Shown here: positions 1 to 64,000 of the stretch, in pieces
Layout: each line of letters begins with the position of its first letter
How positions within the stretch are numbered: the first letter of the stretch is position 1
Source: Sandaracinaceae bacterium
GTDB taxonomy: Bacteria > Myxococcota_A > Polyangia > Polyangiales > Sandaracinaceae
Direction of reading: 5' to 3'
Length of the DNA: 64,000 nucleotides
Assembly (NCBI GenBank): GCA_040218145.1
Contig: JAVJQK010000076.1
Coordinates: 62,001-126,000, forward strand
The notes under the pieces: model-generated
What the model saw: only the letters and a program-made list of their open reading frames with translations
Databases searched by the model: none
What the model was told of the DNA's origin: nothing
Made by a program: the position numbers and the translations under genes

Positions 1-287
1 ACCTCGACCACCATGCGCTCGTGCGCCAGCTGCGCATCCGTCGGCCCCCCCGAGCCGAACCGTCGCTCGGGGACCGTGAGCATGCGCTCGGCCTCGAGAT
101 GCTTGGTGCTCCACGCGACGTGCAGCGCCGGCCACGGCTCGGCGGCTCGCAGCTCCCGCACCTGACGCAGCCGCAGCTGGATCCCGTGCCCGGGCGGGCC
201 CCCCGTGTCCAGGTGCAGCTCCGTCTCGCCCACGATCCGCTCCGCGAAGGCGAGCAAGTCGTCGTTCAGCACGACCGAGTACCCCAT
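1..287 (-). CDS. Hypothetical protein, 3' end cut off by the window edge
   Basis: Reading leftward from an ATG at 287 gives an unbroken frame of 95 codons that leaves the window before any stop. The protein starts MGYSVVLNDD and is acidic and soluble-looking, with no signal peptide or membrane segment in the visible part. No in-frame start lies close upstream. I do not recognise the family. The opposite-strand frame over the same bases is Arg/Pro-rich and looks like a shadow. Confidence 0.65.
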   Translation of the reverse strand, partial: MGYSVVLNDDLLAFAERIVGETELHLDTGGPPGHGIQLRLRQVRELRAAEPWPALHVAWSTKHLEAERMLTVPERRFGSGGPTDAQLAHERMVVE

Positions 288-430
288 CGCCCGATGGTAC
301 GCGAAGCCGGCGCTGGCGGTGGCTCCACGCCTCACAGAAGCACCTCGGACTGCTCGACGACGGACACCTACCGTTTCGCCGAGGAGCTTCGCGGGGCCGC
401 GACGCGGTACGCAGAGTAGCGCGCGCTTGG

Positions 431-589
431 CAGGCCGTTGAAGTACCGAGCCCGAAGGATCTCGGAGCGCGACGGCCTGGTTCTCGGTTCGGGGCGACGA
501 GGAAATGCTTCAGCATTTTCGAGGAGACACGGGCCGAGAGACGGCTCGTCCCGCCCGAGAGACGAGGAGCGAGGTTCTTCAACGGACTG
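431..589. repeat. 159-bp imperfect palindromic element in a gene-free gap
   Basis: The gap between 287 and 614 holds no convincing gene. Inside it the ends match as inverted repeats: CAG-N-CCGTTGAAG-N-ACC at 431-447 and its complement at 573-589. The exact centre carries a second inverted repeat, AAATGC at 503-508 and GCATTT at 513-518 with loop TTCA. The arms between also pair partly (for example TCTCGG blocks on both sides). The whole segment could fold as one long hairpin, like a MITE or a REP/BIME-type element. No transposase is nearby. The flanks 288-430 and 590-613 show nothing else. Confidence 0.6.
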
Positions 590-613
590 TTGGTCCCGGG
601 AGAGGATGCCGGG

Positions 614-1378
614 TCACGGGGCGGCGAGGGCCAGACCGGAGAGACAGGAGGCGCTGACGAGCGCCATGAGGACGAGCCACGGGGCGGCGCCCGCGAGCAG
701 GGCGCGGCCGCCGGAGAGGCCGTGCACGTGCTGGGCGACGATGAGCAGCTCGCCGAAGAGCCACAGCTCGGTGCAGAGGACGAGCACGGCCACGACGACC
801 CCGTTCGACGAGAGCGGCGCGAACACCGAGACGAACGCGTAGAAGAGCAGCGGCGCGTGGGCGTAGGCGCTGCCCCACACGCTGCGGAGCAGGCCGCGGC
901 CGCCGAGCACGTGGACGGCGGCGTGGAACACGAGGGTGCGGGTCAGGACGTGGGCGGCCTGCGCGACGAGGACGAACGCGAAGATCGGGAGCGCCGCAGG
1001 CAGCGCCACCAGGCCCACCCGCGACGAGAACGTCAGGACGTTCATCAGCGTCGCCACGAGCGCGACGGTGAGCATGACCGTGGCGAGGTATCCGAGCGCC
1101 CGGCCGGGCGAGCCTGGCGTGGCGGCCGAGAAGGTCGGGACCGACGCGAAGAGGACGCCGCGCGTGGTGCGCCACCAGCGGGACGCCCAGCCGCCGACGG
1201 CCTGTTCCCAGGCGATCCGGTCCAGGCCCAACCTCTCACGGCACGCTGCGCACACCCGCGTGTCGGCGTCGCCGGGGCCGAGGCAGGCCCCGCAGACGAG
1301 GTCACCACAGCGCGCGCAGATCGCGTCGGCCGCGGTGTCCGGGTGCGCGGCGCAGCGGGCTTCGGGCGCGATCTCCAT
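614..1378 (-). CDS. Zinc-ribbon/B-box-like plus Yip1-like membrane protein
   Basis: 254 residues from ATG 1378. The N-terminus (about residues 8-50) has a Cys/His cluster: RCAAHP, then two CxxC pairs in ICARCGD and VCGACLG, then VCAAC. It resembles the short B-box-like zinc finger that often precedes membrane domains in this phylum. After a linker there are about five hydrophobic segments (roughly 85-254) resembling Yip1/YIF1-type integral membrane domains. An upstream in-frame start at 1492 would add 38 residues rich in Cys and Arg; the start at 1378 puts the metal-binding motif directly at the N-terminus. Function unknown; a trafficking or membrane-stress role would be a guess. Confidence 0.7.
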   Translation of the reverse strand: MEIAPEARCAAHPDTAADAICARCGDLVCGACLGPGDADTRVCAACRERLGLDRIAWEQAVGGWASRWWRTTRGVLFASVPTFSAATPGSPGRALGYLATVMLTVALVATLMNVLTFSSRVGLVALPAALPIFAFVLVAQAAHVLTRTLVFHAAVHVLGGRGLLRSVWGSAYAHAPLLFYAFVSVFAPLSSNGVVVAVLVLCTELWLFGELLIVAQHVHGLSGGRALLAGAAPWLVLMALVSASCLSGLALAAP

Positions 1379-1525
1379 GCCACACGGAGAGTTGCAGCGA
1401 TGCGCGGCTGCGTCGAGCCGCTTCTGGACGCTGCACAGTGTGCACCTGACGACACGGGTGAGTGGGTCGGGGCAGGGAGAGACCGCGCCCACGTCGATGG
1501 CACATGACGTGCGCGGGGTCGGGGC

Positions 1526-2779
1526 ATGGAACTCTCATCGCGAGCCCTCCTGAGCGTGTTCGCTTGCCTCCTCTCGGCGTGCGGACCGGTGATGGCGCTC
1601 GGACAGAACCTGCGCGAGATGCGCGCGATGCGGACGCTGCGCGGTGAGGTGCGCGTGGAGGGATGGAGCGGGGCGCCCATCGTCGCGATGGTGCTGCGCG
1701 CTCCCCCCGATGAAGGCGCGCCGTACGAGATCGTCGACTACGAGCGGCTGGAGCGGCCCGGCCCGTATCGCTTCCTGGTGGAGGCCGGGACGTTCCGGGT
1801 GGTGGCCTTCGAGGACGCCAACGCGGACCTGCACTACCAGCCCGGGGAGCGGATCGGCGCGTACCGCGGCTACCTCGACGTCGAGGTGGATCGCGCTCGG
1901 GCCTCGCTCGACATCGTCGTCCGCGATCTCGAGAGCCGGGCCGCCCGCGCGATCGCGAGGGCCGCGCCCGCGACGCCCGAGGCGCGCAGCCTGCACATCG
2001 GTGAGGTGCGCCCGCTCTCGGCGCCCCGCTTCTCGGCGGCGGTCGGTCGGATGGGGATGTGGGAGCCGCTCGACTTCATGCGCGAGCACGGAGCCGGACT
2101 CTTCTTCCTCGAGCCGTACGATCCCTCGCGGGTCCCGGTGGTGTTCGTGCACGGCGCCGCGGGCTACCCGCGTGAGTTCGCGTTCTTCATCGAGCGCCTC
2201 GACCGCCGACGGTTTCAGCCCTGGGTCGTGCAGTACCCCTCCGGCTGGGACCTCGCGGAGGTGGCCGACTACTTCGATCGGGCGATGACCGAGGTGCGGG
2301 TTCGTCTCCGCTTCGATCGGCTCTGTCTCGTCGCGCACAGCGCGGGAGGTCTCGTGGCCCGCCGTATGCTCGAGCGCCACGCCGCGAGGCGCATGACGCC
2401 CGGTGTCCGGAGCTTCGTGAGCATCGCGTCCCCCTTGGGCGGCATGGCATCGGCCGGAGTCGGTGTGACCGCCTCGCCGCTCGTGGTCCCGGCCTGGCGG
2501 AGCCTCGATCCACGCGGCGACCTCGTCCGCCATCTCTACGACCAGCCCCTGCCCGAGGCGATGCGCTACGCGCTGCTCTTCACGTACGAGGACGAGGTGG
2601 TGCCGCTGTCGAGCCAGCTCCGGGCGGACGCCCAGAGCGAGGCCGATCTCGTGCGTGGGCTGCATGGCTCGCACGCGGGGGTGCTGCGATCGGAGCACGC
2701 GGCGACCGTCCTGAACGAGGAGCTCGGCCGCTGCTACGACGGCTTCGCACGCGCGAACGAATCGTCGATCAGCCCGTGA
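1526..2779 (+). CDS. Lipoprotein with alpha/beta-hydrolase (lipase/esterase-like) domain
   Basis: 417 residues. The N-terminus is a lipoprotein signal, with lipobox LLSAC and lipidated Cys19. Residues about 40-140 form a beta-rich module ([12 protein letters not shown] onward) that may be a carboxypeptidase-regulatory-like beta domain. The hydrolase follows: VVFVHGAAG supplies the oxyanion region, AHSAGG the nucleophile elbow, EDEVVPL a candidate Asp and a late GSHAGVL a candidate His. It probably acts on an ester or lipid at the envelope; the substrate is unknown. The 3' end overlaps the convergent regulator gene by 11 bp. Confidence 0.82.
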
Positions 2780-3659
2780 GGCGGGCGCGGAGCTCGCGGG
2801 CGTAGGCGGCCGGGGTCGCGCCGTACTGGGACTTGAAGTCGCGGGTGAAGTGCGAGGGGCTGGCGTAGCCGACGGCGAGCGCGGCTTCGGAGGCGCCGAG
2901 GCCGTCGCGCACCATGCGCAGGCGCGCCTGGCCGAGGCGGACGTTCTTCACGAAGCGCATGGGGCTCATGCGCGCGATCTCCCGGAAGCGATGCGCGAAG
3001 TGCGACGGGCTCATCGCGACGCGCTTGGCCAGATCCTCGACGGTGAGCGCGTCCGCGGCGTGCTCTCGCGCGAACTGCATGGCGTCGCGGATGCGCGGGT
3101 CGTCGGCGCGGACGGCCCTCCTCAGCGGGCCCGCGTGCTCGCTCAGGAGGAGGCGGAAGACGATCTCGCGCACGATGAGCGGGGTCAGCACGCGCCGCTC
3201 GACCGGGTCGGCCAGCGAGTCGAGCAAGCGGCAGAAGGACTCCGCGAGCGCGTCGTCCATGCGCTCGGCCCACGCGTCGGTGTCCGCGCCCGGCTCTCGC
3301 TCGCGCACGTCGTCGATGGCGAGCACGGTCTGCGCGATGACGTCCGGGTCGATGGTCAGGCCGACGGAGATGTACGGCCGGGCCGGCGTCGCGCGCTCGA
3401 TGAAGGAGGTGTAGCGCGCCTCGCGGGTGAAGAAGAGGTACTCGCCCGGCGCGTAGCGGAGACGCTGGCCGTCCGAGAGCTCGAGGACCTTCTCGCGCTC
3501 GGCGACGACCGCCATCACCACCCCGCCCGTGCTGACGGGCTTGGGCCCGAACGGGCGATCGGCGCGGAAGTAGTGGACGTCCGGGTGCACCGAGCTGATG
3601 CGCCCTTCGCGCGTCGCGTGCGCGCGGGCGTGCGCCTGGATCCTCTCGAGCGGGGTCAC
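2769..3659 (-). CDS. AraC-family transcriptional regulator
   Basis: 296 residues from a GTG at 3659. The N-terminal half resembles the AraC_N-type ligand or sensor domain (about residues 10-170). The C-terminal hundred residues carry two helix-turn-helix motifs typical of AraC/Xyl[22 protein letters not shown] and the signature [21 protein letters not shown]. An ATG at 3746 is in frame but would reach far into the promoter gap of the divergent gene, and the added residues look non-coding. It is divergent to the aldo-keto reductase at 3789, the usual arrangement for a dedicated regulator. The inducer is unknown. Confidence 0.85.
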
Positions 3660-3788
3660 GGATTCGTGTTTACCGCGCGGCGTCGAGGCGCACGAGCGGA
3701 TCGCAGGATCGGGCAAGACGTTCGCAGCCCCGGCCATGGCGCACACGCGGCGCGATCACGATGCTCCGTGCCTACCTGGGAGGACGAG
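3660..3788. promoter_or_regulatory. Shared divergent promoter region, AraC regulator / aldo-keto reductase
   Basis: The 129 bp between the two start codons must hold both promoters and any AraC-type operator. I could not identify convincing -35/-10 boxes or a clear direct repeat. The reductase has a good ribosome site, GGGAGG, about 6 bases before its ATG. Confidence 0.4.
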
Positions 3789-4775
<987 letters not shown>

Positions 4776-4844
4776 CCGTCGGGGACGATCGCCCGAGCTC
4801 CTCCGGGTCGGCGGCGGTGGGCGGGCTTGATAGGATGGCGGCGC

Positions 4845-6380
4845 ATGCGCAGCTCCCTCCTCTTGTCCCTCGTCCTCGCCGCGCCCTGGCTCGGCGCCTG
4901 CGCGGGCCAGGAGTGCGACCTCAACTCGGACTGCCCGAACCCCGGCTACTGCGCGTTCGGGCGGTGCGAGCGCGACTGCGCGGCGGACTTCGACTGCGCC
5001 GACGGGCTGGTCTGCTCGGAGATCGGGCAGTGCGTGAGCCCGAACGGGGTGGACGCGGCGACGCCTCCCCACGACTCGGGCGTGGCCCGGGACTCCGGGC
5101 CGGTCCGAGACTCCGGCCTGCGCGACTCCGGGGTCGCCATGGACTCGGGGCTGCGCGACTCGGGGCTGCGCGACTCGGGTCTCGCGAGCGACTCGGGGCT
5201 GCGCGACGCGGGGATCGGGAGCGACTCCGGGATCACGAGCGACGCAGGGCCGCCGACGGGACCGGTCGCGCGCGGCACGTATCGGTACGGCGCGCTGCCC
5301 ATCGGCGGCGGCGAGGGGATCCGCGTCGCGTTCCATCCCGACGGAAGCTACGCGGTGATCCTCGAGCGCTACGACGTGATCCACGTCTACGACTGGGCGA
5401 CGCGCACGACCCAGACCGTGAGCCTCGACCCGCCCGGCTCGCCGCACGTCTACTTCCACGACGTGACCTTCGATCCGTCGGGCGCCTTCGCCTACGTGGT
5501 CGGCGCGATCTCGGACGCGGGCGCCGAGACCGGTGTGCTCTTCCGCCTGGACGACGCGATGGCGCGCGGCGGGATGGCGAGCGCGGCGTTCACGCAGTCG
5601 AGCGAGACCCGCGCGGGCGAGCGCTTCGCGGCGCTCGAGTACCCGCTGCCGCCGCGCACGGGTCCACCCGTCTTGCTGTCGACGACGACCCGCTCCCCCT
5701 ACATCGCGCGGCTGCGCGAGCTGGACACGGCGACCGACACGTTCATGGGGCTGGTCACCGCGAGCCCGCGCAGCGCGGGGTGCATGGACCTCGCGTTCGC
5801 GGAGAACGAGTTCGGCGGCTGGGGCATCGTCGTCGTCTGCGGGATCAACGGCGGCGACGCGCCCTACTACACGGAGATCGGCAGCCCGCCCTACAGCTGG
5901 CGCCCCGGCCCGAGCGCGACCCTCGGCAACGTCTACCGCGCCGCCTCACACCCGAGCGGCGACTACGCGCTGGCCATCGGCGCCTCCGGCCGCGGCAACC
6001 TCCACCGCTTCGAGGCCGGCGCGTGGCGAGCGGGCTCGAGCTCGCCGTCGATCAGCCGCGGCCTCTGGGGCGTCACGTTCCAGGAGGGCGGCCAGCGCGC
6101 GATCGCCTACGGGCAGGCCGGCGGCACCCCGCTCACCGCGCCCGTGGTCGAGTACCGCCACGACCTCTGGTCGAGCGCGGAGCTGACCGACGTGTCGATC
6201 CCCGGCTTCGACGCCGCGCCCTACCTCGGCGACTCGAGCACCAACCTCAACGACGCCGCCTTCCGCCCCGGCTGCGACGGCGGCCTGCTCGTCGGCGGCA
6301 AGAGCGACTGGCGCGGCACCCGCGGCCTGGTCATCGAGTTCCGCATCGAAGGCCTGCGCTCCTGCGGCGGGACGCTCTGA
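4845..6380 (+). CDS. Lipoprotein with Asp-Ser-Gly linker and propeller-like domain
   Basis: 511 residues from ATG 4845. Lipobox LGAC is followed by a small Cys-rich module of EGF/Dickkopf type (CDLNSDCPNPGYCAFGRC, CADGLVC). Next is a linker made of DSG/DAG tripeptides (DSGLRDSGLRDSG and similar, about residues 75-140), then a roughly 370-residue domain with repeated aromatic/Gly blades (VAFHPDGSYAVIL, VTFDPSGAFAYVV, YRAASHPSGDYAL) that reads like a WD40/YVTN-style beta-propeller. Likely exposed at the outer membrane surface. Function unknown. The start at 4827 would put charged residues ahead of the signal peptide, so 4845 is preferred. Confidence 0.85.
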   Translation: MRSSLLLSLVLAAPWLGACAGQECDLNSDCPNPGYCAFGRCERDCAADFDCADGLVCSEIGQCVSPNGVDAATPPHDSGVARDSGPVRDSGLRDSGVAMDSGLRDSGLRDSGLASDSGLRDAGIGSDSGITSDAGPPTGPVARGTYRYGALPIGGGEGIRVAFHPDGSYAVILERYDVIHVYDWATRTTQTVSLDPPGSPHVYFHDVTFDPSGAFAYVVGAISDAGAETGVLFRLDDAMARGGMASAAFTQSSETRAGERFAALEYPLPPRTGPPVLLSTTTRSPYIARLRELDTATDTFMGLVTASPRSAGCMDLAFAENEFGGWGIVVVCGINGGDAPYYTEIGSPPYSWRPGPSATLGNVYRAASHPSGDYALAIGASGRGNLHRFEAGAWRAGSSSPSISRGLWGVTFQEGGQRAIAYGQAGGTPLTAPVVEYRHDLWSSAELTDVSIPGFDAAPYLGDSSTNLNDAAFRPGCDGGLLVGGKSDWRGTRGLVIEFRIEGLRSCGGTL

Positions 6381-6911
6381 GTGGACCGGTCGGAGGATAC
6401 CGACGACTGGGCGGGCGGCTTCTACGAGCTCGCAGTCGACGTGGGCGACAGCAACCCAGCGCGACTGGAAGACGCTCTGCGTGCGTTGCGCGAATGCGCC
6501 GGAATGACCCCGTCGCAGCCCGTCACCGCGTCTGCCATCGGCCGTCACATCCGGGGCGTGACATCTCTCCCGGACGGACAGCGCATCGTCTGCGGCACCT
6601 GGTCGGTCCAGCTCCCGGAGCGTGACCGCGCGAGCTTCTACCTCCCGCTCGGAGCGCTCGCCAGGATCGATCCGCGCGTCGGCGGGTACCCCTTCGAGCC
6701 GGACGCGACCGGATCCCTCACCTGGCGACGGCCCCTCGACGCGTGGTTGAGACAGCTCGCAGAGCGAGTCTTCGCGGTCGTCCCGTTCGTCCGAGGCGCG
6801 ATCGGCTTCGAGGCCGACGACGCGCTCGAGGCGGGCGTCTCGGACGATCGATGGTGCAGCCTCTTGATCCCCGAGGACGGCGCGCTCTCGTTCCGTGCCG
6901 CCACGCGCTGA
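6381..6911 (+). CDS. Hypothetical acidic protein
   Basis: 176 residues from a GTG that begins on the very next base after the stop of the preceding lipoprotein gene, so translation may be coupled; there is no clear ribosome site. No signal peptide or membrane helix. It is rich in Asp, Arg and Trp and has a central FYLPLGALARIDPRVGGYPF segment. Not recognised. It reads like a small immunity- or SMI1-type cytosolic protein, but I see no decisive motif. Confidence 0.65.
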   Translation: MDRSEDTDDWAGGFYELAVDVGDSNPARLEDALRALRECAGMTPSQPVTASAIGRHIRGVTSLPDGQRIVCGTWSVQLPERDRASFYLPLGALARIDPRVGGYPFEPDATGSLTWRRPLDAWLRQLAERVFAVVPFVRGAIGFEADDALEAGVSDDRWCSLLIPEDGALSFRAATR

Positions 6912-6924
6912 GCGGGGCGCGGCG

Positions 6925-8355
6925 TCAGGCGAGGAGCTCGCTCAGGGGGCCGGGGGCGCGGCGGCTGGGGCCCTCGGAGCCGAACTCGTTCAGGTCCATG
7001 CCCGCGAGGTGGCCGAGGGTGTTCCAGAGGTTCGAGAGCTGGCGGTGGTTGTCGGACGAGAGGCCCGGGTAGACGAGGGTGCGACCGCCGGTGGAGAGGC
7101 CGAGGGCCCGGCCGCCGATGAGCACGATGGGGAACTCGCTCGCGGTGGAGTGGTGCTGCTCGCCGTTGTCGCCGAGGTAGACGATGAGGGTGTGGTCGAG
7201 CATGGAGCCGTCGGCGCCGGTCTCGGGGGTCGCGGCCAGCTCGCTCGCCATGGCCGCGATCGCCTCGAGCTGGAGGCGGGCCACCTCGTGCACGTTGGCG
7301 CGCAGGCCCGCGTCGCTCGCGGAGCCGTGCTGCATGTCGTGCCGCGCGACGGAGGCGTTCACCGTCGGGTAGAGCAGGCTGAAGGCGCCTCCCGTGCCGC
7401 AGCCCACGACGGCGACCCGGGTGAGCTCGCCCTTGAACGCGGCGGTGGCGAGCTGGAGCTGCGCGCGGAAGCGGTCGAGCGGATCGTCGGTGCCGTAGAG
7501 CGGGTTGTCGGCCGGGGCGGGCGGCTGGGCGGCCTCGAGCTGCGGGGCCAGGCCGACGACGCGCTCGTGCCGCGCGGTCAGCTCCTCGATGGACGCGAGG
7601 TAGGTCTCGAGCTTCGCGCGCTCGGCGCTGTTGCCCGGGAACGCGCCCAGGGTGGCGTCCACGTCGCGGCTCGCGAAGTCGAGGAGCGAGCGGCGCTTCA
7701 TGAAGCTCGCGCGCCCCTCCGCCGAGCCGACGGAGCCGAAGAGCGCGGCGTACGCGGCGGTGGGCTGGAGGATGAGCGGCGCCGCGCGCCCGCGGTCGAA
7801 CGCGCAGGTGCCGAAGTCGAGCGGCTCACCCTGGCTCTGCGAGACGCCGAGCCGCACCGCGTCGTAGGGCGTGGCGCCGCGGACCTGCGCGAGCGAGGCG
7901 AGGTACGCGTCGATGGTCTGGCCGCCGGGCACGCCGGCGATGGTGCGGGCCGAGGAGAGCGCGCCGTGGAAGGCGGAGTGGCCGCCGCCCGCGATGCGCG
8001 AGGAGAGCCCGAGCACGACGGCGGTCTGGGCCGCGACCGCGGGGTCGGCCGCGATGGCGGCCATGGCGGGCGCGGTGTCGAAGGAGCTCCCCTCGACGAC
8101 CATCGGCGACTCGTGCGCGTAGCGGCGGTACCACCAGCGCGCGTCGCCGAGCGGCTCGCTCATCGACGCGTCGAGCGAGGCGCGCGCCTCGTCCGCGAGC
8201 ACGGTGATCGGCTCGTAGCCGTTGCCCTCCACCACGAAGACGAAGCGGCACGGCGGCGTCTCGCCGGCTCGTGCGAAGCGAGAGAGCAGCGGGCCGAGCA
8301 GGGTCGCGCCCGCGCCCCCGACGCCGATCGCGCGGAGCCAGTCGCGGCGCTTCAC
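6925..8355 (-). CDS. DUF1552 protein with twin-arginine-like signal
   Basis: 476 residues from a GTG at 8355. The N-terminus KRRDWLRAIGVGGAG followed by a hydrophobic stretch resembles a Tat signal, suggesting export after folding. The body matches the DUF1552 style (PCRFVFVVEGNGYEP, FHGALSSART, LFGSVGSAEGRASF, VYLGDNGEQHHSTASEFPIVLIGG), related to the alkaline-phosphatase-like DUF1501 group. The frame is open to 9345 but only as antisense or shadow sequence. GGAGG lies just upstream, and GTGA overlaps the stop of the DUF1588-type gene, so the two are coupled. Role unknown; the pair is thought to act together in the envelope. Confidence 0.85.
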   Translation of the reverse strand: MKRRDWLRAIGVGGAGATLLGPLLSRFARAGETPPCRFVFVVEGNGYEPITVLADEARASLDASMSEPLGDARWWYRRYAHESPMVVEGSSFDTAPAMAAIAADPAVAAQTAVVLGLSSRIAGGGHSAFHGALSSARTIAGVPGGQTIDAYLASLAQVRGATPYDAVRLGVSQSQGEPLDFGTCAFDRGRAAPLILQPTAAYAALFGSVGSAEGRASFMKRRSLLDFASRDVDATLGAFPGNSAERAKLETYLASIEELTARHERVVGLAPQLEAAQPPAPADNPLYGTDDPLDRFRAQLQLATAAFKGELTRVAVVGCGTGGAFSLLYPTVNASVARHDMQHGSASDAGLRANVHEVARLQLEAIAAMASELAATPETGADGSMLDHTLIVYLGDNGEQHHSTASEFPIVLIGGRALGLSTGGRTLVYPGLSSDNHRQLSNLWNTLGHLAGMDLNEFGSEGPSRRAPGPLSELLA

Positions 8356-10763
8356 GGGGCACCTCCTTCCGCGACGGTCCGGTAGAGGAAGGAGTCGCTC
8401 GTCACGAGCGCCTCGAGCATGTCGAAGAAGGAGCCGCCCTCGAAGGCGGTCTCCATCGCGGTCAGCGTGCACGCGTCGGCGAGGGTCTCGTCGCGGCCCA
8501 TGAAGTAGCGGAAGACGTGCCGAATGAAGCAGCGCCGCGCGTAGGGCGAGTCGGCGAGCATGCGGGTCAGGGCGATGGCGTCGTCCACCTCGCCCTCGAG
8601 GGACGGATCCGGCGCGACGTCGATGACGCTGTGACCCGTCGGCGGCTGCCCGTGGTCGTCCGCCCGGGGGAAGCCCGCGTGGTTGTAGGTCTCGAACGGC
8701 ATGCCGAGCGAGTTCATCAAGCGATGGCAACCCATGCACGTGTCGTTGCGCTCGATGCTCATCTCGACCCGGTCGCGCGCGCGCAGCTCCGGGGCGCTGG
8801 GGATGAGCTGCGCTTCGACGCGGACCAGGTCGAGCCCGGGTACGGTCTCGCAGTAGAGGTGCTCGCGGATCCAGCGGCCGCGCCGGATCGCGCTGCCGTC
8901 GTCCTCGAAGTTGCCGCCGTGCGCCGAGAGCCAGGCGGGGTGGGTGAGCACGCCCGCGCGCGCGTCCTCGGGCATCGTGACCCAGCGGCCCTCCTGGGTC
9001 GCGGGCACGTTCGACTCCATGCCGTAGACGCGGTGGTGCGAGACGGTGTTGTTGCTGATGCTGCCCGCGCAGAGACCGACGTCCGCCTGACAGCGGGTGA
9101 AGCCCATCTCGGTGCAGTCGTCCGAGCTGGCGCAGGAGACCCCGTTCGTGTCGGCGAGGTTCGAGGGGAGCCGCCAGGTGCGCGTCGTGAGGAGCGCGCG
9201 GTAGACGTCGCCGCCGCCCGTCTCCGCGTCGAGCACCGCGCGCGCGATGGTGTCGTCGAGCTGCTGGACGAGGTTGGACTCGTAGCCGTAGTAGCCGCCC
9301 TGGAGGTTCGAGTAGCTGCGGTCGACGCTCGAGACGCCCTCCCACGCGCTGGTGGCCGACGGCGTGTCCTTGAAGACCGTGATCGCGTCGGCGTAGTCGA
9401 AGAACTCGCGGAAGAAGCCGGCGACGCGCGGCGCGAGCCAGTGCTCTCCGCGCGAGGGCGTGTCGCGGCCGTCGTAGTCGGTGGCCAGATCGCGCCGGTC
9501 GACGTCGACGCCGCCTCGGTAGGTGCGCAGCAGCGTGCGCATCACCTCGGCGTCCTGGATGGAGCCGTCGTCGGCCGCGAGGCGGATCTGACCGAGCCAG
9601 CCGTGCTCGGGCATCGAGCCGTCCGGGTCTCCAGGGCGGTCGTCGCCCCAGTTCGGGATCGAGGAGCCAGGCGGGTGCGTGCTGAGGACGGCGCCGAGCG
9701 AGAGCGCCAGCTCGTCATCGGTGAGGCGACGGCGACCGTCCGCGTCGGGCGCCCCGCCGAGCTCCGGGCGGAAGAGCGCGCCGCTCGCGAGCCACGCCGC
9801 GGAGGCCACGTGCTGCAAGGTCTCGGGCCGCTCGGCGGGGTCGGTCTCCGCCGCGAGGCTCTCCACCAAGAAGGCGCGAAGCCGCGCGCGCTCGCCGTCG
9901 CTCGGGGCGCGGAACAGGGTCCCCACGCGCAGGAGCTTGTCGACGTAGTAGTCGACGCACGCGTCGTCGGGCTCGGCGTCCGAGAACATGCAGCGCAGCT
10001 CGCCGTCCGCGTAGGTCGCGTACTGCCGCGGGTGCACGTCGCGCGCGCGCCAGAAGCGGGACGCCTCGGGCACCACGAGCAGGTAGAGGTCGAGCGTGGC
10101 CGGGTCGATGGTCACGCCCTCGGCGTAGGTGGAGTAGTCACCCTCGGGCGCGTGGAAGGGGTTGTCGTGCGCGGTCGAGCCGAGCGTCTGCCCGGCGCTG
10201 TGGGTCCAGGCCGCGCGCTCCACGCGGCGCAGGCGCGCGGGGGAGCCGACGGCGGGGTCGGTGCAGGTGAAGAGCGCGCCCGGGTCGAGCGTGTTCGGGT
10301 CCACGGGGATCGGCTCGACCGGCGGCTCACCGTCGCACTGGCTCGGCGCGCCCGCCTCGATCCACGCACGAATCGTGGACACGGCGTCGATGGGCTCGTC
10401 GGTGCCGATCGGCATCAGCCGTCCGCCGTCTTCGCCCTGGGTGCCGGAGACCTTGCGGAAGAGGAAGCTCGCCTCGGGGTCGTTCGCGACGACGAGCGTC
10501 TGCCCGTCCATCACGCGACTGGGAGCGCCGACGAGGGTGCGCATGCCCTCCCGGCTGAGGTCCGGGTACTGGCCGCCGGGCACGTGGCAGGCGCCGCTGA
10601 CCGCGCAGCTGGTGGCGAAGACGCGGACCGCGGGGAAGAGGTCCTCGCAGCCCTCCGGGATCTCGCCCGCGTCGGGCGCCCCGGGCCGGAGCGGCTCGAG
10701 CCCGTCGTCGCAGCCGACGAAGGCGAGCAGGACGGCCAGCGCCGACGCGAAACGCATCCTCAT
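8352..10763 (-). CDS. Planctomycete-type cytochrome-like lipoprotein (DUF1587/1592/1588/1585 family)
   Basis: 803 residues. Lipobox AFVGC (Cys18). The N-terminal region has a spaced haem-like motif (CAVSGACH, about residues 52-59) like the planctomycete-type cytochrome c domain. Later modules follow the DUF1592/DUF1588 order, including WRARDVHPRQ, FREFFDYADAITVFKD, a canonical CMGCH in NDTCMGCHRLMNSLGMPFE, and a C-terminal RRCFIRHVFRYFMGRDE typical of DUF1585. An inserted Cys-bearing segment (CASSDDCTEMGFTRCQADVG) is unlike most homologues. Probably an outer-membrane or periplasmic haem protein working with the coupled DUF1552 protein. Confidence 0.88.
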   Translation of the reverse strand: MRMRFASALAVLLAFVGCDDGLEPLRPGAPDAGEIPEGCEDLFPAVRVFATSCAVSGACHVPGGQYPDLSREGMRTLVGAPSRVMDGQTLVVANDPEASFLFRKVSGTQGEDGGRLMPIGTDEPIDAVSTIRAWIEAGAPSQCDGEPPVEPIPVDPNTLDPGALFTCTDPAVGSPARLRRVERAAWTHSAGQTLGSTAHDNPFHAPEGDYSTYAEGVTIDPATLDLYLLVVPEASRFWRARDVHPRQYATYADGELRCMFSDAEPDDACVDYYVDKLLRVGTLFRAPSDGERARLRAFLVESLAAETDPAERPETLQHVASAAWLASGALFRPELGGAPDADGRRRLTDDELALSLGAVLSTHPPGSSIPNWGDDRPGDPDGSMPEHGWLGQIRLAADDGSIQDAEVMRTLLRTYRGGVDVDRRDLATDYDGRDTPSRGEHWLAPRVAGFFREFFDYADAITVFKDTPSATSAWEGVSSVDRSYSNLQGGYYGYESNLVQQLDDTIARAVLDAETGGGDVYRALLTTRTWRLPSNLADTNGVSCASSDDCTEMGFTRCQADVGLCAGSISNNTVSHHRVYGMESNVPATQEGRWVTMPEDARAGVLTHPAWLSAHGGNFEDDGSAIRRGRWIREHLYCETVPGLDLVRVEAQLIPSAPELRARDRVEMSIERNDTCMGCHRLMNSLGMPFETYNHAGFPRADDHGQPPTGHSVIDVAPDPSLEGEVDDAIALTRMLADSPYARRCFIRHVFRYFMGRDETLADACTLTAMETAFEGGSFFDMLEALVTSDSFLYRTVAEGGAP

Positions 10764-10784
10764 GGGATACCACGGACGCGCGGA

Positions 10785-11150
10785 TCAACGGTACGGCGAC
10801 GACTCGGGCTCGGGCTTCACGACCAGCCGCGTCTGCAGCGGGAAGGCGCCGTTCGCGGGCATCGACACCACCGTGCACGCGATCACGCGCCCGAGCAGGG
10901 TGCGCTCGAGCCGCAGCGTGTCCGGCGGCTCCTCGAGCAGCTGCGACAGCTCGCGCACGCCGTCGTCGCCCATCGCGTGGAGCGCCCAGCCAGGCGCGTG
11001 GAGGATCTCGGTGTCGAGGTCTTCGATCACCGGCTGCTTGGGTCGGCGCAGCATCGGCCCCGCGCCGCCGCGCGGCGTCAGATACCAGCGGATCCGCACG
11101 CGGTGGCCCACGGGGATGGCGCACGAGAAGTGAAGCCGGATGACCTCCAC
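10785..11150 (-). CDS. Hypothetical small protein
   Basis: 121 residues from ATG 11150, starting MEVIRLHFSC. Mixed alpha/beta and soluble; it has a basic patch LRRPKQP and ends in KPEPESSPYR. No signal or membrane segment. It is divergent to the AmpG-like permease (59-bp gap) and lies 21 bp upstream of the cytochrome-like gene on the same strand, so it could be cotranscribed with that pair. Not recognised. Confidence 0.65.
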   Translation of the reverse strand: MEVIRLHFSCAIPVGHRVRIRWYLTPRGGAGPMLRRPKQPVIEDLDTEILHAPGWALHAMGDDGVRELSQLLEEPPDTLRLERTLLGRVIACTVVSMPANGAFPLQTRLVVKPEPESSPYR

Positions 11151-11209
11151 GTCATGATCGTAGCGGGAAACTTGGGAGGCGGAGAGCGGCGGATCAGGAT
11201 GCGCGGAAG

Positions 11210-12628
11210 GTGAGCCAGCCCGGGAAGAAGCCGTCGTTCTGGGACGCGTTCCGCGATCCGCGGCTCGCGTTGATGATCGGGCTCGGCTTCTCGTCGGGGC
11301 TGCCGAACCCGCTGACGGGCAGCACGATGACCGCGTGGCTCGCGACCTACCAGGTCGACATGGCCACCATCGGGCTCTTCGGGCTCGTGCACCTGCCGTT
11401 CAATTTCAAGTTCGTCTGGGCGCCCGTGATGGACCGCTTCTCGCTCTTCTGGGGCGGGCGGCGGCGCGGCTGGATGCTCCTGACGCAGCTGGTGATCCTG
11501 GTCAGCGTCGGCGTGATGGGCAGCTTCGACCCCGCGGCCGCGCCGTGGATGGTGGCCGGGCTCGCCTTCTGGACCGCGTTCTTCAGCGCGTCGCAGGACA
11601 TCGCCATCGACGCCTACCGGACGGATCTCCTGCCCAAGGAGGAGCGCGCGAGCGGCACCGCGATCTTCGTCGCCGCGTATCGGGGCGCGCTCATCGCGGC
11701 CGGCGCGGGCGCGCTCATCCTCAGCGACTACGTGCCCTGGTCGACGGTCTACTGGATCCTCGCGGGGCTGATGGGCGTCGGCATCCTCACCACGCTCCTG
11801 TCGCCCGAAGCAGAGGTGCAGGCGAAGGCGCCCGAGAGCCTCTTCGCCGCGGTGTGGGGGCCCATCGAGGAGGTGGTGACCCGGCGCGACATCGTCGTCT
11901 ACCTCGCGATCATCATGCTCTACAAAGCCGGTGACGTGGTCGCCGGCCACTTCCTCATCCCGTTCCTGATGGACACCGGCTTCTCGCGGAGCGAGGTCGG
12001 CGCCGTCTTCAAGGGCCTCGGCCTCGCGGCGACGATCGTCGGCTCGCTCCTCGGCGGCGGCCTGGTCGCGAAGTGGGGGCTGCGACGCGCGCTGATCGTC
12101 TTCGGGATCGCGCAGGCGATAGCCAACCTCTTCTACTGCTGGCTCGCGTACGTCGGGAAAGACTACGCGCTCATGACGGTCGCCATCACGGTCGACCACC
12201 TCCTCAACGGCATGGGCACGGCGGCCTTCGTCGCCTTCCTCATGACGCTCTGCAACAAGCGCTTCACGGCGATGCAGTACGCCCTCTTCTCGAGCCTGAT
12301 GACGGTGCCGGGCCGCGTGCTGGGCGGCTTCTCGGGCTTCCTGCAGGAGAGCGTCGGCTGGCCTGGCTTCTTCCTGACCACGATCTTCCTGGCCGCGCCC
12401 GCGGTGCTGCTGCTGACCCAGGTGGAGATCCGCGAGGGCGACGCCGAGGCGCGCGGCTCCGACTTCGTCGGGGGCCTGTTGATCGGAGCGGTGGGCGGCT
12501 TCCCCGGCCTCGGGCTCGCCTACCTCGCCAAGGCGCGGCCGCGCCTCCTCCGCGGGGCTGCGATCGCCGCGACCGTGCAGCTCGCCGCGCTGTCGCTCGC
12601 TGGGGCGGCGCTCTGGTGGTGGGCGTGA
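11210..12628 (+). CDS. AmpG-like MFS permease (muropeptide uptake family)
   Basis: 472 residues, about 12 to 14 membrane segments. It carries the features that set AmpG/SLC33 apart from other MFS proteins: FNFKFVWAPVMDR with a GRRRGW loop after helix 2, and FSASQDIAIDAYRTDLLP after helix 4. AmpG imports GlcNAc-anhydroMurNAc peptides released by wall turnover. The GTG start at 11210 follows GGAAGG. The gene overlaps the next, a beta-lactamase-like hydrolase, by four bases, which supports a peptidoglycan-recycling role. Substrate not proven by sequence. Confidence 0.85.
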   Translation: MSQPGKKPSFWDAFRDPRLALMIGLGFSSGLPNPLTGSTMTAWLATYQVDMATIGLFGLVHLPFNFKFVWAPVMDRFSLFWGGRRRGWMLLTQLVILVSVGVMGSFDPAAAPWMVAGLAFWTAFFSASQDIAIDAYRTDLLPKEERASGTAIFVAAYRGALIAAGAGALILSDYVPWSTVYWILAGLMGVGILTTLLSPEAEVQAKAPESLFAAVWGPIEEVVTRRDIVVYLAIIMLYKAGDVVAGHFLIPFLMDTGFSRSEVGAVFKGLGLAATIVGSLLGGGLVAKWGLRRALIVFGIAQAIANLFYCWLAYVGKDYALMTVAITVDHLLNGMGTAAFVAFLMTLCNKRFTAMQYALFSSLMTVPGRVLGGFSGFLQESVGWPGFFLTTIFLAAPAVLLLTQVEIREGDAEARGSDFVGGLLIGAVGGFPGLGLAYLAKARPRLLRGAAIAATVQLAALSLAGAALWWWA

Positions 12629-13644
12629 CCCCGGACGAGGTCCTCGCCCGCGCCGTGGAGCGCGGCGATCCGCGCGCCGCCTCGGCGTGCGCCTTCGTCG
12701 GGGGGGCGTGCGTCTACGAGGCGGCGTTCGGCGCCGCGCCCGACAGCGTCTTCGACGTCGCGTCGGTCACGAAGGTGGTCGCGACGACGAGCGTGATCGC
12801 GGCGCTGGTGGCCGAGGGCGCGCTCGGGCTCGACGAGCCGGTCGCGACGCACCTGCCCGCCTTCGCGCGGCATGGCAAAGATCGTGTCACGATCCGCGAG
12901 CTGCTCGGGCACCGCTCGGGGCTGCCCGCCTGGGCGCCGCTCTTTCTCGCCGGCGACGTGATGGAGGGGGTCTTCGACGCGAAGCTCGAGCGCCCCGGCC
13001 GTCGCGTCTACTCCGACCTCGGCTTCCTCGCGCTCGGCGCGATGGTGGAGGCGATCACCGGTGATCTCGGGGAGGCGTGCCGTACCCGCGTCTGGGAGCC
13101 GCTCGGGATCGCCGACCTCGGCTACGCGGGCCCCTGGCTCGAGGGCCGACACGTGCTGCCCACCGGCACGACGCGGCCGCGCGAGCCGGCGCCGGGGCAG
13201 GAGTCGCTCTACACGGTCCCGCCGCAGCCGCGGGCGCCGGACCCCGGGCAGGTCGACGACGACAACGCCTTCGCGCTCGGCGGCGTCGCGGGGCACGCGG
13301 GCGTGTTCGCGACCGCGCGCGCCGTCGCGGAGATGGGCGAGGCGTGGCGCACGGGCGCGATCGGCTCGGCGGAGTTCCTGTCGATCGATCCCGCGGACGA
13401 GGGCCCCCCGCGCGGCCTCGGGTTCGACGTGCCGACCGGACCGCGCTCGAGCTTCGGCGCCCTCCTGGGTCGCGGCCGCGCGTTCGGTCACCTCGGCTTC
13501 ACGGGCTGCTCGCTCTGGATCGATCTGGACCGCGCGGTCACCGTCGCGCTCCTCACCAACCGGACCTTCCCCGGCCGCCACCACGTAGAGGGCATCCGGG
13601 CGCTGCGCCCAGCATTCCACGACGCCCTCGCGCGGGCCTCGTGA
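12625..13644 (+). CDS. Serine hydrolase, class C beta-lactamase / PBP-like
   Basis: 339 residues from GTG 12625 (nearby in-frame GTGs at 12616 and 12619 are alternatives). Active-site motifs: SVTK (Ser47, Lys50), Tyr129 in YSD (the YxN position, with Asp in place of Asn), and HLGFTG near the C-terminus in the KTG/HTG position. No signal peptide is seen, so unlike AmpC it looks cytoplasmic. Coupled to the AmpG-like permease by a GTGA overlap. A plausible role is cutting a muropeptide or D-Ala-containing peptide after import; a plain esterase is also possible. Confidence 0.85.
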   Translation: MTPDEVLARAVERGDPRAASACAFVGGACVYEAAFGAAPDSVFDVASVTKVVATTSVIAALVAEGALGLDEPVATHLPAFARHGKDRVTIRELLGHRSGLPAWAPLFLAGDVMEGVFDAKLERPGRRVYSDLGFLALGAMVEAITGDLGEACRTRVWEPLGIADLGYAGPWLEGRHVLPTGTTRPREPAPGQESLYTVPPQPRAPDPGQVDDDNAFALGGVAGHAGVFATARAVAEMGEAWRTGAIGSAEFLSIDPADEGPPRGLGFDVPTGPRSSFGALLGRGRAFGHLGFTGCSLWIDLDRAVTVALLTNRTFPGRHHVEGIRALRPAFHDALARAS

Positions 13645-13655
13645 GAACACGAGGC
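13636..13655. terminator. Bidirectional hairpin containing a stop codon
   Basis: Perfect 8-bp stem, GCCTCGTG at 13636-13643 and CACGAGGC at 13648-13655, loop AGAA. It covers the end of the serine hydrolase gene, whose TGA occupies 13642-13644, and precedes the stop of the convergent gene at 13661. No T-run, so it may act with Rho or as an mRNA 3' barrier. Confidence 0.5.
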
Positions 13656-13660
13656 TGGGC

Positions 13661-14128
13661 TCAGCGCCCTCCTTCGAACCGCGAAGACGCGGGCACGCGC
13701 GCGGAGATGTCCGACCAGAGCCCCTCGCCGACGTGCGGGTGACGCTCCTGGAGCCAGGCGATCGCGTCGGTCGGGGTCCGGAAGATCTTCTCCTCGTAGG
13801 GCTTGCGCGAGAGCCAGCTCAGGGCCGTGACGACCCCCTGCGCGATCGCCGAGTTGGAGACGATGGCGTGACGCTGGAGCCGCGGACCGAGCTCGGACTC
13901 GGCCAGCTCCGCGAGCGCCTTGCGGTGCGAGGCGCTGGGCATGCGCGGGGAGTGCGCGACCGTGAACATCGCGGAGGGACGATCGGTCGGCGCGAAGGCG
14001 GCCTGGAGCGCGGCGAGGTAGCCAGCGAAGGCCTCGTCCGTGAAGTCCCCGTGGACATAGGCCCAGAAGACGTCGCCTTCGCGCCCGAACCAGATCCCGG
14101 CCTCGCTCACCTCGACAGCATACGGCAC
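13661..14128 (-). CDS. Hypothetical STAS/SpoIIAA-like protein
   Basis: 155 residues from GTG 14128 (starts PYAVEVSEAG after the initiator). Alternating beta and alpha pattern: a beta hairpin (GIWFGREGDVFWAYVHGDF), then amphipathic helices (AFAGYLAALQAAF) and a hydrophobic strand (PSAMFTVAHS). This is like the SpoIIAA/STAS-fold proteins common in Polyangia. No transmembrane part. Function unknown. A protein of similar style lies at 18821. Confidence 0.65.
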   Translation of the reverse strand: MPYAVEVSEAGIWFGREGDVFWAYVHGDFTDEAFAGYLAALQAAFAPTDRPSAMFTVAHSPRMPSASHRKALAELAESELGPRLQRHAIVSNSAIAQGVVTALSWLSRKPYEEKIFRTPTDAIAWLQERHPHVGEGLWSDISARVPASSRFEGGR

Positions 14129-14158
14129 CGCGCCTCGCGACTGGAGTCGAGAAGCGCG

Positions 14159-14578
14159 TCACCCCCGCGCGCGGATGAGCGCGGCCAGGCGCGGCTCGTC
14201 GTCGCCGATGAGGTCGAAGCCGAGCGCGCGGTAGAAGCCGATGGGCGCGGGCGCGGCGTCGGTCAGGAGGGTGAAGCGCGCGACGTCCGGGTGGGCCTCG
14301 AGGCAGCGCTCGACGAGGCGGCGACCGACGCCGCGGCGCTGTTGCGTGGGCGCGACGAGCAGGTCGTGGATGAAGCAGAGGTAGACCTCGTCGGAGCTCG
14401 CGCGGAGCAGGCCCACGAGGTCGTCGCCCTCCCAGGCGGTGCACACGTACGTCGAGGCGTCGATCGCGCGCCGCAGCCTGGCCGGATCCTCGGCGTGGGC
14501 GCTCCAGCCGACGGACGCGTAGAGGGCGGAGAGCGCCGACGCGGAGGCGGGCGCGCCGGAGACGAGGCGGACGGTCAC
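14159..14578 (-). CDS. GNAT-family N-acetyltransferase
   Basis: 139 residues from GTG 14578. The acetyl-CoA pyrophosphate-binding motif is clear: HDLLVAPTQQRRGVGRRLVE (motif A, Q/R-x-x-G-x-G), followed by FTLLTDAAPAPIGFYRALGF (motif B), with the usual GFY. It transfers acetyl from acetyl-CoA to an amine; the substrate cannot be told from sequence. Length matches small single-domain GNATs. 30 bp upstream of the preceding minus-strand gene. Confidence 0.88.
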   Translation of the reverse strand: MTVRLVSGAPASASALSALYASVGWSAHAEDPARLRRAIDASTYVCTAWEGDDLVGLLRASSDEVYLCFIHDLLVAPTQQRRGVGRRLVERCLEAHPDVARFTLLTDAAPAPIGFYRALGFDLIGDDEPRLAALIRARG

Positions 14579-14607
14579 GACGAGAGCCTGCCATGCGAAG
14601 ATGAGGC

Positions 14608-16410
14608 ATGGGCGAGATGGACACGATCGTCGATGGAGGGACCGGACCGGTGCCCTTCGATGCGCCGCTGCTCGACGCCGATCAGGAGCGGTACGAGGTG
14701 CAGGAGGAGCTAGGCCGGGGCGGGGTCGGGACGGTGCTCCTCTGCGTCGACCGACAGATCGGCCGACCGATCGCGCTCAAGGTGCTGCGGGATCCGGGGT
14801 CCGACCCGCGCGAGGGCCTTGCGCGCTTCGTCCGCGAGGCGCGCATCCAGGGGCAGCTCGAGCACCCGTCGGTGGTGCCGGTCCACGACCTCGCGACGCA
14901 CGACGAGCTCGGCGTCTACTTCACGATGCAGCGCGTGCGCGGGGTCACCCTCGCGACGCTCTTGCGTCGGCTCCAAGGGGGAGACCAGGACAGCGCGGTG
15001 CACTGGTCGCGGCGCCGCCTGCTCGAGGCGTTCGGACGCGTCTGCCTGGCGGTCGACTATGCACACGAGAGAGGCATCTTGCACCGCGATCTCAAGCCGG
15101 CGAACATCATGTTCGGTGAGTACGGTGAGGTCTACGTGCTCGACTGGGGTCTCGCCGGGCGCGATCCGAGCGCGGAGGAGAGCGAGCGCCCGAAGGGCTT
15201 CGACGACGAGATGACCCGGCCGGGCGTGGTGTTCGGGACGCCCGGCTACATGCCGCCCGAGCAGGTCCACGGCTTCCACGACAAGCTCTCGCCGGCGAGC
15301 GACGTGTATGCGCTGGGCGCGATCCTGTTCGAGCTGCTCACGCTGACCCCGCTCCACGCGGGAGACACGCCCGAGGCGCGCTACGCGTCGACCATCGGGC
15401 GGCTGGACGCGCGACCGTCGAGCCGGGCGCCTGGCGCGTACGTGCCGCCCGAGCTCGAGGCGATCGTGGTCCGCGCCGTGGATCGCCACGCGGAGGAGCG
15501 CTTTCCGAGCGCGCGCGCCCTGCAACGCGCCATCGAGCGCTACCTCGACGGCGAGCAGGAGGAGGAGCAGCGCCGGAAGCTCGCGCGGCGGCACGCGGAG
15601 GCGGCGCACGACGCGCTCGAGGAGCTGCGCACCGACCCCGACGACCGTCCGGTGCGGGAGGAGATCCTCCGCGAGCTCGGGCGCGCGCTCGCCCTCGATC
15701 CGACCAACCAGGCCGCGCTCGGGGCGCTGGTGGAGGTCATGTCGACCCCGCCGCGCACCGTGCCGCAGGAGGTCCGGGAGCGGCATCAGCGCGAGCTGGA
15801 CGATCGGCTCCGCAAGGTCGCGCGCGCCGCGATGGGCGCCTACGCGAGCATGTTCGTCTACCTGCCGTTCATGATCTGGGCCGGCATTCGTGAGCCGTGG
15901 CCGATCGTGTGGCTGTACGTGGGGGTCGGCGTCGCGTTCGTCGCGTCGCTGATGTGCACGCGCGCCAAGGAGCGGCCGCAGCGATACGCCATGGTGGCGA
16001 TGCTCTTCAGCAACCTGGGCATCGCGGCGACCGCGTCGATCTTCGGGCCGCTCTTCCTGACGCCCGCGGTGCTGGGGAGCAACACCGCCGCGTACGCACT
16101 CCATCTGGACGGCGTGAAGCGATGGATCGCGGTCGGCAGCGCGGTGGTGCTCCTCCTCGGCACCACGCTCCTCTTCTTCGCGGGAGGCATCCCGGGCGGC
16201 TACGCGGTCGAGGGCGGCGCGCTGGTGATCGCCTCTGGCTCGGTGCAGCTGGTCTCCTCCGTCTACGCGCTCCTGCTCGTGCTCGGGATGGGCGTCGTGC
16301 TCACCGGCTCGATCGTCACCTCCCAGACCCGAGACCAGCTCGTGAAGGCCGAGCTGAGCCTCCACGTCCAGCGCTGGCAGCTGGCCGCGCTGGCGCCGAC
16401 GCGCGTATGA
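14608..16410 (+). CDS. Ser/Thr protein kinase with C-terminal multi-pass membrane domain
   Basis: 600 residues. Kinase domain about 29-315: P-loop GRGGVG (36-41), Lys58 in IALK, catalytic loop HRDLKPAN (159-166), metal-binding motif DWG at 179-181 in place of DFG, and the APE-equivalent MPPEQ. A charged helix and a short TPR-like region (GRALALDPTNQAALGAL) follow. Residues about 405-570 contain five or six membrane segments. Such fused kinases sit in the inner membrane with a cytosolic catalytic domain. Divergent to the GNAT gene (29-bp gap). Target and signal unknown; the DWG variant is common in one bacterial subgroup and need not abolish activity. Confidence 0.9.
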   Translation: MGEMDTIVDGGTGPVPFDAPLLDADQERYEVQEELGRGGVGTVLLCVDRQIGRPIALKVLRDPGSDPREGLARFVREARIQGQLEHPSVVPVHDLATHDELGVYFTMQRVRGVTLATLLRRLQGGDQDSAVHWSRRRLLEAFGRVCLAVDYAHERGILHRDLKPANIMFGEYGEVYVLDWGLAGRDPSAEESERPKGFDDEMTRPGVVFGTPGYMPPEQVHGFHDKLSPASDVYALGAILFELLTLTPLHAGDTPEARYASTIGRLDARPSSRAPGAYVPPELEAIVVRAVDRHAEERFPSARALQRAIERYLDGEQEEEQRRKLARRHAEAAHDALEELRTDPDDRPVREEILRELGRALALDPTNQAALGALVEVMSTPPRTVPQEVRERHQRELDDRLRKVARAAMGAYASMFVYLPFMIWAGIREPWPIVWLYVGVGVAFVASLMCTRAKERPQRYAMVAMLFSNLGIAATASIFGPLFLTPAVLGSNTAAYALHLDGVKRWIAVGSAVVLLLGTTLLFFAGGIPGGYAVEGGALVIASGSVQLVSSVYALLLVLGMGVVLTGSIVTSQTRDQLVKAELSLHVQRWQLAALAPTRV

Positions 16411-16493
16411 GGAGCGGCCGAACCGCGCCCGTGGTACCAAGCCCGCCGAGCCGGCGTTGCGACGATCCCGACGCCGGTCGCGGAGGTGGCGCC

Positions 16494-17138
16494 ATGAGGT
16501 GGCGGGTGTGGATGATGGTATCCGTATTGTCGGCCTGTGGAGGGCGGCCGCCGCCGACCCCGCCGCCGAGCCTCGCGGACGAGCTCGCCGAGGATGGCGA
16601 GGGCGAGGTCCGGATCGCGGGCATCCCGCTCCCGCGCCTCCCGCTCGAGGTGAGTCCGAGCGACCCCGCGCTCGCGGCGGGGTGGGACCGCGCGGAGGCC
16701 GCGTTGACGATGCCGAGCCCGCGCCCCCCGACCGGTGAGGCCTGGGAGGTAGAGAGCTGGGCCGACGAAGAGCTGGGCGGCTGGATGCGTCGCCGGGCCG
16801 AGATCATCGGGGCCGCCCAGCGCGCGCTCGAGCCCGCACGCGCGGGTCGCCCGGAGCACTCCGTCGTCGCCTCGTTCCTGCTCGGCCTCGCGTACTCGCG
16901 CTTCGCCCTGGACCTCCGCGGGATCGAGACCCCGCACGCGTTCGCCGAGGATCCCGAGCGCGTGCGCGCGTTCCGCGCCGCCATGGAGCAGGCGGCCCAG
17001 CCCCTCTGGCTCCGCGCGCTCGACGCCTTCGGCAGCTGCGCCTCCGTCGCGAGCGCCGCCCCGGCCCACTCGCTGGCCCGCTGGCGTGAGCGCTGCGACG
17101 CGGAGCTCCGCGCGGTCGAGCCGCTCCTGCCGGACTGA
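16494..17138 (+). CDS. Lipoprotein, hypothetical
   Basis: 214 residues from ATG 16494, preceded by GGAGGTGG. Lipobox VLSAC at residues 11-15, then a Pro-rich linker (PPPTPPPS) and an alpha-helical domain rich in Trp, Arg and Glu. About 83 bp after the membrane kinase on the same strand, so possibly cotranscribed. Not recognised. Confidence 0.75.
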   Translation: MRWRVWMMVSVLSACGGRPPPTPPPSLADELAEDGEGEVRIAGIPLPRLPLEVSPSDPALAAGWDRAEAALTMPSPRPPTGEAWEVESWADEELGGWMRRRAEIIGAAQRALEPARAGRPEHSVVASFLLGLAYSRFALDLRGIETPHAFAEDPERVRAFRAAMEQAAQPLWLRALDAFGSCASVASAAPAHSLARWRERCDAELRAVEPLLPD

Positions 17139-17216
17139 CGCTCTCGCTGATTGGAGCCGCTCCGATCCACGGGAGCGGCGGGGGACGCGGCCGGCCACAG
17201 CTGCCACGGTTCGGAC

Positions 17217-18815
17217 ATGGAAGACGTGGATCTGGGATCGGTGGACGGGATCGCCGAGGGCGCCGCGACCCTCCGCAAGGCGGCGGACGGGCGACGCTTC
17301 GTGTGCGTGCGGCGAGGCGACGCGCTGCACGTGCTCGACGACCGCTGCCCGCACGAGGGCTACCCGCTCTCACAGGGGGAGGTCCGCGACGGCGTCCTCA
17401 CCTGCTGCTGGCACAACTGGAAGTTCGACCTCGCGTCCGGCGACTGCCTCTTCGGCGGCGAGCCGGTGCGGCGGTACCCCGCGTGGGTCGAGGCGGGGCG
17501 GCTCCGCGTCGACACCCGCGTCGATCCCGAGCGAGAGCGAGCGCGGCTCGACACGTCGATGCGCGCGTCGCTGCTCGACGGCTCGATGGGCAGCGTGATG
17601 CGCGACGCGCTCCGGCTCGAAGCGCTCGTGGGCTCGCTCGACCCGGCCATCGAGATCCTCGGGAGCGACGCCGCGCGGCGCGCGCCCTGGGGCTTCGAGC
17701 ACGGCCTCGCGCTGATCGCGGAGGCGGCGCCCTGGGTCGACGCGGCGGGCTTCGCCGCGCTGAGCGCGCACGTCGCCGAGCCGCTCTTGCACGCGCCCGA
17801 GCGCGAGCCCGCGACAGCGCGCAGCGGGAGCGCGGGCGATCTGCTCGCCGCGCTGCGCGAGGAGCGGCGCACGGACGCCGAGGCCATCGCGCGGCACCTC
17901 GCGCAGCGCCCGGCGGGGCGAGCGAGCCTGTACGCGGACGCCTTGCTCCCGTGGCTCTCGGAGGATCTGACCGACTACGGCCACGGCGCGATCTACGCGT
18001 TCGAGGCGTCGCAGCTCGTCGCGCGCTTCCCCGCGCTGGCCGAGGACGTGATCGGCGCGCTCGTGGTGTCGCTCTCCTGGGCGACGCGGGACAGCGCCCT
18101 GCCCGGCTGGTCGGCGACGCACCGCGGCGTGCGGGAGGCCGAGGCACCGGGCGGAGCGGAGGCAGATCTCGCCTACGTAGAAGAGGTCCTCGCCTCGGAG
18201 GCGCGGGCGGTCGAGGGCTGCCTCGCGCGGCTCCGCGCCGGGGTCGACCCGCGCGCTCTCCTCCGGCTGTCTGCGCGCGCGGCGGCCGAGCGGCTGCGGC
18301 GCTTCGAGGCCTCGTGGGAGCGCCGGCTGGACGCCCCGGTGACCGTCCTCGACGTCAGCCACGCGCTCACGTTCGCCGACGCCGCGCTCGCGCTGATGCC
18401 GCCTCCACACCTGGCCGCGCGCTTCGCGGTGCAGAGCGCGGGCTTCGTCGGCAAGCTGCGGGCCGCCGACGGAGACCCACCCGTCGCGCGCGAGGGCGCC
18501 GATCTCGACGCGGCGCTGGCGGCGCGCGATCCGAGCGCGGCCCTCGGGGCGATCGAGGCGCGGGACTTCTACTCCGTCCTGCGACCCTTCGCGCTCGCGG
18601 ACGCGTTCGTGCGCCCGATCTTCGCGGCCCACGCGGTCAAGACGACCGAGGCCTGCCAGCGACTGGAGGCCGCGGATCCCGACGCACGCGACCTCTACCG
18701 CGCGGCGGCCGTCACCCTCTGTGTCCCCCGTCGCCCCGAGCGCTTCTTCGGCCGCGTCGCCGAGGTCGCCGGCCGCTTCGTCGAGACGGGCAAGCCCCCT
18801 CCCGGCCTGTACTGA
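17217..18815 (+). CDS. Rieske [2Fe-2S] domain fused to a large helical domain
   Basis: 532 residues from ATG 17217; a TTG at 17151 is in frame but adds a non-family leader. Residues about 5-105 form a Rieske ferredoxin-like domain with ligands Cys44 and His46 (CPHEG) and Cys63 and His66 (CCWHNWKFD), matching CxH...CxxH. The remaining 420 residues are Ala/Arg/Glu-rich helices with conserved-looking His and Asp (YGHGAIYAFEAS, ARDFYSVLRPFALADAF, HAVKTTEACQRLE) and do not resemble the catalytic domain of a ring-hydroxylating oxygenase. No signal peptide. Likely a soluble redox protein; the helical part may bind a partner or a metal. Confidence 0.82.
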   Translation: MEDVDLGSVDGIAEGAATLRKAADGRRFVCVRRGDALHVLDDRCPHEGYPLSQGEVRDGVLTCCWHNWKFDLASGDCLFGGEPVRRYPAWVEAGRLRVDTRVDPERERARLDTSMRASLLDGSMGSVMRDALRLEALVGSLDPAIEILGSDAARRAPWGFEHGLALIAEAAPWVDAAGFAALSAHVAEPLLHAPEREPATARSGSAGDLLAALREERRTDAEAIARHLAQRPAGRASLYADALLPWLSEDLTDYGHGAIYAFEASQLVARFPALAEDVIGALVVSLSWATRDSALPGWSATHRGVREAEAPGGAEADLAYVEEVLASEARAVEGCLARLRAGVDPRALLRLSARAAAERLRRFEASWERRLDAPVTVLDVSHALTFADAALALMPPPHLAARFAVQSAGFVGKLRAADGDPPVAREGADLDAALAARDPSAALGAIEARDFYSVLRPFALADAFVRPIFAAHAVKTTEACQRLEAADPDARDLYRAAAVTLCVPRRPERFFGRVAEVAGRFVETGKPPPGLY

Positions 18816-18820
18816 TCGCG

Positions 18821-19285
18821 TCAGCCGCGCGCGCGCGGGTGAGGGCGGCGCTTGCGGGAGCCGGCGGCGTGCATCGCCTCGACGGACTCGTGGATGGCGA
18901 TGGGGACGCCGAGCACGGCCATCGCGGTGACCCCGACGGTGATGCCCATGCGCACCAGGCGATTGGAGGGAGCCATGAGGATGTCGATCTGGGCCATGCG
19001 ATCGCGACCCAGGCGGCGCCCCCAGTCGACGAGCTCGCGGCGGGCGCCCGACTCGTAGGTCTCGATGCCCCGCCAGTCGTGCATGAAGCGGAGGCCCTCG
19101 CCGCCTTCATGCAGGGCCAGCGCGGCGTCGGAGGCGGTGTGGGACAGCAGCCGGGCGTCCGCCATGGTGACGTGGCCGAACAGCTCGCTGACGAGGCCGA
19201 GCGGCTCCACGACCCAGACGCGCGCGCCCGCGCTGGCGAAGTGGGGCTCTACGCCGCTCAGCAACGGAAACACGAGATCCCCCAT
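18821..19285 (-). CDS. Hypothetical protein with C-terminal membrane segment
   Basis: 154 residues from ATG 19285. N-terminal alpha/beta part (VWVVEPLGLVSELFGHVTM, LRFMHDWRGIETYESGARREL) recalls the STAS-like small proteins of this group, followed by one hydrophobic segment (about residues 112-132) and a basic tail KRRPHPRARG. Its stop lies 5 bp from that of the Rieske gene, tail to tail. Not recognised. Confidence 0.68.
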   Translation of the reverse strand: MGDLVFPLLSGVEPHFASAGARVWVVEPLGLVSELFGHVTMADARLLSHTASDAALALHEGGEGLRFMHDWRGIETYESGARRELVDWGRRLGRDRMAQIDILMAPSNRLVRMGITVGVTAMAVLGVPIAIHESVEAMHAAGSRKRRPHPRARG

Positions 19286-19316
19286 GCGCGCATCGAAGCA
19301 GCGCGCCGCGGCGATG

Positions 19317-19856
19317 TCAACGCGAGGTGAACGCCTCGATGTGCAGCCAGGGATCCCCGTCGAGCTCGGGGTGAAAGGTCGCGCCGACCACGCGCCCGGC
19401 GCGCACCAGGACGGGCTCGCCGCGGAGGCTGCGCATGACCTCGACGCCGCTCCCTACGCGACGGATGCGCGGCGCGCGGATGAGGGTCAGCGGGGTGCCG
19501 TCATCGGCGCGCGCCTCGGCGCTGTGGAGCTGTCGCCCCCACCCGTTGCGCTCCACGTCCACGTCGAGCCACCCGAACGCGCGCTGGGACGGCGCGACGC
19601 GTGTGGCCGCGAGCACGAGCCCGGCGCAGGTCGCCAGGACCGGGCGCTCCGCGCGGACGTGGGCGTGGAGCGCCGCCTCGAGCGCCGCGTCGAGGAGACG
19701 CAGCTGCGCGCTGCTCTCCCCGCCCGGGAGCACGAGGCCGTCGAGCCCGTCGGCGTGGTCGGCCGCGCGCACCAGGACGACCTCGTGCCCGAGCGCCCGG
19801 AGGAGCGCCGCGTGCGCCGCGTAGCCACCTTGCAGCGCGAGCACGCCGACGCGCAT
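19317..19856 (-). CDS. pdxT: Pyridoxal 5'-phosphate synthase glutaminase subunit
   Basis: 179 residues, class I glutamine amidotransferase. PdxT hydrolyses glutamine and passes ammonia to PdxS, which builds PLP from ribose 5-phosphate and glyceraldehyde 3-phosphate. Visible: LVLPGGESS (oxyanion region), nucleophile Cys77 in LATCAGL, and His162/Glu164 in FHPEL, completing the triad. The ATG overlaps the pdxS stop by one base (TGATG), so translation is coupled; two GTG codons just before it are alternative starts. Slightly short of the usual 190-200 residues. Confidence 0.95.
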   Translation of the reverse strand: MRVGVLALQGGYAAHAALLRALGHEVVLVRAADHADGLDGLVLPGGESSAQLRLLDAALEAALHAHVRAERPVLATCAGLVLAATRVAPSQRAFGWLDVDVERNGWGRQLHSAEARADDGTPLTLIRAPRIRRVGSGVEVMRSLRGEPVLVRAGRVVGATFHPELDGDPWLHIEAFTSR

Positions 19857-20737
19857 CACCACCCCCGCTGCGCCAGGCGCTCGCCCTCGGGCAGGTGCGC
19901 GCTCTCGGTCCCTCGCATCGCCTCGCCGAGCCCGGTGGAGATCTCCGCGAGCTTCGCCGCGTCCTGCCAGTGGGTGACGGCCTCGACCACCGCGCGCGCG
20001 CGCCGGGCCGGATCCTCGCTGAGGAAGATGCCGCTCCCCACGAACACCGACTCGGCGCCCAGCGCCATGCAGAGCGCGGCGTCCGCTGGCGTGGCCACGC
20101 CGCCCGCCGCGAAGCGAGGCACGGGCAGCTTCCCCTCCGCCGCCACGAAGCGCACCAGCTCGAGCGGCGCCCCCAGGTCGCGCGCCTCGGAGACGAGCTG
20201 CTCCGCGTCCAGGGTCTGCAGCCGACGGATCTGCGCCCGCACCGCCCGCAGGTGACGCACGGCCTGGCTCACGTCGCCCGTGCCCGCTTCCCCCTTGGTG
20301 CGGATCATCGCCGCGCCCTCCGCGATCCGGCGCAGCGCCTCGCCGAGCTCCGTGCAGCCGCAGACGAAGGGCACGCGGAAAACATGTTTGTCGATGTGGT
20401 GTGCCTGATCCGCGGGGGTGAGCACCTCGGACTCGTCGACGAAGTCCACCTCGAGCGCCTCGAGGATCCGCGCCTCCATGAGATGCCCGATGCGGCACTT
20501 GGCCATCACGGGGATCGAGACCGCGCGCTGGATGTCGCGGATCATCGCCGGATCGCTCGCCCGGGCGACGCCTCCCTCCGCGCGGATCTGCGCCGGGACC
20601 CGCTCGAGCGCCATCACCGCGGCCGCGCCCGCCTCCTCGGCGACGCGCGCCTGCTCCGCGTCCACGACGTCCATGATGACGCCGCCCTTCAGCATCTCGG
20701 CCAGGCCGACCTTCGTCTTCCACGTGCTCTCGTTCAT
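19856..20737 (-). CDS. pdxS: Pyridoxal 5'-phosphate synthase, synthase subunit
   Basis: 293 residues from ATG 20737, preceded by GGAGGAG; an in-frame codon at 20791 lacks a ribosome site. (beta/alpha)8 barrel that forms PLP directly in the R5P-dependent pathway, normally a dodecamer with PdxT. Typical blocks: [37 protein letters not shown], the catalytic-lysine region [10 protein letters not shown], second lysine in [11 protein letters not shown], and [13 protein letters not shown] phosphate loop. Same strand as pdxR upstream and pdxT downstream. Its leader carries a GC hairpin and candidate PdxR boxes. Confidence 0.97.
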
Positions 20738-20769
20738 GGCTCCTCCAGAAGGACGCAAGGGTCCCTTCA

Positions 20770-20785
20770 CCGCCCGGTCGGGCGG
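20770..20785 (-). other. GC-rich hairpin in the pdxS leader
   Basis: CCGCCC at 20770-20775 and GGGCGG at 20780-20785 with a 4-base loop, between pdxR and pdxS. No T-run. It could trim or stabilise the message at the pdxR/pdxS junction. Confidence 0.35.
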
Positions 20786-20793
20786 CGTCATCT

Positions 20794-20820
20794 TAGATTG
20801 TTGTAATAGACCCGCTCAGA
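20794..20820 (-). promoter_or_regulatory. Candidate PdxR-box/promoter region before pdxS
   Basis: Read on the minus strand this stretch holds two GGTCT repeats followed by an AT-rich part with TCTA-N9-TCTA (at 20810-20807 and 20797-20794). It is the only AT-rich patch in the 78-bp gap, and the GGTCT core recurs in the boxes upstream of pdxR. MocR-type regulators usually bind such direct repeats. Confidence 0.45.
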
Positions 20821-22324
20821 CCACGTCGACGACGGCGGCGTCCGCGCGCGGCTCCTGGCGGACGGCCTCGATGGCCTGCGCGACTCGCTCCGCGCCGAGC
20901 GCCAGCCTGTCCTCGGGCTCACTGCAGAAGTTGAGGCGCAGGCCCGGCCGCGTCCCCTCGTCCGCCGCGAAGTGACGCCCCGGCGCGACCAGCACGCCGC
21001 GGCTCAGACCCTCCTCGAACACGCGCTCGGGGTCGACCTCCTCGGGCAGCTCCAGCCACACGCTCAACCCCCGCACGGGTCGTTGCCACCGTACGTCGCG
21101 CGGGAGGTGCGCACGCAGCCCGTCGCAGAGCGCGTCACGGCGCGCCCGGTAGAAGGGTCGGAGGCGGTTGAGGTGCGCCGCGAGGTAGCCGCGCTCGAGC
21201 AGCTCCGCGAGCGCGAGCTGGGTCAGCGCCGAGCTGCCGAGGTCGCTCGTGTGCTTGAGCGCGAGCAGGTACGGCGCGAGGGACGGCGGCACCACGAGGT
21301 AGCCGATCCGGAGCGCGGGGATCAGCCGCTTGCTGAACGTGCCCACGTGGATGACGTCCGCGTCGAGCGCGCGCATTGCGGGCGGGATGGGCGCGTCGTC
21401 CAGCTCGAGGTCCGCGGCGTAGTCGTCTTCGATCACCGCGACCTGCGCGTCGCGGGCCCAGTCCAGCACCGCCTCTCGCCGCGCGGCGGTCATGCACGCG
21501 CCGGTCGGGTTGACGTGGTTGGGCATGAGATAGAGCGCCTTCGGGCGCCGCGCGCCGAGCCGCCGCAGCGCGCCCACGTCGGGGCCCTCTTCATCGCTGG
21601 GCACGCCCACCACGTGCGCGCCCGTCGCGGCGAAGACCTGCAGCGCGCCCGAGTAGGTCGAGGCGTGGGTGAGCACGACCTCGCCCGGGCCGAGCAGCGC
21701 GCGGGCCACGAGATCGAGCCCCTGCTGACTCCCGGTCGTGACGAGCACGTCGTCCGCCGCGCAGGGCACGGCGAGCCGCGCGAGATCCTCGACGATGGCC
21801 TCCCGCAGCCGGCGGAAGCCCTCCTTCGGCGCATAGCCGAGCGCCTTGGGCCCGCTGGTGCGGAGCACGTGCTCGACGCAGCGCCGGAAGAGATCGACCG
21901 GGAGCATCTCCGCCGGCGGCTGCATGCGCGTCAGGTCCACCGCGCCCCGCGGCACCGAGGCACGGCGCGCGCGGCGAAAGCGCTCCATCGGCTCGGCCCG
22001 CGCCGCCTCGCTCACCATGGACCGCCAAGGCAGCCCCCGCCGCGGCGCGGGCGCGCTCGGCGCGTCCTCCGCGAAGCGCGGCGCCTTGACGAACGAGCCG
22101 CGGCCCACGGTCGAGGTGAGGAACCCCGCCGCCTCGAGCTCGGCGTAGGCGCGCACCACGGTGTTGCGGTGCAGCCCCAGCTGCGACGCGAGCGCCCGGG
22201 TCGGAGGCAGGCGGTAGCCGTCCGGGAAGGCGCCGGAACGAATCCGCCCCGCGATCTGTTCGAACAGCTGCTGATAGAGGGGCGGGCCCCCCTCCGCTTG
22301 CACCGCGATGCCGAGCGCGTTCAT
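20816..22324 (-). CDS. pdxR: MocR-family (GntR-HTH plus aminotransferase) regulator, likely PdxR
   Basis: 502 residues from ATG 22324; a TTG at 22366 is in frame. Residues about 15-80 are a GntR winged helix (PLYQQLFEQIAGRIRSG, LGLHRNTVVRAYAELEAAGFL). Residues about 125-490 are a fold-type I aminotransferase domain: TGSQQGLDLVAR, NPTG at about 272-275, VIEDDYAADL, and Schiff-base Lys332 in TFSKRLIPALRIGY. In known PdxR proteins PLP is the effector and the regulator controls pdxST. Here it lies directly upstream of pdxS in the same orientation, rather than divergent as often seen. Confidence 0.9.
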   Translation of the reverse strand: MNALGIAVQAEGGPPLYQQLFEQIAGRIRSGAFPDGYRLPPTRALASQLGLHRNTVVRAYAELEAAGFLTSTVGRGSFVKAPRFAEDAPSAPAPRRGLPWRSMVSEAARAEPMERFRRARRASVPRGAVDLTRMQPPAEMLPVDLFRRCVEHVLRTSGPKALGYAPKEGFRRLREAIVEDLARLAVPCAADDVLVTTGSQQGLDLVARALLGPGEVVLTHASTYSGALQVFAATGAHVVGVPSDEEGPDVGALRRLGARRPKALYLMPNHVNPTGACMTAARREAVLDWARDAQVAVIEDDYAADLELDDAPIPPAMRALDADVIHVGTFSKRLIPALRIGYLVVPPSLAPYLLALKHTSDLGSSALTQLALAELLERGYLAAHLNRLRPFYRARRDALCDGLRAHLPRDVRWQRPVRGLSVWLELPEEVDPERVFEEGLSRGVLVAPGRHFAADEGTRPGLRLNFCSEPEDRLALGAERVAQAIEAVRQEPRADAAVVDVV

Positions 22325-22335
22325 GGAGAGACCGT

Positions 22336-22453
22336 GGTCCAATCCAGGCGCCCGTTCAACGGACAAGGCCCAGTTCAGCCCGGTTCAAGCAGACCAATCA
22401 AATGATATTGGGCTACTCGAAGGCACCAATAGCGCTTGTCCGAACAGACCAAT
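22336..22453 (-). promoter_or_regulatory. Repeated ATTGG-type boxes upstream of pdxR
   Basis: On the minus strand ATTGGTCT occurs at 22453-22446 and 22398-22391, ATTGGTGC at 22430-22423 and ATTGGACC at 22343-22336; one ATTGG in the opposite direction lies at 22407-22411, forming an inverted repeat with the second box. The stretch is AT-rich for this genome. The TGGWC core resembles boxes of other MocR regulators such as TauR. TATCAT at 22407-22402 is a possible -10. Likely an autoregulatory site of PdxR. Confidence 0.5.
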
Positions 22454-22469
22454 ACCCCGACCTGGTGAT

Positions 22470-23135
22470 CTACCGGGCGACCCACCCTGGCTCGAACCGG
22501 GGCCGGAGCCCCTCGGGCGTGCGCGCGAGCGGGTAGACGTCGCGGTCGTCGGCGTGGAACCAGAGCGGCTCGGAGCCCTCGTCCGGGGCGAGCTCGACCG
22601 GCGCGTGGCGCGGCGACCACTCCTCGAGGAGCGCGTCGAGCGCGTCGAGCGCGCCCTCGAGGGACTCGGTCGGTCCGGCGATGAAGCGCGCGCGGTCCGC
22701 GCGAGGCGGCGCGGGGAAGCGCCCGAGCAGGGGATCGAGCTCGAGCTGCAGGCAGCGGACGACCTCGCGCCGGGTGAGCGGCGGCACCACGCGCGGCAGC
22801 TCCGGGATCACGCGTCGGAAGACGTCCTCGTCGAAGACCATCACGCCGTGCGTCCGCACGGTCGGTGAGCACGGGTGCTCCGGCCAGCGCTCCTCGGTCA
22901 GCTCGTCGGCGAGCTCGGCGAGGGGCGGCAGCAACAGGACGCGCCCGCTCGCGGTCCGCGGCGCCACGAACACGCCTCCGCAGTCGCCGCCACACATCTC
23001 GCAGCTCTGCAGGTTGACCGCCGGCTCGTCCCAGCGGGCGAGCTCGAGCCACGTGCCGATCTCCACGCCGTCCGCCCACAGCCCGTCCCGGCCGACCCCG
23101 CGCCGCCCCCGCTCCAGCTTCTTCGGAAGCCACAT
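22470..23135 (-). CDS. Hypothetical protein with Cys cluster
   Basis: 221 residues from ATG 23135, starting MWLPKKLERG. A Cys-rich turn CEMCGGDCGG near residue 45 could bind zinc or an Fe-S centre, but is too short to classify. The rest is acidic alpha/beta with ERWPEHPCSP and HGVMVFDEDVFRRVIPELP. No signal or membrane segment. Shares the upstream direction of pdxR but is separated from it by the box region. Not recognised. Confidence 0.68.
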   Translation of the reverse strand: MWLPKKLERGRRGVGRDGLWADGVEIGTWLELARWDEPAVNLQSCEMCGGDCGGVFVAPRTASGRVLLLPPLAELADELTEERWPEHPCSPTVRTHGVMVFDEDVFRRVIPELPRVVPPLTRREVVRCLQLELDPLLGRFPAPPRADRARFIAGPTESLEGALDALDALLEEWSPRHAPVELAPDEGSEPLWFHADDRDVYPLARTPEGLRPRFEPGWVAR

Positions 23136-23267
23136 GACGCCCAGCGTGATCCTCTGCGCGCGAGAATCAACTCACCCGAGGACGTCCAGCTGAGCCCATT
23201 CGCGCCAGAATCAGCGCAGTTGGCGACAAGGGTCGGCGCGGCGCGGCTGGCGTGAGATTCTGGGAGG

Positions 23268-24761
23268 ATGAACGGTCTTCTCTTTCGCGTGCTCCTCGGC
23301 TTGTGCCTCCTCAACGTCGGCTGCGACGCCGAACAGGTCCCCTCCGACGCCGGCGCCGACGGCGCGATCTCGGACGACGGCGGGCTCGGGCCGGACGCCG
23401 CGCCGGACGACGCCGGGCCCATCGACGCCGGCCCGCCGCCCGAGCCCGAGCCCGACACGGAGCTCGGCGACGCCTCGGAGGAGCGGTGGGTGTTCATGCA
23501 GAGCCACCTGCACACCACCGGGTTCCACACCTGCGCGGATGAGCCGACGATGCCGACGGGGCCGGAGGCCGACTGCTACACGAGCGAGGGCATCACCGCG
23601 TTCCTCGCCGAGGCGCTCGAGGGGGACGCGCGCGACATGATCATCACCGATCACAACAACATCGACGCGTGGTTCGATCCCGCGTTCGCGCCGCTCGCCG
23701 ACGCCGCGATGAGCCGCTACGCGACGCCGCTCCGCGGCACCGAGTGGAGCAGCCGCGACGGGCACATGACGCTGCTCTTCCCGACCGAGGTGGTGAGCGA
23801 CAACATGGCCGCCATCACCAACGGCTGGGTCTTCGCGGCCGGCAACCTCGTGCCGGTCTCGGGCGCGTCGGACTACCAGATGACGATCGACAGCGTGCAC
23901 GCGGCGGGCGGGCTCGCGATCATCAACCACCCCGAGCTGCTCATCCACGCCTTCCCCGAGGACAGCCTGGACGCGGACGGCGTCGAGGTGGGCATCCCGC
24001 CGAACCCGCTCGACGACGTGGGCGGCGGCGCGGTCAGCGCGCACTCCGCGGCCGAGGCGCGGCGCTTCTGGCAGCGACGCCTGACGAGCGGGCAGCGCCT
24101 GACGGGCACCGCGGGCGCCGACCACCACCACGGCGGCGGCGACATCCCGGGGCTCGAGTCGCCGACCTTCGGGCTGGCCGTGAACCTGATCCGCGTCGAC
24201 CCCGAGCTGCCCGACACCGAGGACGTGGCCGCGGCGCTCGCCGATCCGGACACCACCATCGACCAGCGCACCGCGATCGTGATCGACGCGGTCCGGCGCG
24301 GGCACGTGATGATCGTCGAGGACGAAGACGCGGCCCGCGTGTTCGTCGGCGCCGACGTCGACGGCGACGGCCGCTTCCACGACGCGCGCGCGGGCGACTG
24401 CGTCAGCGACGCGGGCGACGAAATGCGGGTCCGCGTGCGCATCGACAACCCCTCATCGTCGTTCGGGAGCAGCCACTACAACCTCGAGATCTGGACCGAC
24501 GCCGACGACGCAGACCCGGAGTGGTTCGTGGAGGTCGACTACGACGACGGCTTCCCGGTCGACTCGCGCTACGAGCTCGACGAGTCCGACCCCTTCGCGA
24601 TCACGATCACGCTGCCCGTCTTCCCGGCCGAGCGCCGCTTCGTGCGCTTCGTGCTCGTGCGCGACGTGCTCGGCCCGATCAACGACACCGAGGTCGTGAC
24701 CAACCCGATCTACTACGGCGACTGGGCCGAAGAGTGCGCGGGAGCCGCCCCGCTCTTCTGA
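23268..24761 (+). CDS. PHP-domain lipoprotein (metal-dependent phosphoesterase-like)
   Basis: 497 residues. Lipobox LNVGC (Cys19) then a DAG/DDG/DAAP acidic linker (about residues 25-65). The catalytic domain starts with SHLHTTGFH (HxH metal site) and continues with ITDHNNID, GTEWSS, INHPELLIH and ADHHHGGGD, the His/Asp/Glu pattern of PHP hydrolases that bind three metals. C-terminal part is beta-rich. PHP enzymes cleave phosphoesters; here anchored outside the cell. GGGAGG abuts the ATG, closer than ideal. Confidence 0.87.
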   Translation: MNGLLFRVLLGLCLLNVGCDAEQVPSDAGADGAISDDGGLGPDAAPDDAGPIDAGPPPEPEPDTELGDASEERWVFMQSHLHTTGFHTCADEPTMPTGPEADCYTSEGITAFLAEALEGDARDMIITDHNNIDAWFDPAFAPLADAAMSRYATPLRGTEWSSRDGHMTLLFPTEVVSDNMAAITNGWVFAAGNLVPVSGASDYQMTIDSVHAAGGLAIINHPELLIHAFPEDSLDADGVEVGIPPNPLDDVGGGAVSAHSAAEARRFWQRRLTSGQRLTGTAGADHHHGGGDIPGLESPTFGLAVNLIRVDPELPDTEDVAAALADPDTTIDQRTAIVIDAVRRGHVMIVEDEDAARVFVGADVDGDGRFHDARAGDCVSDAGDEMRVRVRIDNPSSSFGSSHYNLEIWTDADDADPEWFVEVDYDDGFPVDSRYELDESDPFAITITLPVFPAERRFVRFVLVRDVLGPINDTEVVTNPIYYGDWAEECAGAAPLF

Positions 24762-24769
24762 GCTGCCCG

Positions 24770-26029
24770 TCAATTCTCGCTCGCGCGGACGCGCAAGGGG
24801 TGTTCGGTGACGTCCTCGTGCTCCATCAGACCTTCGGCTTCCTGGAGGCGGCGGCCGTAGAGCTTCGACAGGGGCGCGGCGGTGAGCCCGTGCAGGAGGA
24901 CGCTGGCGAAGACGGTGAGGATGACCACGGCGAACACCTCGTCTCGGTGGGGCATGGTCCCGTCCTCGATCAACAGGAGCGCGAAGAGGAGTGACGCGAG
25001 GCCACGAGGACCGAACCAGCCCAGGAAAGAGGTGGTGTCGAGACGCGCCCGCGCGCCGAGCATGGAGAGGCCCACAGGCACCATGCGGACGACGGTGAGG
25101 CTCGCCGCGACGTAGAGCCACGAGCGCCAGGTCGAACGAGCGAGCGCGGGCCCGATCAACAGCGCGCCGAGCGCCGTGAAGACGAGGAGCATCAGGAACT
25201 GCCCCTCCGCCTCCACGAAGGCGTAGAGGTCATCGATCTGGTCGCGCTGGGTGTGACCCAGGCCCAGCCCGCCGACGAAGGCCGCGAGGAACCCGTTGCC
25301 CCCGGCCGCCTCGGCGACCCCGAACGCGAGCAGCGCGAGCGCCATCCCCGACAGTCGCCGGAAGTCCTGCGTCATCCAGTCGGCCTCGCTGGCGCGCCGC
25401 ACGAGCCAGCCGCCCGCGACGCAGATGGCGAGGCCGATCGCGGGGCCGAGCACGACCTGCTGCCCGATGAACCACGCCCAATCCCCGGCGCCGCGCGCGT
25501 GACCCGAGGCGAGGCTGATGAGGACGACCACGACGGGGAGCGCGAGCCCGTCGTTGAGCCCGCTCTCGACGTTGAGCGCCTGCCGGATCCGGGCCGGCAC
25601 GCCGCGCGCGTGCAGCACGGACTGACTCAGCGCCGCGTCCGTGGGCGCGAGGATGGCGCCGAGCAGAGCCGCCTCCAGGACGCCGAGCGACGGGAAGAGG
25701 AGCAGGGCCATCCCCGCGCCCGCGGCGATGACGAGGGGCATCGCCACGCCGAGCAGCCGGGCGGGGAGCCCCGCCTCTCGCCCCAGCGACCGCACGTCGA
25801 TCCGGGCCGCGTCGGCGAAGAGCACGAGCGCGAGCGTCACCTCCCCCAGGACGTGCAGCGCGCCGCCCTCCACCTCCATGTCGACGAGCCCGAGCCCGCT
25901 ACCGCCGATCGCGAGGCCGACCCCCACGAAGACCATGGGCGCCGTGATCAGCGTCCCCGACAGTCGTCGCGACACGAGGCCGAAGAGGAGGAGCAGCGCA
26001 CCGACCAGGATGACGATCGTCAGGAACAT
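24770..26029 (-). CDS. Cation:proton antiporter (CPA1 family)
   Basis: 419 residues with about 12 or 13 membrane helices. Family motifs in the ion-binding region: ILAPTDAALSQSVL and NVESGLNDGLALPVVVV (the ND pair of electroneutral CPA1 exchangers), plus GWFGPRGLASLLFALLL. It exchanges H+ for Na+ or K+ across the inner membrane. The hydrophilic tail is short (about 30 residues), unlike long-tailed NhaP types. Tail to tail with the PHP gene, 8 bp apart. Ion preference not readable. Confidence 0.9.
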   Translation of the reverse strand: MFLTIVILVGALLLLFGLVSRRLSGTLITAPMVFVGVGLAIGGSGLGLVDMEVEGGALHVLGEVTLALVLFADAARIDVRSLGREAGLPARLLGVAMPLVIAAGAGMALLLFPSLGVLEAALLGAILAPTDAALSQSVLHARGVPARIRQALNVESGLNDGLALPVVVVLISLASGHARGAGDWAWFIGQQVVLGPAIGLAICVAGGWLVRRASEADWMTQDFRRLSGMALALLAFGVAEAAGGNGFLAAFVGGLGLGHTQRDQIDDLYAFVEAEGQFLMLLVFTALGALLIGPALARSTWRSWLYVAASLTVVRMVPVGLSMLGARARLDTTSFLGWFGPRGLASLLFALLLIEDGTMPHRDEVFAVVILTVFASVLLHGLTAAPLSKLYGRRLQEAEGLMEHEDVTEHPLRVRASEN

Positions 26030-26059
26030 GGCCGAACCGGAAGGCGCCTCGCGTTCGAT

Positions 26060-26743
26060 TCACGGCTTCGGGATGCGGAGGGTGGCGCTGACCATCGCGG
26101 TGCCGCTCAGGGCGTAGATCAGGACCAGGGGGTGCAGCTGCCAGGGGCCGAGCTGGATCACGCCGAGCCACAGGTCGTCGTGCACGGCAGACATGCCGAA
26201 GGCGACGGCGAGCGCGGCCACGAGCGCGAGGCTGGTCGGGATGGGCGTGCCCTCGAAGTGGCTGACCTTGCCCTCGTGGGTGGTCAGCGACTCGGCGGTG
26301 ACGTTGAACCGCGCCAGCCGGCTGATGCCGCAGCCGACGAAGTAGACGAGCACCACCGCGTCCCAGCCGCCGCGCATGCCGAGCGCGAAGCCGAGCGCGG
26401 CCGGGGCGACGCCGAAGGAGACGACGTCGGCCAGGGAGTCGAGGTCGGCGCCGAACGGTGAGCTCCGCTGTCGCCAGCGGGCGACGCTCCCGTCCAGGAC
26501 GTCGCAGACGAGCGCGATCGGGAACAGGCCGAGCGCCACCCACATGGCCGCCCGGTCGAGCGAGGCGACGTAGCTCATGCACAGGAGCACCGCGCCCATC
26601 CCGGCCGCGCCGTTCGTGAGCGTGATGAAGTCCGCGAGCGAGAAGCTGCGGAGCATGGTGAGCCGCTTCGGCCGCGGGCGGTCCTCGGCTGACTCTCCGG
26701 GGGCCGCTGGCTCAGCTCGATCGTGATCCATCGTGTCTTCCAT
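26060..26743 (-). CDS. pssA: CDP-diacylglycerol--serine O-phosphatidyltransferase
   Basis: 227 residues from ATG 26743 (ATG 26731 also possible; the longer frame to 26809 would overlap the divergent gene). Contains a complete CDP-alcohol phosphotransferase signature, DG-xx-AR-x8-G-x3-D-x3-D, in DVLDGSVARW through DLDSLAD. Membrane helices flank it (TNGAAGMGAVLLCMSY and the C-terminal helices). ITLTNGAAG and FGVAPAALGFAL match the PssA subgroup rather than PgsA. It makes phosphatidylserine, precursor of phosphatidylethanolamine, at the inner membrane. Confidence 0.9.
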   Translation of the reverse strand: MEDTMDHDRAEPAAPGESAEDRPRPKRLTMLRSFSLADFITLTNGAAGMGAVLLCMSYVASLDRAAMWVALGLFPIALVCDVLDGSVARWRQRSSPFGADLDSLADVVSFGVAPAALGFALGMRGGWDAVVLVYFVGCGISRLARFNVTAESLTTHEGKVSHFEGTPIPTSLALVAALAVAFGMSAVHDDLWLGVIQLGPWQLHPLVLIYALSGTAMVSATLRIPKP

Positions 26744-26796
26744 CGCGGCCCGGCCCTTGCGCCACCGCCCGCGGCGCCCACTTTCGTCGTAGACAC

Positions 26797-28155
26797 GTGT
26801 CTCGCGCAAGCAACGCGGTAGAGCCGGTCCTCTTCGGGCCGGACGATGACCACCCGCTCCACGTCAGGCTCGCGCGTCGCACGGCGCGGGTGCTCTGGCT
26901 CGCGGGCCGGGGATTCGTGCGCGACGAGGGCTTCCACCACGCGTCGGCCCTCGCCTTCGACACCGTGCTCGCGCTGGTGCCGCTCCTCGTGATCGTCGCC
27001 GGGGTGCTGCGCGCGCTCGGGGCGTGGAATCAGTTCCTCGGCTCGACCATCGAGCCGTGGCTGGAGATGACCCTCGGGCAGAGCCCCGAGAACATGGTCA
27101 CGATGCGCGAGGCCTTCACGAAGGTCATCGAGCTGGGCGAGAGCGCCGACGTGACCGCGCTCGGCTTCATCGGGGTGGTCGCGCTGCTCTACCTCGTCTT
27201 GATCCTGCTGACGACGGTCGAGACCACGCTCAACCGCATCTGGGGCGCGCGCCGCCCCCGCACCCTCATGCGCCGAGCCGTCGACTACGCGGCGATCCTC
27301 TTCGTGATCCCCCTCGGCCTCGTGCTGGCCACCGTGCTCGGCTCCGGGCTGGGCGACTTCGCGTGGATGGGCGGCCTGCGCGGCGCTGTGCGCGAGGTGG
27401 TCGCGATGCTCGCGGTCTCGGGCGTGCTGACCTTCCTGTACCTGGTCATGCCGGCCGCCCGGAGCCGCTTCAAGTCCGCCCTCATCGGGGGCCTCGTGGC
27501 GGGCGCGCTGTGGCATCTGGGGCTGGAGGCCTACGCCCAGCTGCAGATCGGGGTCGCCCGCTACAACGTCATCTACTCCGGCTTCGCCACCCTGCCGCTC
27601 TTCCTCGTCTGGATCTTCGTCAGCTGGCTGCTGGTCCTCTTCGGCGCGGAGCTGGCCGCGGCGCACCAGGACGAGAGCGGCTTCCGCTGGCGCGTCCGCG
27701 AGGGAGAGGCGAGCGCGCGCACCCGCCACCGGCTCGGCGTGCGCTTCACGGCGGAGATCGCCCGCTCGTTCGTCCGAGGCGAGATGCCCCCCGACGTCCA
27801 TCAGCACGCGGAGGAGTCGAGCATCCCCACCCGCCTGGCCGAGGACATCCTGGACGATCTGGCGCGCCACGGGATCCTGCTCCGCGCGCATCGAAACGGT
27901 GTGCCGACCTATGTGCTCAGCCGTGATCCGCGGACGCTCCGGCTGAGCGACGTGCTCGCCGCGCTGGACGAGTCGGCCGACCCGTACGAGCTGGGCCATC
28001 CGCGGAGCGACGAGGAGGCGAAGCAGCTGGCCGCGCTCGTCGATGATCTGGAGAAGGCGCCCGAGGGGACGCCGGCGAACCTCAGCCTGCGCGAGCTCGT
28101 CGAGTGGCTCGAGGCCGAGCACATCGAGCCCGAGCAGCGGCGGCACGCCCACTGA
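26797..28155 (+). CDS. YihY/BrkB-type inner-membrane protein with C-terminal winged-helix-like tail
   Basis: 452 residues from GTG 26797. Residues about 30-290 form a YihY/UPF0761 domain with six membrane helices (ASALAFDTVLALVPLLVIVAG, TTVETTLNRIWGARRPR, RYNVIYSGFATLPLFLVWIF). The C-terminal 150 residues are soluble, with helices resembling a winged helix (RLAEDILDDLARHGILLR, TYVLSRDPRTLRLSDVL), as in longer family members. Family function is unsettled; it is not an RNase despite the old RbnA name. Divergent to pssA with a 53-bp gap. Confidence 0.87.
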   Translation: MSRASNAVEPVLFGPDDDHPLHVRLARRTARVLWLAGRGFVRDEGFHHASALAFDTVLALVPLLVIVAGVLRALGAWNQFLGSTIEPWLEMTLGQSPENMVTMREAFTKVIELGESADVTALGFIGVVALLYLVLILLTTVETTLNRIWGARRPRTLMRRAVDYAAILFVIPLGLVLATVLGSGLGDFAWMGGLRGAVREVVAMLAVSGVLTFLYLVMPAARSRFKSALIGGLVAGALWHLGLEAYAQLQIGVARYNVIYSGFATLPLFLVWIFVSWLLVLFGAELAAAHQDESGFRWRVREGEASARTRHRLGVRFTAEIARSFVRGEMPPDVHQHAEESSIPTRLAEDILDDLARHGILLRAHRNGVPTYVLSRDPRTLRLSDVLAALDESADPYELGHPRSDEEAKQLAALVDDLEKAPEGTPANLSLRELVEWLEAEHIEPEQRRHAH

Positions 28156-28232
28156 TGCCCACCGGGGCGGGACGAAGATCCTGCTTGTAGCCTCCTGCCT
28201 CGACCCTAGAACGCAGGGACGGAGGTGGTGAG

Positions 28233-30170
28233 TTGAGCAGCTTGGAGGAGGCGGCCGCGAAGAGCGGTGATCGTCGCGGGACCGTGGCCCCCGGGGGGAC
28301 CCCCATCGACTTCCAGGCCCTGGTCGAGGGGATCGACGCGATCACCTGGGAGATGGACACCGACGAGTGGCTCTTCACCTACGTGAGCCCGCAGGCAGAG
28401 GAGATGCTGGGCTATCCCCTGGAGCGCTGGCTCGAGCGCAACTTCTGGAACGAGATCCTCGTCCACCCCGATGACGCCATCTGGGCCGTCGACTTCTGCG
28501 TGTCGGCGACCCAGCGCAACGAGGATCACGAGTTCGAGTACCGCGCGAAGGCCGCGGACGGCCGCACGGTGTGGCTCAAGGACCTCGTCCGCGTGGTCGC
28601 CCGACCGGGCCGCTCGCCGCTCCTGCGCGGGGTGATGATCGACATCACCTCCGCCAAGGCCGCCGAGACGGAGGCGGAGCGCCTGCGACGGGAGCTGCTC
28701 GAGGCGCAGGAGCTCGCCCACATCGGGAGCTGGCAGTGGGTGGTCGCGGACGATCAGGTCACGTGGTCGGACGAGCTCTACCGGATCTACGGTCTCGACC
28801 CGAAGGGCTTCGGCGCGAGCTTCGCCGCGTACCTCGAGCGCGTGCACCCCGACGACCGGGAGCGCGTCCAGCAGACCATCGGCGGCCTCGTCCAGAGCGG
28901 CGGCTTCTTCGACTTCGAGGAGCGGATCGTGCGCCCCAATGGTGAGCTCCGCTACCTGCGGAGCCGCGGCCAGGCGGTGCTCGAGTCGGGCCGCGTGACC
29001 CGGCTCGTGGGCTCGTGTCAGGACATCACCGAGCAGAAGGAGGCCGAGGAGCGCGAGCGCACGCTCCTCTTCGAGCAGGTGGCTCGCCAGCAGGCGGAGT
29101 CGAGCCGCCAGCGTCTTCAGAACGTCTTCGAGCAGGCCCCCGCCGCCATCGCCGTGCTCGCGGGACCGAAGCTGGTGTTCGAGTCGACGAACGACGACTA
29201 CGCGGCGCTCGTCGGGAGAGACGATCTGGTGGGCAAGCCCCTGCGGGAGGCGCTGGAGATCGAGCAGGAGACCATCTTCGAGCTGCTCGAGAACGTCTAC
29301 CGGACCGGCGAGCCGTTCGTGGGCCGAGAGGTCCCGGTGCGCTTCCGGCCCGCCAACGGTGAGTGGCGCAGCGGCTGGTTCGACTTCGTCTATCAGCCGC
29401 TCCTGGAGGACGGAGGCGTGTACGGCGTCATGGTCCACGCCATCGACGTCACGGGGAAGGTCGAGGCGCGGCTGGAGCTCGAGGGCCTCACCGCGCGCCT
29501 CGCGGCCACGAACGAGGAGCTCGAGCAGTTCGCCTACGTGACCTCGCACGACCTGCGCGCGCCGCTGCGGGGCATCGCGAGCCTCGCGACCTGGATCGAG
29601 GAGGACGTGGGGGAGGCGCTCCCGCCTCGGAGCCGCGAGCACCTGGAGCTGCTGCGCTCTCGGGTGGCGCGTCTCGAGGGGCTCATCGACGGCATCCTGC
29701 AGTACTCACGCGCGGGCCGGCTCCGCGCGGAGGCCGAGTCCGTCGACGTGGGCAAGCTGCTCGACGACGTCCTGGACCTGCTCGCCCCGCCCCCCGGCGT
29801 CGTGCGGGTCGAAGGCGAGATGCCGACCGTCCGCGCCGAGCGCGTCCCGTTCCAGCAGGCGATGCAGAACCTCATCAGCAACGCGCTCAAGCACGGCGCG
29901 ACGGAGTCGCCGCGCGTGGTCGTCCGCGCGAAGGAGCTCCCCGACGCGTGGGAGCTGTCGGTCGCAGACAACGGGCCGGGGATCGACCCCCGCTATCAAG
30001 ACCGCATCTGGACCATCTTCCAGACCCTCAAGACCCGAGACGAGGTCGAAGGGACGGGCGTGGGCCTGTCACTCGTGAAGAAGATCGTGGAATCGCGGGG
30101 CGGCAGCGTGAGGGTCGACTCGACGCTCGGGCGCGGGGCGACGTTCCGGTTCACCTGGCCGAAGAGGTAG
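28233..30170 (+). CDS. Cytosolic PAS-PAS-PAS histidine kinase
   Basis: 645 residues from a TTG start backed by GGAGGTGG at 28221. Three PAS domains (about 28-140, 158-270, 293-410); the first two end in the PAC-like MIDITSAK and CQDITEQK. HisKA follows with phospho-acceptor His439 in TSHDLRAPLRG, then HATPase_c with N box LISNALKHG (Asn550), G1 DNGPGID and GTGVGLSLVKKI. Close to the phytochrome-type kinases that pair with Rcp1-like receivers. No membrane segment; PAS domains probably sense a small ligand, redox state or light. First gene of a three-gene operon. Confidence 0.93.
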   Translation: MSSLEEAAAKSGDRRGTVAPGGTPIDFQALVEGIDAITWEMDTDEWLFTYVSPQAEEMLGYPLERWLERNFWNEILVHPDDAIWAVDFCVSATQRNEDHEFEYRAKAADGRTVWLKDLVRVVARPGRSPLLRGVMIDITSAKAAETEAERLRRELLEAQELAHIGSWQWVVADDQVTWSDELYRIYGLDPKGFGASFAAYLERVHPDDRERVQQTIGGLVQSGGFFDFEERIVRPNGELRYLRSRGQAVLESGRVTRLVGSCQDITEQKEAEERERTLLFEQVARQQAESSRQRLQNVFEQAPAAIAVLAGPKLVFESTNDDYAALVGRDDLVGKPLREALEIEQETIFELLENVYRTGEPFVGREVPVRFRPANGEWRSGWFDFVYQPLLEDGGVYGVMVHAIDVTGKVEARLELEGLTARLAATNEELEQFAYVTSHDLRAPLRGIASLATWIEEDVGEALPPRSREHLELLRSRVARLEGLIDGILQYSRAGRLRAEAESVDVGKLLDDVLDLLAPPPGVVRVEGEMPTVRAERVPFQQAMQNLISNALKHGATESPRVVVRAKELPDAWELSVADNGPGIDPRYQDRIWTIFQTLKTRDEVEGTGVGLSLVKKIVESRGGSVRVDSTLGRGATFRFTWPKR

Positions 30171-30174
30171 AGAT

Positions 30175-30588
30175 TTGGAAAAGCAGCTGAAGATTCTCCT
30201 CGTCGAGGATGACGAGGTCGACGTGATGAACGTCAAGCGGGCTTTCGACAAGGCGCGCATCCAGAACCCCGTGGAGGTGGCCAAGGACGGCGTGCACGCG
30301 CTGAGTCTGCTGAAGGACCCGAGCTTCTCGAAGGAGCGGCTGCTCATCCTCCTGGACATCAACATGCCGCGCATGAACGGCATCGAGCTGCTGCGCGAGA
30401 TCCGGAAGGACCCCGAGCTGCACTCGCTCCCGGTGGTGGTCCTGACCACCTCGGACGACGAGCGCGACAAGGTCGACGCCTTCGACCTCAACGTCGCCGG
30501 CTACCTGCTCAAGCCCGTGACGTTCCCGAAGTTCGTCGACATCCTCGACGTGTTGAACCGGTACTGGACCCTGGTCGAGTGGCCCTGA
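30175..30588 (+). CDS. Single-domain response regulator (Rcp1-like)
   Basis: 137 residues from a TTG start 4 bp after the kinase, preceded by AGAGG. Complete receiver: acidic pair EDDEVD, phospho-acceptor Asp61 in LLDINMPRMNG, switch Thr in VVVLTTSDD and Lys in GYLLKPV. The NPVEVAKDGVHAL opening is typical of receivers that partner phytochrome-like kinases. No output domain, so it likely passes phosphate on or acts by binding. Its last 10 bp overlap the next gene. Confidence 0.93.
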   Translation: MEKQLKILLVEDDEVDVMNVKRAFDKARIQNPVEVAKDGVHALSLLKDPSFSKERLLILLDINMPRMNGIELLREIRKDPELHSLPVVVLTTSDDERDKVDAFDLNVAGYLLKPVTFPKFVDILDVLNRYWTLVEWP

Positions 30589-31736
30589 GCCCTGCCGAGC
30601 CGAACCTGCGCGTCCTGATCGTCGACGACGACCAGGTCGACCGGCTGTGGGCGCGACGCGCGCTCGCGCCCCTCTGCGTGGACGGCGGGCTCGGAGAGGC
30701 GGCGGACGCCGCGTCAGCCGAGCTGCAGCTCGGGACGGCGGAGTGGGACTGCGCGCTGGTCGACCATCAGCTGGGCGCGGACACCGGGCTCGAGCTGACC
30801 CAGCGCTTGCGCGCGGCGGGGCTCCGGGTCCCGGTCGTGATGTTCACGGGCCACGGCGACGAACAGGTCGCGGTCGCGGTGATGAAGGCGGGCGCGACCG
30901 ACTACCTCTCGAAGAACGAGCGCACGCCCGAGGGGGTCCGGCGCGCGATCCGGAACGCGGTCGAGCTTGCGCGCGCGGCGAGAGAGCGAGAAGAGCTCGT
31001 CGAGCAGCTCGCGGCCGAGCGGGAGCGCCTCGAGCGGGCGGTCCGCGAACGGGACGACGTGCTCGCGATCGTGTCCCACGACCTGCGGAACCCCCTGTCG
31101 ACCATCGCGCTCGCGGCCGATGAGCTCCCGGAGCTCGATCCCGCCGCGGTGACTCACATCGCCAAGGTGATCCGTCGCAACGTCAAGCGCGCCGAGCGTC
31201 TCATCTCCGATCTCCTGGACATCAGCCGCATCGAGCGCGGGGTGCTGACCCTGGACCTGCGCCCCTGCGACGTCGAGCGCGTGGGCCGCTCCGCGGTCCG
31301 CCACGCCGAGCTGATCGCGCAGCGGAAGGGCGTCTCCCTCGAGCTCCATGTGCGCGGCGACGGCGGGGACGTGCAGGCCGATCCGGACCGACTCTCGCAG
31401 GTGCTCGACAACCTGCTCTCGAACGCGATCCGCCACACGCCCGAAGGGGGTCGTGTGCTGCTGGCGATCGAGCACTCGGCCGAGGGCGCGCAGCTCGAGG
31501 TGCGGGACACCGGCCCGGGCGTGCCCAGCGAGGAGAGGGCTCGCCTCTTCGATCGCTTCTACCAGACCGGGCGGAAGAACGAAGGCGGGGCCGGGCTGGG
31601 CCTCGCCATCGCCAAGGGCCTCGTGGAGGCCCACCAGGGCAGCATCACCGTCGGCGACGCGCCCGAAGGCGGCGCCAGGTTCACGTTCCACATCCCGAGA
31701 ACCTTGGCGACCCCGACCTACGCCGCGACGCCCTGA
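30579..31736 (+). CDS. Receiver-histidine kinase hybrid
   Basis: 385 residues from a GTG inside the preceding gene (10-bp overlap). N-terminal receiver about 10-130 with VDDDQVD, Asp62 in ALVDHQLG and a Lys in YLSKNE; then a coiled coil (ELARAAREREELVEQLAAERERLE, positions about 129-157), HisKA with His167 in VSHDLRNPLS, and HATPase_c with LDNLLSNAIRHTPEGG, DTGPGVP and GGAGLGLAIAKGL. Receiver-first order suggests a phosphorelay intermediate: it may take phosphate or be tuned by the upstream kinase. Cytosolic. Confidence 0.92.
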   Translation: MALSPAEPNLRVLIVDDDQVDRLWARRALAPLCVDGGLGEAADAASAELQLGTAEWDCALVDHQLGADTGLELTQRLRAAGLRVPVVMFTGHGDEQVAVAVMKAGATDYLSKNERTPEGVRRAIRNAVELARAAREREELVEQLAAERERLERAVRERDDVLAIVSHDLRNPLSTIALAADELPELDPAAVTHIAKVIRRNVKRAERLISDLLDISRIERGVLTLDLRPCDVERVGRSAVRHAELIAQRKGVSLELHVRGDGGDVQADPDRLSQVLDNLLSNAIRHTPEGGRVLLAIEHSAEGAQLEVRDTGPGVPSEERARLFDRFYQTGRKNEGGAGLGLAIAKGLVEAHQGSITVGDAPEGGARFTFHIPRTLATPTYAATP

Positions 31737-31740
31737 GGTT

Positions 31741-31764
31741 GGAGGGTCTGAACGCAGACCCTCC
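31741..31764 (+). terminator. Hairpin after the phosphorelay operon
   Basis: Perfect 10-bp stem with a 4-base loop, five bases after the stop of the receiver-kinase gene. Followed by a C-run rather than T, then by another near-palindrome (CCCCATGGG-type, about 31767-31791). Probably a transcription end or 3' barrier. Confidence 0.45.
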
Positions 31765-32097
31765 CCCCATGGGGCGAAGCGCCCATGGGGCCCCCCTCCC
31801 ACCTACGGCGATTCGCGCGCTCCGCGCGCTCGGTCGCCGACCCCAGCGGCGGGGCGCTGGGGCCCCCGCGGCTCGCGCTTTCGCTTCGCGAAAGCTGGCC
31901 GCCTGCTTGGCGCGATGGAGTCGACCGCCCGGGGCCCCCGCGGCGCGGGGCTGGGGCCCCCGCGGCTCGCGCTTTCGCTTCGCGAAAGCTGGCCGCCTGT
32001 TCTGGCGCGATGGAGTCGACGGCGCGATGGAGTCGACGGCGCGGCTCGCGCTTTCGTTCCGCGAAAGCTGGCCGCGTGTTCTGGTTGGAGTGTTCTG

Positions 32098-32127
32098 GTT
32101 GGAGGGTCTGAACGCAGACCCTCCAAC
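32098..32127. terminator. Second copy of the hairpin, after the Cys-rich gene
   Basis: 13-bp arms starting GTTGGAGGG, loop AACG, 22 bp beyond the stop of the minus-strand gene at 32150. It mirrors the copy at 31741-31764, so each convergent transcript ends in the same structure. Confidence 0.45.
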
Positions 32128-32149
32128 CTGCGGCGCTCCGCGCGCTGGC

Positions 32150-33019
32150 TCAGCGGCGGCGAAGGAAGAAGGCGCCGGCGCCGGCCAGGAGCAGCATGGC
32201 GAAGCCGTAGCCGCCAGAGCGACCCGGGACCGCGGCGCAGCTGATCGAGGCTTCACCCTCGGCCATGCACTCGCCGTCCATGCACATGGCGGTGCCGCGC
32301 GCGCTGGTGTCGACTTCGATGTCGAGCCGATCGCGGAGCTGCATGATGCAGGCGTCGACGCCGCCCTCGACGTCGACGTACTGGCCGTCGCAGAAGAGCG
32401 CGCCCGAAGGCTCGGTGCACTCGGCCTCGCAGCCGCCCTCCACGGTCGCGTAGCAGTCGACGTAGCCGTCCGCCTGACAGTCGACCTGACAGTCGACGTT
32501 GGCCTCGGCCTCGCAACGGCCCTGGCAGGACGCCTCGCAGCGGGCCATGCAGTCGGCCGACGGGGGCGTCGCCTCACAGGACGCGTCGCAGGAGCCGGCG
32601 TAGGTCGAGCGGCAGGAGGCCTCGCAGCGGGCCTGGGCGTCCATGTCCCCCGCCATGCCAGCGCACTCGGCCTCGCAGGAGGCCTCGACGGTCGCCTGGC
32701 AGTCGGCGCGGCAGTCGTAGGAGCCGGGGTCGACGGTGCAGGTGGCCTCACAGGCCGCCACGTCGCAGCTGGCTTCGCAGCTCGCCTCGGCGGTCGCGGT
32801 GCACGTGCCGTCGCAGCTGGCGTAGAGGTCGGCCGCGCAGGTCGCCTCGAGGGCGAAGGGCTCGCACATGGCCGTACATCCGCCGCCGATCAGGACCTCG
32901 CAGCGCGCGGTGGACGCGAGGTAGATGTCACCGCAGGCGCTCTGGGCGCTGGCGGTATGGGCGGTGAGAGGCAGGAGAAGCAGGGAAAAGAAAGGCAGCA
33001 GTCCAAGTCGCGATCGCAT
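32150..33019 (-). CDS. Secreted Cys-rich repeat protein with C-terminal membrane anchor
   Basis: 289 residues from ATG 33019, preceded by GGAGG; the longer frame to 33172 lacks support. Sec signal peptide (LLPFFSLLLLPLTAHTASAQS). The body is built of short Cys repeats of the CEASC / CxAxCxA type (ASCEASCDVAACEATC, DCQVDCQAD), dozens of Cys in all, probably disulfide-bonded. It ends with a Gly-rich hydrophobic stretch and RRR (GGYGFAMLLLAGAGAFFLRRR region), the layout of MYXO-CTERM-like sorting tails, with a Cys shortly before it. Likely a surface protein. Function unknown. Confidence 0.82.
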   Translation of the reverse strand: MRSRLGLLPFFSLLLLPLTAHTASAQSACGDIYLASTARCEVLIGGGCTAMCEPFALEATCAADLYASCDGTCTATAEASCEASCDVAACEATCTVDPGSYDCRADCQATVEASCEAECAGMAGDMDAQARCEASCRSTYAGSCDASCEATPPSADCMARCEASCQGRCEAEANVDCQVDCQADGYVDCYATVEGGCEAECTEPSGALFCDGQYVDVEGGVDACIMQLRDRLDIEVDTSARGTAMCMDGECMAEGEASISCAAVPGRSGGYGFAMLLLAGAGAFFLRRR

Positions 33020-33246
33020 CGATCCTCCATCCGGGGTGCACCACCGGGCCGAAGCTATCGCCGAACCACCGGCGAGCAGTCGGGGGCTCCCCCACATGGC
33101 CGTTGGACGTAGGCCCGGCCCCGGAGCTTCATAGCGAAAAACCATCAATGATCTTCCACGCTTCCGAGCCACGCGTGGCGGAGGGCGTGAGGGGTCGCGC
33201 GCCGGAGGTTTGCGGGGTGCGCGGCTGCCGCCATAGTGTCGCGGTC

Positions 33247-34314
33247 ATGGCAAGCCCCACCGCCGGGATCACCCTCAGCGATCCGACCTTCGAGCCGAAG
33301 GACCGACGCAACGCGTTCGAGCGCTTCTGGCTGAACCTCATCTCCGATGAGCGTGACCTGCCATTCATCCCGCTCGCGCTGCAGATGACCTTCGTGATCA
33401 TCCCCCTCGCGGTGCTGCTCTACGTGCCCGGCGTCTTCCGCTGGTGGCTGGCGCCCGTGTACTGGGCGGTCGTCTTCCCCGGGTTCATGGACCGCTACAT
33501 GCTGATGCTCCACAACGCGAGCCATCGGCGCCTGTTCAAGCGGAAGTACAACTTCTTGAACAAGTGGGTGCCGTGGGTGATCGGCATCTTCTGCGGTCAG
33601 ACGCCGGAGACCTACTACATCCACCACATCACGATGCACCACGCGGAGGGCAACCTCCCGAACGACCTGTCGTCGACGATGAAGTACCAGCGGGACAGCC
33701 GCATCGCGTGGCTGCGCTACTTCTTCCGCTTCTTCTTCTTCATCCTCTTCGACATGACGCGCTACCAGCTCCGCAAGAAGCGCTACCCGCTGCTGCGGAA
33801 GATGCTGATCGGAGAGCTGTCGTTCTACGCCATCACCGCGGCGATGATGTTCGTCAACTGGCAGGCGACGGTGACCGTCTTCGTCGTGCCGCTCGTGGTC
33901 ATTCGCATCCTCATGATGGCCGGCAACTGGGGTCAGCACGCCTTCGTCGACCCGGACGATCCGAGCAACGACTACAAGAGCGCGATCACGTGCATCAACG
34001 CGCGCTACAACCACCGCGGGTTCAACGACGGCTACCACATCAGCCATCACCTGGTGGCCAACCGGCACTGGACCGACCACCCGGCCGAGCTGCAGGAGAA
34101 CCTCCAGGCCTACGTCGACAACGACGCGATCATCTTCGAGGGCATCGACTTCTTCATGGTCTGGCTGTACCTGATGCTGGGTCGGAAGGACTGGCTCGTG
34201 GAGCGCTTCGTCGATCTCCGCGAGGAGAAGCGCAGCAAGGAAGAGATCCTCGCGCTCTTCGAACGTCGCCTGAAGAAGTTCTCGCCCGAGCAGCTCGCCG
34301 CGCTCCAGAAGTAG
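33247..34314 (+). CDS. Membrane fatty acid desaturase-family protein
   Basis: 355 residues from ATG 33247 (frame open from 33103 without support). Several membrane helices and the His boxes of the di-iron desaturase/hydroxylase family: HNASHRR, HHITMHH and YHISHH. These bind two irons for O2-dependent desaturation or hydroxylation of lipid chains in the inner membrane. Arg/Lys-rich cytosolic loops and tail (LRKKRYPLLRK) fit topology. Could make unsaturated membrane lipids or modify a carotenoid; sequence alone does not decide. Confidence 0.87.
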   Translation: MASPTAGITLSDPTFEPKDRRNAFERFWLNLISDERDLPFIPLALQMTFVIIPLAVLLYVPGVFRWWLAPVYWAVVFPGFMDRYMLMLHNASHRRLFKRKYNFLNKWVPWVIGIFCGQTPETYYIHHITMHHAEGNLPNDLSSTMKYQRDSRIAWLRYFFRFFFFILFDMTRYQLRKKRYPLLRKMLIGELSFYAITAAMMFVNWQATVTVFVVPLVVIRILMMAGNWGQHAFVDPDDPSNDYKSAITCINARYNHRGFNDGYHISHHLVANRHWTDHPAELQENLQAYVDNDAIIFEGIDFFMVWLYLMLGRKDWLVERFVDLREEKRSKEEILALFERRLKKFSPEQLAALQK

Positions 34315-34366
34315 CCGGCTTGGCCTCGGAGAGCGTCGCCCTATAGTGGCGCTCGGAGGACGACGC

Positions 34367-35212
34367 ATGGACACGATCGCGGTGCTGGGGATGGGGCTCT
34401 TGGGGCGGGGGTTCGCGGAGAACCTCCTCGCGAAGGGCCACGAGGTTCGGGTCTGGAACCGCACCGCGAGCCGGTGCGAGCCGCTCGTCGAGCAGGGCGC
34501 GGTCGCGGCCGAGACGCCCGAAGAGGCGGTGCGAGGGGCCGCCCGCGTCCACCTCGTGCTCGCGGCCGACGACGCGGTCGAGGCGGTCCTCGCCGCGCTG
34601 CGGCCCGGCCTCGGCGAAGGCGTCTACGTCGTCGACCACAGCACGAACCTGCCCGCGGGCGTGGCGGCGCGCTTCGATCGCCTGCGCGGCGAGGGCATCC
34701 TCTACGTGCACGCGCCGGTCTTCATGGGTCCGAAGAACTCACGCGAAGGCACGGGCCTGATGTTGCTCAGCGGCCCGGCCGAGGACGAGACGGCCCTCCG
34801 CCCCGCGCTCGAGACGATGACGGGCCGCGTGCTCCACCTCGGCCCCGAGCCCGACAAGGCGGCCAAGCTCAAGATCACCGGCAATGGCATGCTCATCATG
34901 CTCACCGCGGCGATGGGCGACCTCTTCCGCATGGGCGAAGCGTCCGGCGTCACCACGGACGAGATCCTCGCGCTCTTCGATCAGTTCTCTCCCACCGCGT
35001 CCGGCATGGGCCGTCGCGCGCTCGCCTCGGGCGACCAGCCAGTGGGCTTCGAGATGACGATGGCGCGCAAGGACGTGCGCCTGATGCTCGAGACGGCCGG
35101 CGACGCGCAGCTCACCGTCCTCCCCTCCGTCGCCGCCGCCATGGACGCGGCGATCGAGGCGGGACGCGGCGCCGAGGACTTCGCGGCCCTCGCCGACCCG
35201 AAGCGCGGCTGA
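34367..35212 (+). CDS. Beta-hydroxyacid dehydrogenase (3-hydroxyisobutyrate dehydrogenase family)
   Basis: 281 residues from ATG 34367, preceded by GGAGG. N-terminal Rossmann domain with VLGMGLLGRGFAENL (GxGxxG) and WNRTASRCEPL (NADP-type Arg after beta2), substrate loop DHSTNLPAG, catalytic Lys in KLKITGNGM, all-helical C-terminal domain. The family oxidises 3-hydroxyacids or reduces glyoxylate, succinic semialdehyde or imines (GLYR/IRED relatives). The substrate is not certain. It ends in a terminator that overlaps the stop codon. Confidence 0.9.
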   Translation: MDTIAVLGMGLLGRGFAENLLAKGHEVRVWNRTASRCEPLVEQGAVAAETPEEAVRGAARVHLVLAADDAVEAVLAALRPGLGEGVYVVDHSTNLPAGVAARFDRLRGEGILYVHAPVFMGPKNSREGTGLMLLSGPAEDETALRPALETMTGRVLHLGPEPDKAAKLKITGNGMLIMLTAAMGDLFRMGEASGVTTDEILALFDQFSPTASGMGRRALASGDQPVGFEMTMARKDVRLMLETAGDAQLTVLPSVAAAMDAAIEAGRGAEDFAALADPKRG

Positions 35213-35230
35213 CGCCGCCCGATTTTTTTT
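35205..35230 (+). terminator. Rho-independent terminator with the stop codon in its loop
   Basis: Stem GCGGC (35205-35209) and GCCGC (35214-35218), loop TGAC containing the gene's TGA, then eight T at 35223-35230. The best T-run terminator in the window. Confidence 0.75.
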
Positions 35231-35308
35231 CGTTTCTCCACGCAACCTCCCAAGCGTTCGCGCGATGCGTCACGCGAACTGGCCGATACACGGCAAGGGA
35301 GGGAAGAG

Positions 35309-38272
35309 ATGCTGACGAACGATTGGGCGCGCAGGAGCGCGCCGTGGGTGATTTGCGCCCTGACCATGGTCGGGTGCGATGGAATGGTGATGTGCCCGGA
35401 GGGCGCGGAGCTCGTGGAGGGCGAGTGCGTGATGCCGCCGGACGCCGACGTGCCGATGGACGGGGACGTGCCGATGGACGCCGAGGCCCGGATGGACGCC
35501 GAGGCCCCGATGGACGCCGAGCCCCCGATGGACGGCGCCCCGCCGATCATGGAAGACGGCGGGCGAATGGACGAGGACGGGGGCACGACGCCGCCCGACG
35601 GCGGGGTGCCGCCGGACCTGCCCGACTCGGGTCCTCCCACCTGTCCGACGCCCGACACGTGGTACCGCGACTGGGACCGCGACGGGCGTGGAGACCCGGC
35701 CGCGAGCGTCGAGAGCTGTGACCCGGTCGACGGCTTCGTGATGAACGCCGACGACTGCGACGACGGCTGCGACACATGCTGGACCGGCGCGTCCGAGCTG
35801 TGCGACAGCCGCGACAACGACTGCAACGGCAGCGTCGACGAGGGCGTGACGTCCACGTTCTATCGGGACGGGGACGGCGACGGGCACGGCAACCCCGCCA
35901 TGACCTCGACCGGCTGCTCCGCGCCGAGCGGCTTCGTCACGAGCGACACCGACTGCGACGACACCTGCGCCGCCTGCTACCCCGGCAACACCGAGACCTG
36001 CGACGGCGAAGACAACGACTGTGACGGGAGCACCGATGAGGGGCTCTTGACCACCTACTACGCCGACGCGGACGCCGACGGACACGGCGACGCGTCAGCC
36101 AGCGTCAGCGCGTGCACCGCGCCCGCGGGGCACGTCACCGTCGGCGACGACTGCGACGACACCTGCGCCGCCTGCTATCCCGGCAACACCGAGACCTGCG
36201 ACGGCGAGGACAACGACTGTGACGGGAGCACCGATGAGGGGCTCTTGACCACCTACTACGCCGATGTCGACGGCGACGGACACGGCGACGCCTCCACGGC
36301 CGTCAGCGCGTGCAGCGCGCCCAGCGGGCACGTCACCGTCGGCGACGACTGCAACGACACCTGCGCCGCCTGCTACCCGGGGCGGGCGGAGGTCTGCGAC
36401 AGCGAGGACAACGACTGCGACGGGAGCACCGACGAGGGCGTGCTGAGCACCTTCTATCGAGACATAGACGGTGACGGCTTCGGCGTGACCTCCTCGAGCA
36501 CCCAGGCTTGCCGTCAGCCCGCCGGCTACGCGGGCACGGGCGGCGACTGCAACGACGCGTGCGCGACGTGCAACCCGTCCGCGACGGAGGTCTGCGACAC
36601 CCTCGACAACGACTGCGACGCGGGCGTGGACGAGGGCGTGCAGACGCGCTTCTACCGAGACGCGGACGGCGACGGGCACGGGCTCGCCTCGAGCAGCGTG
36701 CTCGCTTGCAGCGCGCCGAGCGGTCACGTCACCTCGATGGACGACTGCGACGACACCTGCGGCGTCTGTTACCCCGGCAACGCCGAGGTCTGTGACGGCG
36801 AGAACAACGACTGCGACGCCGACGTCGACGAGGGCGTGCTCGACACGTTCTACCGCGACGGCGACGGCGACGGGCACGGCCGCGACGACATGACCACCTT
36901 CGCGTGCTCGCCGCCGAGCGGCTACGCGGGCATGGGCATGGACTGCGACGACGCGGCGTCTTCGACCTACCCGGGCGCGAGCGAGCTCTGCAACGCCATC
37001 GACGACGACTGCGACGGCAGCCGCGACGAGACGTTCACCTGCGTCGAAGGCGAGAGCACCGGCTGCACGACCTCGTGTGGCACGCGCGGCACGGGCACCT
37101 GCACGACGTCGTGCGAAGAGCCCGACGCCGCCGCGTGCACGCCGCCGACCGAGACGTGCAACTACGTCGACGACGACTGCGACGGGTATCTGGACGAGTA
37201 TCTGTTCTCGGCGGGCTCGCCGAGCATCTACGCCAGCGGGAGTCGGCTGGAGCGGCCCCGCGCCTTCGAGTGTCAGGGTGACGTGTGTGCCTTCTTTCAC
37301 TCGGCCGGACAGGTCTTGGGGTGGCGCATGGAGCGCGACGGAACGGTGCTCCGCTCCGCCGTGCCCCACGCCGGCAACGACACCTTCGACGTCGGCTACC
37401 GGAGCGGTGACTCGCGCATCGCGTACGCCTACGCCGAAGGCTCACAGATCCGGGTCCGCCTGCTCGACGTGGGCACACTCAACTCCGTGAGGAGCGCCAC
37501 GATCCCCGTGAGCACACCCTACCTCCGGGTCGTCGTGGACTCGACCTCGGCGTGGGTCTACGCCCGCGTGGGGAGCTGGATCAACCGCTACCGCATCAAC
37601 AAGAGCACCGGCGCGTGGGACGGTGTCACGGACTCCGTCACGCTCACCGACCTGCCCTTCGACGTCGACGCGTCTCGCCACTTCGGAGAGCCGCACTACG
37701 TCAGCTACGTCACGCCGTACTCGCACAACGCGGTGTTCATCGGACGGGTGTCGTCCAGCGGCGCGCTCACCACCGAGACGATCGCCTCGATGCCGAGCGG
37801 GGTCACGGCCATCGATCCGGCGATCGGGACCGCGCCCGACGGACAGATCGTCGTCGCGTGGGCTGAGCGCGGCAGCAACTACTTCGTGAACCGCATTCGA
37901 CGCGCCCACAAGACGAGCTGGTCGGCCACGCCGGCCATCGGGACGCTCCGCATGGGTTGGACGACTTCGGATGGAGAGGGCGCCCCCAACCTCTTGATCG
38001 ACGTGGGCTACGCCCGAGGGAGCGCCGCGCATGAGGTCTTCCACGTGGTCACCTCGCAGCGGTTGTGGAACTCGACCTCCCCAGAGCTCGGTGACGTGGG
38101 TGCGTACACGATCCAGCGCTCGAGCGGGGGCACTTCGGTCGACGAGATCGGGGTGGGAGGGAGCCGACGCCGACACGGAGGCGTGGCGGCTGCTCCGTCG
38201 ATGGACACGTCGTTCGTCGTCTTCTACGAGCACACCGTCACCGGAGGCACCTGGCGACCGATCGGCTGCTGA
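35309..38272 (+). CDS. Large lipoprotein with seven MopE-type metal-binding-like repeats
   Basis: 987 residues; GGGAGGG precedes the ATG. Lipobox TMVGC, then a linker of PMD/MDAE repeats (about residues 47-95). Residues about 110-625 hold the repeats: each has a CDxxDNDCDGxxDEG core and a DxDGDGHG loop resembling an EF-hand or thrombospondin type 3 calcium loop, with paired Cys. This is the putative metal-binding motif first named in MopE. A Cys-rich segment (CTTSCGTRGTGTC) leads to a 350-residue beta-rich C-terminal domain, propeller-like. Probably a surface-exposed, calcium-stabilised adhesin or matrix protein. Confidence 0.9.
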   Translation: MLTNDWARRSAPWVICALTMVGCDGMVMCPEGAELVEGECVMPPDADVPMDGDVPMDAEARMDAEAPMDAEPPMDGAPPIMEDGGRMDEDGGTTPPDGGVPPDLPDSGPPTCPTPDTWYRDWDRDGRGDPAASVESCDPVDGFVMNADDCDDGCDTCWTGASELCDSRDNDCNGSVDEGVTSTFYRDGDGDGHGNPAMTSTGCSAPSGFVTSDTDCDDTCAACYPGNTETCDGEDNDCDGSTDEGLLTTYYADADADGHGDASASVSACTAPAGHVTVGDDCDDTCAACYPGNTETCDGEDNDCDGSTDEGLLTTYYADVDGDGHGDASTAVSACSAPSGHVTVGDDCNDTCAACYPGRAEVCDSEDNDCDGSTDEGVLSTFYRDIDGDGFGVTSSSTQACRQPAGYAGTGGDCNDACATCNPSATEVCDTLDNDCDAGVDEGVQTRFYRDADGDGHGLASSSVLACSAPSGHVTSMDDCDDTCGVCYPGNAEVCDGENNDCDADVDEGVLDTFYRDGDGDGHGRDDMTTFACSPPSGYAGMGMDCDDAASSTYPGASELCNAIDDDCDGSRDETFTCVEGESTGCTTSCGTRGTGTCTTSCEEPDAAACTPPTETCNYVDDDCDGYLDEYLFSAGSPSIYASGSRLERPRAFECQGDVCAFFHSAGQVLGWRMERDGTVLRSAVPHAGNDTFDVGYRSGDSRIAYAYAEGSQIRVRLLDVGTLNSVRSATIPVSTPYLRVVVDSTSAWVYARVGSWINRYRINKSTGAWDGVTDSVTLTDLPFDVDASRHFGEPHYVSYVTPYSHNAVFIGRVSSSGALTTETIASMPSGVTAIDPAIGTAPDGQIVVAWAERGSNYFVNRIRRAHKTSWSATPAIGTLRMGWTTSDGEGAPNLLIDVGYARGSAAHEVFHVVTSQRLWNSTSPELGDVGAYTIQRSSGGTSVDEIGVGGSRRRHGGVAAAPSMDTSFVVFYEHTVTGGTWRPIGC
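35795..37180 (+). repeat. Tandem 198-bp coding repeat, seven units
   Basis: The GAG(G/C/A)(T/C)CTG-type core (encoding E-x-C-D) starts at 35795, 35993, 36191, 36389, 36587, 36785 and 36983, exactly 198 bp (66 codons) apart each time with no length change. Units two and three are almost identical over more than 100 bp around 35956-36064 and 36154-36262; the others have drifted. Confidence 0.85.
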
Positions 38273-38285
38273 GCGGAGCGTTCGA

Positions 38286-38326
38286 CGAGATCGCGGCGCC
38301 TTCCCTCGGGAGGGCGCCGCGTCTCG
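38286..38326. terminator. Bidirectional terminator hairpin between convergent genes
   Basis: Stem CGAGA plus CGCGGCGCC (38286-38300, one bulged T) against GGCGCCGCG plus TCTCG (38313-38326). Loop about 12 bases. Lies between the MopE-repeat gene (ends 38272) and the convergent gene ending at 38328. Confidence 0.65.
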
Positions 38327-38327
38327 T

Positions 38328-38951
38328 TCAGGACCAGGTGACGCGGTAGCGGATGACCACGGTCGGCACGCCATGGGCGCGCTCGTCGGCGGGCGTGAGG
38401 GAGACGTCGACGGACGCGTCGGAGGCGCCGCTCAGCGGGAGGCAGACGCGGAGGAACTCGCTCGAGATCTCCGCGTACCAGGGCGCGAGGTGAGACGGCG
38501 TGCCGCTCCGCACGACCAGCGCCTCTCGGTCGCCCTGCTTGTCCACCTGGACCCGCCCGAAGTCGAAGTAGCGCCCCGCGATGCGGGGCAGCGCCTGCGT
38601 CACCGCCATCGGCGAGGCGAGCCCGAGGATCCAGCGATAGACGCCCTTCAGGTCGTCCTCCGCCTGGCCCCGCGCGCGACGCCGCGCGTACTCGGAGAAG
38701 CTCTTCCCGGTCAGCTCCGCGATCACCTGGGTGACGGGCACGATCGGGGCCGTGTCATACCAGCTGGCGGCGAGGAAGGGCTGCCGCATGAACGCGCGGA
38801 GCGCGTCGCTGGGCAGCTCCGCGAGCACCCGATCGACGCCGCCGGTCACGTCCGCCGCGAGCGCCTGGACCAGCGCTCGGTAGGCGAGACCCTTCATGCG
38901 GAACGGGCTCTTCCCCGGCTCCCAGGGCCACTCTTCTACCGCTATCGACAT
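38328..38951 (-). CDS. Hypothetical protein, paralogue of the gene at 52176
   Basis: 207 residues from ATG 38951. Shares with the 52176 product the N-terminal W-P-(W/F)-x-PGxSPFRMKGLAYRAL block, then a RQP(F)xAASWYD block, a (G/R)QAE(D/E)DLxGVY block, and YFD(F/W)Gxv(Q/E)V. The size and the opening FRMKGL resemble the Myxococcus paralogous family TIGR02265/DUF2378, but I am not sure of that. No signal or membrane segment; cytosolic. Lies 30 bp downstream of a hydrolase gene on the same strand. Confidence 0.72.
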   Translation of the reverse strand: MSIAVEEWPWEPGKSPFRMKGLAYRALVQALAADVTGGVDRVLAELPSDALRAFMRQPFLAASWYDTAPIVPVTQVIAELTGKSFSEYARRRARGQAEDDLKGVYRWILGLASPMAVTQALPRIAGRYFDFGRVQVDKQGDREALVVRSGTPSHLAPWYAEISSEFLRVCLPLSGASDASVDVSLTPADERAHGVPTVVIRYRVTWS

Positions 38952-38981
38952 CCCCCGATGGGAATGTACGTCAGTTCGTGG

Positions 38982-39782
38982 TCACGCTGAACCGGCCGTG
39001 AAGCGAGCGAGGGCGTCGGCGAGCTCGATCGCCTGCGTCTTCTGGATGTTGTGACCGCCTTCGTCGAAGGCGAGGCGTGGGCCGTCGGGGAGCTCGCGCG
39101 CGAGGGAGAGGCCGATGGTCTCCTCGACGAGGCGGTCGTCTCGCGCCCAGGCGAGCAGGGTGGGGCAGCGGACGCGGCGCGCGGCGGCGCGGTGATCGGC
39201 GAACGAGATCTGGGAGAAGATGCGCGTCGTCTCCACCAGCTCGCCCAGCGGCGTCGACGCCGGGAAGCCCGCGCGCCGGAAGCCTCGTTTCATCGGCGCG
39301 GCGAGCAGCCGCGGGATTCCGGGCACGCCGAGCAGGCGCGCGACGTCGGGGCTGCGCAGGGTGCGGCGCGCGAGCCGATGGACGTGGAGCCCCACCGACG
39401 CGAGCAGCGCGAGGCGCTCGACCCGCGGCTCCTCCGCCGCCACCGCCATCGCGAGCGGACCGCCCATCGAGTGCGCAAGGAGAGTGACGCGATCGAGACC
39501 GAGCGCGTCGATCGCATCTCGCACGAAGCGCACGCGGTCGGGGAGGCGCGCGCCGGTGCCGGTGCGGACGGGCGTCGCGCCGAAGCCCGGTTGATCCAGC
39601 CGCACGAAGCGCACGCGGCCGTCGAGGGCGGAGGCGAGCCAGCGGAAGTCGCGCACCGAGCCGGGCAGGCCGTGGATCGCGAGCGCCGTCGGGCCCGCGC
39701 CCTCCTCGGTGTACGCGAAGGGGCCGCGCTCGAGGCGCGCCAAACGAATGGACGGGTCGCTAGGCGACTCGGGCACGCTCAC
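38982..39782 (-). CDS. Alpha/beta-hydrolase
   Basis: 266 residues. Oxyanion loop IHGLPGSVRDFRWL, nucleophile in LLAHSMGGPLA, candidate Asp in WARDDRLV, His in FDEGGHNIQK, a complete triad in family order. No signal peptide, so cytosolic. Typical of esterases and of C-C bond hydrolases such as BphD-like enzymes; substrate unknown. Same strand as the paralogue downstream. Confidence 0.88.
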   Translation of the reverse strand: MSVPESPSDPSIRLARLERGPFAYTEEGAGPTALAIHGLPGSVRDFRWLASALDGRVRFVRLDQPGFGATPVRTGTGARLPDRVRFVRDAIDALGLDRVTLLAHSMGGPLAMAVAAEEPRVERLALLASVGLHVHRLARRTLRSPDVARLLGVPGIPRLLAAPMKRGFRRAGFPASTPLGELVETTRIFSQISFADHRAAARRVRCPTLLAWARDDRLVEETIGLSLARELPDGPRLAFDEGGHNIQKTQAIELADALARFTAGSA

Positions 39783-39831
39783 GAGGGACCTCCGCGAGTA
39801 CGAGCATGCATGCGGCTCGACGGTCGCAGCC

Positions 39832-40782
39832 TCACCAGCCGGCGACCCAGGTGAGGGCGAGCCAGCTCGCGACGGGGATCGTGACGATCGAGAGCACGCT
39901 GGTGGCGACGATGGCGCGGCTGGTCCGCTCCGCGCCGACGCCGAGCTGCTGGGAGATGGCGAAGGTGGTGATCGCGGCCGGCATGGCGGCGAGCAGGCAG
40001 AGCACCTGGGCCTGCGCGGGCGTCAGCCAGCCCACCGAGTGGAAGCCGAACGCGACGCCGAAGCTGAGCGCGGGGAGGAAGAGCAGCTTCACGCCGAGGT
40101 GCACGACGTCGCCGCCCTCGATGCGCCGCAGCCGCGCGCGCTGGGTGAAGAGGTAGAGCCCGAGCAAGAAGAGCGCGACCGGCGCGGCCGAGCGGCCGAG
40201 CGGCTCGATCACCGTGTCGACGAGCATCGTGTCGAGGAGGCTCCGCGCGTCACCCGGCAGCGCGTGCGCCGCGAGTCCCGCCACCGGCGCCCAGAGGAGG
40301 GGCTGCCTGGCCAGGGCCTTCGCGCTCTCTGCGAAGCCGTCCCCGCGCCCGCTCCAGCGGAGCAAGAGCAGCGGGCCGACGCTCAGCGCGAGGGTCACGT
40401 GCACGGCGACCGCGACGGCCGCGAGCCCGAGCGCGTCTTCGCCGAGCACCTGCTCCACGACGGGCAGGCCGAGGTAGGCGACGTTGCCGAACGCGACGAT
40501 CAGCGCGAGGGTCGGCGCCTCCTCGGGGAAGAGGGCTCTGACGGTCAGCGCGCTCACGGCGAGCACGAGCGGGATGAGGAGCCAGAAGCCGGGCTCGGTC
40601 GGGAGCGCGAAGTCCGCGTCCACGAGCCCACGGAAGACCAGGGCCGGGAACGCGAAGTAGAGCGCGTACCGGTTCAGGTGATCGACGGCCGCGTTCGGAT
40701 CGGGGAAGAGCCGGACGGCGCCCGCCGAGGCTCCGAGGAGGATGGGCGCGCCCAGCGCCAGCGCAGCGAGCCAGAGCTCCAC
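39832..40782 (-). CDS. AEC-family (auxin efflux carrier-like) transporter
   Basis: 316 residues from GTG 40782, about ten membrane helices. Family features include NRYALYFAFPALVFRGL near the N-terminus, FGNVAYLGLPVVEQVLG (N-x-x-(Y/F)-(L/M)-G-(L/I)-P) in helix 4, and MPAAITTFAISQQLG in the C-terminal half. AEC carriers move organic acids such as malate, or amino acids. No clear ribosome site. Confidence 0.85.
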   Translation of the reverse strand: MELWLAALALGAPILLGASAGAVRLFPDPNAAVDHLNRYALYFAFPALVFRGLVDADFALPTEPGFWLLIPLVLAVSALTVRALFPEEAPTLALIVAFGNVAYLGLPVVEQVLGEDALGLAAVAVAVHVTLALSVGPLLLLRWSGRGDGFAESAKALARQPLLWAPVAGLAAHALPGDARSLLDTMLVDTVIEPLGRSAAPVALFLLGLYLFTQRARLRRIEGGDVVHLGVKLLFLPALSFGVAFGFHSVGWLTPAQAQVLCLLAAMPAAITTFAISQQLGVGAERTSRAIVATSVLSIVTIPVASWLALTWVAGW

Positions 40783-40799
40783 GCGCCGGGCGTGTCACG

Positions 40800-41084
40800 T
40801 CAGCCGACCGCGCGCACCCCGACGCCCTGCTGGGAGAGGTGATGGCGGAGCACGCGGATGCTGCGGATCAGCTCGAGATCATGCGGGAGCCGGGTCCGGG
40901 CCTCTTCGAGCCGGAGCATGAGATCCAGATGGCGGCCGGCCTCGAGCAGGTACACCACCTCTTCTCGGGACACGAAGTCCTCCCAGCGGCGGCGGACCCG
41001 GCTCTCCGACGGCCGCGGCACACGCGGTCGGACGGCGTGGAAGCCGGACTCGCGCGGGGGATTCTGGTCGTGGTCTCGGCTCAT
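40800..41084 (-). CDS. Small basic helical protein, hypothetical
   Basis: 94 residues from ATG 41084, starting MSRDHDQNPP. Basic and helical (SRVRRRWEDFVSREEVVYLLEAGRHLDL region, about residues 28-56, and RSIRVLRHHLSQQG). No signal. Lies between the kinase gene upstream and the AEC carrier, same strand, 17 bp before the latter. Not recognised; could be a nucleic-acid-binding or regulatory protein. Confidence 0.6.
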   Translation of the reverse strand: MSRDHDQNPPRESGFHAVRPRVPRPSESRVRRRWEDFVSREEVVYLLEAGRHLDLMLRLEEARTRLPHDLELIRSIRVLRHHLSQQGVGVRAVG

Positions 41085-41153
41085 GCTGCGTTCCGTTCTG
41101 GACAGATGCCTTCTGCCTCAACGGAACGGCCGACGACCGGCGAAGCTTGAGGG

Positions 41154-43055
<1,902 letters not shown>

Positions 43056-43097
43056 CACTCGACGGCCTCAGCGCACGTCGCGTGATAATCTCGGCGC

Positions 43098-43931
43098 GTG
43101 ATTCGCAGCGCCGCCCTCTTCACCTGCATCGCTCTCCTCGCCGCTTGCCACCAGCCCCCCGCGCCGGCCCTCGACGGGAGCGTCGCGCCGGACGCGAGCC
43201 CTGCGCTCGATGGAAGCGCCGACCTCGACGCGGGGCTCGAGCTCGACGCGGCCCTCCGCGACGCCGCGCTCGACTCCGGTCGCGCGGACGACGGCGGCTC
43301 GGTGGACGCCGGACCGCCGGTGGAAGGCGTCATCTCGGGGAGCTGCGACGAGATCGACACCGAGCTGATCGATCCCATGGCGTTCCGGTTCGAGAACGAG
43401 ATCACCTTCCCCGTGCGCCTCATGGAGTCCGATCTCGCGCACTTCACCGACGGCGCGCGTCAGGTGCTGTCCGACGGGACCGTCGGCGGGAGCAGCGTCT
43501 ACAGCGAGGCGATGTCGTTCGAGGTCCTCGCCCGCTGCGAGGGCGCCACGCTGATCGCGAGCGAGCCCTTCATTCGATACATGGACGAGAGCGGCACCCG
43601 GACCGATCTTCTGGTCGAGATCGAAGGGAGCCGCGTCGGCGTGAGCGTGACGCGCGCCGTCCACTTCCCCCGGGCCGACCCCTACCCGCTCTCCGAGGCG
43701 CAGCGGCTCCTCATGCGGAAGCTCGAGGACATCGAGGAGAGCAGCGCCAACGTCGACGACCGCGATCGGTGGGTGAAGCAGATCCTCCACGTGATGGCCT
43801 ACGCGCCCATGCACGCCGACATGTTCCGGATGGCGTGGGAGATGACGCCCGTGGAGATGCGCCACGACACGATCCTCCTCGTGACCGTCACGAACGGCGA
43901 GGACGAGTTCATCTACGACAACGAGCTCTGA
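43098..43931 (+). CDS. Lipoprotein with acidic Ala/Asp linker, hypothetical
   Basis: 277 residues from GTG 43098. Lipobox LLAAC (Cys17), then a LDGS/LDAAL/DAAL linker (about 22-70). The C-terminal 200 residues form an alpha/beta domain of unknown family (FRFENEITFPVRLMESDL, ILLVTVTNGEDEFIYDNEL). Divergent to the PEGA/PPC kinase (42-bp gap). Not recognised. Confidence 0.78.
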   Translation: MIRSAALFTCIALLAACHQPPAPALDGSVAPDASPALDGSADLDAGLELDAALRDAALDSGRADDGGSVDAGPPVEGVISGSCDEIDTELIDPMAFRFENEITFPVRLMESDLAHFTDGARQVLSDGTVGGSSVYSEAMSFEVLARCEGATLIASEPFIRYMDESGTRTDLLVEIEGSRVGVSVTRAVHFPRADPYPLSEAQRLLMRKLEDIEESSANVDDRDRWVKQILHVMAYAPMHADMFRMAWEMTPVEMRHDTILLVTVTNGEDEFIYDNEL

Positions 43932-43950
43932 GCCGTCGGGCGCTTCGCTG

Positions 43951-44666
43951 TCAGAGGCCCTGCTCGCCGATGCGGTGCTTGGGGTTGTCGGCGTCGAGCG
44001 CGGCCTTCGCGGCCGCCTCGCGGCGCTCGCTGTAGCGGTCGACGAGCATCTCCCGGATGTCTCGCGTCAGCAGCGTGAACTTGTAGAGCTCCTCCATCAC
44101 GTCGACGACCCGGTCGCGGTAGGGCGAGTCCTTCATGCGCCCGTCGTCGTGGAACTCGTCGTAGGCCTTCGGGACCGAGGACTGGTTGGGGATGGTCAGC
44201 ATCCGCATCCAGCGCCCGAGCACGCGCAGCGTGTTGACGACGTTGAAGGACTGCGAGCCGCCGCTGACCTGCATCACGGCGAGGGTGCGACCCTGGGTCG
44301 GCCGCACCGCGCCGAGCGACAGCGGGATCCAGTCGATCTGGTTCTTGAACACGCCCGTGATCGCCCCGTGCATCTCCGGGCACGACCACACCTGCCCCTC
44401 GGACCAGATCGACAGCTCGCGCAGCCGCTGGACCTCCGGGTGATCCTCGAGGTCGGGGGCCTTGATCGGCAGCTTCCCCGGATGGAAGAAGCGCACCTCG
44501 CAGCCGAGCGCCTCGAGGACGCGCCCCGCCTCCTCGGCGAGCAGGCGAGAGTAGGAGCGCTCGCGCAGCGATCCGTAGAGCATCAAGATGCGTGGCGGGT
44601 CCTGACGGATGGTGAGCGGCGGGAAGGCGGGCTTGGTCAGCGGCGGCGGGTGGCCGTCGTGATGAC

Positions 44667-44670
<4 letters not shown>
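43951..44670 (-). CDS. arsH: ArsH flavoprotein
   Basis: 239 residues from ATG 44670, overlapping the acr3 stop by ATGA. NADPH-dependent FMN reductase fold; ArsH oxidises trivalent organoarsenicals and reduces quinones. Visible FMN-binding phosphate loop [29 protein letters not shown] and [17 protein letters not shown], and the C-terminal YSERREAAA, all ArsH-typical. Third gene of the arsenic operon. Confidence 0.95.
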
Positions 44671-45733
<1,063 letters not shown>

Positions 45734-45734
<1 letters not shown>

Positions 45735-46081
45735 CAGAGCGACTCCACGAGCGCCTTGAGGAGGGCGACCGCGCCGGGCTCGACGCAGTAGCAGACGCGC
45801 GGTCCGTCCACGTCACCGCGGATCAGGCCTGCTTCCTTCAGCTGCTTGAGGTGCTGCGAGACGGTGGACTGCGCCAGCGGGAGCTCGCCCACGATGTCGC
45901 CGACGATGCACCCCTCCTGACGCACGAGGAGCCGGAGGATGGCGACCCGCGCGGGGTGCGCGACGGCCTTGGCCAGCCGCGCCAGCTGCCGGTTGGCCTC
46001 CGCCTCGTCGGTGGGCACGGGCGGCATTGGCTCGGCCGGGGGACAGCACGCCGCGGGTCTGGAAGGGGCCTTCAAACGCAT
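45734..46081 (-). CDS. arsR: ArsR-family arsenic-responsive repressor
   Basis: 115 residues from ATG 46081. Winged helix ArsR/SmtB fold, recognition helix in [22 protein letters not shown]. Cys12-Cys13 near the N-terminus and Cys58 in QEGCIVGD match the layout of the Corynebacterium glutamicum ArsR-type As(III) site (a Cys pair from one subunit, one Cys from the other) rather than the E. coli CxC pair. A CYC at 97-99 near the end is extra. Likely represses the operon until As(III) or Sb(III) binds. The start codon lies inside the operator. Confidence 0.93.
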
Positions 46082-46115
46082 ATCGCCGATATACGATGAT
46101 AGCCCGCGACGTCAA
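46080..46115 (-). promoter_or_regulatory. arsR promoter and operator, probably leaderless
   Basis: On the minus strand TTGACG (46115-46110) is followed after 16 bases by TATATC (46093-46088). The operator candidate ATATCG-C-CGATAT (46080-46092) is a 13-bp inverted repeat covering the -10 box and the first bases of the gene. Six bases separate the -10 from the ATG at 46081, so transcription should start at or next to the A of the ATG. Confidence 0.6.
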
Positions 46116-46140
46116 CCTCCCGCGGGGTGTCCGCGGGAGG
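46116..46140 (-). terminator. GC hairpin between the surface lipoprotein gene and the arsenic operon
   Basis: Perfect 10-bp stem, CCTCCCGCGG (46116-46125) and CCGCGGGAGG (46131-46140), loop GGTGT. It lies 20 bp after the stop of the minus-strand gene ending at 46160 and just ahead of the arsR -35 box, so it probably insulates the operon from readthrough. No T-run. Confidence 0.55.
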
Positions 46141-46159
46141 TCGGCGCGTGTCCGCGGCG

Positions 46160-47548
46160 TCAGATCAGGATCGACGTGCACACCCCCGTGGGGACGTCGC
46201 AGGTCAGCGGGTCGCAGCAGTCGGCGTCGCTCTCGCAGGTCGTGCCGCAGGTGCCGTCACCGCCGCAGGTGTAGCCGCCCGGGCAGTCGCCGCAGCGGTC
46301 GCAGGTCGGCGGCGGGGTGTCGGGGCAGTCCTCTCCGACCTCGAGGATCGCGCGGTCGTAGTGCACGCCGAGCGAGCCCGCGGCCTCGACGCGGCGCCCG
46401 AAGACGGAGCCGTAGATCTCGCTCTCTCCCGTGAACGAGATCGGCGCGCGCGGCGCGTAGAGGTTGCCGACGAAGGCCGAGGTGCCCTGGAGCGAGACCT
46501 CACCCGCGCCGCCGACGTAGACGCGCGTCGCCGCGGGGCGCTCCGGGTCGCCGAAGCTCAGGGTGCCGGCGCCCTGCAGCGTGCCGGCGATGAAGACGTC
46601 GAGCTCCCCCTCCGGGCCCAGCTCCACGTTCAGGCTCCCGGCGATGGTCACGTCGCCGCCCACGAAGAGCGCGGTGCGCCCCGCGACCTCCAGGGTGAGG
46701 CCGCCGGTCCCACCGATGCCGTCGAGGTAGAAGCGCCCGCAAGGCAGCGTGATCCGGTGCTCGCTCACGAGGTCCGTGTACGCGTCGGGGGCGAGGTCGA
46801 CCTCGGCGTTGTGGTTGTCGGTCGCGGTGGCGGCGACGATGGCGCCGATGTCGAGCACGTCGTCTCCGCAGGGGCAGGGGGGCGCGACGCTGACCGGCCC
46901 GGTGATCGTGTCGCCACCGACGCGCACGCCGACGGCCGTCGAGCCCGCGGGCTGGTGCAGGTCGCGCGCGATGGAGAAGCTCCCGATCCCCGCGACGTCT
47001 CCGACCACGCGCGCGTCCCGCGCGACCGCGCCTTCGCCCGTCAACCGCACGCTGCCGCCCGCGCGGAGATCGCCCCCGACGCGGATGCCAGACCCGACGA
47101 AGGTCACCTCGTCGAGCCCCGCGGAGCTCAGCGTGCCGCCGATGTCGACGGTCGACGTGGACGAGAAGGTCCCGTTGGTGCCCACCGGACCGCCGGAGTC
47201 GGTGATGGTGCCGTCGGCGTCGCTGTCGAACGAGTCGGTCACGAACGAGCCCACGGGCTCGAACGACTCACACGCGCAGACCGCGTAGCGGAACACACGC
47301 TCCGCCACTTCGCCCGTGCACACGTCGCGCGTCGCGCCCGGCACCACCACGGCCGGGCCACGCCCGGCGCAGAACGCGGCGCGGCCGTCCGAGAGGGGCG
47401 CGGCGTCGGTGGCGGGCGCGCCGTCGGTCGGCGTGGGGCTGCCGTCGAGTGACGCGCCCCCGTCGGAGGTGGCCACCACGTCGGTGCCGCCACAGGCCGC
47501 CGCGAGGATGAGGGCCGCGACGAAGGTCAGGCTGTTCTGTGCGTGCAT
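46160..47548 (-). CDS. Lipoprotein with polymer-forming beta-helix-like domain and Cys-rich tail
   Basis: 462 residues from ATG 47548 (GGGGTG upstream). Lipobox LAAAC (Cys19), then a short DGxP/TDAAP linker. The main domain (about 100-400) has repeated beta turns with right-handed-helix rhythm (VDIGGTLSSAGLDEVTFVG, IRVGGDLRAGGSVRLTG, LFVGGDVTIAGSLNVELG), reminiscent of bactofilin or pilus-tip collagen-binding domains. The tail (CDRCGDCPGGYTCGGDGTC, CESDADCCDPLTC) is a Dickkopf-like Cys module. Probably a surface structural protein. Confidence 0.82.
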   Translation of the reverse strand: MHAQNSLTFVAALILAAACGGTDVVATSDGGASLDGSPTPTDGAPATDAAPLSDGRAAFCAGRGPAVVVPGATRDVCTGEVAERVFRYAVCACESFEPVGSFVTDSFDSDADGTITDSGGPVGTNGTFSSTSTVDIGGTLSSAGLDEVTFVGSGIRVGGDLRAGGSVRLTGEGAVARDARVVGDVAGIGSFSIARDLHQPAGSTAVGVRVGGDTITGPVSVAPPCPCGDDVLDIGAIVAATATDNHNAEVDLAPDAYTDLVSEHRITLPCGRFYLDGIGGTGGLTLEVAGRTALFVGGDVTIAGSLNVELGPEGELDVFIAGTLQGAGTLSFGDPERPAATRVYVGGAGEVSLQGTSAFVGNLYAPRAPISFTGESEIYGSVFGRRVEAAGSLGVHYDRAILEVGEDCPDTPPPTCDRCGDCPGGYTCGGDGTCGTTCESDADCCDPLTCDVPTGVCTSILI

Positions 47549-47632
47549 GTCACCCCAGTGACGCGACCCACGGGATCGGGTCACGGGAATTTCGACCTTG
47601 CTCGAGATCCACTTTCGTCGACACCCTCGCCC

Positions 47633-48622
47633 GTGGCCCGCGGCGCCATCGCGATCGTCCTCTCTCTCCTCGCGCTCGGAGCGCGCGGCCGCGCACAGGG
47701 CCAAGCGCCCTCGCTGCGGGTGCACATCGTCGACGACGGCGACCTCGGCCCCTTGCGCGACCGGCTGCGCGGGCAGCTCAGCGACGTCGACCTGTCGCTG
47801 TCGGTCGGGCCCGACGCCGGGGCCTCGCACGACGTCCTGCTCCGGTTCGAGGGGATGGACAGCCTGGACGGCCCGACGCCACAGCTCACCGTCCTCGTCA
47901 CCATGCCCGCGGAGGGCGCGACCCTGCGCCAGCGCCTGCGGCCGATGGGTCGCGGCGGCGAGCGCTCCGCCCTGCTCGAGCAGGCGGCGATGTTCGTCCG
48001 CGCCACGCTCCTCGCGCTCGCGGAGGGCGGCACCCTCGGCGTGGAGGCCGCCGATCCGCCCGAGCCCGATCCGGTCACCGAGGTCGACCCGCCAGCTCAG
48101 CGCGTGCAGCCGGCGATCGCCGTCGGCGTGTGGGGCGCAATCGACGGGCAGACCACGTTCGGCCAGCGCGGGCTCGAGCTCGCCTTCGCCCTCGAGCTCG
48201 ACGTCGTACGTCTCGGCGCGCGGCTGGCGTTCGGGCTGCCGAGCGAGAGCGAGGACGATCGCGCGCGCCTCCACCTCTGGCACCACGGCGCCGACGCCTA
48301 CGTCTCGCTCGAGGGCGAGCCGGTCGAGGGCGTGCATCTCGGCGCGGGCGCGTCTCTGGGCGTGGCCCTCGTCCACCGCTCCACGGAGCCCGTCCAGCCC
48401 GGGATCGCGTCCACCCCGCCCGCCTGGACGGCCTCCTTTCGCCTCGGCCCGAGGCTGTCCGCGCGCTGGCGGCCCCGGGGCAGCCGCCTCGAGCTGGAGC
48501 TCGCGTTCGCGCTGGATATCGTGCCCTCGCCCGTCGTGTTCGCCTACGCGCCAGATGGGGCGGCCCGGTCGCTCTGGCCGGCTCAGCCGCGCCTCGGCGT
48601 CGCCCTCCGGATGTTACCGTGA
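47633..48622 (+). CDS. Secreted hypothetical protein, likely beta-barrel or beta-rich
   Basis: 329 residues from GTG 47633, signal peptide AIAIVLSLLALGARGRAQG. The N-terminal half carries LRVHIVDDGDLGPLRDRLRGQLS and an alpha/beta pattern; the second half has alternating amphipathic strands (AIAVGVWGAIDGQTTF, LELAFALELDVVRLGARLAFGL, GVHLGAGASLGVALVH, RLELELAFALDIVPSPVVFAY) and ends in Phe/Leu-rich strands, as outer-membrane beta-barrels do. No lipobox. Divergent to the previous gene; 40 bp before the sigma factor on the same strand, so possibly its cotranscribed target. Confidence 0.75.
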   Translation: MARGAIAIVLSLLALGARGRAQGQAPSLRVHIVDDGDLGPLRDRLRGQLSDVDLSLSVGPDAGASHDVLLRFEGMDSLDGPTPQLTVLVTMPAEGATLRQRLRPMGRGGERSALLEQAAMFVRATLLALAEGGTLGVEAADPPEPDPVTEVDPPAQRVQPAIAVGVWGAIDGQTTFGQRGLELAFALELDVVRLGARLAFGLPSESEDDRARLHLWHHGADAYVSLEGEPVEGVHLGAGASLGVALVHRSTEPVQPGIASTPPAWTASFRLGPRLSARWRPRGSRLELELAFALDIVPSPVVFAYAPDGAARSLWPAQPRLGVALRMLP

Positions 48623-48662
48623 CCCGATCCGCGCCCCCGTGACACCGAGGTCATGGAGCGTG

Positions 48663-49235
48663 ATGTCCGCGAGACCCCTGATGCAGCCCGAGCCGTCGAC
48701 GGATCCTCTGACCGCGTTGGCCATGCGCGCCGCGGGGGGCGACGCGTCGGCGCAGGAGGAGCTCATCACCGCGACCCTCCCGCGCGTCCGCAACCTGGTC
48801 CGTTACCTCGTCCGCGGGGACCAGGACGTCGACGACATCGCTCAGGACGCGCTCGTCACGGTGCTCCGTCGGCTGCACACGTTCCGCGCGGAGAGCGGCT
48901 TCTCCACCTGGCTCCGTGCCGTGGTGAGCCGCGTCGCGCTCGACGTGATGCGCAAGCGGCGTCGGCGAGAGAAGCTGGCCCCGCGCGCGCCCGCGCCGCA
49001 CCTCGAGCTGGTGGCGGACGTCTCAAGGCTGCCCGACGCGTACCTCGAGCACCGTCGCGCCGTCACGCTGCTCGAGAGGCTCCCCGAGGAGCAGCGGCTG
49101 GCGCTCGTGCTCCATCACGTCGCGGGCATGACCGTGCCCGAGATCGCCGAGCAGCTCGAGGCGCGGCCCGAGACCGTGCGCAGCCGCCTTCGCCTCGGGC
49201 TGAAGAAGCTCCGCCAGCTCGAGGGGGCGCGATGA
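48663..49235 (+). CDS. ECF sigma factor
   Basis: 190 residues from ATG 48663 (GTG 48660 also in frame), with GGAG just upstream. Region 2: PRVRNLVRYLVRGDQDVDDIAQDALVTVLRR (about 35-65) with the DIAQD core-binding motif, and FSTWLRAVVSRVALDVMRKRRRR for -10 binding. Region 4 from residue about 125: LPEEQRLALVLHHVAGMTVPEIAE then ETVRSRLRLGLKKL for -35 binding. Close to the RpoE/CarQ-like ECFs of myxobacteria. Overlaps the next gene by four bases, the usual sigma/anti-sigma arrangement. Confidence 0.92.
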   Translation: MSARPLMQPEPSTDPLTALAMRAAGGDASAQEELITATLPRVRNLVRYLVRGDQDVDDIAQDALVTVLRRLHTFRAESGFSTWLRAVVSRVALDVMRKRRRREKLAPRAPAPHLELVADVSRLPDAYLEHRRAVTLLERLPEEQRLALVLHHVAGMTVPEIAEQLEARPETVRSRLRLGLKKLRQLEGAR

Positions 49236-50119
49236 CCGAGAGGCCCGACAGCGACGTGCTGCCCCGCTCGCTCGAGGTCGATCTGGACGGAGCGGGGCCG
49301 GCCGTCCCGATCTCCGCCGCGCGGCGACGCGCGATGACCCAGGAGATCCTGGCCGCGGCGCGCGCAGAGGCGCCTCGACCGGCCGAGGCGGCGGTCTCGC
49401 CGCGCGGTCGGAGGCGGCTGCGGGCGTGGGTCCTCGTGGCCGCGGCGATGCTGGTGTGCGCGGGCGCGATGGCGGCCGTCGCGGCGTGGCCGACGAGAGA
49501 GGAGCCGCGCCCCGAATCTCCGAGCGCGCCGGTGGAGCTGCCGCAGCCCGAGGTCACGTCACCCGCCGACACGGAGGACACGGCGCCCGAGGACACGTCA
49601 CCCGAGGACACGGCGCCCGCAGATAACCCGCTGGAGGTCACGGCGCCCGAGGTCACGTCACCCGAGGACACGGCGCCCGAGGTCACACCTCCTCGTCGAC
49701 GCAGTCGCGCGCTCCAGCCGAGTCCCGCGCCGACCAGCCCCGAGGACGGGCTCGCGGTGGCCAACGGCCTGCGCGCAGAGCGCCGCTGGGATGCGGCCGA
49801 GCGCGCCTACCTGGCCGTCGTGGGTCGCTTCCCCTCGAGCGAGCAGGCCTACGCCGCGCGGCTGGCCGCGGCCGATCTACAGCTGAGCCACACCCGGCGC
49901 CCCGCTCGCGCGCTGGCCAGCTACCAGGCCGCCCTCGCCGCGCGCCCCGCGGGCCCTTTGGCCGCGCAGGCGCGCTTCGGGATCGCCCGCGCCCTGCGGC
50001 GGCTGGGTCGAACGGTCGAGGAGCGCCGCGCGCTCGAGGCGTATCTGGCCGCGCACCCCGATGACCTCCGCGCGTCGTCCGCCCGCGCCCGCCTCGCCGA
50101 GCTCACCGACGGGCGCTGA
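49232..50119 (+). CDS. Single-pass membrane protein with TPR domain, possible anti-sigma factor
   Basis: 295 residues from ATG 49232, coupled to the sigma gene (ATGA). Cytosolic N-terminus about 1-62 without a zinc-finger HxxxCxxC, one membrane helix (about 64-87, AWVLVAAAMLVCAGAMAAVAAW), an extracytoplasmic linker of APEDT/SPEDT/EVTSP pentads (about 103-160), and a C-terminal TPR/YbgF-like region (ERRWDAAERAYLAVVGRFPSS, ALASYQAALAARP, EERRALEAYLAAHP). Position suggests it controls the sigma factor; its N-terminal part lacks the known ZAS motif, so the mode would differ. Confidence 0.82.
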   Translation: MTERPDSDVLPRSLEVDLDGAGPAVPISAARRRAMTQEILAAARAEAPRPAEAAVSPRGRRRLRAWVLVAAAMLVCAGAMAAVAAWPTREEPRPESPSAPVELPQPEVTSPADTEDTAPEDTSPEDTAPADNPLEVTAPEVTSPEDTAPEVTPPRRRSRALQPSPAPTSPEDGLAVANGLRAERRWDAAERAYLAVVGRFPSSEQAYAARLAAADLQLSHTRRPARALASYQAALAARPAGPLAAQARFGIARALRRLGRTVEERRALEAYLAAHPDDLRASSARARLAELTDGR

Positions 50120-50173
50120 CCTCACGGCACTGCCTCACCGGGAAGCCGTCGCGCTCGGCCATGAGGGCTCGAG

Positions 50174-51352
50174 TCACTCAGACCGGAACAGATCCGCGAG
50201 TCTCTCGAGCGCACCCTGGTCCCCCTGGTGGGTCTGATCGAAGAGAGGATAGCGGCGGCGAGCGGCCTCGATGAGCTCGGCCTCGCCCGCGGCGAGGCGA
50301 CTCGAGGCCGACGCCGCCGGCGAGGCCTCGAGCGCCCCCATCAGGCCATCCTCGACCAGCGTGCGGCGCGCGGCCACGAGCACGAGCCGGCTGAGCCAAC
50401 GCCGATCCACCAGGCGCTCGGCGGCGTCACGGCGGGACGCGTCGTCGCTGGAGGCGACCGCGTCCCGCAGCAGGCCATAGAGGCGCTCGTCCTCCGGCAG
50501 GCGGCCGTGTCGTCGCACCTCCCCCAGACGCTCCTGCACCGCCTCGACGTCGCCATCCACCAGGGCGACCCAGCCCCGCAGCAACGCGATCTGGCTCGGG
50601 TGGACGCCGAGCGCCGTGGCGTCCGCGAGCCAGCTCTCGATGGCACGCGCGGCCCTCTCGTCGCGCCCGCCATGGATCTCGCAGCAGGCCCGGGCGCCGC
50701 CGACCAGCACGCGCTCGATCCGACCGAGGTCCGGGTGAACCTCGTCCAGGCGCTGCGAAGCCGCGGGCAGCCAGCGATCCAGAGAGCGCCGAACGTCTTC
50801 CCGCGCGAAGGGGGCCGGCGGCGAAGACGGAAGCTCCCCGCAGTGACCGGCGCGGGCGTAGGTCAGCTGCGCGAGCGCGCTCACGAGCCGTCGCAGGACG
50901 ACGTCGTCGAGCGCGTCCAGGCGGAGCCGCGACGCCTCGTAGACGAGCACCTGCTTCGGCACGCGCTGCTCGGAGGCGACGGTCTGCGACACGAGCGCGG
51001 CGAAGAACAAGGCCTGATCGGTGTCGGGGTCGAGCTGGACGCTCTCCTCGAGCCTCGGCGCCAACGACGTGCGTGGACGCCACCCCTCGTCGAGCAAGGC
51101 GGCGCCCTCGTCACGGCGGTCGAACATGGCTACCGCGAGGCGCTCGGCCGCTCGCGGAGAGCGAGCGGCCTCCGCGAGACGTCGGACTACCGAGCGGCCC
51201 CGATCCCCGTCCTCGTCCATCGCCGCCCGGAGGGCGACGTGCACGTGCACCGACGTTCGGTCGAGCCGCGCCGCCAGAGGCGACTCCGGCTCGGGATCAC
51301 TGCACCCGAGCGCCAACGCGAGCGCGGACCCTACGATCCAGCCAGCCCTCAC
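50174..51352 (-). CDS. Lipoprotein, helical repeat, hypothetical
   Basis: 392 residues from GTG 51352 (GGTGAG upstream). Lipobox LALGC (Cys17). The rest is almost all helical with Arg/Asp/Glu-rich amphipathic repeats (SVVRRLAEAARSPRAAERLAVAMFDRR over about 53-79, DDVVLRRLVSALAQLTYARAG), reading like a TPR/HEAT superhelix. A CC pair at ARACCEIH. Not recognised. Its stop is 55 bp beyond that of the convergent membrane/TPR gene. Confidence 0.78.
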   Translation of the reverse strand: MRAGWIVGSALALALGCSDPEPESPLAARLDRTSVHVHVALRAAMDEDGDRGRSVVRRLAEAARSPRAAERLAVAMFDRRDEGAALLDEGWRPRTSLAPRLEESVQLDPDTDQALFFAALVSQTVASEQRVPKQVLVYEASRLRLDALDDVVLRRLVSALAQLTYARAGHCGELPSSPPAPFAREDVRRSLDRWLPAASQRLDEVHPDLGRIERVLVGGARACCEIHGGRDERAARAIESWLADATALGVHPSQIALLRGWVALVDGDVEAVQERLGEVRRHGRLPEDERLYGLLRDAVASSDDASRRDAAERLVDRRWLSRLVLVAARRTLVEDGLMGALEASPAASASSRLAAGEAELIEAARRRYPLFDQTHQGDQGALERLADLFRSE

Positions 51353-51510
51353 GCTCTCACCCTTCGCCCACCTTCAACGCCCGAGGTCTCCTGCCGGGAT
51401 CCTGAGGTCATCGAACCTATCGGCCACTAGGAAATGTCGCCGAGTGTCATAGGTTTTCTCTATCTGAGCCGCTGGATCGAGGCGGTCGCCCGCTCGGGCG
51501 CGATCCCGTG

Positions 51511-52065
51511 TCAGCAGCCGTCGACGGAGCCGCCGCGGCTGGCGACACGCGAGCAGATGCAGCTGCGGTCGGCGCCGTTGGCGCAGAAGCCGACGCTGCT
51601 GCCCGCGGGGCGAAGACAGAAGAGGCCGGGCGGGCAGTCCGTCATCACGAACCCACCGCATTCCGGGGCGAAGTCGGCGCAGAAGGCGTCGTCGGGCGAG
51701 GCGCCGGTCCAGCAGCGGTCACCCTCATCGCACGGGTTGGTGTCCCCGCAGGCGTCTCCGACGCGGCAGATCATTCCGGCGTCCCTCACGCCCGAGTCCG
51801 TGGGGCCCGCGTCGGTCTCGAGCCCAGCGTCATCGTCCGCGCCCGCGTCTTCGAGGCCCGCGTCGTCGAGCCCGGAGTCGACCGGCCCTGCGTCGTCACG
51901 CCCTGCGTCAGTGGAGCCCGCGTCCATCAGCGCCGCGTCGGCCGCGGTGGACGCGTCGTCGGCCCCCGCGTCGGTGTCGGCGTCGGAGCCGCACCCGCTG
52001 GCGACGAGGAGCGAGGCGATCACCGTGAATCGAACGAGAGAGAGAGAAGTGAATCGAGTAAGCAA
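51511..52065 (-). CDS. Lipoprotein with DAG linker and Cys-rich tail; TTG start
   Basis: 184 residues from a TTG at 52065, chosen because GGAGG lies 5 bases before it and it gives a good signal peptide (SLVRFTVIASLLVASGC). The open frame continues upstream to 52158 without a ribosome site. After Cys comes a DAG/DSG/DDAG linker (about residues 30-95), then a Cys-rich domain (CRVGDACGDTNPCDEGDRC, MTDCPPGLFCLRPAG, CSICSR-like end) with about 12 Cys, EGF/Dickkopf-like. Surface protein; function unknown. 110 bp from the divergent paralogue gene. Confidence 0.8.
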   Translation of the reverse strand: MLTRFTSLSLVRFTVIASLLVASGCGSDADTDAGADDASTAADAALMDAGSTDAGRDDAGPVDSGLDDAGLEDAGADDDAGLETDAGPTDSGVRDAGMICRVGDACGDTNPCDEGDRCWTGASPDDAFCADFAPECGGFVMTDCPPGLFCLRPAGSSVGFCANGADRSCICSRVASRGGSVDGC

Positions 52066-52175
52066 GCTGACCTCCAGCCGGAGGTCTGGCGCGCGCCCCC
52101 GCGGACGCCATGTGTCCCGTGGAGAAAACGCACGCAGATTCAACTTGGGGCGGAACATGCCGTTATGTTTGTCAC

Positions 52176-52778
52176 GTGACCGACTGGCCTTTCGCTCCGG
52201 GTGACAGCCCGTTCCGCATGAAGGGGCTGGCGTACCGCGCGCTCTATCAGTTCGTCGAGCGGGAGATCGAAGGCGGTCGGGACGCGTTCGTGGCGTCGCT
52301 GCCCCGCAGCCATCGGACGTTCGCGCGGCAGCCGTTCATGGCGGCCAGCTGGTACGACCTTGCGCCCGTGGTGGCGATGAACGAGACGGCCGCGTCGATG
52401 ATGCGGATGGACGTCGACACCTTCATGCGCGTGCGGGGCGAGGCGCAGGCGGAGGAGGACCTGGGCGGGGTCTACTCCTGGTTGCTCAAGATCGCGTCGC
52501 CGGGGGCGGTGGTGGGCGGATTCCCCCGGCTGACGACGCGCTACTTCGACTGGGGCGGGGTCGAGGTCGAGAAGCTGGCGGACGCCCACGTGCGGATCTG
52601 GCGCCTCGGGGTGCCCGACTACTTCGCGCACTGGTACGTCGCCGTCTCGGTCCCGTTCATGACCTACGCGATCCAGAAGGCGGGCGGGAAGGGGGTTCGG
52701 ATCGAGACCGAGCTCTCCGCCGACGCCCCGGCGCACGGCGTCCGCTGCAGCAAGATCGCGTTCGACGTGCGGTGGTGA
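52176..52778 (+). CDS. Hypothetical protein, paralogue of the gene at 38328
   Basis: 200 residues from GTG 52176, where similarity to the paralogue begins (VTDWPFAPGDSPFRMKGLAY). In both copies the key blocks are FRMKGLAYRAL, RQPF, AASWYD, QAE-DL-GVY and YFD-G. The two are clearly related but diverged (roughly a third to 40 percent identity by eye over 200 residues). Cytosolic, no known catalytic motif. Possibly in the TIGR02265/DUF2378 paralogous family of myxobacteria. Its TGA abuts the stop of the convergent gene (TGATCA). Confidence 0.75.
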   Translation: MTDWPFAPGDSPFRMKGLAYRALYQFVEREIEGGRDAFVASLPRSHRTFARQPFMAASWYDLAPVVAMNETAASMMRMDVDTFMRVRGEAQAEEDLGGVYSWLLKIASPGAVVGGFPRLTTRYFDWGGVEVEKLADAHVRIWRLGVPDYFAHWYVAVSVPFMTYAIQKAGGKGVRIETELSADAPAHGVRCSKIAFDVRW

Positions 52779-53480
52779 TCAGAGCGCGCCGCGCACGGAG
52801 GCGAGCGCTCCGTCCGGGAGGGGCGCCACTCCGACCATGACCGGGAGCGAGCCTCCGCCGTTGGCGTGCCCCACCTCGTAGCCGAGCACCGCGCCCGCCA
52901 GAGGCAGGAGCCCGGCCGCGACGAGGGCGGCCGGCAGCGCGTCCTGGTCGAGGGCGAGGACCACGAACGGGACCGCGACCGCGCCGCCGATCATCTGCCC
53001 GAGGAACGCGTGCCCGAAGTTGCCGCGACCGTTCGTGAGGTGGGCGGCGAGCGTGACCCCCGCCGTGACGCTCAAGGCGCCGGCGACCGTGCCGCTTCCG
53101 GCCGCGATCATCAGCCAGGTGGGGCTCGCGTTCTCCTCGAAGGCGGCCCAGATGGCGAGCGCGCCGACGCCCCCACCGACCACCGCGCCGAGCAGGCCCC
53201 CGCCGAGCTCCGCGAGGATCCGGCCGACGTCGCCGTTGACGTCTCCGGCCAAGATCACGTCGCCGTCGGTGCCGCGAGCGAGGTAGCGGTCGGGCGGGAC
53301 CGGGGGGTGTCGCCCTACGGGGCGGCCCTCCGCGCGGCCCATCTCGCGCGACGCCCAGCGGATCACGTCCGAGTCGCTGACCTCGGGATCGGCGCGGATG
53401 AAGTCACCGCTCACCTCTTCCTGTGCGTCCGCCAGGGCCGGCGCGGCGAGCAGAGCGAGGGCGAGGAGCGCGGACCTCAT
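52779..53480 (-). CDS. Exported Gly/Ala-rich membrane protein, hypothetical
   Basis: 233 residues from ATG 53480 (ATG 53498 also possible), signal peptide RSALLALALLAAPALADAQ. A charged periplasmic part (residues about 20-75) is followed by four Gly/Ala-rich hydrophobic segments (LAELGGGLLGAVVGGGVGALAIW, MIAAGSGTVAGALSVTAGVTLAAH, QMIGGAVAVPFVVLALDQ, LVAAGLLPLAGAVLGYEVGH), like glycine-zipper envelope proteins. Not recognised. Confidence 0.7.
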   Translation of the reverse strand: MRSALLALALLAAPALADAQEEVSGDFIRADPEVSDSDVIRWASREMGRAEGRPVGRHPPVPPDRYLARGTDGDVILAGDVNGDVGRILAELGGGLLGAVVGGGVGALAIWAAFEENASPTWLMIAAGSGTVAGALSVTAGVTLAAHLTNGRGNFGHAFLGQMIGGAVAVPFVVLALDQDALPAALVAAGLLPLAGAVLGYEVGHANGGGSLPVMVGVAPLPDGALASVRGAL

Positions 53481-53517
53481 GGAACCAGCATGGGCCATCG
53501 CGTCGGCCGCGAAAAGG

Positions 53518-54471
53518 TCAGCGGGCGATGCCGCCGGCGGACGCGGGCTGGGTGCCGTGACGCTCGAGGAAGCGGAGCGCGGCGCGGCCGGCCGCGGGCG
53601 AGGCGAGGGCCTCGGCGTGGTCGGCGCCCGGGATGGGCACCAGGCTGCACTGCGCGGCGCACGCGCGCTGGAGAGCGCGGGCGTTCTCGAACGGGACCAC
53701 GCGGTCTTCCTCGCCGTGGAGGAGGAGCACGCGGGCGTGGGTGCGGGCGATGGCGACGCGGGTGTCGGCGGCGTCGGGGGAGAACCCGCCGAGCTCGCCC
53801 GCGTCGTCGACGATCCAGTCGAGCACGGCGCTCGGGAGCCACGCGCCCGCCGGGACGTGGTGGGCCGCCTGGGGCGGCACGACGTCGCGGAGCGAGGCGA
53901 AGGTCGAGGAGCTGACGACGGCCCGGATGCGCGGGTCGATCGCGGCGAGCTGGATGCCGACCGCGCCGCCGTAGGACGCGCCGAAGACGCTGACCGGGCC
54001 CTCCACGAGCCCGAGGATCTCGAGCTGATCGAGGAGCTGCGAGAGATCGCGGGACTCGCGCACGCCGTAGGTGAGGAAGCGGCCGCTCGAGCCGCCGTGA
54101 CCGCGCAGATCGACGAGGACGGCGCGCATGCCGGCGTCGCGGAGGGTGCGACCGAAGCCCACGAGCGCGCGCTTGTCGTCCCGGATGCCGTGGAGCAGGA
54201 GGGTGGTGCCGCGCGCGGGGCCGTCAGGGTCGAAGACCCACGCCTCGAGGAGCGCGGACGGCGGGCCCACCTCGGCCCGGATCGCGCGCGAGACGTCGGC
54301 GGGCGCCTCCATCATCGCCACCTCGGCGCGCCCGTAGTTGGGGGCTTTGACGATCGCCCAGGCGCCCGCGACGCGCACGCGGCCCGCCGCGAGCAGGGCG
54401 AGGCTGAGCGCGATCGCCAGCATCACCCACTTTCGTGGCCACCCCGCACCGCTGCGTCGTGCATCCCCCAT
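53518..54471 (-). CDS. Membrane-anchored alpha/beta-hydrolase
   Basis: 317 residues from ATG 54471. One N-terminal membrane helix (about 14-36, WVMLAIALSLALLAAGRVRVAG). Hydrolase domain: LLLHGIRDDKRALVGF oxyanion loop, VDLRGHGGSSGR, nucleophile in VFGASYGGAVG, Asp in HGEEDRVVPFE, His in PGADHAEAL. Similar in style to the acyl-peptidase or dienelactone-hydrolase-like proteins with an N-anchor. Divergent to the kinase at 54539 (67-bp gap). Substrate unknown. Confidence 0.87.
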   Translation of the reverse strand: MGDARRSGAGWPRKWVMLAIALSLALLAAGRVRVAGAWAIVKAPNYGRAEVAMMEAPADVSRAIRAEVGPPSALLEAWVFDPDGPARGTTLLLHGIRDDKRALVGFGRTLRDAGMRAVLVDLRGHGGSSGRFLTYGVRESRDLSQLLDQLEILGLVEGPVSVFGASYGGAVGIQLAAIDPRIRAVVSSSTFASLRDVVPPQAAHHVPAGAWLPSAVLDWIVDDAGELGGFSPDAADTRVAIARTHARVLLLHGEEDRVVPFENARALQRACAAQCSLVPIPGADHAEALASPAAGRAALRFLERHGTQPASAGGIAR

Positions 54472-54538
54472 GCGCCGTCCGTACGGAGCGACCCGAGCGG
54501 GTATTTCACCCTTGGGTCCTCGTGTATGCTTCGGCACC

Positions 54539-55423
54539 GTGAAGCGGCCGCCCCCGTTCGATCCCAGGTCTCTTCCCCCCGGCACCACGCTGGGCGGGAA
54601 GTACGAGCTCGGCGCCCCGATCGGGTGGGGCGAGCACTCCGTGGTCTACGTCGCGACCCACCGGCTGCTCGAGCGGAAGGCCGCGGTGAAGATCCTCGCC
54701 AAGACCGACGACGCCACCGAGAAGCGCTTCGCGCGGGAGGCGCGACTGGCGGGCTCGCTGAGCGCCCCCAACATCGTCGAGGTCTACGAGATCGGGCGGC
54801 TCGACGACGGACGCGCGTTCATGGTGATGGAGTACCTCGAGGGCGAGACGCTCGAGGACCGGCTCCAGCGCAAGGGGCCGTTCTCGATCCACGAGGCGAT
54901 GAGCTACGGGCAGCAGCTCCTGCACGCGCTGGCCGTCGCCCACGAGGCGCAGATCGTGCACCGGGATCTCCGGCCGGAGAACATCTTCATGGCGCGGGTC
55001 CGCGGCGAGGAGGTCCTCAAGGTCGTCGACTTCGGTATCTCGCGGCGGTTCGGCAACGCGGGCGACTCGCACCTGACGAGGCCGGGTGAGCTGCTCGGCA
55101 GCGTGGGGTTCCTCGCGCCGGAGCAGCTCTACGAGGACGGCGTCATCGACCACCGCACCGACCTCTACGCGGTGGGGGTCCTGCTCTACCGGCTCCTGAC
55201 CGGGCGGCTTCCCTTCGAGGGCAAGGGCTCGATGTTGCTCATCCAGGTCGTGGAGAAGGAACCCGCTCCTCCGAGCGCGCACCGGAAGGAGCTGACCGCG
55301 GACGTCGACCGCGTCTTGCTCACGGCGCTGTCCAAGAAGAAAGAGGACCGCTTCTCCGACGCCGAGGGCATGGCCGAGGCCCTCCGACTCACCTCGCTGT
55401 TCGCGCAGTACGTCAGCGACTGA
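54539..55423 (+). CDS. Cytosolic Ser/Thr protein kinase, catalytic domain only
   Basis: 294 residues from GTG 54539. P-loop GWGEHS (29-34), Lys51 in AAVKIL, catalytic loop HRDLRPEN (141-148) with Arg in place of the usual Lys after the catalytic Asp, DFG at 164-166, and APE (193-195). A complete kinase domain with no membrane helix or sensor, short for the family. The Arg substitution at the phosphate-contact position could lower turnover, though the same change is tolerated in tyrosine-type kinases. The 3' end overlaps the convergent gene by 11 bp. Confidence 0.9.
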   Translation: MKRPPPFDPRSLPPGTTLGGKYELGAPIGWGEHSVVYVATHRLLERKAAVKILAKTDDATEKRFAREARLAGSLSAPNIVEVYEIGRLDDGRAFMVMEYLEGETLEDRLQRKGPFSIHEAMSYGQQLLHALAVAHEAQIVHRDLRPENIFMARVRGEEVLKVVDFGISRRFGNAGDSHLTRPGELLGSVGFLAPEQLYEDGVIDHRTDLYAVGVLLYRLLTGRLPFEGKGSMLLIQVVEKEPAPPSAHRKELTADVDRVLLTALSKKKEDRFSDAEGMAEALRLTSLFAQYVSD

Positions 55424-55847
55424 CGCCGCACCCGAGGGTGACGGTGACGTGGCCCGACTCACCCGCCGTCCCGAGGCTGAGGGTGGCGGCGTGCTCCTCG
55501 ACCCCCGCCGGTCGAACGCGACAGGACGCGGTCGAGGTGACCGTGGCCTCGCCGCGCCGGCACGCCAGCACGCGCTGCACCGACCAGTCGCCCTCCCCGA
55601 TGGCCGCGTGCCGGGCGCGCGCGTAGCCGCAGCGCCAGGGGGAGTCGCCGAGGTCGATCGCGCCCGGCTCCTCGCCCAGGACCACGCGCTGCGGCGTCCG
55701 GCCGGGACCTCCGACGAAGGTGGTCCACTCGATCTGCGCCGGCGACGACGGCACCTGGGCCAGCCCCGGGACCGAGACCGCGAGGGCGAGGAGGCACGGG
55801 CCGAGGGCGAGGATCGGGGCGCGGCGCATGCGGCGAGGGTGTGACAT
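55413..55847 (-). CDS. Small secreted Cys-containing protein, hypothetical
   Basis: 144 residues from ATG 55847 (ATG 55829 also possible), signal peptide PILALGPCLLALAVSVPGLAQ. Mature part is a beta-rich domain with Cys at WRCGYAR, LACRRG, SCRVRP and LGCG, likely two disulfides. Only 11 bp overlap with the kinase's 3' end on the opposite strand (TCA-N5-TGA). Not recognised. Confidence 0.68.
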   Translation of the reverse strand: MSHPRRMRRAPILALGPCLLALAVSVPGLAQVPSSPAQIEWTTFVGGPGRTPQRVVLGEEPGAIDLGDSPWRCGYARARHAAIGEGDWSVQRVLACRRGEATVTSTASCRVRPAGVEEHAATLSLGTAGESGHVTVTLGCGVSR

Positions 55848-55911
55848 CGGGCGGGCCTCGTCACGTGGACGGTGATCAGGACTGGAACATTCGCCCGTTT
55901 GGCGTCGTAAT

Positions 55912-56331
55912 GTGGCCATGACCTCCCTCTCGCCGTGGCTGAAGCCCACCCTCCTCGGTCCGCTCATCGTCCTGTGGTCCCTGATCACGATCGGCGCCGT
56001 GCTCGGCAGCATGCCCGCGATCGCCGGCGAGCGCCTCGACGGCTGGCTGATCGGGATGCTCTGGATGAGCTTCTTCGGCAGCGGCCTCGGCGTGCTGCTC
56101 ATCGCCGTAGATGTGCTGCTGCTGAAGCTGAAGTGGCGTCAGCTCCCGACGGGAGGCCGCGCGTGGATCAGCTCGTGCCTGACCCCGATGGCGGTCTTCT
56201 TCATCTGGACGCTCCCGTTCTGGCCGCCGCCCGAGTCGGTCGTCGGCCTCTTCGTCTTCCTGGTGACGCCCATGTTCGCCGCCGCCTTCGCGCTCCGCCT
56301 CCTCTTCAGCGCGCGCGTGGCCGCGGCCTGA
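55912..56331 (+). CDS. Small four-helix membrane protein, hypothetical
   Basis: 139 residues from GTG 55912 (ATG 55918 also in frame). Four hydrophobic segments (about 14-33, 45-68, 85-103, 110-132) and a single short basic loop KLKWRQLPTGGR. Resembles DUF-type small inner-membrane proteins. Function unknown. Its TGA is one base from the stop of the convergent lipoprotein gene. Confidence 0.7.
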   Translation: MAMTSLSPWLKPTLLGPLIVLWSLITIGAVLGSMPAIAGERLDGWLIGMLWMSFFGSGLGVLLIAVDVLLLKLKWRQLPTGGRAWISSCLTPMAVFFIWTLPFWPPPESVVGLFVFLVTPMFAAAFALRLLFSARVAAA

Positions 56332-56332
56332 G

Positions 56333-57094
56333 TCACCCTACGGGCGTGCAACGCATCTCGCCGAAGCTCGGCCAGCCCTCCGGGATCTCGATCGCGCCGA
56401 ATTGGCGGCCGCTCTCGTCCTGGACCCGGTAGCGCCCGGGCGAGAGCGGCGGCAGCGCGCAGCGCGCGATCGAGTCGTCGATGGACGCAGGGCAGGTGGA
56501 CGTGACGCGGGCCGCGCGCTCGGGCGCGACGACGACTCGACCGTCCTCCAGCCACGCACGACACCGCTCGACGTAGCGCCCGCCGGCGCATGTCTCGCCG
56601 CGCGCGCGCAGCTCGAACACCACCGGGGCGCAGCTTCGAAGCCACCCCGGCTGGCAGAGCTCGGTCGGCGCGAACGGCTCCCACGGTCCCTCCAGCTCCG
56701 TGTGCCGAGCGGGCGCGAGCGCGCAGGTGCCGGGCTCCAGCGGGTCGAACACCGCGTCTTCGGGGTCGCCCTGGAAGCTCAGCGGCCCCGAGGCAGGCGC
56801 ACCCTCGCAGTGCACCGCCTGCCCCGGCGTCTCGCCGGGCCCACGGCAGTGCACGGGGTGGAGCGACAGCCGTCCGCTCTCGACCTCGCACCACCCCAGC
56901 GCATGGCTGTCGATGGCGAACGGGACCACCCGGCCGTCGCCGAGCCGGCACAGCCCCTCGGGATTCGTCTGCGTGATGGCGCTACACATGTCGCCGAGGG
57001 GGCCCAACCCGCACTCGAGGTCCTCCGCCGGATCCGCCTGCCCGTGGGAGAGGGCGCAGCCCGAGAGCAGGCACGCGGCGAGGAGCTGCCTCAC
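56333..57094 (-). CDS. Lipoprotein rich in Cys, hypothetical
   Basis: 253 residues from GTG 57094 overlapping the stop of the small membrane protein by four bases. Lipobox LLSGC (Cys13). About 15 Cys spread over a beta-rich body (CGLGPLGDMCSAI, GLCRLGDGRVVPFAID, LGWCEVESGRLSLHPVHC, ARGETCAGGRYVERCRAW). The acidic C-terminus holds CALPPLSPGRYRV. Probably an envelope protein with several disulfides. Not recognised. Its frame is open further upstream as antisense of aspS. Confidence 0.75.
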   Translation of the reverse strand: MRQLLAACLLSGCALSHGQADPAEDLECGLGPLGDMCSAITQTNPEGLCRLGDGRVVPFAIDSHALGWCEVESGRLSLHPVHCRGPGETPGQAVHCEGAPASGPLSFQGDPEDAVFDPLEPGTCALAPARHTELEGPWEPFAPTELCQPGWLRSCAPVVFELRARGETCAGGRYVERCRAWLEDGRVVVAPERAARVTSTCPASIDDSIARCALPPLSPGRYRVQDESGRQFGAIEIPEGWPSFGEMRCTPVG

Positions 57095-57342
57095 CCGCTG
57101 CTCTTCTTCTTGGAGCGCTGGTTCTTCGAGCGCAGGTCGCCGAAGATCGTCCAGACGAGGAGCAGGACGCCGAGCCCGGCGAGGATGCGCCAGCTCCAGA
57201 GCGCCTGGGCATCTCGGTCTCCGCGCAGCGAGTCGATGGCGTCGAGGAAGGGCACGAGCAGCCACTCGTTCGTATGGGTGTCGTTGAACCACCAGACGTA
57301 GGCGGCGGCGGCGAAGAAGACGACCGGCACGAGGTAGCGCAT
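57091..57342 (-). CDS. Small membrane protein with basic tail
   Basis: 83 residues from ATG 57342. Two hydrophobic segments (about 3-18, 48-66) and a basic tail RSKNQRSKKKSSG. Translationally coupled (GTGA) to the Cys-rich lipoprotein that follows. Resembles the small two-helix proteins often found next to envelope lipoproteins. Not recognised; short, so confidence is moderate. Confidence 0.62.
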   Translation of the reverse strand: MRYLVPVVFFAAAAYVWWFNDTHTNEWLLVPFLDAIDSLRGDRDAQALWSWRILAGLGVLLLVWTIFGDLRSKNQRSKKKSSG

Positions 57343-57443
57343 GGGGCCGCAGGATAGCGGAACGTGACGGCTCGGGTCTCGTGGGGTAGACCCTCTCCCC
57401 CCGGGATGGGCCCGGGCGAGAACGAGAGATCGAGGAGGAGACC

Positions 57444-59300
57444 GTGACGCGGTTCATCGACGAGCTGAAGCGAACGCACACCTGTGGCGAGCTGAGGCTG
57501 ACGGACGCCGATTCCGAGGCCGTGCTGATGGGCTGGGTGCAGCGCCAGCACGACCGGGGCGGGGTGATCTTCGTCGATCTGCGCGACCGTGACGGGCTCA
57601 CCCAGGTCACCTTCGACAAGCAGGTCTCGGCCGAGGCGTTCGAGACCGCCTCGAAGCTCCGCAGCGAGTACGTCATCGCGGTGCGCGGCAAGGTCCGCGA
57701 TCGGGGTGAGCAGCGGAACGACAAGGTGCCGACCGGCGCGGTGGAGGTGCTCGCCCAGGAGGTGGAGATCCTCAACACGGCCGAGACGCCCATCTTCCCC
57801 ATCCAGGACGACGTGAACGCGACCGAGGAGACGCGGCTCAAGTACCGCTACCTCGACCTGCGCCGGCCGACGCTGCAGAAGAACCTCAAGACGCGCGCCA
57901 AGGCGTACTACGAGATCCGCAACCACTTCGCGGAGAACGGCTTCCTCGAGGTCGAGACGCCGTTCATGGTGAAGTACACGCCGGGCGGCGCGCGGAACTT
58001 CCTGGTCCCGTCTCGCATGCACGCCGGCAAGTTCTACGCGATGGCCGAGAGCCCGCAGCTCTTCAAGCAGCTGCTGATGGTCGCCGGCTACGACAAGTAC
58101 TTCCAGATCACGCGGTGCTTCCGCGACGAGGACCTGCGGGGCGACCGACAGCCGGAGTTCACGCAGATCGACGTCGAGATGAGCTTCGTGACGCAGGATG
58201 ACGTCTTCGACATCTGCGAGAAGCTCGTCTTCCGTCTCTGGAAGCAGGTGCTCGGGATCGATCTGACGGAGCGCTACCCCGACGGGACCTTCCCGCGGAT
58301 GCGCTTCGAGGACTCGATGCGACGCTACGGCAACGACAAGCCGGATCTGCGCTTCGGCCTCGAGCACGTGGAGCTGACGGAGCTCGTGGTCGAGCACGGC
58401 GGCGGCGGCATCAAGTTCATGGAGCCGCTCGCGGCGAAGTTCGAGGACGGCACCTACCGGCTCGATCTCCCAGAGGAGATCGTCAAGGCGATGGTCGTGC
58501 CGGCGGAGCACACGCTCAGCCGCAAGCAGGTCGACGAGCTCGAGGCGTTCGTCAAGCAGATGGGCGCGGGCGGGCTCGGGCGCGCGAAGGTGGCCGAAGA
58601 CGGCGGCTGGACGCAGAGCCCCTTCGCCAAGCAGATCACCGACGAGATGCGCCTCGCCATCAACGAGGCGACGGGCGCGAAGGCCGGCGACCTCATCCTC
58701 ATCATGTTCGGCGGCGAGCAGCTGGTGCACACCTGCATGGCCAACCTCCGGCTCCATCTGGGCAAGAAGCTCGAGATGATCCCCGAGGTCGGGACCGGCG
58801 GCGATCTCTCGTTCCTGTGGGTGGTCGACCCGCCCCTCTTCGAGCGCGGTGACAACGGCGGCTGGGTCGCGGCCCACCACCCCTTCACGCGGCCGCACGA
58901 CGAGTGCCTGGACCTGATCGGCACGGACCCCGGCAAGGTTCTTTGCTATCGCTACGACCTCGTGCTCAACGGCGTCGAGATCGCGGGCGGCTCGATCCGG
59001 CTCCACGACTCCGAGGTGCAGAAGAAGGTGTTCAGCGCCATCGGGCTGAGCGACGAGGAGGCGAAGGAGAAGTTCTCGTTCCTCCTCGAGGCGCTCCGCT
59101 TCGGCGCCCCGCCCCACGGCGGCATCGCCTTCGGCCTCGACCGCCTCATCATGCTCATGGCCGAGACGCAGTCGCTCCGGGACGTGCTCGCGTTCCCGAA
59201 GACCGCGAGCGGCAACGACCTGATGACCGGCGCGCCCGGACCCGTGGACGACGCGCAGCTCGCCGAGCTGAAGGTCGCCTCGACGGCGAAGAAGGACTGA
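57444..59300 (+). CDS. aspS: Aspartyl-tRNA synthetase
   Basis: 618 residues from GTG 57444 with GAGGAGGAG just upstream. Class II synthetase charging tRNA-Asp. N-terminal OB-fold anticodon domain (VQRQHDRGGVIFVDLRDRDGLTQV, about 32-55), bacterial GAD insertion, catalytic motifs: motif 1 around LEVETPFMVKYTPGGARNFLVPS, motif 2 FRDEDLRGDRQPEFTQIDVE, motif 3 HGGIAFGLDRLIMLMAE. Residues 37-40 read DRGG; the third position is His in many non-discriminating enzymes and Leu in E. coli, so specificity is unclear. Stop TGA abuts that of the convergent DTW gene (TGATCA). Confidence 0.97.
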   Translation: MTRFIDELKRTHTCGELRLTDADSEAVLMGWVQRQHDRGGVIFVDLRDRDGLTQVTFDKQVSAEAFETASKLRSEYVIAVRGKVRDRGEQRNDKVPTGAVEVLAQEVEILNTAETPIFPIQDDVNATEETRLKYRYLDLRRPTLQKNLKTRAKAYYEIRNHFAENGFLEVETPFMVKYTPGGARNFLVPSRMHAGKFYAMAESPQLFKQLLMVAGYDKYFQITRCFRDEDLRGDRQPEFTQIDVEMSFVTQDDVFDICEKLVFRLWKQVLGIDLTERYPDGTFPRMRFEDSMRRYGNDKPDLRFGLEHVELTELVVEHGGGGIKFMEPLAAKFEDGTYRLDLPEEIVKAMVVPAEHTLSRKQVDELEAFVKQMGAGGLGRAKVAEDGGWTQSPFAKQITDEMRLAINEATGAKAGDLILIMFGGEQLVHTCMANLRLHLGKKLEMIPEVGTGGDLSFLWVVDPPLFERGDNGGWVAAHHPFTRPHDECLDLIGTDPGKVLCYRYDLVLNGVEIAGGSIRLHDSEVQKKVFSAIGLSDEEAKEKFSFLLEALRFGAPPHGGIAFGLDRLIMLMAETQSLRDVLAFPKTASGNDLMTGAPGPVDDAQLAELKVASTAKKD

Positions 59301-60407
59301 TCAGAGCTCGCGCAGCCGCTCGACCACTCGGGCGAGCTGCGCGAGCTGGCGGCCCGCGCGGCCGGGGGCCCAGACGTCGAGGGGAGGGTCGCCGAGGCGG
59401 CGCATGACGTCGTCGAGCGAGCCGACGCGGCCTTCGTGCTGGTTGGCGTAGACGTGCTTGACGCTGATCGTCGGGTGGTCGAAGCCGAGCTCGGCGAGCA
59501 GGTCGCAGACGGGCTGGGCCCACGCGAGGAGGGTGTCGCCCTCGCGGATCACACGCGCGAGGGCCGGGGCGAGCGCGTCGAGGGAGAGCGTGGCCGCGAG
59601 GGTGTCGCCCTCCAGCTCGAGGTTCCGCCAGCGCGAGTCGCTCGGCGGGATCGGGCTCTCCACGAGCGCGTCGACGCGCGGACCGGGCCGGGTGCGCGCA
59701 GCGGTGACACGGAGCGGGAAGCGGCGCGCCTGGCCGCGCGGCATGTGCAGCTCCGCGTGCACGAGCACGACGTCGTCGGTGGGACCGAGCAGCACCTCGG
59801 GCAAGGGCTTGGGGAGACGCGGCGTGCGGCGGTGGCGCGGCGAGTAGGCGTGGGCCGAGCGGGTCTCGAGCTGGTCGTCGATCATCGCGTCGAAGGTGTC
59901 GAGCAGCCCGTCGACGCCGCGGGTCTCGGGCTCGAGCACGCGCAGCGCGCGCACGATGGCTTCGATGGTCGAGATGGCCTCCTCGCTCGGCTCGCGGCGG
60001 ATGCGGTAGCGGCTCGGCGGCCCGGCCGGGAGCGTCACCGCGGGCAGGCGCGCGAGCGACGGGTGGTTGCGTCGGAGCTGCGACGCGTGGGCCCACGTGC
60101 CGTCGATGACCACGAGGTGGCGAGGCCGACTCGACGGGGGCAGCTCGCTCAGGGACGGCGCGCCCGGGTCGGGGAAGAGCACCGCCGCGTCCCGGGGCAC
60201 GTCGAGCGGGTCATCGGGCTCCAGCACGTGCATCGCGAAGTTGGAGAGGCCGAGCCGCGCGATGCGCGCGGTGCCGAACGGGTGGCGCCGCTCGCGCGGG
60301 TGCTGCACGAGGGTGATCGCGGTGCGGTTGTCGACACCGTCGACCCGCGCGCAGATGCAGTGGCTCGCGACCTTGTCGCAGGCGTAGCAGTGCGGGCGCG
60401 CGTCCAT
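59301..60407 (-). CDS. DTW-domain tRNA-uridine aminocarboxypropyltransferase-like protein
   Basis: 368 residues from ATG 60407. N-terminal Cys pattern HCYACDKVASHCICARV then ITLVQHPRERRHPFGTARI and the DTW signature in VVIDGTWAHASQLRR, as in TapT/DTWD enzymes that make acp3U in tRNA from S-adenosylmethionine. The DTW domain accounts for about 200 residues. The last 170 (VVLVHAELHMPRGQARRF, DTLLAWAQPVCDLLAELGF, SVKHVYANQHEGRVGSLDD) are not part of it; the acidic and His spacing vaguely recalls an RNase H/DnaQ-like fold. Fusion to a second module of unknown function. Confidence 0.88.
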   Translation of the reverse strand: MDARPHCYACDKVASHCICARVDGVDNRTAITLVQHPRERRHPFGTARIARLGLSNFAMHVLEPDDPLDVPRDAAVLFPDPGAPSLSELPPSSRPRHLVVIDGTWAHASQLRRNHPSLARLPAVTLPAGPPSRYRIRREPSEEAISTIEAIVRALRVLEPETRGVDGLLDTFDAMIDDQLETRSAHAYSPRHRRTPRLPKPLPEVLLGPTDDVVLVHAELHMPRGQARRFPLRVTAARTRPGPRVDALVESPIPPSDSRWRNLELEGDTLAATLSLDALAPALARVIREGDTLLAWAQPVCDLLAELGFDHPTISVKHVYANQHEGRVGSLDDVMRRLGDPPLDVWAPGRAGRQLAQLARVVERLREL

Positions 60408-60424
60408 GGCGGAGCCTGCCTCGC

Positions 60425-61306
60425 TCAGGCGGGCGCGTCGACGTCCACGTGCGCGATCGCGTGGCAGACGTCGTCTTCGGCCAGGAGGCGCGTCTCGACC
60501 CGCTCCCCGATGTCGTGGGCCTCTCGCACGGTGATCGCGGGGTCGACCACCACGTGTACGTGCACGTCCAGCTCGAGCCCGTGGAAGCGCGCGCGGAGGT
60601 CGTGGGCCGACCGGACGCCGTCCACCGCGGCGGCGACCGCGCGCAGCGACCGCTGGCGCTCCTCCGGCGGCGCCTCGCCCATCAGCAGGCGGATGTTCTC
60701 GCGCGCCAGGTCGAAGCCGGACCAGCCCACCCAGAGGGCGACCGGGATGGCCAGCCACGTGTCGAGGCTCGGCCATCCGTAGCGCGCGCCGAAGAACCCG
60801 CCGACCGCGAGCAGGCCGACCGCCACGTCGTTGCGCGCGTCGACCTGGAGCGCGCGGAGCGCGGGGCTCGGCTGTCGGCGTCCGCGCGCCGACGCGAGCA
60901 ACGCGATGACGAGCTTGAACACCACCTTGACGAGGAAGATCCCGAGGAGCGGCAGATCCAGCCGCGGCACCGCGCCGACCATGAGCGCGCCGATCGCGTC
61001 GCGCAGGACCTCGATCGCGAGCACCCCCGCGATGACCGCGGCCATGAGCGCCGCGATGGGCTCGGCGCGCTGATGCCCGAAGGGGTGATTGGCGTCGGGC
61101 GGCCGGGCGGCGATGTGGATCGAGACGAGGAGCGCGGCCGCGGTGAAGATGTCCGAGAAGGAGTCCGCCGCCTGCGCGAGCGCGAGCCGGCTGTCGTAGA
61201 CGACGTAGGCCGCGCCCAGCCCCACGAGCGCGAGCGCGCTCCCCACCGTGCTCGCGAGCACGATGCGCTTCGCCGCCCGATCGACGCGCTTCTCCTCAGC
61301 GAGCAC
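60425..61306 (-). CDS. Cation diffusion facilitator (Zn/Fe/Mn efflux family)
   Basis: 293 residues from GTG 61306, six membrane helices. Metal-site residues in helices II and V: LAQAADSFSDIF (Asp-x3-Asp) and VDARNDVAVG. HPFGHQRAEPIAAL after helix II is the standard CDF loop. The C-terminal cytosolic domain ends with HIGE/HAIAHVDVDAP (HVDVD metal-sensing-type). It exports divalent metals in exchange for protons; zinc versus iron or manganese cannot be decided by sequence alone. Confidence 0.9.
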   Translation of the reverse strand: MLAEEKRVDRAAKRIVLASTVGSALALVGLGAAYVVYDSRLALAQAADSFSDIFTAAALLVSIHIAARPPDANHPFGHQRAEPIAALMAAVIAGVLAIEVLRDAIGALMVGAVPRLDLPLLGIFLVKVVFKLVIALLASARGRRQPSPALRALQVDARNDVAVGLLAVGGFFGARYGWPSLDTWLAIPVALWVGWSGFDLARENIRLLMGEAPPEERQRSLRAVAAAVDGVRSAHDLRARFHGLELDVHVHVVVDPAITVREAHDIGERVETRLLAEDDVCHAIAHVDVDAPA

Positions 61307-61344
61307 GGCTCGAAGGTATCCGCGATCCGACGGCTGTCACGAGC

Positions 61345-62826
61345 TCAGTCTTCGGCCGGCCACCACCAGTCGTAAGGCGACAGGTGATCGCAGCGGGGGC
61401 ACGAGGTGTCCTCGAAGACCTTCTCGCAGTCGGGGCACTGGCCGCCCTGCTCGAAGGTGTTGAAGTGCTCGCCCTCGCAGATCGGGCACTGCCAGTGGTG
61501 GCCGCCGTCGGGGATCCACGCGCAGTGGGGACACTTCACGCCGCGCTCGACGTAGCGGGGATCGGCGTCGGCCTGGGGCCGCACCTCGACCAGGTCGCCG
61601 AAGGTGGGCACGTCGGGGAGCCGCTCCAGGGCCTCGAGCGCGTTCTCGTCGAAGTCGATGGCGCCGCGGATCACGCCGCCGCAGGTCGGGCACTCGTGGG
61701 CGGAGGCGGGCAGAGCGCGCTCGCACGAAGAGCAGATATCGCCCCGGCGCATGCGCTTGCCGACGAAGTACGCCGCGACGGTCAGCGCGGGCAACACGAA
61801 GAGCGCCGTCTGCACGAGGTGGCTCGAGCCCTTGAGCAGGATGACGAAGAAGGCGGCCAGCGAGAGGAACCCGGCGCTCGTGGCGAGGTTCCATCCGCGG
61901 TGCTGGCGGCGCCGAAAGACCGGGCGACGCAGCGCCACGGGTGGGGGCGGCTCGGGCGTCGGCGGCCGCCAGCCGTCGTCCTCCAGCGGCGCGGGACGCG
62001 AGGCGCCCTCCTCGGGCCACTCGTCCGGCGACGGAAGGCCCAGCGCCTCGCGCAGCGCGTCCTCCGAGCCGCGGAGCTCCGCCACGAAGTCGGCCAGCAT
62101 CTTCGCCTGGTTCGGCCCGAGGTAGCCCCGAAAGCGCGCGAGCCGCTCGTCGTCCACGCCGCGCACCACGCACTGCGCCGCGAGCAGGAAGCACGCCTCG
62201 TCCGGGGCGAGCGCGCCGAGGCAGCGATGCACCCAGCGCGTGACGGCCAGGGTGCCGCTCATCTCACCTTCGGCGCGGTAGACGTGCGCGCCCTTGGCGA
62301 CGAGCAGGCCGAAGCCGAGGTAGCAGGCCGCGATCGAGACCTCCTCCTCGAACGCCTCGTCGGGGAGCGCGTCGGGCTGCTCGGGCTGGAACACAGGCGC
62401 GCGATAGGGGTGACCCACCGAGGCGCCCTCGCAGCCCTCGTCGCCGCGGAGCTCGCGGAAGATGCGCGCCGCCTCGTGCGCGAGCGTCAGCGCGAGATCC
62501 TCGGGCGGCCCCTCCGCCCAGACCTCGAGGAGCACGCCGCGATCGCTCAGCTCCCCGACCACGCAGAGCGTCTCGGCCATGCGGTCGAGCCCGGGCCGCG
62601 CGCGCCCCTCCACCTCGACGCTGAGCGCGCCCAGCCCCGCGTAGGTCAGGAGCCGACGCATCACCGTCCTCACCCCGCGCAGGTCGGGAGCGAACGGGTC
62701 AGGAAAGAAGCGGTCGCTCGGCTCGACGATCGGCGCGGCGACGAAGGTCTCGAAGCCCCATCTGTCGATCGACGCGCGCATCCGCTCGAGCAGATGCGCG
62801 CGCTCTTCGTCCGACAGGGTGCTCAT
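61345..62826 (-). CDS. Multi-zinc-ribbon protein with two membrane helices
   Basis: 493 residues from ATG 62826, GGAGGGG directly before. The N-terminal 270 residues are soluble helical/alpha-beta (FETFVAAPIVEPSDRFFPDPF, TLAHEAARIFRELRGDEGC). A Pro-rich linker leads to two hydrophobic segments (about 333-374). The C-terminus has at least three zinc ribbons built of CxxC pairs: CSSC...CPTC, CPHC...CPIC and CPDC...CPRC, ending DWWWPAED. Probably a membrane-tethered protein with a cytosolic zinc platform. Not recognised as a whole; a chaperone or RNA-related platform is only a guess. Confidence 0.78.
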   Translation of the reverse strand: MSTLSDEERAHLLERMRASIDRWGFETFVAAPIVEPSDRFFPDPFAPDLRGVRTVMRRLLTYAGLGALSVEVEGRARPGLDRMAETLCVVGELSDRGVLLEVWAEGPPEDLALTLAHEAARIFRELRGDEGCEGASVGHPYRAPVFQPEQPDALPDEAFEEEVSIAACYLGFGLLVAKGAHVYRAEGEMSGTLAVTRWVHRCLGALAPDEACFLLAAQCVVRGVDDERLARFRGYLGPNQAKMLADFVAELRGSEDALREALGLPSPDEWPEEGASRPAPLEDDGWRPPTPEPPPPVALRRPVFRRRQHRGWNLATSAGFLSLAAFFVILLKGSSHLVQTALFVLPALTVAAYFVGKRMRRGDICSSCERALPASAHECPTCGGVIRGAIDFDENALEALERLPDVPTFGDLVEVRPQADADPRYVERGVKCPHCAWIPDGGHHWQCPICEGEHFNTFEQGGQCPDCEKVFEDTSCPRCDHLSPYDWWWPAED

Positions 62827-62866
62827 CCCCTCCGGTCTGCCCGCCGAGGGGCGGGCCGTCAATCGC

Positions 62867-64000
62867 TCAGGGGTGGTGATACTCGAGGAGGAGCCCGTTG
62901 GTGAGCACCGCTCCACCGCAGCTGTACTGGAGGGTGTCGACCGCCGGATCCGAGATCCCGGCCGTCGCCGAGAGGCCGAAGTCGAAGCTCGCGTTCCCGA
63001 AGTCCGTGTCGACGTAGCAGACGTCGATGTCGTTGCTGCCCTCACGGAGGACCATGCGGACGTCGGCCCGCGACGGGGTGCTGTTGTAGTGCTCGGTGCT
63101 CCACTGGACCACGAAGCGACGGTTCGGCGCGCTGCCGAGGGTCTGGTAATAGACCTCGCTGCCCCCGTTGCTGGGGTTGAGGTCGTCCCAGAAGGGCGCG
63201 ATCAGCACGTCGGGGTTGCCGCCCTTCGGGAGGCACGTGTTGCCGAAGCCGATGCCCCCCGTCTCGAAGGTCACGGCGCCGTTCGCCTGCACGGTGAGGC
63301 CCGTGTAGGCGGTCCCGTAGAAGTCGAAGCTGAACCCGATCGAGGCGCTCGCGGTTCCGTCGTCGCTCACCCCGGTCGCCGTGCCCGTCGAGCGGATGTC
63401 GTCGCAGGGCAAGACGGCGGGCGTGTCCTCGCAGCCGACGTAGCCGTAGCCGTCGGTGCCGAAGACGGTGGTGCACGAGAAGTCGCGGCAGACGCCGCCG
63501 AGGCAGCTCCCGCTCGCGCAGTCGGCGTCCACGCCGCAGCTGTCCCCGGTCGGGCAGCGCGGGCAGGCCGTCGCGCCGCCGCAGTCGGTGTCGGTCTCCC
63601 CGCCGTTCGTCACGCCGTCCGAGCACGTGGGGACCTGACAGATGCCGCCCGAGCAGATCCCGCTCGTGCAGTCGGAGCCCAGCATGCAGCTGGCCCCGTC
63701 GACGCATCCGTCGCAGCTCCCGCCACAGTCGAGGTCGGTCTCGTCGCCATCGAACACCCCGTTGTCACAGGTGAGGGGCGTCGAGCGGCAGCAGCGGAAG
63801 CCGACCGTGGGAAGCCGGATGGTGTCGTCCGCGACGATGAAGTCGAAGTCGCAGCGCGTCCCGCCCGAGGTGTCGTTGTTCGAGCCGCCGCGCAGCGGGT
63901 TGATGCCGGGCTGGCGCGCCGCGGTCCACTCCTCGGCGTTGCCGCTCATGTCGTAGATGCGGTCGCCGCCGGACCAGCCCGCGTAGCACATGGGCAAGGA
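62867..64000 (-). CDS. FGE/SUMF1-like plus Cys-rich repeat protein, N-terminus beyond the right edge
   Basis: The open frame runs off the window; at least 377 residues are visible. It opens inside a sulfatase-modifying-factor domain (IYDMSGNAEEWTAARQP, LRGGSNNDTSGGTRCDFDF, TVGFRCCRS), which in FGE makes formylglycine. Then come three or four Cys-rich repeats (CDNGVFDGDETDLDCGGSC, CSDGVTNGGETDTDCGG, DSCGVDADCASGSC) of a type frequent in myxobacterial surface proteins, and a C-terminal beta domain (IGFSFDFYGTAYTGLTVQANG, WSTEHYN) like NIDO-type lectin modules. Stops at TCA about 62867. Probably an exported protein, as FGE-like domains outside sulfatase pathways often are. Confidence 0.82.
   Translation of the reverse strand, partial: SLPMCYAGWSGGDRIYDMSGNAEEWTAARQPGINPLRGGSNNDTSGGTRCDFDFIVADDTIRLPTVGFRCCRSTPLTCDNGVFDGDETDLDCGGSCDGCVDGASCMLGSDCTSGICSGGICQVPTCSDGVTNGGETDTDCGGATACPRCPTGDSCGVDADCASGSCLGGVCRDFSCTTVFGTDGYGYVGCEDTPAVLPCDDIRSTGTATGVSDDGTASASIGFSFDFYGTAYTGLTVQANGAVTFETGGIGFGNTCLPKGGNPDVLIAPFWDDLNPSNGGSEVYYQTLGSAPNRRFVVQWSTEHYNSTPSRADVRMVLREGSNDIDVCYVDTDFGNASFDFGLSATAGISDPAVDTLQYSCGGAVLTNGLLLEYHHP

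Follow-up and report, generated by a model that had tools for sequence, protein, structure and literature searches.

A 159-bp MITE-like element of Polyangiales with an interior hairpin that appears to be kept on one strand and recurs in elements with different ends

The window analysed here, a 64,000-nucleotide stretch of the genome of a Sandaracinaceae bacterium (Polyangiales), a marine myxobacterium, contains a 159-bp, near-palindromic, non-coding MITE-like element at positions 431..589. The best overall explanation, which we consider probable, is that of a non-autonomous DNA transposon, mobilised in trans by a DDE transposase, whose interior is kept as a fold of one polarity. Direct support comes from the copies of the element, from their ends and target duplication, from covariation and strand asymmetry in the interior, and from the occurrence of the same fold with different ends.

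The preliminary description of this sequence had reported outer arms at 431-447 and 573-589 and inner arms at 503-508 and 513-518 with a shared midpoint. Both pairs of arms were found in the sequence as claimed, with computed midpoints of 510.0 and 510.5. An ungapped inverted repeat (431-465 with 555-589) is 71% complementary. The outer arms are the terminal inverted repeats, CAGGCCGTTGAAGTACC on the + strand at 431..447 and CAGTCCGTTGAAGAACC (as read on the - strand) at 573..589, defined by the sequence itself and by genome matches to the terminal pattern CAGNCCGTTGAAGNACC. When the region 425-595 (171 nt) was folded, the + strand reached -93.1 kcal/mol, compared to -66.6 +/- 4.3 kcal/mol for shuffled sequences (z -6.1, with 0 of 200 shuffles as good), and the - strand reached -74.6 kcal/mol (z -4.6). 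The element thus folds far better than shuffled sequence, and the + strand is the better-folding one. This strand preference, and the presence of the fold in elements with different ends, had been missed previously. No promoter-like site was found. The neighbouring gene (614..1492, - strand), an open reading frame with weak Yip1/B-box similarity below the Pfam cut-offs, has its 3' end toward the element.

The genome to which the window belongs (11.06 Mb in 148 contigs) was searched for further copies by BLAST. At least 40 matches were obtained, at identities of 93-99% when the window copy itself is excluded; the full copies match 431-589 and end exactly there, so that the boundaries first proposed are exact. 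Several copies lie at the very start or end of a contig, indicating that the repeat breaks the assembly. The terminal pattern CAGNCCGTTGAAGNACC gave 71 exact matches in this genome (0 for the reversed control) and 61 in a second genome of the same species, G182. The genomes compared are drafts, and the copy numbers are lower bounds. Most of the insertions examined occupy the same place in the two genomes. The G182 contig carrying the insertion sequence L172, described below, is identical over 2 kb when compared to the record of Sandaracinaceae bacterium MED-G138 (Polyangiales).

Copies are bounded by terminal inverted repeats CAGnCCGTTGAAGnACC with YTAR-type (CTAG) flanks, and in the window's own genome CTAG is favoured on both sides. 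A search for target-site duplications around the window copy found 4 bp, TTGG being present at both 427..430 and 590..593. Duplication of this length was also assayed on 22 copies with window-type ends, mostly from G002. The two flanking 4-mers were equal in 8 of the 22, compared to 2.85 in shuffles (p 0.0025), and were often non-palindromic (CTAA, TTAG, CTAC, CTGA); no duplication was detected at 3 or 5 bp in the same copies. The own-genome family showed no excess, with 7 equal 4-mers for the 5.6 predicted by the CTAG preference. At locus L062, where the empty site is nearly exact, the G182 allele without the element displays a single CTAA, versus CTAG on both sides when the site is filled, and one further base differs. 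The window's own site also lacks the element in G182; its junction is rearranged as well (GCTCGCGCCCCGGCGCGAGCGC) and is thus less informative. A TA duplication of the IS630-like type was considered and dropped, because TA is broken on either side in many copies and non-palindromic 4-mers are repeated. Insertion into pre-existing palindromes was likewise rejected, since left and right flanks pair no more than expected beyond the 4-mer.

Part of the interior, at 474..547 on the + strand, forms a conserved core that is common to elements with other ends. It was defined with a covariance model, R1, which was built on 10 sequences including the window copy and scores that copy at 86.5 bits on the + strand and 15.2 bits on the - strand. 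Among 183 genomes of the order, R1 detected the core in 10. The core-bearing elements are roughly 150-163 bp long and occur in several Polyangiales genera, and their terminal repeats are of nine or more kinds. The window-family type, CAGnCCGTTGAAG, is also present in G002, G041, G052, G063 and G068; AGCACATCTC was found in the own genome and G002, AGCGCC/AGCACC-GAYCGG in G002, G004 and G063, AGCGCTGACC in G002 and G052, ACCGCTCACGGCTTG in G052, GACTACTTGGTCACAT in the window's own species, GGGGTGTCCC in G015, GGGAGTGYCTTCA and ATGTCCTCGGCGG in G017, and TACCTCGCCACAGG in G042. The R1 E-values are rough owing to a shortened calibration, which affects the weaker matches in G068, G015, G017 and G042; several of these are complete hairpins with CTAG-like flanks. 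Elements with window-type ends and no core were found in G020, G032, G042, G066, G067 and G140. Thus, ends and core are separable.

R1 did not find the core in G001 and G006, two genomes of the same family assembled in one or two contigs, and an additional, weak match at window positions 54685-54763 (E 0.49), which does not fold like the core, was taken as chance. Rfam 15 gave no match to the window at gathering score, the best one being at chance level (E 9.6, at 380-640). No similar sequence was found in phage and plasmid records, viral contigs contained no exact match to the core, and there was no published description of the element in the openly accessible literature. A second family of the window's species, 157 bp long with ends GACTACTTGGTCACAT, carries the core (L080:1189-1323, L203:1503-1659 and L199:1416-1572); in L080 the copy directly adjoins a window-type copy, with CTAG common to both. 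The 5.2-Mb genome G020 contains a 141-bp family with window-type ends and an unrelated interior (L142, L137, L141 and L144), whose end pattern has 135 matches.

From its base to its tip, the core comprises a long stem, the facing motifs GACGA and GAGGA, and a tip stem of 8 bp. The tip (496..525, + strand) consists of GACGA, the 8-bp stem with its TTCA loop, and GAGGA; where the two pentamers face each other, a C-G pair separates two tandem G-A/A-G steps, and the tip stem covaries. In the ungapped core alignment, 88.6% of cells are paired and both sides have changed in 13 of the 22 pairs; three of the G/A oppositions are present in all 10 rows and the fourth in 9 of 10. None of 500 column shuffles reached this paired level, and structures slid by 1-3 columns along the alignment were only 35-48% paired. 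The arms of individual elements were also aligned with each other without an energy model. For 26 core elements, this gave 178 G-T, 30 A-C and 196 G-A/A-G oppositions, compared to 20, 19 and 16, respectively, for 7 elements with window-type ends and no core. G-T outnumbered A-C in each of the 26 core elements, which are related (some belong to one family) and do not represent independent trials. In the family of the window copy, 61 substitutions fell on paired sites and 45 of these left the pairing intact; per site, change was about 2.4 times as frequent where bases are unpaired. Shared ancestry inflates both figures. The covariation, the G/A oppositions, the G-T excess and the own-family substitutions thus indicate that one strand, in its folded form, matters. 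Judged from these alignments, the hairpin shape is maintained on one strand only, by compensatory changes.

Two kinds of insertion sequence, represented by L129 and L172, begin similarly to the element (CAGCCYGTTGA or CAGGCTGCTGA) and have CTAG flanks. L129 is 1.3 kb long, and its transposase matches the IS5-family model NF033581 above the cut-off. L172, from the window's own species, is 1.5 kb long with a 481-aa transposase, for which the IS1182 and IS5 models are the best but sub-threshold matches. At two contig ends, the window's own genome encodes the N-terminal 24 residues of the L172 transposase, accompanied by the L172 terminal repeat and by CTAG. The ends of the element and of the L172-type insertion sequence are alike at 13 of 17 and 15 of 17 positions, without being identical, a similarity that gives good support, short of proof, to an L172-type insertion sequence as the putative mobiliser. 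Distant relatives of the L172 transposase in Acidobacteriota lie in elements whose ends read YTAR followed by CAGCCYGTG, with unequal 4-mers in several cases. For L313-L320 (Acidobacteriota) and L172, the YTAR 4-mers are often unequal on the two sides, as they are in the MITEs; recombination between copies or imprecise duplication may be responsible.

Neither the L129-type nor the L172-type transposase was found in G002 or G052, though both genomes hold many elements. A search of G052 by terminal repeat retrieved only 15 short copies, and no insertion sequence with closely matching ends. The window had been said to hold no transposase, and tblastn with these two relevant transposases, a test of limited reach, found none in its 64,000 nt. 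The core was not present in the insertion sequences examined. An IS701 mobiliser, suggested by the 4-bp duplications, was rejected after a search for DDE_5 (PF13546) gave no match in the own genome, with control matches in two genomes. As far as can be judged from the sequences, a DDE transposase of an IS5/IS1182-like insertion sequence is the most likely agent moving the element in trans. In G123, a 521-bp element (L134:2508-3028) has CTAG flanks, CAG-type ends and an apparent remnant of an IS5-like transposase reading frame; it may stand midway between an insertion sequence and a MITE.

The position of copies relative to genes was analysed in two genomes. In the window's own genome, the CTAG-like flank forms a stop codon directly next to the element in about 11 of 38 copies. 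No excess of sense orientation to genes was observed for the copies of this genome; together with the lack of a promoter-like site, this gives no support for a cis role in mRNA. The 15 copies of G052 (L321-L335) are core-bearing, 157-158 bp long and have ends ACCGCTCACGRCTTG; 12 are identical, and no longer element with these ends was found in that genome. According to a simple gene caller, they lie mostly between convergent genes, and the flank provides a stop codon (TAG within CTAG) for 12 of the 15, compared to 12 of the 45 remaining CTAG sites in those stretches. We read this stop-codon placement as insertion or survival at gene ends. Placement at gene ends is consistent with tolerance or usefulness of the hairpin in the 3' ends of transcripts, a cis role being only a candidate.

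Pairing between the arms might also arise at the DNA level. Template switching in quasi-palindromes renders arms complementary without selection, and elements with the same ends and unrelated interiors do exist; the element could then be an ordinary MITE, its palindrome kept solely by this process and with no selected fold. However, template switching should erase the tandem G-A/A-G oppositions, yet these are kept in 9-10 of the 10 rows. Nor should it favour G-T over A-C, as is observed in core elements (178:30) and not in the same-ended controls (20:19). This explanation is unlikely and already disfavoured. The conserved letters are purine-rich motifs on one strand, and they could represent protein sites on double-stranded DNA, with an incidental palindrome. 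That is highly improbable, because pairing is kept through two-sided changes in the stems that separate and flank the motifs, and because G-T is favoured over A-C along the whole length, neither of which a duplex binding site would explain.

Movement as single-stranded DNA, in which an HUH/Y1 transposase (REP-associated or IS200/IS605-type) recognises the folded strand, would account for selection on one strand, and one strand is indeed favoured. Moreover, REP elements have TAG-type flanks next to a hairpin, and the flanks described here recall them. Against this stand the 4-bp duplications, which to our knowledge no known Y1 transposase produces, the match of the ends to DDE insertion sequences, and the absence of replication-strand bias among the 15 recent copies of G052 (8 of 15 and 9 of 15). 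We therefore consider single-stranded-DNA movement to be quite unlikely.

In the preferred reading, that of a DDE-mobilised transposon with a one-polarity interior fold, the transposase would recognise the terminal repeats and join the ~160-bp element to a YTAR site, generating the 4-bp duplication. The interior would not be filler. Rather, its long hairpin, in which the tandem G-A/A-G steps are fixed, would be maintained as a single strand that folds and has one polarity, most likely an RNA produced by read-through from neighbouring genes. This fold might help the element to spread or to be tolerated, for example if transcripts that enter an insertion at a gene end came to no harm. What we infer is the identity of the transposase, the benefit, and RNA rather than single-stranded DNA as the folded strand; the hairpin probably acts as folded RNA, which we hold to be likelier than single-stranded DNA. 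It is doubtful that the mobile unit is the hairpin itself, acting at the RNA level as a structured RNA that settled between different transposon ends. If true, this RNA would aid its own spread, for instance by recruiting a host or transposase factor or by passing through an RNA copy, and would be a bacterial counterpart of SINEs.

MITEs are usually viewed as passive passengers whose ends define them. In the present elements it is the interior fold, of one strand, that is kept across genera, while the ends vary with the family. This provides a testable case of selection on folded RNA (or a single strand) inside a mobile element. A covariance model is now available for finding more such elements, and the nearly identical copies of G052, located mostly at gene stop codons, constitute a natural experiment.

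The preliminary description had proposed either a MITE or a BIME-like element. The former stands, given the length of 159 bp, the terminal repeats, the dispersed near-identical matches (at least 40) and the 4-bp duplication; the latter is not supported, as a single 159-bp unit bears the terminal repeats and the 4-bp duplication, and no array of REP units is present. The two grounds for refutation named in that description, a lack of further copies and a folding energy no better than that of shuffles, were both contradicted by the data. Judged by its ends, target and copies, the element is a MITE of the IS5/IS1182 kind. Like other IS5/IS1182-type MITEs, it is short and non-coding, with CAG-starting terminal repeats, YTAR (CTAG) flanks, a 4-bp duplication and many near-identical dispersed copies. 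What sets it apart is the interior, a hairpin that is specific to one strand, conserves its tandem G-A/A-G steps and is found with at least nine kinds of ends. Like REP/BIME sequences, it is a dispersed hairpin that contains internal mismatches and has a TAG-type flank, but it is a single unit with a 4-bp duplication rather than an array. ERIC, NEMIS/Correia and similar repeats are imperfect palindromes of 100-160 bp located between genes and expected to fold in transcripts. The element resembles them as a long intergenic imperfect palindrome, and differs in lineage, ends and target sites. We know of no described case of a strand-specific core common to families with different ends. The mobility of the element is of a known kind; what is unusual is the persistence of a strand-specific hairpin between differing ends.
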